Shown: one piece after another, positions 1-27,183 of the stretch
How the letters are laid out: every line of letters begins with the position of its first letter
Position numbering within the stretch: position 1 is the stretch's first letter
Virus record (IMG/VR): IMGVR_UViG_3300046691_000298
Coordinates: 1-27,183 of that record
DNA: 27,183 nt
Direction: 5' to 3' (one strand)
DNA from: a virus
Made by a program: the position numbers and the translations under genes
The notes under the pieces: generated by a model
The model's input: only the letters and a program-made list of their open reading frames with translations
Told to the model about the DNA's origin: nothing
Database searches by the model: none

Positions 1-29
1 GTTAATGGTTATCTGATCCATTATGTTCA

Positions 30-61
30 AAATACCCCCGCGGATTAACGCGGGGGTATTT
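30..61 (-). terminator. Rho-independent terminator after the SSB-like gene
   Basis: A perfect 13-bp inverted repeat (30-42 with 49-61) rich in C and G encloses a six-base loop. Read on the minus strand it ends in a short T run (TATTTT), as expected for an intrinsic terminator. It lies just after the stop of the last gene of the leftmost minus-strand unit, so it probably ends that transcript. The plus-strand tail is poorer in T. Confidence 0.8.
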
Positions 62-98
62 CTACACTAATCAGAGTCGGCGTCCAGTTCGATCGAAC

Positions 99-854
99 TC
101 AGCGAGCTCCGAACAGAGACGACGTCTTGCCGCCGGCAGTCGCTGCCTGGGGAGGCATACCGGGGCGTCCGGCCTTGCCGCCATTCTTGGCCAGATCCTT
201 GTTGGTGCGATCGCGGGTGACGCCCTTGTTCTTCTCGACCCAGGCGCCGTAGAACGTCGCCGTCGTGATCTTGTTGAGGGCCTCGTTGACCGTCAGGTTC
301 GAGGGGTAGTGGAAGATCTTGTCCGTGAAATTCTCGTCACGGGTTTCGGCGGTGTCCTGGTAGTTGCCGGCGCTGTCCTTCTCCTGCTTGTTCACCGTCT
401 GCTTGATGATGCCGAAGGTCACCTCGGTGTCGAGCAGATCGACGAGCATCTGGACCGCTTTGGGCAGTTCCTTCTTGGCGTCCGGGTCATAGATATTCAT
501 GACCTTCTCTTCCGTCGGCTGCTCGGCGAGCGGCTTGTTCGTCGTGACCAGGCACAGGTCGTTGATGATGGTGAAGCCGGGCAGGGGAGATTTCTTGCCG
601 TCGCCACCCTTGTTGACGAAGAAGTTCTCGCCATTCTTGTTGGTGATCCAGAGGGTCTCGCGATACTCCTCCTTGCCATCCTTGCCGTGAGCCAGGATGA
701 CCGTGATGCTCTGGGCCTTGGAGTTGGCGGCAACGCCGGCATAGGCCGCCTTGATCTTGCCGGTATAGGCACCCGATTCCAGCCGGGAGAAACCGCCGAG
801 ACGATCCTGGGCTTCCTCGAGGCCTTCGGTGGTGAGGTTGTTGAAGAGACTCAT
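99..854 (-). CDS. Putative phage ssDNA-binding protein
   Basis: A 251-residue soluble protein that probably coats single-stranded DNA during replication and recombination. It has no membrane segment. The N-terminal half has the alternating beta pattern of an OB-like fold, including an 'ESGAYTGKIK' strand, followed by 'YRETLWITNK' and an acidic middle. The C-terminal tail (about 215-251) is Gly/Ala/Lys-rich and looks disordered, but it lacks the acidic tip of bacterial SSB and T7 gp2.5. The general layout resembles phage proteins annotated as ssDNA-binding; this is a recollection of family style, not a search result. It is the last gene of a unit with a Sak4-like ATPase directly upstream, and Sak4 recombinases are known to work with a cognate phage SSB, which supports the call. 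Confidence 0.6.
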   Translation of the reverse strand: MSLFNNLTTEGLEEAQDRLGGFSRLESGAYTGKIKAAYAGVAANSKAQSITVILAHGKDGKEEYRETLWITNKNGENFFVNKGGDGKKSPLPGFTIINDLCLVTTNKPLAEQPTEEKVMNIYDPDAKKELPKAVQMLVDLLDTEVTFGIIKQTVNKQEKDSAGNYQDTAETRDENFTDKIFHYPSNLTVNEALNKITTATFYGAWVEKNKGVTRDRTNKDLAKNGGKAGRPGMPPQAATAGGKTSSLFGAR

Positions 855-904
855 AGTTCGATGTCCTATTTTCGAGAGAGGTTGGTGTATAATCTGCGGA
901 GAAA

Positions 905-1636
905 TTAATCCCCGTAGAATTCCTTCAGATGACCCAGCAAAAGCTGGCAGTCATTGTCGATGTAGGTGTGTTCCTTGTTGAACATCCCCATCGGCGACCG
1001 GATCCGCTCCCCTACGGTTTGCTTCGTGAGGCGGGTCTGGAAGACGTGTTTATAGCCGAGATCCTTATCCTCCTCCGTGATGGTGAGCAGATTGGAGCCG
1101 TATTTCTCCAGCTCGTTCAGAGGCACTTTCTTGGTGGAGACCACCGTCGAGAAATATGCCTCGATGCCATTGTTCCTGAGCGAGCCCTTGACCGGCACCG
1201 CGGTCTTCATCGTGTGGGTCTGCTCGTCGAGCTCGGTCCTGGTGTGACCGAAGATCAGCACGGGCTTGCCGAACTCGACCACCTTCTTCTGCATCAGGTG
1301 CTTCCAGAACTGAGCATAGTGACCCCAGGCTTTCTGGGTGTCGTTCGACGTCAGGACATGCACACTTTCCATCATCTCCATCAGGAAGGTGGCAGTATCG
1401 AGCGCGATGCCATGGAACTTGTCGGGGTTGGCCATGGCATGATCGAAGCCCTCCCAGACCTGGTAGGGGTCAACAATGTTGAATGTCTGGAACTGGTTCT
1501 TGAAAGGCAGGCGCTTGCCCGCCTCGCAATTCAGGTACATCCATTTATCCTGGTTCTGGATATTCCGCAGGCTGGCGGATTTTCCCGATCCGGACTCCCC
1601 CGAGATCAAGACGAGCTGGTTATTGATTTCATCCAT
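905..1636 (-). CDS. Sak4-like RecA-family ATPase (recombinase)
   Basis: A 243-residue P-loop protein of the phage Sak4/AAA_24 type, a shortened RecA/Rad51-like core that promotes single-strand annealing or strand exchange. The Walker A motif GESGSGKS is at residues 13-20. A Walker B-like strand ends at Asp80 ('HGIALDTATF'), and a sensor-like strand 'KPVLIFGHTRTE' lies near 123-135. The length is typical for the group. The ATG at 1636 puts the P-loop close to the N terminus, as usual. The gene lies between the helicase-primase and the SSB candidate, which fits a recombination-dependent replication module. The P-loop ATPase call is firm; the Sak4 label rests on size, motif layout and neighbours. 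Confidence 0.8.
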   Translation of the reverse strand: MDEINNQLVLISGESGSGKSASLRNIQNQDKWMYLNCEAGKRLPFKNQFQTFNIVDPYQVWEGFDHAMANPDKFHGIALDTATFLMEMMESVHVLTSNDTQKAWGHYAQFWKHLMQKKVVEFGKPVLIFGHTRTELDEQTHTMKTAVPVKGSLRNNGIEAYFSTVVSTKKVPLNELEKYGSNLLTITEEDKDLGYKHVFQTRLTKQTVGERIRSPMGMFNKEHTYIDNDCQLLLGHLKEFYGD

Positions 1637-1687
1637 GTTGGATCTCTGGTTGGAGGTTCAAAAGCCGGAGAAAGAAACCCTGATCGC

Positions 1688-3886
1688 TCAGGGCTTCTGG
1701 TAGCGCTTGGCCGCGGTGACCAGCACCGATCGGTTGAGCTCATCTTCTCCGAGCGGGTCGGAAAGCTTCTGGTCGAAGGCGAGCACATGCTGCCGGACGG
1801 TGGGGAAGTCGAAGCCGCTGTCGACCAGCATCAAGGCAAACTTGAGCATCTGGTTGTTGCGGTTCGAGTTGGTCACCATGCGCTGTGCGAACCAGCGCTC
1901 GAGACTGTCGAGGGATTGAAGATCCTTCGTCTGGTTCTTGAAACCCTCGTTGCGGCTGGTCTTCGGGATGAAGTCCAAAGCATCGAGCAGACCGCCTTCG
2001 AGATTGTAATGGTACTGCCCTCCATCGAAGGTTTCCCACTTCTTCTCTCGTTTTTCCGAGCTCTCATCCGTCTGGAATGGGAGCCAGGTGAAGACTGACC
2101 GCATGAATTCCTTGTACTCTTCGTTGTCCAGCTCGAGGTAATAGTTGATCGGAAGGATCAGCCGGAAACGATCACCATTGCCATCCTTCTGATGGCGCTT
2201 GGTGGTGTAGGTCAGGAACTTGTACTCCTTCATGAGGTCATGGACGGTCGCCAGGGGTATACCCTCGTCGACGTCGATCACCACCATATTGAAGCCTGGT
2301 ATGGCATTCTCTTCGGAGCGGTGATCACCCTTGAAGTGGTGGTTCGCCCAGTGCATGCCCGGAGCCTGGGTCAGCATGTGCAGCTTGTCGAATGGGACCT
2401 CTTCCTTGAGATAGGAATAGGCCCAGTGCTCGGAATAGGAGACCCGGCACTTTTCGAGATTGGTCTCGGCCAGGGTTTCCCCCTTGAAGAACTCGATCCC
2501 GTCGACGAACGACTTCTTGATGATGATGTTCTTCTTGTAGCCCCAGCTCGTGGCCAGGGTGATCATGTCGTTCCTCGGGCCATAGCTCTTCGGATAGAAG
2601 GGCAGGGCGTCCAGAAGATCGGCGTGGTTCACCTCCATGCCGCAGTTGGCGATGTATTTGGCCAACTTCACATAGCTCTTGTCCCGGTTGAGGATCTTGA
2701 AGAAGGCCTCTCCCGATTCCTCAACGAGCTTGATCGCTGATAGCAGGTGCTCTTCCTCGATCGTGGTGGATGCATCCACGAAAGCAAAGGCGCCAGCGAG
2801 TTTGAGAGCTTTGAAATACCGATGCGATAGCTCGGCTTTCTTGACCTCTTCGTGTTCGGCCAGTTCCTCGGCTCGGTGCTCACAGTCAATCTTGTACGAC
2901 AGGAGCTGGATGGCGACATCGTCTTCAACGACCATCTTCCAGTTGAACATGGCCGGATCGGCGAGTTGGGTGAAATGCCCAGCCCAATGGTTGATGACGT
3001 TGGTGTTGGCCGGCTGCGTCAGGCGCTTGAAGATTTCCTCGGGCGTGTCGAGGGCTCTCTTGTGCTGACCGTAGCCGAAGATGCACCGGCGGGCATAGCC
3101 TGTGTCGAGGAACGAATAGAACTGGTCCTCGGTCTGGCCGCCGTCGAGGAGCTTGGAAGGGGTCCCGAACAACAGCATGTTGGTCGGTGTCTTTCCGTCG
3201 ATCTCCTCGTTGCGGGTGTTGTCCGCTGTGTTCTTGATCAGCTTGGTCTTGACCATGCCCTGGTCGTAGAGTTCCAGGAACACGTTCAGAATGTCGACGG
3301 AGCCAATGAGGTTGGATCCGATTTCGTCGATCTGGAGATTGATCGAGCCGCAGTTGGACATGAGCAGCTTCTCACGGAGCTGCTTGACCGCCGGCGGTGT
3401 GCCGCTGTCGAAGGTGAAGGGATAGGAGCCAGCCTGCCGCCACTCCTTCTGAACCTTCTCGAATTCCTCGTTCTGGTCCGTCGAGTTGCGAGCAGCTCGA
3501 CTATTGGCGATCACCCAGAGATTGGTCTCGGACAGCACTCCGAAGGTGTCATCCATGAACCGCTTCTTGAAGCCGGCCAGGAACTCGTTCTCGATTACTC
3601 CGACGGAATGTCCCTTGCCAAAGCCTGAAGTGGCCAAGGCCAGAACGTAAATGTTCACCGGGATCTCACCGCGGTCTTTGGTGACGATCGTCGCCCGCAT
3701 GGAGGATGCGAGCTTGCCGAGATAGTAGGCGACTTCGGCTCGGAAGAAGCCTCGATCCATCTGCTGGGTCTTATTGCAGAGAACATCGACGATACTCTCC
3801 AGCACAGGGTTATGGTTGACCTTAGATAGATCCAACAAAATATTGATCCTTCTGGCGGCAGATGGAGAAAGCGGGGCAGTATTCAC
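1688..3886 (-). CDS. Bifunctional helicase-primase (P-loop helicase domain plus AEP-type primase)
   Basis: A 732-residue protein that probably unwinds and primes phage DNA at the fork. The N-terminal half looks like a DUF3987/RecA-type helicase core. Its Walker A-like motif is ATSGFGKGHS (85-94), with a Walker B-like 'INLQIDEIG' (182-190), a sensor 'TNMLLFGTPS' and a possible arginine finger 'ARRCIF' (265-270). The C-terminal half carries archaeo-eukaryotic-primase-like motifs: 'VVIDVDEG' (535-542), 'TTKRHQ' (561-566) and 'RFRLILPI' (573-580). A PriCT-like helical end follows ('NRNNQMLKFALMLVDSG', about 675-691). The start is a GTG at 3886, inside the end of the upstream nuclease gene (65-base overlap). 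It is preferred because the 'SKVNHNP' region before the first internal Met looks conserved. The residue after the P-loop Lys is Gly instead of Ser/Thr. Confidence 0.75.
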   Translation of the reverse strand: MNTAPLSPSAARRINILLDLSKVNHNPVLESIVDVLCNKTQQMDRGFFRAEVAYYLGKLASSMRATIVTKDRGEIPVNIYVLALATSGFGKGHSVGVIENEFLAGFKKRFMDDTFGVLSETNLWVIANSRAARNSTDQNEEFEKVQKEWRQAGSYPFTFDSGTPPAVKQLREKLLMSNCGSINLQIDEIGSNLIGSVDILNVFLELYDQGMVKTKLIKNTADNTRNEEIDGKTPTNMLLFGTPSKLLDGGQTEDQFYSFLDTGYARRCIFGYGQHKRALDTPEEIFKRLTQPANTNVINHWAGHFTQLADPAMFNWKMVVEDDVAIQLLSYKIDCEHRAEELAEHEEVKKAELSHRYFKALKLAGAFAFVDASTTIEEEHLLSAIKLVEESGEAFFKILNRDKSYVKLAKYIANCGMEVNHADLLDALPFYPKSYGPRNDMITLATSWGYKKNIIIKKSFVDGIEFFKGETLAETNLEKCRVSYSEHWAYSYLKEEVPFDKLHMLTQAPGMHWANHHFKGDHRSEENAIPGFNMVVIDVDEGIPLATVHDLMKEYKFLTYTTKRHQKDGNGDRFRLILPINYYLELDNEEYKEFMRSVFTWLPFQTDESSEKREKKWETFDGGQYHYNLEGGLLDALDFIPKTSRNEGFKNQTKDLQSLDSLERWFAQRMVTNSNRNNQMLKFALMLVDSGFDFPTVRQHVLAFDQKLSDPLGEDELNRSVLVTAAKRYQKP

Positions 3887-4811
3887 AAGCCTTCACGTCG
3901 CCGGGAGTGGTCTTGATAACGCCCTTGCCTGCCTTCTCGCTCATGAAAGTCTGAGCTTCTACCATGTTGTCGAATGTGCGGGTGGACCGACCTGTCGTCT
4001 TGTTGGGATCGGAGTAGTATTTGAACGCTGGATCAGAACGCCAGAGATCCTTGTCGTTACATTCCGGGATCTCGGACTCAGGTGCGTCCTTGTAACGCTC
4101 GATCAGCTTGAGCTTGTCGACAATGAAACGTTCGGTCTCGGTGATCGAGAGCAGCTCGACTGGATGTTCCATGACCTTCGCCTGGGGATACCCCGGCGTG
4201 GTCTTGGTTTCGCGGCGCTGGAAATCGGTGAAGAGAAACTGGATGAAGATGTGATCCGAGGTGATCAGGCTCTGGTTCAGCCAGCGGTAGATCGAGCCCT
4301 GCTTGGAATAGTCTTCATCCTTCTGGCGCTTGATATAGGTCCAGACCGAGGTGCTCTTGAAGTCGAAGAGCCGACCGTCCAGCACCAGATCGAACTTGCC
4401 GCCGATCTTATAGGTGGTGCCGTTGATCTCGATGGATCGAAAGCTGCGCTGCTCGAACCAGATCGGGATGATGTCGTTCCTGGCTCGGAGATCCTCATCA
4501 CTGGGATTGACCATCAGGCGCTCAGTGACCGAGCTCGGATATCCCAGCTTCGCCATCTGCTCGGGCCCGGCAATTTTCCAGGCCTTTTCGATCGAATCAT
4601 GAACGGCATGGCCGACCCGTGATGCGATCTTCGTCGAGAGATCAACCGCGAGATCCTGGGTCTCGACCCGCTTGGACAGGATGAGCTGCTTCAGCGGCTT
4701 CAGCAGAGAGGTGGCCGAAATGTAATTCGGCTCGTTGACGTAGTCGTACTCGTCGGTCAGCAGCCAGACTGCCATCGGCAATGAGATATCGAATTGATTG
4801 GTGATTTTCAC
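3822..4811 (-). CDS. PD-(D/E)XK exonuclease, RecB/Cas4-like, with a possible Fe-S cluster
   Basis: A 329-residue nuclease of the PD-(D/E)XK superfamily, probably a phage exonuclease that makes 3' single-stranded tails for recombination. The catalytic signature is clear: 'GGKFD' (137-141) followed by D150-x-K152 in 'RLFDFKS'. A preceding helix contains 'GHAVHDSIE' (His68, His71). The end of the protein has four cysteines: Cys251, then Cys309-x2-Cys312-x5-Cys318. The C-x2-C-x5-C spacing is like the 'iron staple' of AddB and Cas4, although the first Cys follows the catalytic residues instead of preceding them. The gene leads the unit that continues into helicase-primase, Sak4-like ATPase and SSB. 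Family assignment is strong; the cluster is inferred. Confidence 0.8.
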   Translation of the reverse strand: MKITNQFDISLPMAVWLLTDEYDYVNEPNYISATSLLKPLKQLILSKRVETQDLAVDLSTKIASRVGHAVHDSIEKAWKIAGPEQMAKLGYPSSVTERLMVNPSDEDLRARNDIIPIWFEQRSFRSIEINGTTYKIGGKFDLVLDGRLFDFKSTSVWTYIKRQKDEDYSKQGSIYRWLNQSLITSDHIFIQFLFTDFQRRETKTTPGYPQAKVMEHPVELLSITETERFIVDKLKLIERYKDAPESEIPECNDKDLWRSDPAFKYYSDPNKTTGRSTRTFDNMVEAQTFMSEKAGKGVIKTTPGDVKACEYCPAFSICRQKDQYFVGSI

Positions 4812-4858
4812 GGGAGCCCCGGCATATCCACTGGATTATGATGAAAATGGGCGCAGAG

Positions 4859-4891
4859 AAATAAGGGGGTTATCGTTACCCCCTTATTTTT
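4859..4891. terminator. Bidirectional-looking intrinsic terminator
   Basis: A perfect 12-bp stem (4859-4870 with 4878-4889) with a seven-base loop lies between the small gene at 4937-5260 and the nuclease gene. Both strands have T-rich ends: TTATTTTT on plus and TTATTTCTCT on minus. Because all flanking genes are on the minus strand, it most likely ends the transcript of the 4937-5260 gene. Confidence 0.75.
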
Positions 4892-4936
4892 GCTTTGTGA
4901 AGATAATTCGAAACGGGTTATGAAGGATATTCGCGC

Positions 4937-5260
4937 TCAGTGCGGTGCGCTGGCTTCCTTCACCAGGGCATCGTAGCCCTTCTGGAATTCCTCATCGGAC
5001 ATCAGGCCGAGGGCACTGACCGAGAGGATGAAGACGTCGGTGACCTTCACGTCTGCCGGGATCGCATTCTCGGGGAAAGTCTCCCGCATGAGGCGAACTT
5101 GCAGGATTTGCTGGGCTTTCCCCAGCTCAGCCCGAGAGAAGTAGGGCTCCTTGGTCTGAACCAGGGTGTTCAGATTGCGCGACGATGCGCCCTCGCTGAG
5201 GGTGAAATGCACCTGGCCGGCGACGAGCCAGTAATGGGATTTGGAGACGCTGGGTTTCAC
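4937..5260 (-). CDS. Hypothetical protein, 107 aa
   Basis: A small soluble protein of unknown function with no recognised motif. The N-terminal third looks like beta strands ('HYWLVAGQVHFTLS'), and the rest is mostly helical with an acidic end. It starts at a GTG (5260) with a good purine-rich ribosome binding site, GAAGGAAA, about five bases upstream. A strong terminator follows, and a long repeat-rich gap lies upstream, so it is probably transcribed alone from a promoter in that gap. A monocistronic gene behind a palindrome-rich leader could be a regulated early gene, but nothing in the protein shows this. Confidence 0.7.
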   Translation of the reverse strand: MKPSVSKSHYWLVAGQVHFTLSEGASSRNLNTLVQTKEPYFSRAELGKAQQILQVRLMRETFPENAIPADVKVTDVFILSVSALGLMSDEEFQKGYDALVKEASAPH

Positions 5261-5572
5261 GGGTCTTTCCTTCGGGGGAATGCGGGCACAAGAAGGCCGA
5301 GCCCAGAAAACGATCTGGGTTTTGGCATTATCGATCCGATATTCGACTTAATCGAACTTAGACAGGAGATTTGGGTTTTGCCAAGGGCAAAAAGAGTTGC
5401 GATCGTTTTCTCAAGGGTATTGAAGATACCCGAGATTGGATTTGCCAGGCTTTTGTGCAGCGCAAATCAAACGATAATGTCAGCCGTTTTCTCAGAAAAC
5501 AATTTCGTTAATCATAGATAATGAAAACGATAATTGGTTAATGATATCAGCGGCTTAGTTCCATAAGATACC
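5261..5572. promoter_or_regulatory. Repeat-rich intergenic region (candidate control region or origin)
   Basis: This 312-base gap holds no convincing gene. The 8-mer AAAACGAT occurs at 5307-5314 and 5524-5531, its complement at 5402-5409, and the 7-base core AAACGAT at 5469-5475. A near-perfect palindrome GTTTTCT-C-AGAAAAC sits at 5486-5500. Small hairpins lie at 5302-5319, 5376-5392 and 5415-5431. It is more A+T-rich than its surroundings. Expected contents are the promoter and operators of the 4937-5260 gene; an iteron-like replication origin is also possible. No clear -35/-10 pair was found. Confidence 0.45.
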
Positions 5573-5854
5573 TTATGCGAATCGGAACTCGGGCCTGAGC
5601 TTGAGCTCCCAGACCTGGTCCGGCCAGATCCAAATGACGGGGAATGTCCCCTCATCTCTGGCTCGCATAAAGTCGGAACCTTGTCGGCAGCGTCGACCCT
5701 GACTGTCGAAACACATGGCGGTGAAATGAACTCCGCGCCAGCCACGGATCGTGCCGTGCTCGGTGTTGTTGTATTCCGGATGCCGGGTCAGCCAGGACGA
5801 TGCCTTGTTGACCCACTCCTCGAAGCTGTCGAATTGCTGGTTGTGCTCAGCCAT
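5573..5854 (-). CDS. Hypothetical protein, 93 aa
   Basis: A small soluble protein rich in Trp, Phe and charged residues, with no recognised domain. It contains 'GTIRGWRGVHFTAMCFDSQG' in the middle and a Trp-rich stretch near the C terminus. The ATG at 5854 follows the upstream stop by three bases and has a purine-rich site (GAGGGGGAG) before it, so it is translated as the last member of a tight minus-strand cassette reaching back to 8645. The function is unknown; the context suggests a phage accessory or early protein. Confidence 0.75.
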   Translation of the reverse strand: MAEHNQQFDSFEEWVNKASSWLTRHPEYNNTEHGTIRGWRGVHFTAMCFDSQGRRCRQGSDFMRARDEGTFPVIWIWPDQVWELKLRPEFRFA

Positions 5855-5857
5855 GGC

Positions 5858-6871
5858 TCATTTCTCCCCCTCTCGAATGCGCTGCGCCGCGGTGCTGTCA
5901 GGGAACTCCTTGAGCACAATCATATTGATGCCGTGCTGGATCGCAGCGATCTGCCAGTAGGTTCGATCGGGCCAGCGCTCGGCCGACGAGAAATCGTCGA
6001 ATCCGAGACGTCCATAGAACAGGTTGGCTGCACCATCGGCGGACTGGAGATGCTCATTTTCGATCGTATCGAGGATTTCGCGTCGGCCCCTTGGCGTCAG
6101 AATACTCTCGATCTCGCCGAAGTCCGCTTCGTACCAGAGCCTGGCCCAGCGCTTCCAATGATCCGGGATGACGTAGTGCTCCTCGACCTTATGGTCGTAG
6201 CGGTTAGCCGAGAGCAGCGGATACTTGTCATAGGGGCGCTTGGTGATCGGCTCCAGAGTGGGCTTCTCGGGGATGTCGTCCTCATGCTGGAAGTGCATTG
6301 GCCGACCCGCAGTAGACCAGCCTGCCGCCTTGCACTCGCGGCGCCACTCTTGCAGCTCGTGCCGGAAGCCCTTCACGCGCTTGATGATCTTCTGGAACGG
6401 GCCTTGAGTGGCTCGATTGTCGTGGGCGCGCGGATGGCGCCAGTTCGTCGAGACGTGCCCGTTCAGATATTCGACCGCCTCCTCATTGGCCCATTGCCGC
6501 AGTTCCCTGAGTTGTGCTTTCTGGTCATATTCTTGCCGGACATTGGTCTTGGACATGAGGTAACCATGGTCGGGGGATAGCGCCCAGACGATGTCCTTGA
6601 AGGTTGGCAGCGCATGGTAATGAACCAGTGTCAGCTCCCCGAGATCGCCGGTCAGGACGATGTGTCCCGGGCGCCAGGTCAGACCAAAGGAATAAGCGCT
6701 GGTGCGCTCCATCTGGAGCTTCTCGATCGTTCGACCAGGGCTGACGATGTCCATCGAGCGCTTGAGACGAACATTGGTGAAGCGAAATGAGCGCACGTCA
6801 TGAACTTCTTCCATGACGTGATTGTCAAAGCTGCCATCAATGATGTCAGCCATCTGCTTTCTGAGACCCAT
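5858..6871 (-). CDS. Hypothetical protein, 337 aa
   Basis: The largest member of the small-gene cassette; no known family was recognised with confidence. The N-terminal part (about 45-115) reads as a compact beta-rich domain, with 'SYSFGLTWRPGH'-like strands followed by 'IVLTGDLGELTLVHYHALP' and 'GYLMSKTN'. The middle (115-190) is helical and strongly charged with many Arg, Glu and Trp residues, and the C-terminal third is mixed. There is no signal peptide or membrane segment, so it should be cytoplasmic. The start is an ATG two bases after the stop of the DUF3768 gene, so translation is probably coupled. Catalytic residues cannot be identified by eye. Confidence 0.75.
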   Translation of the reverse strand: MGLRKQMADIIDGSFDNHVMEEVHDVRSFRFTNVRLKRSMDIVSPGRTIEKLQMERTSAYSFGLTWRPGHIVLTGDLGELTLVHYHALPTFKDIVWALSPDHGYLMSKTNVRQEYDQKAQLRELRQWANEEAVEYLNGHVSTNWRHPRAHDNRATQGPFQKIIKRVKGFRHELQEWRRECKAAGWSTAGRPMHFQHEDDIPEKPTLEPITKRPYDKYPLLSANRYDHKVEEHYVIPDHWKRWARLWYEADFGEIESILTPRGRREILDTIENEHLQSADGAANLFYGRLGFDDFSSAERWPDRTYWQIAAIQHGINMIVLKEFPDSTAAQRIREGEK

Positions 6872-6873
6872 AG

Positions 6874-7215
6874 CTAATAATCCGATGTGTAAAACACCGA
6901 GCAGACCCGTATTGTTACTGCCGGGTCCTCGGGATGTTCGCTGCCGTGCAGCTCGTCGAGTGTGTAATAGTCGATTTTGAACATGAAGCGCTCGCCATCG
7001 ACTTCGAATGAAGCGCAGTCATGCTCTCCGTATGGATCGTTGTCTTCGCTGAAATCAGCAAACGATCGCAAGCCTTTGACAGCTTTTTCGAGGATCTCCT
7101 GACCTGCCTGAGCCAGGCTTCCGACGGCAATGACCCGCCCGTTATGGCCGGCGCCAGTGGTCCGGAGCTGGTCATTGAGCCCACGCACCTTCAGGGTTTT
7201 CTCGTTGTTTATCAT
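6874..7215 (-). CDS. DUF3768 family protein
   Basis: It matches the DUF3768 pattern seen in many alphaproteobacterial plasmid, prophage and chromosomal proteins: 'LNDQLRTTG' at the start, 'NDPYGEHD', 'FKIDYYTLDELHGSEHPEDP', then 'RVCSVFYTSDY' at the very C terminus. The biochemical role of the family is not established. The ATG at 7215 was chosen (113 aa) because it overlaps the upstream stop as TGATG, because the family usually begins close to the LND-LR motif, and because the longer form starting at 7272 (132 aa) adds only residues that overlap the upstream gene and has no ribosome binding site. This is one of the better pointers to an alphaproteobacterial host. Confidence 0.8.
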   Translation of the reverse strand: MINNEKTLKVRGLNDQLRTTGAGHNGRVIAVGSLAQAGQEILEKAVKGLRSFADFSEDNDPYGEHDCASFEVDGERFMFKIDYYTLDELHGSEHPEDPAVTIRVCSVFYTSDY

Positions 7216-7547
7216 CAGGATTTTGTTTCGGGTTGCGGTGTGCAGAGCAAAACGCTCATCAGCCGATAGCATCCGGTGGCATCGACCCCCTGCTTCAAGG
7301 CATCTTCCAGGGCCATATGAGGGTTATCCCGCTCGATGTGGCCAGCCATGGTCTGTACGATCGTGAAGCGCTGATCAGCGTTCGTGAAGCCCATCTCCTT
7401 CAGATGCGTGTTTCCAGCCTCACGGCGGAAATTAGGCACCTCATGACCGAGGGCCTCGAACTCGGATTGCCCGGTCCAGGGCCGCTTGATCGGGATATGT
7501 GTGAGATTGCTGACAGGCGCCGTCAGCTCGTTGGCGAATTTCCCCAT
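7215..7547 (-). CDS. Hypothetical protein, 110 aa
   Basis: A small soluble protein of unknown function. The N-terminal third is Pro-rich and extended ('APVSNLTHIPIKRPWTGQ'), and the C-terminal part looks helical. It has no membrane segment and no recognised motif. Its ATG follows the stop of the upstream gene by three bases (TGAACCATG) and its own TGA overlaps the next ATG, so it is locked into the cassette by translational coupling. The last codons overlap the longer, less likely form of the DUF3768 gene. Confidence 0.7.
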   Translation of the reverse strand: MGKFANELTAPVSNLTHIPIKRPWTGQSEFEALGHEVPNFRREAGNTHLKEMGFTNADQRFTIVQTMAGHIERDNPHMALEDALKQGVDATGCYRLMSVLLCTPQPETKS

Positions 7548-7550
7548 GGT

Positions 7551-7916
7551 TCACCCGATGGTGTTGAAAGGTTTCGGATTGCCATAACGGCGGGCGGTGG
7601 CCTTGAAGCCAGTACCATCTGCCGGCGTCTTATCATTCCAGATCGTGGTCAGTTGTTTTTGGGCTTCAATATCTGAGCCATAGAACTCCTCACGATGAAG
7701 GATTGTGCTGCCGTCGGCGTAATAGATGGTCAACTCGTGCGAGGCATGGATCGTGGCATCGACCGGACGAATATGGTCGGCCGCTTCACGCCAGCTCTTG
7801 AAGCAGCCATCCATGATCCGGCTACGAGGCCCATCGAATGTCTCGTTGGTCTCGATGATCCGAAACGGACTGACGACGCCGGCTTTCATTGATTTGAAAA
7901 TCTCGAATCTGCTCAT
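7551..7916 (-). CDS. Hypothetical protein, 121 aa
   Basis: A soluble protein without a recognised family. It has a central 'HELTIYYADGSTILHREEFYG' type beta hairpin and a basic C-terminal segment. There is no signal peptide. The start ATG is three bases after the upstream stop (TAGAACATG), with the weak purine stretch CAGG about ten bases away. It belongs to the same tightly spaced set as its neighbours; such sets of 90-130 residue unknown proteins in phages often include early proteins acting on the host, but no partner can be named here. Confidence 0.7.
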   Translation of the reverse strand: MSRFEIFKSMKAGVVSPFRIIETNETFDGPRSRIMDGCFKSWREAADHIRPVDATIHASHELTIYYADGSTILHREEFYGSDIEAQKQLTTIWNDKTPADGTGFKATARRYGNPKPFNTIG

Positions 7917-7919
7917 GTT

Positions 7920-8273
7920 CTATTTACCTGGGACCAGAGCGAGGAACTCTTCGGTGAGCGCCCCCTCATCGGTGAAAACATCGACCGGATCAAAATCCGG
8001 ATCGCTGATATCGTGGGCATAGAGAGGATACGGCCGGCGAGCATTGAGAGGTCTCTTCAATCGGAAAGACCGTTTTCCGAGAGTTACCGTGAGATTGTCG
8101 ATGAAAATCGAACCATCTTCAGGGCTTTGGACGATCTCAAATTGTTCGACATCTTCAACATCGAAGCCGCCATTAGGCAGCATATGGTCGAGGGCGATGT
8201 AGAGGGTGCCATAGCACTTGAGCAGATTCGCTTCGTTGAACAAATCCCTTGGAATGACACGGCGATAGCTCAT
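7920..8273 (-). CDS. Hypothetical protein, 117 aa
   Basis: A soluble acidic protein with no recognised domain. The centre is probably beta-rich ('GSIFIDNLTVTLGKRSFRLK'), and the C-terminal third carries an acidic run 'DISDPDFDPVDVFTDE'. The ATG lies three bases after the upstream stop (TGACCCATG) with only a weak ribosome binding site, so expression is likely coupled to the gene before it. The function is unknown. Confidence 0.7.
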   Translation of the reverse strand: MSYRRVIPRDLFNEANLLKCYGTLYIALDHMLPNGGFDVEDVEQFEIVQSPEDGSIFIDNLTVTLGKRSFRLKRPLNARRPYPLYAHDISDPDFDPVDVFTDEGALTEEFLALVPGK

Positions 8274-8276
8274 GGG

Positions 8277-8645
8277 TCAAGACTCAATGCTTTGAATAAG
8301 CTTTCGGGCTTTTTCCCGCTCCCCGTGATCAGCCCAACCAGTTGAATTGGCCCTTTCATCGACAATTCTGAGCAAATCTCGAAGTGCATCTTCAAGTTCT
8401 TGAGCGATCCAAACAGCTCCCTGGCTGATATCGATCACTCTTCCGCCCCAAGACTTGCCCTCTTCCTTATCCCGATCGCGGGCCATGGCTTCGCCGTAGT
8501 TCTTGGCGTAAGTGGCGCGCATTTCGGATCTGGCTTTTTTCTCGGCAGCCTTCTCATTCTCCGCTTTCACGACGGCGCCGAACTCACCTTGAGAAAGGTC
8601 GTTATCCTGCCATGCGAGGAGGATTGAATAGGTTTTGAGGGCCAT
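8277..8645 (-). CDS. Hypothetical protein, 122 aa, first gene of the small-gene cassette
   Basis: A charged, largely helical protein of unknown function. An N-terminal beta pair ('KTYSILLAWQDND', 'FGAVVKAENEKAAE') is followed by an Ala/Glu/Lys/Arg-rich helix near 28-60 and a second helix at the C terminus. The ATG at 8645 has a good ribosome binding site (AGGAA, eight bases upstream), the best in the cassette, in line with it being the lead gene. Its first 79 bases overlap the 3' end of the helix-turn-helix gene in another frame. Confidence 0.75.
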   Translation of the reverse strand: MALKTYSILLAWQDNDLSQGEFGAVVKAENEKAAEKKARSEMRATYAKNYGEAMARDRDKEEGKSWGGRVIDISQGAVWIAQELEDALRDLLRIVDERANSTGWADHGEREKARKLIQSIES

Positions 8646-9235
8646 GTTCTGGTTCCTAAAGAGGGTATTTTTGGTTTTACCCGTGGTGTGGAAGGCTTTG
8701 CCATCTTAAGCCAGGCGAGCCACTCAGGCGCAATGATCGAGACCAGGTTGGGAAGGTTTTTGAGCTGACCAGGAAGTCGGCGCCGGCGGATGGTGAGATA
8801 GCCCAGAGCTTCGGCTTCGCGCAAAGCGTTCTGGACTGAGCGCTTGGATACCCCTGCCCTGGCTGCGATCGCATCGAGCACCAGGCCGCAAGTTCCTTTG
8901 GATCGGATCTCATCAGCGATGATCTTCAGCGCAGCGAGCTCGGCCGTGGTGAACCTGGCTGCCATAGCAGGCGGCATCGGACCTGAAGCTGCAAGCTGCC
9001 GCCGTCGCAAAAGAGAAGCTGTGCGGTTCCTAGGAGCTTTAGGCTTGACGGGTATCGGAGCTCGAGTCCCCTGCCCTCGCAAAATGATTCGACGAGCCTG
9101 GATGGCCTCGGCTAAGCTCTGAGCCTGGGCATCGGAGAGAGAGTTTTCCTGGCTCCATAGCGCGCGTGAGATCGCGTCCAGGCATTGGCCTGTCCGAGAC
9201 CGCTGGATCGCTTCCAGCGTGAGGGCATAGATCAT
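8567..9235 (-). CDS. Helix-turn-helix DNA-binding protein of alphaproteobacterial type
   Basis: A 222-residue cytoplasmic DNA-binding protein. A basic linker 'RNRTASLLRRRQLAASG' (70-85) and 'MPPAMAARFTTAELAALKII' (87-106) lead into a helix-turn-helix, 'IAARAGVSKRSVQNALREAE' (123-142). A wing-like 'LGYLTIRRRRLPG' and the terminal 'VSIIAPEWLAWLK' follow. This order (RRR..ASG.MPP..AARFT, then HTH, then EWxAWL) is one I recognise from uncharacterised regulators on rhizobial and related replicons. The ATG at 9235 is preceded by AAGGGG at about ten bases. The last 26 or so codons run over the start of the next gene and look less constrained, so the end may have been extended by mutation. Confidence 0.75.
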   Translation of the reverse strand: MIYALTLEAIQRSRTGQCLDAISRALWSQENSLSDAQAQSLAEAIQARRIILRGQGTRAPIPVKPKAPRNRTASLLRRRQLAASGPMPPAMAARFTTAELAALKIIADEIRSKGTCGLVLDAIAARAGVSKRSVQNALREAEALGYLTIRRRRLPGQLKNLPNLVSIIAPEWLAWLKMAKPSTPRVKPKIPSLGTRTWPSKPIQSSSHGRITTFLKVSSAPS

Positions 9236-9366
9236 CGTTCAGCCACCCCTTCGGGTTGGCCGCTGACGGCAAAAGCCGCCCGATCACGGAACGCTTGCGC
9301 TCCGCGTCAAACTGTGGAAATGTCGTGATTGTCAGGTCACAGACATTCCCGATTTGGTTCGGGCCC

Positions 9367-9398
9367 AAGAGCTCAGAGGCGCCAACCTCTGGGCTCTT
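9367..9398 (+). terminator. Orphan stem-loop, terminator-like on the plus strand
   Basis: A 13-bp stem with one wobble pair (9367-9379 with 9386-9398) and a six-base loop sits in the 262-base gap 9236-9497. The plus strand continues TGCTTTTC, like a terminator tail, yet no plus-strand gene precedes it. It could block read-through from the plus strand or be part of a small RNA or the leader of the HTH gene. Nothing else convincing is seen in the gap. Confidence 0.4.
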
Positions 9399-9497
9399 TG
9401 CTTTTCAGATTACGTCATCGCGGCAGGTTCCTGATTTGCTCGACCGAGAGAATCGGCTAGTGCCGAGTCGCGGTCAATGAACCATGACGCAGATCGG

Positions 9498-10169
9498 TCA
9501 CTTGCTCGTCAATGATTCGTCGCGCCGAGCAGCGGCCGCGGAGCGCAAGGAGCCGAATATTTCATCAAAATCCTTCCGTAACTTGATGTCGGACAGGATT
9601 GCGGCACGTCTCCGGCCAAGAGTGAACTTATGATCGTAGCGCGAGCGCAACTCGGTAATGGGCACGTCTCTGTAGTCCCATGTGTTCTCGCGCCTGTCCG
9701 ACGACTTGTCGAGCATGGCGAGGACGCGCTTGATGCGACCCTTGTCCTGAGCCTGCATCGCCTCCCGCGACGTGTGCTCGCCAGCCCGGTGCTTGTCGTG
9801 CCAGCCCAGCGAGGCGTTGGTCAGGAAGGCCCGCATGTCGTCGTAGTGTTCCGAGACGATGGTGACCTCCCCTCCCCGGCCGCGGCGCATGCGCAGGCCC
9901 TTCTCCTCGATCCAGCCCTTCTCGCCCATGAGCAGCAGTGCGAGGCCCCGCACGATGGCGCCAGCGAACCCTGAGATGCGCATGCGGTGATCGACCGCGT
10001 CCTTGCTGTGCACATCCACGGGGCGCGACATCATTTCCTCGTAGACGAGCTGATGCAGCTCGATCCAGTCCGGGAGCGTGACCCCTGCCACGGTCGAGCC
10101 GCGCACCGGCCAGCCCAGACCATGATCATCATCTTCATGCCAGCGCTGGCGGGGGTTGAAACGCGGCAT
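9498..10169 (-). CDS. Hypothetical protein, about 223 aa
   Basis: A basic, helix-rich cytoplasmic protein with no recognised family. A first region with 'LPDWIELHQLVYEEMMSRP' (about 32-50) leads to a Gly/Arg patch 'RMRRGRGGE' (about 94-102), and the C-terminal half is rich in Arg, Lys, Asp and Ala. The ATG at 10169 overlaps the upstream stop as TGATG and has GAGGTG five bases before it, better than the GTG six bases further out. It sits between the HTH gene and the divergent partition-like genes, so a role in replicon maintenance is possible but unproven. Confidence 0.65.
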   Translation of the reverse strand: MPRFNPRQRWHEDDDHGLGWPVRGSTVAGVTLPDWIELHQLVYEEMMSRPVDVHSKDAVDHRMRISGFAGAIVRGLALLLMGEKGWIEEKGLRMRRGRGGEVTIVSEHYDDMRAFLTNASLGWHDKHRAGEHTSREAMQAQDKGRIKRVLAMLDKSSDRRENTWDYRDVPITELRSRYDHKFTLGRRRAAILSDIKLRKDFDEIFGSLRSAAAARRDESLTSK

Positions 10170-10468
10170 CAGCACACCTCGTCGAAATAGTCGTTGAGCA
10201 GATCGTCGGTTCCATCCGGCGCCGTCTTGAGAATGAGAGCACCCTCCCCTTCCCCGTCAGTGCAAACCACATTGAGCTGGAAGTCGGTGAGGCTCATCAG
10301 CCAACTATCGATCAGGCCCAGCTTTAGGGGTTCCTGCTTGGCCAGCCAGATCTCGTATTCCTCAAACTGTTGCTGCTCGCTGCGGTCCCGATGGATACCA
10401 CCATTGTCATAAGCGATCTCTCTGGCAGCTCGATATATACCAGGAAATTTGCCATCTCCGCGCTCCAT
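10169..10468 (-). CDS. Hypothetical protein, 99 aa
   Basis: A small acidic protein of unknown function. It begins 'MERGDGKFPGIYRAAREIAY' and ends in a strongly acidic segment 'DGTDDLLNDYFDEVC'. The ATG at 10468 is chosen over the one at 10498 because a strong ribosome binding site (AGGAGAGG) ends about four bases before it. It is divergent from the ParA gene, sharing a short intergenic region with inverted repeats, so both may answer to the same regulator. Confidence 0.65.
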   Translation of the reverse strand: MERGDGKFPGIYRAAREIAYDNGGIHRDRSEQQQFEEYEIWLAKQEPLKLGLIDSWLMSLTDFQLNVVCTDGEGEGALILKTAPDGTDDLLNDYFDEVC

Positions 10469-10501
10469 GCGCCCTCTCCTACTGTGTCTGCCTGTCACAG
10501 T

Positions 10502-10515
10502 CTTTCAAATGAAAG
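10502..10515. promoter_or_regulatory. Inverted repeat CTTTCA-AA-TGAAAG, candidate operator
   Basis: A 6-bp inverted repeat around two bases lies in the divergent gap between the 99-aa gene and parA. Its position suggests an operator for a dimeric repressor, possibly the RHH-like protein encoded after parA, since small partition proteins often autoregulate. The functional call is inference. Confidence 0.35.
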
Positions 10516-10524
10516 GCAGAACAT

Positions 10525-10553
10525 TTGTGAACATCCCGGTCATCAACTGTTAA
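10525..10553 (+). promoter_or_regulatory. Candidate sigma70-type promoter for parA
   Basis: TTGTGA (10525-10530) and TGTTAA (10548-10553) are 17 bases apart and lie about 55 bases before the chosen ATG of the ParA gene. The -35 is a fair match, the -10 only a moderate one. Confidence 0.3.
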
Positions 10554-10608
10554 CCGGGGCTTCATATTCGACCTGCATGCTCCCCTCCATCAAATGGAGG
10601 ATCTCGAC

Positions 10609-11289
10609 ATGGCGGTCTTGGTTTTGGGTACACCGAAAGGCGGTGCCGGCAAAAGCACATCATCGGTCCTGATTGGAACCACCCTGGCGCACCGCGGAGC
10701 CAAGGTAACGATCATCGACACCGATAAAAATGCAGATCTGCTTGGCTGGTACGGCAAAGGTCAGAAAACGATCAATGTGGTCGGAAATGTCTCGGAAGAG
10801 GCTTTCATTTCCGTTCTGGACAAAGAAGCCAGCAGTAATGATCTGGTCATCATTGACCTCGCCGGCGCAGCCACGACGATCATGAGCCGGTCGATACTGC
10901 GAGCTGACCTGGTTCTGATCCCCATGCAGCCAGGCGCCCTGGATGCCAAGCATGCTGCTCGCATGGTCGGGCTGATCCAGCAGGAAGAACAGGTTATCCG
11001 CCGGTCAATCCCGTTCCGGATTGTTATGACCCGTACAAGCGACAGCGTGCCGACGAAAGCGACACGACGGATGGTTCAGCAGATGCAGGCCAACGGGCTG
11101 CCGTTCCTGGCAACCCAGGTCAATCAGCGTGAACCATTTCGTAGTCTTTTTGAGCTCAACTGCTCGCTCTATGACCTTGACCCGAAGCAGTTCGGGACCT
11201 TGCCCCAGGCGATCGATAATGCCGAGCGCTTGACGGATGAGGTGGTCGAGACCCTGAAGGCACTGGCTCAGAAGAGGACAGCGGCATGA
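10609..11289 (+). CDS. parA: ParA-family partition ATPase
   Basis: A Walker-type ParA/MinD-superfamily ATPase that would move or position DNA in the cell by ATP-dependent binding to the nucleoid. The deviant Walker A 'KGGAGKST' lies at residues 10-17 of the chosen form. A second motif 'TIIDTDKNAD' and a Walker B-type 'DLVIIDLAGAAT' follow. There is no N-terminal HTH extension, so it resembles the short ParA forms (type Ib) that pair with small ribbon-helix-helix partners. The ATG at 10609 has GGAGG eight bases upstream; the ATG at 10594 would bury that site within the gene. Its 3' end overlaps the next gene as ATGA, implying coupled translation. Confidence 0.85.
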   Translation: MAVLVLGTPKGGAGKSTSSVLIGTTLAHRGAKVTIIDTDKNADLLGWYGKGQKTINVVGNVSEEAFISVLDKEASSNDLVIIDLAGAATTIMSRSILRADLVLIPMQPGALDAKHAARMVGLIQQEEQVIRRSIPFRIVMTRTSDSVPTKATRRMVQQMQANGLPFLATQVNQREPFRSLFELNCSLYDLDPKQFGTLPQAIDNAERLTDEVVETLKALAQKRTAA

Positions 11290-11588
11290 GCGAGACCAGC
11301 ACGGATTTCTTCGGCGGTCTGAAGGGCATGCGGGACGTTCCGCAGGACCTCGAGCATCGGGCTGTGCAGATTTCAGATGAACAGGGCTTCACCCTGCGCC
11401 AGCCGATGCGGGAACCTCCCAGGCGCCGGCGGGGGACAGCGCTTCAGCTCCACAACTTCACGATGCGGCTCCACATGGATGACATGGATCGCTTCATCAA
11501 ATGGTGTGAGGCCGAGCGGATTGCCTATCGGGAGGGCTTCCAGAAGCTCGTTGCAAAGCTTGAACAGGATCGGGGCTCGGATCAGTGA
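11286..11588 (+). CDS. Small ribbon-helix-helix-like protein, probable ParA partner
   Basis: A 100-residue basic protein coupled to parA by an ATGA overlap. The first 50 residues look disordered and Arg/Pro-rich ('REPPRRRRG'). The C-terminal half has a short strand 'LHNFTMRLHM' followed by two predicted helices ('DMDRFIKWCEAERI', 'YREGFQKLVAKLEQ'), an arrangement compatible with an RHH fold such as ParG/CopG. Together the two proteins would form a partition pair, with this one binding the centromere-like site and repressing the operon. The role is inferred mainly from gene order, size and charge. Confidence 0.6.
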   Translation: MSETSTDFFGGLKGMRDVPQDLEHRAVQISDEQGFTLRQPMREPPRRRRGTALQLHNFTMRLHMDDMDRFIKWCEAERIAYREGFQKLVAKLEQDRGSDQ

Positions 11589-11760
11589 TCCCGGCCTCTC
11601 TCAGCTTGCGGCAGAACCAATCCTTGCGGACCTGGTTCTTGTGCTTGCCCGGGTTGTTGGCTCGCCATTGACGCTGCCATTCGGCTTTCTGCTCACGCCG
11701 GCGGGCGAGGCGAAGATGGTCAGCGACCATCTTCTGGTATTTTTCAAATCGGGTCGCCAT
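11497..11760 (-). CDS. Small basic hypothetical protein, 87 aa
   Basis: A very basic protein, rich in Arg, Lys, Gln and Trp over its first 60 residues ('RRREQKAEWQRQWRANNPGK'), which fits a nucleic-acid-binding role, though no family is recognised. Codon use in that part matches the neighbouring genes. The last 30 residues lie antisense to the end of the RHH-like gene, so the genes converge and overlap by 92 bases. No clear ribosome binding site precedes the ATG at 11760, and a hairpin at the end of the polymerase gene separates it from the gene upstream. Confidence 0.55.
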   Translation of the reverse strand: MATRFEKYQKMVADHLRLARRREQKAEWQRQWRANNPGKHKNQVRKDWFCRKLREAGITDPSPDPVQALQRASGSPPDRQSARPHTI

Positions 11761-11780
11761 GGGAATGCTCGACAGGGGAG

Positions 11781-11806
11781 AGAAGGCGGCTGTCAGGCCG
11801 CCTTCT
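11781..11806 (-). terminator. Hairpin overlapping the DNA polymerase stop codon
   Basis: A 10-bp stem (11781-11790 with 11797-11806) has the polymerase TGA in its six-base loop. On the minus strand it is followed by CTCC, with few T residues, so it may be a weak terminator or a barrier protecting the 3' end of the mRNA. Confidence 0.5.
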
Positions 11807-14462
11807 TCGTCTCCAGCTTGAGGATGTGTTTCTCGAAGGCGGCGTAGGTTTCAGCCGCCGTCGCATTGTTGGGGATGCCGACCTCGTCAGCCCAGGTCGG
11901 GTAGAAGATCGAGAACTCTCCCCCGAGCTTGACTTCCTCGTGCCAGATATCCGGGTGGTCCTGCCATTGGCAGGCTGCGACGACGTTCTCATTGGCGAAA
12001 CGCACCGCCTCGATGTTGTCGCGAACCAGGAAATATTGGGCATCGTGGATCTGGGCGCAGGGCTTGATATCGTGCCTGAACTGGCTCGACCTGACCTTGC
12101 CCATTGTCTCGGAGCCGGCTCGGGAATTGAGCAGGCACCAGGACTGCCCGAGAGCATTACCCGCGGTCCTGCCTTCAGCCTCGGCCTCGAACGGTGTCTT
12201 GCTGGTTCCACGAACAACCTGCGAGAGCAGGGGCGTGCGAACGCGCAAACCGAACGCGGCCGTGACATAGCCGTCCCGACAGGCCTGGTTGACCTTGGAG
12301 GCCACCCATTGGTCGGACACCTTATAGAGCTCGTGATAACGAGCTTCGACGTCCTGAGCCTTGGCTTTCGGCCAGGCCATCTGAGCCATGATCCCGATAT
12401 GAGTTCCGCCGTAAGTGAGCAGGAAGGTTGGGACTTTCGACTCCTGTCGGAACACCGGATAGAGATCGGCGATCGAGTTGATCGAGTCGACCTGGTTAGG
12501 GTCGATGCCGGTCATCTGATCGCCGAAATAGCTGTGGGCCCGTAGGGAATGCCCATCATAGCCGTCGGTGTAGACCTTGAGCTTATTGGGGTCTTTTGTC
12601 GTCAGGGCCGAGATCCGGTCCTCGAGGGACGCGAAATCGATGCCACAGAAGAACCAGCCAGGCGGTGCCTTGAAGCAGCTCTTGATGAGCTTGCCCAAAT
12701 GGAGCTTGCCCTTGCTGACGAACTTGGCGATGCGCTCACCCAGAAGGGCTGCGATCGCCGCGGAGATCAGCATGGCAACATTGGCTGGCAGGTTCTGGAG
12801 ATTCGGGCCCGAGCTCGAGAGCCGGCCGGAGACGGTGCCACCGAGATTGAAGTTCCCGAAGAGATAATACCAGCCATCGTTGCCGAGCTGGGAGTTCTTC
12901 AGGGCCTCGATGAAGGTCCCGAGGATCTTGTCGACCGCCTTGAAGCCCACAAGAGCTTCGAGCAGGGCAATGACGTCAGGATCCTGCGTGTGTTTCTGGA
13001 GCGACTTCAAGAACTCGCCCTTGGTCGAGGGCTGCTTGGAATCGGTGTACCCCAGGATCGGGAGAGCCAGGTGCTCAAATAGGAGCTCCTGGAGCTGGTC
13101 CGGAGAACGCGGATTGAAAGCGACCTTGGCGACCTCATCGTCTGCCAGGGAAATCTGCTTGGTCTTGAGCTTCTCATTGCGCTTGCGAACGTGTTCCTCC
13201 TTGAGGTGGTGCACGTAGGCGCCGAGCTTTGGATTGCCCTGCATCTGCTTGACGGCGTCATCCAGGATGATGGTCAGGATCTGCTCGACCTCGAGGACCT
13301 GGGCCATATCGACCGGCATGCCGGTAAGCTGCATCTGAACGATGTCGACAGTGGCCGGCTGGAAGATCGTCTCGTAGATCTCGAGCTGTTGATCAGCAAC
13401 GAGTGTCCCCCAGTGCTTCTCGAACACGAACCAGGTCGAGAGACCGTCGACGAGATTGTACTGGAGCAGAGCGGGGAGGGGGATCTTGCGGATATCCTTG
13501 ATCTCCTCCTGGGCATAGTCGCCGGCGTATTCCTGGGCCTGGATCTTGAGGGAGAGCCTGTTCCCGGCGCAGGAGTTGGTCGCGAGATAGGAGATCAGCT
13601 TGGTGCAGTGCCAGCGGCCCTTGGGGAGGAGAATCTCGAGCCCGCGGAGCATGCCCTCGTTGTCGAGGAGGTGATCCATGAAGAGCTGGTAAACCAGGAC
13701 GTACACGTCATAGGAAATGCTGTGCCAGATCAACGTGCCCTGATAGGCCTCGAAGAACTGCTTCAGCAGCTTGCGAACCCGCATGGCGTAGACATGATCG
13801 CCGTGGATATCGATCGGGAAAGCGATGCCGGATGTCTTGTTCCAGCAGAACGTGATCGTGCCGATGCCGGCGTCGTAATGCTTCAGCCCAAATCCTTCGA
13901 TATCACAGGAGAGGGCAGGGCACTTATGTAGGGCAATGAGCCAGGATTCGACATCTTCCACCCTAGCCGGGTACTCAGCGAACTCGATAATCTTGGCACC
14001 AGGGTCCTGATAGGTTCCTGCCATCCAGCTCTTGAGTGCATTGACACCGAGAGCGACCTTCTCGGTCACCTTGATCGGGTCATAGAAGACAGTCCGGAAG
14101 TTCGGCACATAGGCGACATACTGGTCTGTGAGCTTGGAGGGCAGCATGTAGCCGAGCATGGCATCGACCTTGCTGGCTCCCGTGAAGGTCTTGAAATAGT
14201 CGCCGTCGGCAACGAGCAAGAACTCGACCTTGAGCTCCGCCAAGACCGAGCTGAGCTCGTCGGCGACATAGGCTTTCATCTCGGCAGCCGGCGTCTTCTT
14301 TTTGCCGGGTGCCTGGTGAAGGGAGATCACGATAATCTCCTCGGGGTCGAGCCCGTAAGGATCGATATAGGTACGCTTGATCTCATCCCTTCGGATGTCG
14401 TTGACCAGAATGCAGATCCGGTAGGATGTGCTCTCTTGCGAACCGAAAGTGAGGTACTTCAT
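11793..14462 (-). CDS. Family A DNA polymerase (replicative, with 3'-5' exonuclease domain)
   Basis: An 889-residue DNA polymerase I-type enzyme, the likely replicase. The proofreading domain shows Exo I 'CDIEG' (Asp187, Glu189), an Exo II region 'WHSISYDVY' (Asp252; Ser where Asn is usual), and Exo III 'YNLVD' (Tyr335, Asp339). The polymerase domain has 'TVSGRLSSSGPNLQNLPA' (543-560), motif A 'GIDFASLEDR' (607-616), motif B 'RQESKVPTFLLTYG' (Arg672, Lys676, Tyr684) and motif C 'IHDAQY' (His806, Asp807), where Ala replaces the usual Glu. The N-terminal 180 residues are not a recognisable 5'-nuclease. The helicase lies upstream in the same direction, separated by one unknown gene. Confidence 0.95.
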   Translation of the reverse strand: MKYLTFGSQESTSYRICILVNDIRRDEIKRTYIDPYGLDPEEIIVISLHQAPGKKKTPAAEMKAYVADELSSVLAELKVEFLLVADGDYFKTFTGASKVDAMLGYMLPSKLTDQYVAYVPNFRTVFYDPIKVTEKVALGVNALKSWMAGTYQDPGAKIIEFAEYPARVEDVESWLIALHKCPALSCDIEGFGLKHYDAGIGTITFCWNKTSGIAFPIDIHGDHVYAMRVRKLLKQFFEAYQGTLIWHSISYDVYVLVYQLFMDHLLDNEGMLRGLEILLPKGRWHCTKLISYLATNSCAGNRLSLKIQAQEYAGDYAQEEIKDIRKIPLPALLQYNLVDGLSTWFVFEKHWGTLVADQQLEIYETIFQPATVDIVQMQLTGMPVDMAQVLEVEQILTIILDDAVKQMQGNPKLGAYVHHLKEEHVRKRNEKLKTKQISLADDEVAKVAFNPRSPDQLQELLFEHLALPILGYTDSKQPSTKGEFLKSLQKHTQDPDVIALLEALVGFKAVDKILGTFIEALKNSQLGNDGWYYLFGNFNLGGTVSGRLSSSGPNLQNLPANVAMLISAAIAALLGERIAKFVSKGKLHLGKLIKSCFKAPPGWFFCGIDFASLEDRISALTTKDPNKLKVYTDGYDGHSLRAHSYFGDQMTGIDPNQVDSINSIADLYPVFRQESKVPTFLLTYGGTHIGIMAQMAWPKAKAQDVEARYHELYKVSDQWVASKVNQACRDGYVTAAFGLRVRTPLLSQVVRGTSKTPFEAEAEGRTAGNALGQSWCLLNSRAGSETMGKVRSSQFRHDIKPCAQIHDAQYFLVRDNIEAVRFANENVVAACQWQDHPDIWHEEVKLGGEFSIFYPTWADEVGIPNNATAAETYAAFEKHILKLETKKAA

Positions 14463-14511
14463 CGGGCTTTCTCATAAGCATCAAAAGCGGCCGGAAAAGC
14501 TGCTCGATTAT

Positions 14512-15027
14512 CTAATAAAGCAGCTTTGCGATATTGTAGAATTCAATTTTCTCGCGCAATTTTAGATATTGCTGATAAGCGCGAGGATTATCAAGGACGG
14601 TCCAGGCTTCCTCGCGAGTGCGGGTCAGGTCCCGTGTTTCGGGGAGGAGAGACCTGACCGCCTCGTGCAGCGTATTAGGGACAGCGTCGAAAACATCCTG
14701 CGCAGACTTGCAATCTTTGAGGATGACGACGAGCGCCTGCTGAACACGGCCCTTATCGAAGAGGGTGGTTTTCTCGTCTTGAAGATACTCATGGACGGCG
14801 GAAATCAAAGATGTGTGGAGATTTCCCTTCTGGCCTTTGGCTCGCAGATGCGGAGCCAGATCCGAAAACAGGCGTCCTCGAAAATAGAACCCGTCAGCCG
14901 GGCCACCGAGACTGGCGTTCTCAGTGACAAAGCTGATTTCCCTTTTGGCCAAACGCCTGGTCTCGGACTTGAATATTTCGAGAGTCAGTTCTCGGATGAA
15001 CGGGGAGAGCCAGTTGCCATCCTTCAT
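14512..15027 (-). CDS. Hypothetical protein, 171 aa
   Basis: A soluble, helix-rich, mixed-charge protein with no recognised domain. It begins 'MKDGNWLSPFIRELTLEIF' and has a long C-terminal helical section ('RAYQQYLKLREKIEFYNI'). The ATG at 15027 has a good ribosome binding site (AAGGAG). It is placed between the Dda-like helicase and the DNA polymerase, so a replication accessory role is plausible from context only. Confidence 0.7.
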   Translation of the reverse strand: MKDGNWLSPFIRELTLEIFKSETRRLAKREISFVTENASLGGPADGFYFRGRLFSDLAPHLRAKGQKGNLHTSLISAVHEYLQDEKTTLFDKGRVQQALVVILKDCKSAQDVFDAVPNTLHEAVRSLLPETRDLTRTREEAWTVLDNPRAYQQYLKLREKIEFYNIAKLLY

Positions 15028-15056
15028 GTATTTTCTCCTTAATCTCTTCTGGATTA

Positions 15057-16355
15057 TTAAGAGATTAATCCTCCGTATTTTGGAGATAAATCCCCATACA
15101 TGAAGACGCGCGAACGAGCGCGGGAAAACGCGACATAAAGCATGCGCGCAACCTGGTCGGACTGATGACAGGTCGAGATGTTTCCAAGGTCTACGAAGAC
15201 CGCGTCATAGCTTGAGCCCTGGGATTTGTGCACGGTGGCCGCATCTCGAGGCCGAAGATCGACAAAGCTGTTCTTCAGGAAGAAATAGCGATCCCAGTTC
15301 TTCTGCTTGCCGTAATATTTGACCAGGGCGTCGAAATGATCCCGGTCGACAAACGTCGGAACATTGGTGAAGACCTCGCCGCAGTCCGCTTTGAAATCCA
15401 GGTGATTGACGAGCAAGTCGACATCGGGAGCGATATTGACCGTGCTGGCTCCGCGATTGCAGGTGATCTCCACCCCTGCTTCCACTGGCAGCATGGCATT
15501 GGAAAGCTGGATTGCGCTGGTGTTCACCAGGAGCTCGCCGACCTGGAATTCTCGGGATAGGGAGCGCAGACCGCGGATGTGATCATTATACTCGACGACG
15601 CGACGGTTGGTGTAGCCGAGTATGCGCGCCTGGTGGGTCTGCTCCTGGAAGGCCACATCGATCGTCTGCTGCATCTGATAGTCGTCGAGATGGTCGATGA
15701 CACCAGGCACAATCCGGATCGGCTTGAACTCCCCGGTCTGCACGGTCTCCCGGAGCTGCTGGCAAACAGCCATGAGCGCCGGCTGGTTGGCGTTCCGCAT
15801 CGGCTGGGTAAGCTCGAAGAAGGGGGAATCGTGCTTGTAGATGGGGCTCAAGGCCTCAGTGACCGGAGCCAACTGGGAATGGTCTCCGACGTAGACGATC
15901 TTGGATTTGATCAATCCTTCCTGGATCGCCATCCAGAGGGGGGTATCGATCATGGAGCATTCGTCGACGAATAGGATCTTGCGCTCGTGAACCTTCCACT
16001 GCCGGGTCTTGGTCAGGGTTGTGCCGCCCGTGGCGTAATCGTCCTTGACTTTGAGAGACAGGAAGGAATGCACCGTTGAGGTGGGGCGCTTGGTGGCCTG
16101 AGCCAGAACTTCGGCCGCCTTGTTCGTGGTGGCGGTCATGACAACTTCGTCATACTCGGCCGGGATTCCGAGGAGCTTACAGGTCTCGAGATAGCGGGGC
16201 ATTGTCTGGTCGATGATGTAGGTCATCAGATGGGTCTTGCCGACGCCGGCGGGCCCGGAAATGATGAACTCTCGATCGTCCGAAAACAGAAACTCGAAGA
16301 ACGCATCAGCAGCCTTCTGCTGACCCGGATTCAGGTCGGAAATCGTCACGGTCAT
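15057..16355 (-). CDS. Dda/RecD-like SF1B DNA helicase
   Basis: A 432-residue ATP-dependent 5'-3' type helicase of superfamily 1B. Walker A 'GPAGVGKT' (34-41), motif Ia 'TATTNKAAEVL' (74-84), Walker B 'VDECSM' (130-135) and motif III 'VYVGDHSQLAPV' (154-165) are followed by the C-terminal UvrD_C_2-type 'ATVHKSQGSSYDAVFVD' and motif VI 'YVAFSRARSR'. Length and layout match T4 Dda, which removes proteins ahead of the fork and helps start replication. No clear ribosome binding site precedes the ATG at 16355; the leader is A+T-rich with a GATTATC motif. Next downstream come one unknown gene and the polymerase. Confidence 0.9.
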   Translation of the reverse strand: MTVTISDLNPGQQKAADAFFEFLFSDDREFIISGPAGVGKTHLMTYIIDQTMPRYLETCKLLGIPAEYDEVVMTATTNKAAEVLAQATKRPTSTVHSFLSLKVKDDYATGGTTLTKTRQWKVHERKILFVDECSMIDTPLWMAIQEGLIKSKIVYVGDHSQLAPVTEALSPIYKHDSPFFELTQPMRNANQPALMAVCQQLRETVQTGEFKPIRIVPGVIDHLDDYQMQQTIDVAFQEQTHQARILGYTNRRVVEYNDHIRGLRSLSREFQVGELLVNTSAIQLSNAMLPVEAGVEITCNRGASTVNIAPDVDLLVNHLDFKADCGEVFTNVPTFVDRDHFDALVKYYGKQKNWDRYFFLKNSFVDLRPRDAATVHKSQGSSYDAVFVDLGNISTCHQSDQVARMLYVAFSRARSRVFMYGDLSPKYGGLIS

Positions 16356-16423
16356 GTTGGGCTCTGATTTTTGGGCTTATTAAGTTTGATTATCACTGAA
16401 AATCATTTGGGTAAATACAGAAA

Positions 16424-16454
16424 AGCCCCCGCTCCGTTATCGGGAGCGGGGGCT
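16424..16454 (-). terminator. Strong Rho-independent terminator after the H-NS-like gene
   Basis: A 12-bp G+C-rich stem (16424-16435 with 16443-16454) and a seven-base loop, followed on the minus strand by TTTTCTGTATTT. It closes the transcript that carries the HTH, MazG-like and H-NS-like genes. Confidence 0.85.
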
Positions 16455-16485
16455 CACTTCACTGAACCGAGACGTGGCTAGGGGG

Positions 16486-16998
16486 CTATTCGTCCTTGAT
16501 CAGGAACATGTCCCGGGGGTGACCTCGCATCCAGGTGGGTTCTTTCCCGCGGCCAGACCATGTGGTTCCTGAGACGGGATCCCGATATTTGGCGATGGCC
16601 TTGACGCCCTTGCGCTTGGGCTTGAAACCTCCAAGCGCCTCGACCAGCTCCTCGATCGTGATGTTGTAATTGTTCACAACCTCGATGATCTGGGCGATCA
16701 CAGCGCCTTTCTCGGCCTGTTGTCGCTCGAGTATGGCCCGCTCGATCTCCTCCTGCTGGCGCTTGAGCTCGTCGACAGTGAGATCGCTCAGGTTGGGAGC
16801 AGATTTGGCCATAGAGTTCTCGAGTTCCTCGTGGATTTCCGCAGGGGTCTCAGGAGCGCTCATAGGTGTGGGGGTATCCGGCTCGACCACCGAGGTGGTC
16901 TTGCTCTCATCGTCGTGTGTGGGGTGGAGCGCAGCGCCATTGGCGCCGAAGCTCAGGCGCTGCGTCGTGGGAACACCACCGACATCAGGTTCGCTCAT
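16486..16998 (-). CDS. H-NS family nucleoid-associated protein
   Basis: The C terminus carries the H-NS DNA-binding signature: 'YRDPVSGTTWSGRGKEPTW' (about 138-156), whose 'SGRGKEP' loop is expected to enter the minor groove of A+T-rich DNA. Before it is a predicted coiled coil (about 72-100) for oligomerisation, beginning 'LSDLTVDELKRQQEE' as in alpha- and betaproteobacterial H-NS/HvrA proteins. Unusually, a 60-residue Pro/Thr/Glu-rich segment precedes the normal N terminus. The ATG at 16998 overlaps the upstream stop (TGATG) and has GAGGAA nearby. A phage H-NS-like protein may silence transferred DNA, tune phage promoters or antagonise host H-NS. Confidence 0.85.
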   Translation of the reverse strand: MSEPDVGGVPTTQRLSFGANGAALHPTHDDESKTTSVVEPDTPTPMSAPETPAEIHEELENSMAKSAPNLSDLTVDELKRQQEEIERAILERQQAEKGAVIAQIIEVVNNYNITIEELVEALGGFKPKRKGVKAIAKYRDPVSGTTWSGRGKEPTWMRGHPRDMFLIKDE

Positions 16999-17543
16999 CA
17001 CATTCCTCGCTTGAGTTTGAGCGGATCCTCACCCTGAGTTGCCACGTTATCGTGGGCCGCAGGATGGGCAGGGGAGTCTCCGGTGAACGACTTCAAATTG
17101 GGTTTGAAGTAACGCGGACCTTTGACCAGCTTTAGATTATTGTCAAGAATTGCGCGGCCATTATCATCGAATTTTGAGAAATTCGACCGATTAACCTCGC
17201 CAAAACCCCCGGCAATATCCATTTTGGCCATATACCCAACACCAGAGGCTGTAACCAACTGGTCGCACAACCCGTCGAGAAAGTTTTCGCGGTCGATGAT
17301 TCGCGCCGCAGTTCCGTTGGTCTTGAGGTGGGCGGCCAAAGCCGTCATGGCAACCAGGGCTTGCGTAAACAAGGCCTGGGTCAGACGACTTGTACCCTGG
17401 AGTGTTTCCAGCATCTCGGCGATTTCTTCGAAATGCACGCCGAGTTGAGTGTTGAAATTCTTTTCGACGGGGTTGGAAAATGCCTGTTCAAACCAGGCTA
17501 CCGTCCTGTGAATATTGGAATCGTTCAAAGGCATGGTGCTCAT
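16998..17543 (-). CDS. MazG/PRA-PH-like nucleotide pyrophosphohydrolase
   Basis: A 181-residue all-alpha NTP pyrophosphatase-type enzyme. The metal-binding motif EE-x2-E is at Glu39/Glu40/Glu43 ('HFEEIAEMLE'), with the partner D-x3-D at Asp90/Asp94 ('LDGLCDQLV'). The end 'EVNRSNFSKF' (116-125) and 'LVKGPRYFKPNL' (139-150) is characteristic of phosphoribosyl-ATP pyrophosphohydrolase-like phage proteins. It probably hydrolyses a (d)NTP to the monophosphate and pyrophosphate, shaping the dNTP pool together with dCMP deaminase and ThyX; the exact substrate cannot be read from sequence. It is coupled to genes on both sides by ATGA and TGATG overlaps. Confidence 0.8.
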   Translation of the reverse strand: MSTMPLNDSNIHRTVAWFEQAFSNPVEKNFNTQLGVHFEEIAEMLETLQGTSRLTQALFTQALVAMTALAAHLKTNGTAARIIDRENFLDGLCDQLVTASGVGYMAKMDIAGGFGEVNRSNFSKFDDNGRAILDNNLKLVKGPRYFKPNLKSFTGDSPAHPAAHDNVATQGEDPLKLKRGM

Positions 17544-17851
17544 TGTTCTGTTTTTGGATGGGATCTCGTAACAAATTCTCTCACGAGCAGGGATCGAATC
17601 AGGTCCTTGATTGCGTGACCGGATCCGAGCTGGTCGATCAACCAGCGCTGCTGAGCCAGAGAAAGCCCATCGAATATCTCCTCCATAAACGCTCGACGCG
17701 TGTCGGCCGGAGGGATTTTGAGTGTCTTCAGTCGGTAAGTCACCGTGGTGTGGTGAACCCCCAGTTCCCTGGCAATCCGGGATAGGGAGAGACCGACGCT
17801 GTTCAGGCCAATGATGTCGAGATCATTGGCTCTCGGGGGAGCCGCTGTCAT
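17540..17851 (-). CDS. Small helix-turn-helix protein, 103 aa
   Basis: Residues 21-46 read as a clear helix-turn-helix: 'LSLSRIARELGVHHTTVTYR', similar to the HTH of resolvases and MarR-like or sigma-factor region 4 folds. The remainder is helical ('MEEIFDGLSLAQQRWLIDQL') and may dimerise or bind a partner. It is the first gene of the coupled trio HTH, MazG-like, H-NS-like and overlaps the next gene as ATGA, so it may regulate this operon. No catalytic residues of a recombinase are present. Confidence 0.75.
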   Translation of the reverse strand: MTAAPPRANDLDIIGLNSVGLSLSRIARELGVHHTTVTYRLKTLKIPPADTRRAFMEEIFDGLSLAQQRWLIDQLGSGHAIKDLIRSLLVREFVTRSHPKTEQ

Positions 17852-17880
17852 GGGTTATTATCTCATAATATTATCTGGAT

Positions 17881-18117
17881 TTAAAGTTTGGCCCTTTCTC
17901 GGGCTAAACTCAGGATTTTCGAGATACTATCCCACGAGATTAAAAAGGAAACCTCTTTCTCAAATGGCTGCCCATTTTCATCCCAGATCGTGACCGTCTC
18001 GGTCTGCTTCACTCGACCGACATACGCGGATCGGGAGTGATGATCTGAGGATATCGCGTTTTCCAGGCGCTCCTGGCTGCTGGTCTTTATCTTGATAATG
18101 TTGGGCGCATTATTCAT
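17881..18117 (-). CDS. Hypothetical protein, 78 aa
   Basis: A small basic-then-hydrophobic protein with no recognised family. It starts 'MNNAPNIIKIKTSSQERLEN', has a central beta-like stretch ('RVKQTETVTIWDENGQPFEK') and ends in an amphipathic helix ('SISKILSLARERAKL'). There is no strong ribosome binding site at the ATG (18117), only A+T-rich leader. It follows a strong terminator, so it is probably the first gene of a new transcript that continues into the HTH gene. Confidence 0.6.
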   Translation of the reverse strand: MNNAPNIIKIKTSSQERLENAISSDHHSRSAYVGRVKQTETVTIWDENGQPFEKEVSFLISWDSISKILSLARERAKL

Positions 18118-18155
18118 TTATATTCTTTTCTGATATCCCGGCTATTAAATAGAAA

Positions 18156-18186
18156 ATCCCCGCGCATTTGGGTGATGCGCGGGGAT
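18156..18186 (-). terminator. Strong Rho-independent terminator
   Basis: A perfect 12-bp G+C-rich stem (18156-18167 with 18175-18186) with a seven-base loop is followed on the minus strand by TTTTCTATTT. It ends whatever is transcribed from the 18187-18547 gap or from thyX. Confidence 0.85.
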
Positions 18187-18547
18187 CAAACCCTCCCGAA
18201 AGGGCTTACTTCTAGTGTCTGTGCCGGTCTCTATGTCTTTCGACTGAGGTGCCGCCGCGGTTTCTCTTGAACCCGCTCTGACTGCCACTGGAGCTGGAAT
18301 GACTTAAGCTCCTGATTTGTTCCGGAGGCAAACTGAAAATATTAGAAAGTCTCCAAACAAAATAGCCGACAGGGGGTTATCGCTCGCCCACCCCCTGTAA
18401 TTTGATCAGGTAAAGTGAGGCCTTGATCTAAGTCAAATTAACCATTGTTTTCTTGACTTTAGACAAAAGTCGAAGACCGGATTTTGAATCCGGTCTGGGA
18501 TCGATTATCCAGGGTTCTGTGCCTTACTGCGACATTCCGACGCAGGT
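18187..18547 (-). other. Gene-poor gap between two terminators; possible small RNA or short ORF
   Basis: This 361-base stretch after thyX holds three hairpins: the thyX terminator (18474-18496), a 9-bp stem with a 12-base loop (18369-18377 with 18390-18398), and the strong terminator just beyond its end. An inverted repeat AAGTCAA/TTGACTT (18430-18436 with 18453-18459) resembles an operator. On the minus strand an open frame runs from 18340 to 18212 with an ATT (GGAG ten bases upstream) or TTG (18331) start; it encodes about 40 residues rich in Ser, Arg and His. No ATG-started gene and no tRNA were found. Confidence 0.4.
18474..18496 (-). terminator. Hairpin downstream of thyX
   Basis: A perfect 10-bp stem (18474-18483 with 18487-18496) with a three-base loop, 51 bases after the thyX stop. 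On the minus strand it is followed by TCGACTTTTG, a weak T tract, so it is probably a moderate terminator. Confidence 0.5.
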
Positions 18548-19534
18548 TTAGTCGGAGACGTATTCGCCGGCCAGGGTCTTTCGGAACTGGATCCAGCCGG
18601 GACCGAGGTTGCCGGCGAGCTGCGGGCTCTCCCACTCATGATCGTTTCCGATCCAATCACCCTCGTCAGAATAGATGGTGCGATTGAGAAGTTTGTCCGG
18701 CGTAGCCTGATGCTCAGCGGGTGAAGCGTGCAGCGGGCTGGAGCCAACGAGCATCTCGTAGCGCTCCAGCTCCTTCTCGATTGAGCCGTCGCCGTCGAAG
18801 GGCTTGTAGGAGATGCGAGCGCAGCGGGCGACCGAGAGCTTCTTGTAGGATTCCTGATACTCCTCCGGAGCCGGAGGTCGACCCAGACTGGAATGTAGAA
18901 ACTCGCGGATCGGGTCGGTGTCGTTGTAGTCGACATAGGGCAGATGCCACTGTCCCGGCTCCAACGTCTGAAGTTCGGCGCCGGCGATCGCCTCCTTCAC
19001 CAGCACAGCCAGGTCGTGGAAGTGTGGCTCAGCCATGTCGTGATCGCGCAGATGAAAGAAGTTCGCCCAGCTCGTCGAGGTGATCAACGTGTCGATCCAG
19101 GAGAACGGCTCGATCAGGCGATTGACGATCTGCTTGTGATAGCCGGCATTTGCAAATGCCTGTGCAGCCATCACCGCGTTATCTCGGGCAATCAACCAAG
19201 CTGAACTTCGCGTTTGCTCGGTGAACTGATTATGCCCCCACCCAAAAGAATCGATCTCTTCGTTATGATCCTCTCCGGCCTGCATGCCCTTCTGATTCTT
19301 GCCCCAGTGCCAGGGCACGAATGGCGTCTCTCGAATTTCCTTGAGCATTGTCGCCACAGGCACTGCGCGCGAGCTTCTGGCATTCCGGCTGAAGACCCGA
19401 TGGGTCATAATCTCGCCGTGAATGATCCGCGGGGAGCGCGCATGGATCGTGATGATCGGCGGGGCGCCATTGGTTGGCTTGCTGGCCAGAACCACCTTGG
19501 CGAACATCTGATCTTTCGGGGAGTAGGAGCTCAC
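18548..19534 (-). CDS. thyX: Flavin-dependent thymidylate synthase ThyX
   Basis: Makes dTMP from dUMP using methylene-tetrahydrofolate, NADPH and FAD. The ThyX signature is present as 'THRVFSRNARSSR' (44-56), a form of RHR-x-x-S-x-N-x-x-S-x-R with Thr in place of the first Arg; phage members of the long subgroup often have this. Other fitting features are the early 'ITIHARSPRIIHGEIMTHR' and a His-rich middle ('NFFHLRDHDMAEPHFHDL'). At 328 residues it is longer than typical bacterial ThyX (about 220-250), also usual for phages. It overlaps the upstream 102-aa gene as ATGA and lies near dCMP deaminase, which supplies dUMP. Confidence 0.9.
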   Translation of the reverse strand: MSSYSPKDQMFAKVVLASKPTNGAPPIITIHARSPRIIHGEIMTHRVFSRNARSSRAVPVATMLKEIRETPFVPWHWGKNQKGMQAGEDHNEEIDSFGWGHNQFTEQTRSSAWLIARDNAVMAAQAFANAGYHKQIVNRLIEPFSWIDTLITSTSWANFFHLRDHDMAEPHFHDLAVLVKEAIAGAELQTLEPGQWHLPYVDYNDTDPIREFLHSSLGRPPAPEEYQESYKKLSVARCARISYKPFDGDGSIEKELERYEMLVGSSPLHASPAEHQATPDKLLNRTIYSDEGDWIGNDHEWESPQLAGNLGPGWIQFRKTLAGEYVSD

Positions 19535-19839
19535 GGCTTGTCCTTCTTGGGTCTCTCGGCCAGCTCCTGAAGCAGCTTGGCCTCACGTTGACATTGTCGG
19601 AGATATTCGATCGCCGCGTTGGGGGCTGCGCTGAGTGCGTCTGCTATCCCCTGGGCGATCTTAATATTGGCCGTGAACCACTCCGGAGTATCCAGAGGAC
19701 CGCTATAGGCTGGATAATGAAAACGGTGGGCACAGATAATTTGCCCATCATTATCGATGATATGAAAACACGCGGTGCCATCGGACACCTTAGGGGTGTC
19801 AAATTTTGGATCTACGGAGAGTCGTTTGGAAGGGTGCAT
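19531..19839 (-). CDS. Hypothetical protein, 102 aa
   Basis: A soluble protein with a beta-rich first half ('GTACFHIIDNDGQIICAHRF') and a long charged C-terminal helix ('EYLRQCQREAKLLQELAER'). No family was recognised. It is coupled to thyX by an ATGA overlap, so it is made together with it. A 7-bp G+C-rich hairpin (19847-19853 with 19863-19869) ends only seven bases before the ATG and would cover the place where a ribosome binding site is expected, which could limit its translation. Confidence 0.65.
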   Translation of the reverse strand: MHPSKRLSVDPKFDTPKVSDGTACFHIIDNDGQIICAHRFHYPAYSGPLDTPEWFTANIKIAQGIADALSAAPNAAIEYLRQCQREAKLLQELAERPKKDKP

Positions 19840-20298
19840 GGGGTTTTCCGGGGTTAGGGGTTCCCCGGAGCATCTTTGAAATTAACGGCCAGAGGAAGAG
19901 GGTGAGCCTTTGCCATTTACCGCCGGCGCCTGCTCAGGCTTTCGCGGGACCGTTTGAGATCGTGTCCTTGGATCCGTGCCTTGCACGAGAGATTATGATC
20001 GAGCGCTCGCCGTATAAGCTAGACGATTGCTGGTGGATCATCGGGATCTTGATGAGATGACCAGTTTTGGGCTGCGGCGCCTTCTCCGGTACTGTGCCCG
20101 GGATCAGGTTTGTAAGGCCGCTATGATTCCTGTTTAAAAGCACGCTGGCGTGTGTGAGGTCATTGCTAACGCATATCTGGTCTCCTTTGGCTCAGCAGAG
20201 CCAGGCGATCATGGCGTGGCCACCGTTGGCCGTCCGCCCGAATATTTTCTATGCCGACGCCGATGCAATCAGAATGAGAACGAGCGCATATTTGCCTC
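19840..20298. other. Gene-poor stretch with weak or broken small ORFs
   Basis: This 459-base gap between dCMP deaminase and the 102-aa gene has no convincing intact gene. On the minus strand two excellent ribosome binding sites occur: AGGAGG (20295-20300) before an ATG at 20289 that gives only six codons, and AAAGGAG (20182-20188) before an ATG at 20174 that gives two codons. In both, another frame stays open for longer. An open frame from about 20176 to 19934 has codon use like real genes here. The region may hold a decayed gene, leader peptides or a recoding site. Confidence 0.4.
19934..20143 (-). CDS. Doubtful small ORF, 69 aa
   Basis: An open minus-strand frame starting at a GTG (20143) without a ribosome binding site. 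The product is basic and Ser/Ile-rich ('KTGHLIKIPMIHQQSSSLYG'), with no family resemblance. Codon choice (ATC, AAG, CAG, CTC, CCG) resembles neighbouring genes, which is the only argument for it. The frame remains open upstream to about 20182, beyond the GTG, where a strong ribosome binding site points at an ATG in a different frame; a +1 shift after its second codon would join the two. It may be a broken gene. Confidence 0.3.
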   Translation of the reverse strand: MLLNRNHSGLTNLIPGTVPEKAPQPKTGHLIKIPMIHQQSSSLYGERSIIISRARHGSKDTISNGPAKA

Positions 20299-20763
20299 CT
20301 ATGTTGGCGTTTCCTGCCCGGGCGCGGGGGCAAGTTGGCTGGGAAGTTCAACGCACTCGATCCGCGCTTCACGAAAAAGGGTTTGACCGAGTTTGCACGA
20401 ATCCGCGAAACGGGGATTACCGTTCGGCGGCGAAACCACCCGCATGATCCCCGTCTGGATGATCATGGCCGCACAGCGCGAGCAGGGTGGAAGAGGCCAG
20501 GTATAAAGCGTGCAGCCGAGGAGCGGTTCCCGGGCTGCCAGAATGGCGTTCATTTCACCATGGACGATCGCTTCATATTTGAAATCCCGGCTCTCATAGC
20601 GAGAGGCATCATCTTCGACACCCCGAGAAAACCCATTGTAGCCGATGCTGACGATCGTGCGATCTGGTCTGACGATCACAGCGCCGAGCTTCGTCGACGG
20701 ATCTTTGCTCCAGCCGGCAAAATGCTTGGCTGTTTCCAGAAAGCGATAATCCCACTTCGACAT
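20299..20763 (-). CDS. Deoxycytidylate (dCMP) deaminase
   Basis: Converts dCMP to dUMP, the substrate of ThyX. The zinc-binding cytidine deaminase signature is complete: 'HGEMNAIL' (His68, Glu70 as proton shuttle) and 'PPCSRCAAMI' (Cys94, Cys97). The N-terminal 'TAKHFAGWSKDPSTKLGAVI' is typical of dCMP deaminases. The 154-residue length agrees with T4-type and bacterial enzymes. The ATG at 20763 has AAGG seven bases upstream. It reads away from the plus-strand phosphoesterase gene, and the shared 135-base gap carries a perfect palindrome. Confidence 0.92.
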   Translation of the reverse strand: MSKWDYRFLETAKHFAGWSKDPSTKLGAVIVRPDRTIVSIGYNGFSRGVEDDASRYESRDFKYEAIVHGEMNAILAAREPLLGCTLYTWPLPPCSRCAAMIIQTGIMRVVSPPNGNPRFADSCKLGQTLFREARIECVELPSQLAPAPGQETPT

Positions 20764-20792
20764 TATCTGGCCTTTAGGTTGGGTTTAGTGCT

Positions 20793-20807
20793 GATAATCT
20801 GATTATC
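20793..20807. promoter_or_regulatory. Perfect palindrome GATAATC-T-GATTATC
   Basis: A 7-bp inverted repeat around one base lies in the divergent gap (20764-20898) between dCMP deaminase and the phosphoesterase. The site could be an operator for both directions. The right arm also provides a GATAAT -10-like hexamer on the minus strand with a TTGATT-like -35 at 20823-20828, but the spacing of 15 is short. Confidence 0.4.
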
Positions 20808-20898
20808 GATTTATTTCGAGCCAATCAAGATATTTATTGCATATATAGGAGATTATGGGCAGAGATAATGCAATCCGCATTATGAGAGTATCTGCCTG

Positions 20899-22140
20899 AT
20901 GTCGCTCCACTGGACAAACGAGCAGCGTGCCAGTGTTGAGCGCCTTCTGCTTGCCGGGCATACCAGCACTGAAGTTTCCAGGATGACTGGATACCGACGA
21001 GAGTCAGTTCGGAAGATGGCGATCCGTCTTTCTGAGCAAGGCAAGCTCGGAACAAAACCGGTGCTCGAGGGCTTCGCTCTCAAAAAGATCACCACACAGC
21101 TCGACGCCAATGGCGCGCTCAAGGGCGAGTATATTCAGCAGGGCAAGGCCGCCGGCGAGATCTTCGATAAACCCGACACGCACACTCTCGCGAAGATCAC
21201 GGTTCAGCGTGATCCCGAAGGACGTATCATCCAGGACTGGACCAGGTTCGAGCCAAACAGGGATGCTCAAGCCCGGGCCTTCAGAGCAGCAATTGAAGCT
21301 CTCAGGGAAGATATTCCGAGATCGGTTCCTATCCTGGCTCCCAGGCACTGCATGAGCAGCATGCTGAGTCAGTATACGATCACGGATAGCCATCTGGGGG
21401 CGATGGCATGGAATGTCGAAACAGGCTGCGGTGATTACGATCTGTCGATTGGCGAGAAGCTCCTGGTCGACTGGTTTGCCGCGGCGATCGCTTCGTCGCC
21501 CTCATCTGGACGAGCAGTCTTTGCCCAGCTTGGAGATTTTCTCCATTACGACTCGTTCAAGAGCATCACGCCTGAGCATGGGCATCTGTTGGATGCCGAC
21601 AGTCGTTATCCCAAGATGGTCCGGGTGGCGATCCGAGTGGTGCGCCAGGTCATCAGGATGCTCCTCGAGAAGCACGAGCATGTCCATGTGATCATGGCGG
21701 ATGCCAACCATGACCCGGTGGGCGAGGTCTGGCTCCGTGAGATGCTCGCAGTTCTCTATGAGAACGAGCCTCGGATCACGGTCGATACGGATCCCGGCAC
21801 CTATAACCTGGTCGAGCACGGCGATGTTTCGCTGTTTTACCACCACGGCCATCGCCGCGGCATGAAGAACCTGGATTCGATGATGGCTGGGCGTTTCCGC
21901 CAGGCCTATGGACGAACCAGGTTCAGCTACTGCCACACCGGCCATAAGCACGCCAATGAGCTCAAGCGCACTGATCTCATGGAGGTCGAGATGCACGAGA
22001 CGCTCGCGGCGCCGGATGCCTATGGCTCGAACTGGCTCTCCGGCCGGTCAGCCAAGCGGATCGACTACCACGAAAAACGTGGAGAGGTCGGCCGCAACAT
22101 CATCACCGCAGAGATGGTTGCAGACGGAGCAATTTCATGA
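20899..22140 (+). CDS. Calcineurin-like metallophosphoesterase with N-terminal helix-turn-helix
   Basis: A 413-residue binuclear-metal phosphoesterase. The five motifs are in order: 'TDSHLG' (Asp163, His165), 'LGDFLHYD' (Gly212-Asp213), 'DANHDP' (Asn270-His271-Asp272), 'HHGHRR' (about 315-320) and 'HTGHKHA' (His349, His351). Residues 10-48 form a helix-turn-helix: 'ASVERLLLAGHTSTEVSRM' then 'YRRESVRKMAIRL', so it is probably directed to DNA. Likely activities are nuclease or phosphatase on nucleic acid or nucleotides; the substrate is unknown. The ATG at 20899 has only a weak ribosome binding site. It is coupled to the next gene by an ATGA overlap. Confidence 0.85.
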   Translation: MSLHWTNEQRASVERLLLAGHTSTEVSRMTGYRRESVRKMAIRLSEQGKLGTKPVLEGFALKKITTQLDANGALKGEYIQQGKAAGEIFDKPDTHTLAKITVQRDPEGRIIQDWTRFEPNRDAQARAFRAAIEALREDIPRSVPILAPRHCMSSMLSQYTITDSHLGAMAWNVETGCGDYDLSIGEKLLVDWFAAAIASSPSSGRAVFAQLGDFLHYDSFKSITPEHGHLLDADSRYPKMVRVAIRVVRQVIRMLLEKHEHVHVIMADANHDPVGEVWLREMLAVLYENEPRITVDTDPGTYNLVEHGDVSLFYHHGHRRGMKNLDSMMAGRFRQAYGRTRFSYCHTGHKHANELKRTDLMEVEMHETLAAPDAYGSNWLSGRSAKRIDYHEKRGEVGRNIITAEMVADGAIS

Positions 22141-22694
22141 AGATCGGCATGAGTGGAACAGGCGGCGTCGGCAAGACGACTGTGCTTAAAGCGATCCTTG
22201 AGAGTTATCCGGATCTGAAGATTCCGGTGTCCTCGGCCCGCGAGATTTTCAAGGAGCGCGGCATTACCGAGGCTGCCCAAAGGACGATGAATGCTGAGCA
22301 ACTCATGGAACTGCAAGAGGCAATCACGGCCCATTGGTGGAAGCAGCAGCAGGAACTTGGCCTGCATTCGATCTGGGATCGGACAATGCTGGATCACTAC
22401 GCTTATAGCGTGGTTCGCAATCACCAGGCTGCCGATCGGGATTGGTTGCTTCGTAAGGAGAGCCAGGTCCAGGAGAACCTACGGTCTTATTCACATTTCT
22501 TCTTCTTCCCCCAGCCCCGAACCTGGGAGCCGGCACCGGATCCTGTGAGGGATCCGGCACCTGCAACCCGCAAGCTCGTCGATCTGACTATGGAAGGTTT
22601 TCTGGCCGGAAATCCCGGCCTGGAAGTCCATCGGGTCCCGACGGATCTACCGCCCGATGAAGTGGTTCGGTTTGTCCTCGAGACGCTGCACTGA
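22137..22694 (+). CDS. NadR/AAA_28-like P-loop kinase
   Basis: A 185-residue nucleotide kinase-like ATPase. Walker A is 'GTGGVGKTT' (7-15). The segment 'IWDRTMLDHYAYS' resembles the DR-x-x-x-D motif of the NadR/AAA_28 kinases (nicotinamide riboside or nucleoside type). Length fits phage nucleotide kinases. The substrate is not clear: dNMP, deoxynucleoside, NAD precursors or a nucleic acid end are all possible. It is translated with the phosphoesterase (ATGA), and kinase plus phosphoesterase could act together on nucleotide or DNA/RNA ends, in the way polynucleotide kinase-phosphatase systems do; that is a hypothesis. Its TGA abuts the convergent stop of the VWA gene. Confidence 0.75.
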   Translation: MKIGMSGTGGVGKTTVLKAILESYPDLKIPVSSAREIFKERGITEAAQRTMNAEQLMELQEAITAHWWKQQQELGLHSIWDRTMLDHYAYSVVRNHQAADRDWLLRKESQVQENLRSYSHFFFFPQPRTWEPAPDPVRDPAPATRKLVDLTMEGFLAGNPGLEVHRVPTDLPPDEVVRFVLETLH

Positions 22695-23882
22695 TCATTC
22701 GCGAATGTGAATGAGCTTACCCTGGTTCACCTGGGCGCCGCTGTTGTTGATGGCGACCCAAAGGATCGGAACATTGAGATCGCTGGGAAGCTTCTCCATG
22801 GCGTTGCACTGCAAGTCGGAGAAGATCACCACAGCGGTCGGCTTGTGCTCGATGATGTAATCCCGCACGGGAACCAGGGATGTTCCGCCGCGGCCGACGA
22901 TGACGACTTCCTCGAATGGATCATCGCGATCGTAATGGGTCTCCTTGGTGATCCTGGTGTCAAACTGGACCAGGGACATCTTCAGAGGTTTGAAGGTGTC
23001 CCAGACGTATTTGACCTCGGAATTGAAGCGCACCACCTCGTCGTCGGTGACCGATCCTGAGACATCCTCGAAATAGACGATGTGCTCAAGGCCGCCTTCA
23101 TCCTCGAACATCGAGGGCAGGTACATGCTCGTGGAGCGCCGGCTGGGCCGTCTCCAGGAATAGTCCTGCTCGGTGAGTTGGGTGAAGAACTGGGCATGGA
23201 GCTGCTTCCAGGGCAGCTTGGGCTTGAGGAAGCGCCTGAGTGTGGTCTCGACATCTCCGGGGATATCCCCGGCCTGGGCGCCGGCGAGCTTGGCAGCATG
23301 GGTAGCTGACACGACGCCGTTGATCATGGCATGGGGATTGATGCCCTCGTCTATGAGATCTGGACGGTAGCCGAGGGGGACCTGGATCGCATCAGCGATC
23401 ATCTTGTCATAGATCTCCTCGGCCGAAAGACCATCCCAGTCATGGTTGACGAAGGTATGTGTGGTTTCCCCAAAGAGCTCTCTCGGAAATACCGCTTCGC
23501 CTGAGACGGGATAGCCCTCGTGATCCATCTCGTTGTCGAGGACGGTGTCGACGGCGTAGTTCCAAATCTCCGGATCCCTTGTGCCTCTCCTCAAAGGGTG
23601 GAGATAGGCGACATGACGGAGCTCGTGCATCAGGATCGATTTGCGGCCTTCTTTCGAAAGAAAGTGGAAGTAATAAGGGTTCCACTTAATGAACGTTCCA
23701 TTGGTTCCCGCCGTCGGCAAAGACTTGTCCCATTCGAAGTTAAGGGAACACATCAGGGAGCCAAAGAAAGCTGCCGACTTGCCAAGGAAGACTTGCGTCT
23801 TCACCCGGTCAAGTTCGCGATCGAGGCGCCGGTAATCCAGTTCAGGCAGCTCGTCTGGCTTCAGCATCGGTGTCCTCGTCAT
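22695..23882 (-). CDS. Zincin metallopeptidase-like / VWA domain protein (DUF2201 type)
   Basis: A 395-residue two-domain cytoplasmic protein. The N-terminal domain (about 20-160) has a zincin HExxH motif, His86-Glu-Leu-Arg-His90 in 'ILMHELRHVAYLH', with a helical 'WNYAVDTVLDNEMD' after it. The C-terminal domain (about 262-395) is VWA-like with a MIDAS sequence Asp273-Val-Ser-Gly-Ser277 ('YFEDVSGSV') and 'VVIFSDLQ'. This matches the VWA-like/DUF2201 family, usually encoded next to a MoxR AAA+ ATPase, as here. It overlaps the upstream ATPase gene by 41 bases. The pair may remodel or cleave a protein target in the host or virion; the target is unknown. Confidence 0.85.
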   Translation of the reverse strand: MTRTPMLKPDELPELDYRRLDRELDRVKTQVFLGKSAAFFGSLMCSLNFEWDKSLPTAGTNGTFIKWNPYYFHFLSKEGRKSILMHELRHVAYLHPLRRGTRDPEIWNYAVDTVLDNEMDHEGYPVSGEAVFPRELFGETTHTFVNHDWDGLSAEEIYDKMIADAIQVPLGYRPDLIDEGINPHAMINGVVSATHAAKLAGAQAGDIPGDVETTLRRFLKPKLPWKQLHAQFFTQLTEQDYSWRRPSRRSTSMYLPSMFEDEGGLEHIVYFEDVSGSVTDDEVVRFNSEVKYVWDTFKPLKMSLVQFDTRITKETHYDRDDPFEEVVIVGRGGTSLVPVRDYIIEHKPTAVVIFSDLQCNAMEKLPSDLNVPILWVAINNSGAQVNQGKLIHIRE

Positions 23883-24978
23883 CGTGGAGATACTTGGAGA
23901 GTTCCAGCAAGGCTTTGCGGAACATGGGGTGCTTGCGAAGCTCGGGCTGTTGAACCAGGAGGCCCCGGAAGAACAGCACTCGCAGCTCGGAGGTCCACCG
24001 GTTCACGAAGATCGTGATCGGCTCGAAGTTGCCCTTCTTGGTGAGCTTACCTTCCTTGTCATGGGTGTCATCCGTGACCTGACTGATCAGCATCGAGACT
24101 GTGGCAAAGCGAGTTGCCGGATCGGTCGGAACAGGAACGCCTTCAGGATCCTGGATGATCTCCTTCAGGCTCGGCAGTTCGTTGAACACCTTGGTGAAGG
24201 TGATGAACTCAACGGCTGTGCCGGATGTGATCGTGCCGGCGTAGAGCGCCGCCTTGTCCTCGGTGACCTCGTTGCCCGAGATCAACTTGTTCATGAACTC
24301 CCAGGTGCGTGGGCACGAGAAGGTGTGCCCATCGTGGTCGGGCTGGAAGTCATGTAGGGCGCCCTGCTTGTAGCTGAGATATGCGATGATCCGCGGATCC
24401 CAATGGTTCTTGAAGGCGACATCCTGCATGAACTGCTCATGGTCGAGCCGCATGATCAGGTGAACCAAGCGAGACTGCATCGCCGTTGACAGCGAGTTGA
24501 CGATGGCTCGATCGCCCTCGAGATTGCCGGCGCAGACGATCGCAACATTGGGATGCAGCTTGTCCTGGCCAACCATCTTGTCGAGGATGATCTTGTACAT
24601 GGCCGCCTGGACCATTTTGGTTCCCGAGTTGAACTCGTCGAGGAACAGGAGCCAACCATTGAAGCCGGCCGGGATCGGTGTGCTCTCGACCGGAAACGTC
24701 TCGAAGGGCACGAACTCGGAGATCGAACGCAGCACATTGCCTGCGTCGTCGGTGATATCCCGAAAGCGGGGCAGCCCCTGGGCGTCTTCCGGCGTGGCCT
24801 GAGAGAGACGAACGTCGATGACCTTGAGGCCGAATTCCCTGGCGATCGCGTTGATGATGGCGCTCTTGCCCATGCCGGGCGAAGACCGGACGAAAGGCAC
24901 CAGGCCAGCCTTGATGCAATCGATGACATATTCCCGGATCTGCCGGGGGGTACAGGTATAGGCGGACAAGTCGGCCAT
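23842..24978 (-). CDS. MoxR-type AAA+ ATPase
   Basis: A 378-residue AAA_5/MoxR ATPase, probably a hexameric chaperone. Walker A is 'SPGMGKS' (33-39), Walker B 'LLFLDEFN' (110-117), and sensor 1 appears as 'VAIVCAGNLEGDRA'. The arginine-finger and sensor 2 regions follow ('AMQSRLVHL', 'CPRTWEFMNKLISG'). MoxR proteins act with VWA-domain partners as in RavA-ViaA and NorQ-NorD. The partner gene follows directly with a 41-base overlap. The start ATG (24978) has AGGA about ten bases upstream, behind a CCCCAGATA spacer. Confidence 0.9.
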   Translation of the reverse strand: MADLSAYTCTPRQIREYVIDCIKAGLVPFVRSSPGMGKSAIINAIAREFGLKVIDVRLSQATPEDAQGLPRFRDITDDAGNVLRSISEFVPFETFPVESTPIPAGFNGWLLFLDEFNSGTKMVQAAMYKIILDKMVGQDKLHPNVAIVCAGNLEGDRAIVNSLSTAMQSRLVHLIMRLDHEQFMQDVAFKNHWDPRIIAYLSYKQGALHDFQPDHDGHTFSCPRTWEFMNKLISGNEVTEDKAALYAGTITSGTAVEFITFTKVFNELPSLKEIIQDPEGVPVPTDPATRFATVSMLISQVTDDTHDKEGKLTKKGNFEPITIFVNRWTSELRVLFFRGLLVQQPELRKHPMFRKALLELSKYLHDDEDTDAEARRAA

Positions 24979-25013
24979 TATCTGGGGTTCCTGATGAGGG
25001 TTTTTGGGCTTGA

Positions 25014-25235
25014 TTAGCGGTTGTGACGGGGGTGGGTCAGCGCAGCCAAGAGCATCTCGGAAGCGATCGCCTTATTGAGGTGCTGTGAGCGGCAGGCGCC
25101 GTATTGGGCCATGGCTCCAGACGGAAGATGGGTGATCCGGATCGTGGTGGGAACCGTACCGGCGTGCTGACCTCCTGGACCAGGTGGTCGCAGGACCTCG
25201 AGCTTGAAATCATCGTGAGGGAGAAGCTCGATCAT
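25014..25235 (-). CDS. Stand-alone GGQ (RF-1) domain protein
   Basis: A 73-residue protein made of little more than the catalytic domain of class I release factors. 'RPPGPGGQHAGTV' puts the GGQ at residues 21-23, and 'TIRITHLPSGAMAQ' and 'CRSQHLNKAIASEML' (RSQ-x-x-NKA) complete the RF-1 domain signature. In full release factors and ArfB the GGQ loop enters the peptidyl transferase centre and hydrolyses peptidyl-tRNA. Here codon-recognition domains and the ArfB basic tail are missing. It could rescue stalled ribosomes, release peptidyl-tRNA or interfere with termination. It overlaps the 73-aa gene upstream (ATGA), which may encode a partner subunit. Confidence 0.8.
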   Translation of the reverse strand: MIELLPHDDFKLEVLRPPGPGGQHAGTVPTTIRITHLPSGAMAQYGACRSQHLNKAIASEMLLAALTHPRHNR

Positions 25236-25453
25236 GGGCCTGTTCCAATTTCTTTGAACCAGGCCTCGATATGGGGGATCACCTCTTTGATTTCGTCGAC
25301 GTGATCCAGGTCTGAGGAATATGAGCAGAGATCGATGGCGATCTGCTCCAAAGAGAGATTGCGGAGATTACCGCCGGGCTCGAAAGCGGTGTTCAGCTTC
25401 GCGTTGTTGAGGCTCTCAAAAACGAGCGCCTTCAGATCAGGAGCTTTGGGCAT
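25232..25453 (-). CDS. Hypothetical protein, 73 aa, coupled to the GGQ gene
   Basis: A small acidic helical protein without a recognised family ('LKALVFESLNNAKLN', 'LDHVDEIKEVIPHIEAWFKE'). It has no membrane segment. Its stop overlaps the start of the GGQ gene (ATGA), so the two are made in equal amounts, and a physical partnership is possible. It is first in the transcript that continues into the GGQ, MoxR and VWA genes, after the strong terminator at 25516-25542. Confidence 0.65.
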   Translation of the reverse strand: MPKAPDLKALVFESLNNAKLNTAFEPGGNLRNLSLEQIAIDLCSYSSDLDHVDEIKEVIPHIEAWFKEIGTGP

Positions 25454-25515
25454 TTTCTGGCTCGGGTTTTGTAGATAACTTGAAACGGTAATGACCGATT
25501 TTCGGCCAAGAAAAA

Positions 25516-25542
25516 AGCCCCCCGATTAAAAACCGGAGGGCT
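25516..25542 (-). terminator. Strong Rho-independent terminator after the Ig-domain gene
   Basis: A nine-position stem with one mismatch (25516-25524 with 25534-25542), followed on the minus strand by six T residues. It lies 26 bases past the stop of the Ig-domain gene and isolates it from the next transcript. Confidence 0.85.
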
Positions 25543-25568
25543 GTCCATTATTTTTATAACCAGAATGG

Positions 25569-26114
25569 TTATGCAGCGATTACCGCGGCTGTCGCTGCGC
25601 TGGTCGCAGTGGTTGCACCGGCGGTGTTGGTCGCCGTGATCGTGCACGTGATGGTCTTGCCGATGTCGCCGACGACGGGGGTATAGGTCGTTCCGGTGGC
25701 TCCCACGATCGCGACGCCGTTGGCTTTCCACTGGCGGGTATAGGTCGGCGCCGGCGTGCCGTTCCAGGTGCCGTTGGTGGTGGTCAGCACCTGACCGACC
25801 TGAGCAGTGCCGGTGATTGCCGGCAGAACGGTATTGGTCGCAGCCCAGGCGAGCAGGATCGCGATCTCAGCCATATTGTAGATGCCGTCGGGGTAGCTGG
25901 CAGCCTCCGAAGGATCCGCATGGCTCGTCTTGTAGAGGAGATCACGGATATGGTGGAAGATGGCATGGCCGGAGGCGAGAGCGCCCAGCTCATCATCGGA
26001 TTCATCGTGGTCGAAGCTGCCGATGCCCGTGGCTCCGACGGGGAGCGTGCCACCCGAGGTAATGACGAAGACCGATTTCTGATCGGTGCTGAGACCGGCG
26101 GTATAGGTTGTCAT
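25569..26114 (-). CDS. Putative virion protein with C-terminal Ig-like domain
   Basis: A 181-residue protein, likely displayed on the phage particle. Residues about 97-180 are a typical phage/bacterial Ig-like domain: 'ITGTAQVGQVLTTTNGTWNG' followed by 'PTYTRQWKANG', 'ATGTTYTPVVGDIGKTI' and 'TATNTAGATTATS'. The N-terminal 95 residues ('MTTYTAGLSTDQKSVFVIT', then an acidic and His-containing stretch) form a separate domain, perhaps the capsid-binding part of a decoration protein. There is no signal peptide. The ATG at 26114 has a good AGGA eight bases upstream. It is monocistronic, with palindromes upstream and a strong terminator downstream, as expected of a highly expressed structural gene. 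Confidence 0.75.
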   Translation of the reverse strand: MTTYTAGLSTDQKSVFVITSGGTLPVGATGIGSFDHDESDDELGALASGHAIFHHIRDLLYKTSHADPSEAASYPDGIYNMAEIAILLAWAATNTVLPAITGTAQVGQVLTTTNGTWNGTPAPTYTRQWKANGVAIVGATGTTYTPVVGDIGKTITCTITATNTAGATTATSAATAAVIAA

Positions 26115-26130
26115 GAATCACATCCTGAAA

Positions 26131-26153
26131 ATGAGGGAAAATACGTCCCTCAT
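26131..26153. promoter_or_regulatory. Leader hairpin of the Ig-domain gene
   Basis: An 8-bp stem (26131-26138 with 26146-26153) with a seven-base loop lies 16 bases upstream of the ATG, just before the ribosome binding site. It may stabilise the mRNA 5' end or mark a processing site. Confidence 0.35.
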
Positions 26154-26177
26154 AATCAAGGGACATATTGACATTAC

Positions 26178-26192
26178 ATTATCCAGGATAAT
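26178..26192. promoter_or_regulatory. Perfect palindrome ATTATCC-A-GGATAAT
   Basis: A 7-bp inverted repeat around one base is located 63 bases upstream of the Ig-domain gene and touches the end of the preceding frame-broken gene. It offers a GATAAT-like -10 hexamer on both strands and resembles an operator. A related but differently arranged palindrome is found at 20793-20807. Confidence 0.4.
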
Positions 26193-26618
26193 CAGGACAG
26201 ATATTTTGTATCCCGTAACTCGTTGATGATGCCTTGGAGGTTGGCGATCACCTCCTTCTGCATGGCCAGCATCTCGGGGAGCATGCTGGGGTCATTCTTG
26301 GCTGCCATGATTAGATCGCCGATCGTTTGCTGTCGCCGTCGCTGCTTGGCTGCGCCCGCATCGAGCGGCTCGGCAACCTCCTCGGCTTCCTGCTCCTGGC
26401 TCTTCGTTGGAAGGCTGTGCTCCCCAGCGTTTCTGCTCCTGGAAGCGCCCGAGAGCCGTTTCCAGGGCCGCAGTGACCTGGCTGAAATAGGACCAGACCT
26501 CTTCCGCCGTCCAATCGTAGGATGGGCCCGCCAGGTTGCTGAAGACCCTGATCTGGTCGGTGAGAGCGTCGACCCGCTTCTGAGCCAGGCGATGGAAGGC
26601 TTCGTTCTTCTCGGTCAT
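26192..26618 (-). pseudogene. Small phage protein gene with a +1 frame break
   Basis: Two frames must be joined to give a sensible product. The first frame starts at the ATG at 26618 ('MTEKNEAFHRLAQKRVDALT') and reads well for about 65 residues, to 'GRFQEQKRW'. It then becomes a Gly/Arg/Ala-rich nonsense-like tail ending at 26292. In the +1 frame, from the same place to 26192, the sequence 'SLPTKSQEQEAEEVAEPLDA' then 'RRRQQTIGDLIMAAKNDPSM' and a helical end reads like real coding sequence with local codon preference, but it has no early start codon. The switch lies near the GGGG run at about 26423-26426. The break may be a mutation, a sequencing error or programmed +1 frameshifting. Function unknown. 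Confidence 0.55.
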
Positions 26619-26637
26619 GGCGACTATCCGAAGGAAT

Positions 26638-26670
26638 AAAAAAGCCCCAGATCCACAAGGGACCTGGGGC
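26638..26670 (-). terminator. Rho-independent terminator after the RNA polymerase gene
   Basis: A 7-bp G+C-rich stem (26644-26650 with 26664-26670) and a 13-base loop are followed on the minus strand by six T residues. It begins nine bases past the RNA polymerase stop codon. Confidence 0.8.
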
Positions 26671-26679
26671 GAGGCGGGA

Positions 26680-27183
26680 TCAGGAGAGCGCGTAGTTGGT
26701 GGACCGCACGTCCCGAGCCAAAGTGGGATCGAGCTTGGCGACCTGGACCGGCCGATGCACGATCTGCGAGACCAGGAAGCTGAGCATCTCGGATTCGGCG
26801 ATCTCGGCCAGGAGATTGTTGTATTGCTGCCGCAGATCGTTGCCATAGTTGGGCAGGCACCTGAAGCAGTCATGGACCGAGATTACGTCGAAGGGCTTGC
26901 GGGGCAGGCTGTTCAGCATTCGGACGATAGCGTCACGATCGACGAGACCGAAGTTCTCCTCGTCGAGATAGTCGAGGATCCGGGCTGAGAGAAAGCCCGA
27001 TTCCAGATAGCGGCCCCATAGGATCAGGACCATATCGTCCTTGGCTCGATGGGTGTTCTTGGTCTTGACGCAGCGCCGGATGAGGTTCTCCAGACGCTCG
27101 ATCATGGCCAGGTCGAAGGAGCAGCGACGGGCCATCTCCCGAACGATCATGCCGTCAATGGAATGAACGACATTGGCTCCCAG
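26680..27183 (-). CDS. T7-type single-subunit RNA polymerase, C-terminal part (cut by window edge)
   Basis: The open frame enters from beyond the right edge; 167 residues are visible. They align with the end of T7 RNA polymerase. 'ANVVHSIDGMIVREM' corresponds to T7 'PNFVHSQDGSHLRKT'. 'VHDCFRCLPNYGNDL' is motif C (T7 'IHDSFGTIPADAANL', with the catalytic Asp). The chain ends in 'NYALS', like the T7 C-terminal foot 'DFAFA'. Between HSxDG and VHD there are about 92 residues against 22 in T7, so there is an insertion of roughly 70. The internal Met at 27150 is not the start. The enzyme would transcribe phage genes from its own promoters, which were not identified here. Confidence 0.8.
   Translation of the reverse strand: MGANVVHSIDGMIVREMARRCSFDLAMIERLENLIRRCVKTKNTHRAKDDMVLILWGRYLESGFLSARILDYLDEENFGLVDRDAIVRMLNSLPRKPFDVISVHDCFRCLPNYGNDLRQQYNNLLAEIAESEMLSFLVSQIVHRPVQVAKLDPTLARDVRSTNYALS

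Follow-up and report, generated by a model that had tools for sequence, protein, structure and literature searches.

A tail-less GGQ protein family of phages, reduced to release-factor domain 3 and possibly acting as a peptidyl-tRNA hydrolase

A stretch of viral DNA of 27,183 bases (virus record G000, hereafter the window), read here from its gene content as part of an N4-like phage genome, encodes a 73-residue protein that covers release-factor (RF) domain 3 alone. The protein is a member of the RF-1 domain superfamily and is not ArfB, PrfH or RF1/RF2. Its family, previously uncharacterised, consists of tail-less GGQ proteins from phages and prophages whose hosts are rhizobia-like bacteria. 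No family of smaller, naturally selected GGQ proteins was found; in this one the motif is frozen and every known ribosome-docking element is missing. The favoured reading, to which we give roughly even credence, is that of a phage-borne peptidyl-ester (peptidyl-tRNA) hydrolase reduced to this one domain. The family offers a clean test of the abilities of a lone GGQ domain and of how phages handle stalled ribosomes. The original prediction had described such a domain together with an acidic partner; the stand-alone, tail-less GGQ domain in a phage has held up, with GGQ under purifying selection in its clade, and the partner is unsupported.

Sequence, predicted fold and known counterparts

The gene lies at positions 25014–25235 on the minus strand, and its assignment draws on Pfam, PHROG, a structural model and a clade of 27 relatives. 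Its product is MIELLPHDDFKLEVLRPPGPGGQHAGTVPTTIRITHLPSGAMAQYGACRSQHLNKAIASEMLLAALTHPRHNR. Read directly from the sequence, the GGQ motif (residues 21–23) is encoded at 25167–25175 and RSQHLNK (residues 49–55) at 25071–25091, both on the minus strand, with RSQHLNKA spanning residues 49–56. Pfam RF-1 (PF00472) matches the protein with 54 bits (E 1.9e-14, cut-off 35), which rules out a chance ORF, and the match stops at model position 71 of 116. The possibility that the ORF is a pseudogene or the remnant of a longer factor was likewise rejected: the ATG at 25235 is the earliest ATG, GTG or TTG of the frame, and relatives are also 65–78 residues long. The intact GGQ and RSQ-x-x-NKA motifs predicted for a stand-alone domain are thereby located within a protein of clear RF-1 membership.

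Other profile searches point to release factors and stop at the same single domain. Partial matches were obtained to PHROG 20323 (E 2.6e-8) and PHROG 3122 (E 2e-6), a collection that has no curated cut-offs, and the PDB sequence matches were to RF1, RF2 and PrfH (6e-10 to 6e-9). In NCBIfam the nearest models were RF2, PrfH and RF1, with ArfB far off. The prfB match (E 1e-13) covered only model positions 225–288 of 353; PrfH (E 3e-13, positions 105–168 of 200) scored 49.6 bits, below its cut-off of 166.65, and ArfB (E 5e-4) 19.8 bits, below its cut-off of 100. No curated NCBIfam cut-off was approached because a single domain is present. The expected lack of codon-recognition domains and of the ArfB basic tail was confirmed: RF1/RF2 domains 1, 2 and 4 are absent, given the length of 73 residues and the domain-only prfB match, and the chain stops 18 residues past RSQHLNK, leaving no ArfB-type C-terminal tail.

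An AlphaFold2 model of the protein, built from 36 phage sequences, had a mean pLDDT of 84 and a layout of β-strand, GGQ loop, two β-strands and α-helix. Foldseek matched this model to RF2 and RF1 with probability 1.00 and TM scores of 0.6–0.74. VIA-align gave Z scores of 8.0–8.7 for RF1, RF2 and PrfH, the highest (8.7) being RF2 on the ribosome, with 8.5 for the peptidyl-transferase-centre-region chain 6c4h and 7.2 for mtRF-R (7a5h). The predicted fold is that of RF domain 3.

With domain 3 of RF1 and RF2 (Pfam RF-1) the protein shares the fold, GGQ, HxPTG and RSQxxNK, but it stands alone and carries G rather than N at the third position after the motif (GGQ+3). Like ArfB/YaeJ and ICT1, it is a stand-alone GGQ domain with no stop-codon recognition; unlike them, it has neither the basic C-terminal tail that ArfB needs for binding and activity nor the inserted helix, and the domain is RF-like rather than ArfB-like. 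Its GGQ domain resembles that of PrfH (with RtcB), but the anticodon-like domain is lacking (73 residues against a 200-position model), and no RtcB gene was found beside it, the immediate neighbours being an acidic ORF and an N4 gp24-like ATPase gene. The protein mtRF-R (C12orf65), which acts with MTRES1, is also a small, codon-independent GGQ protein and matches in fold, whereas the window protein lacks its C-terminal extension; no MTRES1-like S4-type partner was seen, the adjacent ORF matching nothing in Pfam, PHROG or NCBIfam.

A tail-less clade and its relation to other phage RF-1 proteins

IMG/VR and genome contigs were searched for relatives with the DNA pattern HxPSG-8-RSQxxNK and with profiles, and the resulting counts are lower bounds biased towards the pattern motif. 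At least 162 distinct RF-1 domains were recovered in this way; the window protein as a lone query against IMG/VR gave zero matches. A phylogeny of RF-1-domain-only proteins, as the original prediction had proposed, placed the window protein in a distinct tail-less clade: in a FastTree analysis of 159 domains, this clade held 27 distinct sequences (local support 0.876) and sat inside a wider clade of 57 (support 0.844) whose members are mostly tail-less. Its members come from IMG/VR contigs and Rhizobiales genomes, are mostly ~50% identical to the window protein, and usually end in (I/L)THPxxR. Matches in the genomes of Rhizobium sp. 2MFCol3.1, Aquamicrobium defluvii, Ochrobactrum chromiisoli and other Rhizobiales suggest a rhizobial host range for the clade, from which we infer the window's own host. 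One 75 kb virus contig (L031) carries two different minimal GGQ genes, at 630–845 and 8349–8555.

The GGQ motif is invariant in all 27 distinct clade members. Across the wider clade, the glutamine or the entire motif has been lost repeatedly (14/57), always among the other 30 members. All 36 aligned tail-less proteins match RF-1 at E < 0.01, and their RSQ and N residues are invariant, partly through selection by the search pattern. Between clade pairs dN/dS was mostly 0.04–0.4, and against the window it was 0.2–0.5 where dS could be estimated, many pairs being at or near saturation. As judged from these alignments, GGQ is under purifying selection in the 27-member clade. The GGQ+3 residue is N in 91 of 99 GGQ-bearing domains with longer tails and G, as in the window protein, in 40 of 46 tail-less ones; because this split follows the tree, it is largely one inherited trait rather than many independent events.

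Many phages already have annotated stand-alone RF-1 genes; the kind is therefore known, and the tail-less variant is new. RF-1 matches were found in 335 named phage records, some of them resembling bacterial DNA in poorly cleaned records, and the majority came from Mycobacterium phages whose annotation lists an RF-1 release factor. A search of 50,697 named phage records yielded no convincing clade member; with the clade member L092 as query, all matches there were below 60% identity and resemble ordinary release factors in records without annotation. The phage RF-1 proteins of PHROG 3122 and 20323 (Bixzunavirus, Otagovirus, Lazarusvirus, Septimatrevirus) likewise consist of a phage-encoded RF-1 domain, some with 65–78 residues, but the tree places the window protein in a clade apart from them. 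Those of Bixzunavirus have a longer C-terminal part (118 residues in total), several other stand-alone phage proteins lack GGQ, and the THPxxR ending was found in none of them. The literature search turned up no paper about minimal GGQ proteins of phages, and the word “phage” appears nowhere in the text of Burroughs and Aravind 2019 (PMC6514570).

Among the phage RF-1 proteins that lack GGQ, the motif is replaced by GASAW in PA16c (L014), GARRW in DLP1 (L017), SGLVN in LG08 (L016) and GGM in phiPsa347 (L018); in the proteins of L033/L161 it is TGM. The first four are annotated as peptide chain release factors, an annotation that is doubtful, and the rest of the domain is kept. These repeated losses in sister phage proteins show that the RF-1 fold can persist without GGQ. 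A phage gene may carry the label release factor or peptidyl-tRNA hydrolase and still be devoid of the catalytic motif. Five virus contigs (L043, L051, L080, L095 and L172, one of them 402 kb long) encode a release factor of ~360 residues with GGQ, perhaps linked to stop-codon recoding.

Candidate functions of the lone domain

With GGQ retained, a release-factor fold and selection acting on the domain, its most likely use would be catalysis at the peptidyl-transferase centre, a reading to which we give about even confidence. The protein would place its GGQ in this centre on empty-A-site ribosomes or split 50S subunits during infection and free the nascent chain, and ribosomes and tRNA would thereby be recycled for phage translation. 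Catalysis, the ribosome as target, and docking by means other than an ArfB-like tail are what we infer here; the domain might dock by touching the 50S subunit directly, or with the help of a host factor or of a phage protein encoded elsewhere. Retention of GGQ throughout the clade despite the low identity of most members to the window protein supports the hydrolase. Phages are also known to need peptidyl-tRNA hydrolysis: in the absence of host Pth, lambda minigenes are toxic, and Pth is encoded by many phages (PMC12487901; PMC7824862).

Several observations count against hydrolysis. ArfB without residues 101–140, i.e., the GGQ domain alone, neither binds the ribosome nor hydrolyses (PMC3950681), an analogy that warns about docking by a lone domain. 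The tail-less proteins are near neutral (charge roughly -5 to +2), without the basic tail of ArfB; GGQ has been lost in part of the wider clade; and a G, which might affect catalysis, is conserved at GGQ+3, where canonical factors have N. The tail-less proteins may dock differently, require an extra factor, act on another substrate, or not hydrolyse at all. The stronger proposition that the bare domain actively releases nascent chains with no 30S, mRNA or tail contacts is unlikely. Such release might occur on split 50S-peptidyl-tRNA complexes, for example, or through a host RQC-like factor, and if true it would give phages a minimal enzyme for translation rescue or translation shutdown, contrary to the rule derived from ArfB.

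The inert bare domain of ArfB would also fit a non-hydrolytic role, which we consider unlikely. The protein would bind the A site and peptidyl-transferase centre or other RNA, blocking or marking it, for example to slow host translation, and GGQ would be kept for binding. Consistent with this, HxPTG and RSQxxNK, or close variants of them, are retained in the GGQ-less proteins of PA16c, DLP1, LG08, phiPsa347 and L033/L161, but these motifs belonged to the search pattern, so their retention was partly selected for. The model also scores against dsRNA-binding domains (RNase III, Dicer) at Z ~7, a value that can reflect a common arrangement. Against this role, the window's own clade of 27 shows no GGQ loss.

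Mimicry of RF1/RF2 is distinctly improbable. In RF1 and RF2, GGQ is the motif that is methylated, and PrmC is the methyltransferase. A protein that presents the same motif could serve as a PrmC substrate or decoy, or compete with RF1/RF2, and so alter host termination efficiency; the match of the model to RF1 in its complex with PrmC (2b3t, Foldseek E 9e-4) is in keeping with such a role.

Neighbouring genes and phage context

Upstream of the GGQ gene, an ORF for a 73-residue acidic protein (25232–25453, minus strand) overlaps it by ATGA at 25232–25235, as predicted; its product has a pI of 4.6 and a charge of -6.3. At 0.19 log-units per codon, compared with -0.36 to 0.03 for shadow ORFs, the ORF has the codon usage of a gene and is probably real. 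A single-sequence model was all-helical and of low confidence (pLDDT 61). A scan located an intrinsic-terminator-like hairpin of 12 pairs followed by a T run (25516–25542, minus strand) between the upstream Ig-like gene and the acidic ORF and GGQ gene.

The acidic protein had been proposed to guide the GGQ protein, as MTRES1 does with mtRF-R, and the ATGA coupling and codon usage would suit such a two-component machine. No homologue of it was found among 223 loci, 50,697 phage records and 72,556 plasmid records, nor did it match anything as a lone query against IMG/VR. The upstream neighbours of clade members are unrelated: acidic proteins of 54–60 residues (L028, L044, L050, L052), a basic one of 99 (L026), and others of 116 (L059) and 159 (L092). 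A conserved operon partner was rejected on these grounds, and the guiding role is now very improbable. Because the ORF is homologue-free and upstream genes vary among relatives, the coupling most likely reflects ordinary compact phage operons.

Downstream, a NusG-like gene (Pfam NusG; PHROG 25909 antiterminator) directly follows on the same strand in eight distinct members from Rhizobiales-type phages (L200, L195, L197, L199, L209, L188, L189 and L117), and the same slot in 11 others holds PHROG 21451-like (7), PHROG 15385-like (3) or DUF6362 (1) genes. A link to transcription, in which the GGQ protein would release or clear ribosomes on mRNA followed by a phage antitermination complex, is the least probable reading, as a different gene comes next in the window and in further members of the clade, and the placement can be explained without function by a slot that these genes share where the early region ends.

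In the window, the next gene downstream, after a 35 nt gap, encodes the N4 gp24-like AAA ATPase (23842–24978, minus strand; PHROG 1297, E 3e-118), which is ~46–52% identical to Schitoviridae homologues, N4 gp24 included; its matches include Sinorhizobium phage ort11 and Rhizobium phage RHph_X3_15. An N4 gp25-like metallopeptidase/VWA protein (22695–23882, minus strand; Pfam DUF2201_N/DUF2201), an N4-type RNA polymerase subunit that the end of the window truncates (26680–27183, minus strand; PHROG 2051 RNA polymerase, E 8e-49), and DNA polymerase and primase genes fit the N4-like reading, which the ATPase defines. Vertical inheritance of the GGQ gene as an N4 gene was rejected: an RF-1 domain occurs in none of 15 N4-like records (12 from IMG/VR plus ort11, RHph_X3_15 and N4), several of which are fragments, and the equivalent site in the three named phages holds other small genes. 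Because these 15 records lack it, the gene seems to move between phage types. Searches of the window ATPase and primase against 20 other GGQ-carrier records, run without a positive control, were empty, which hints at horizontal movement. Elsewhere in the window, both on the minus strand, are a dCMP deaminase-like gene (20299–20763; Pfam E 1.5e-18) and a gene for a 328-residue protein (18548–19534) whose match to Thy1 (ThyX) is weak and falls below the cut-off (E 0.021); it is possibly a divergent flavin-dependent thymidylate synthase.
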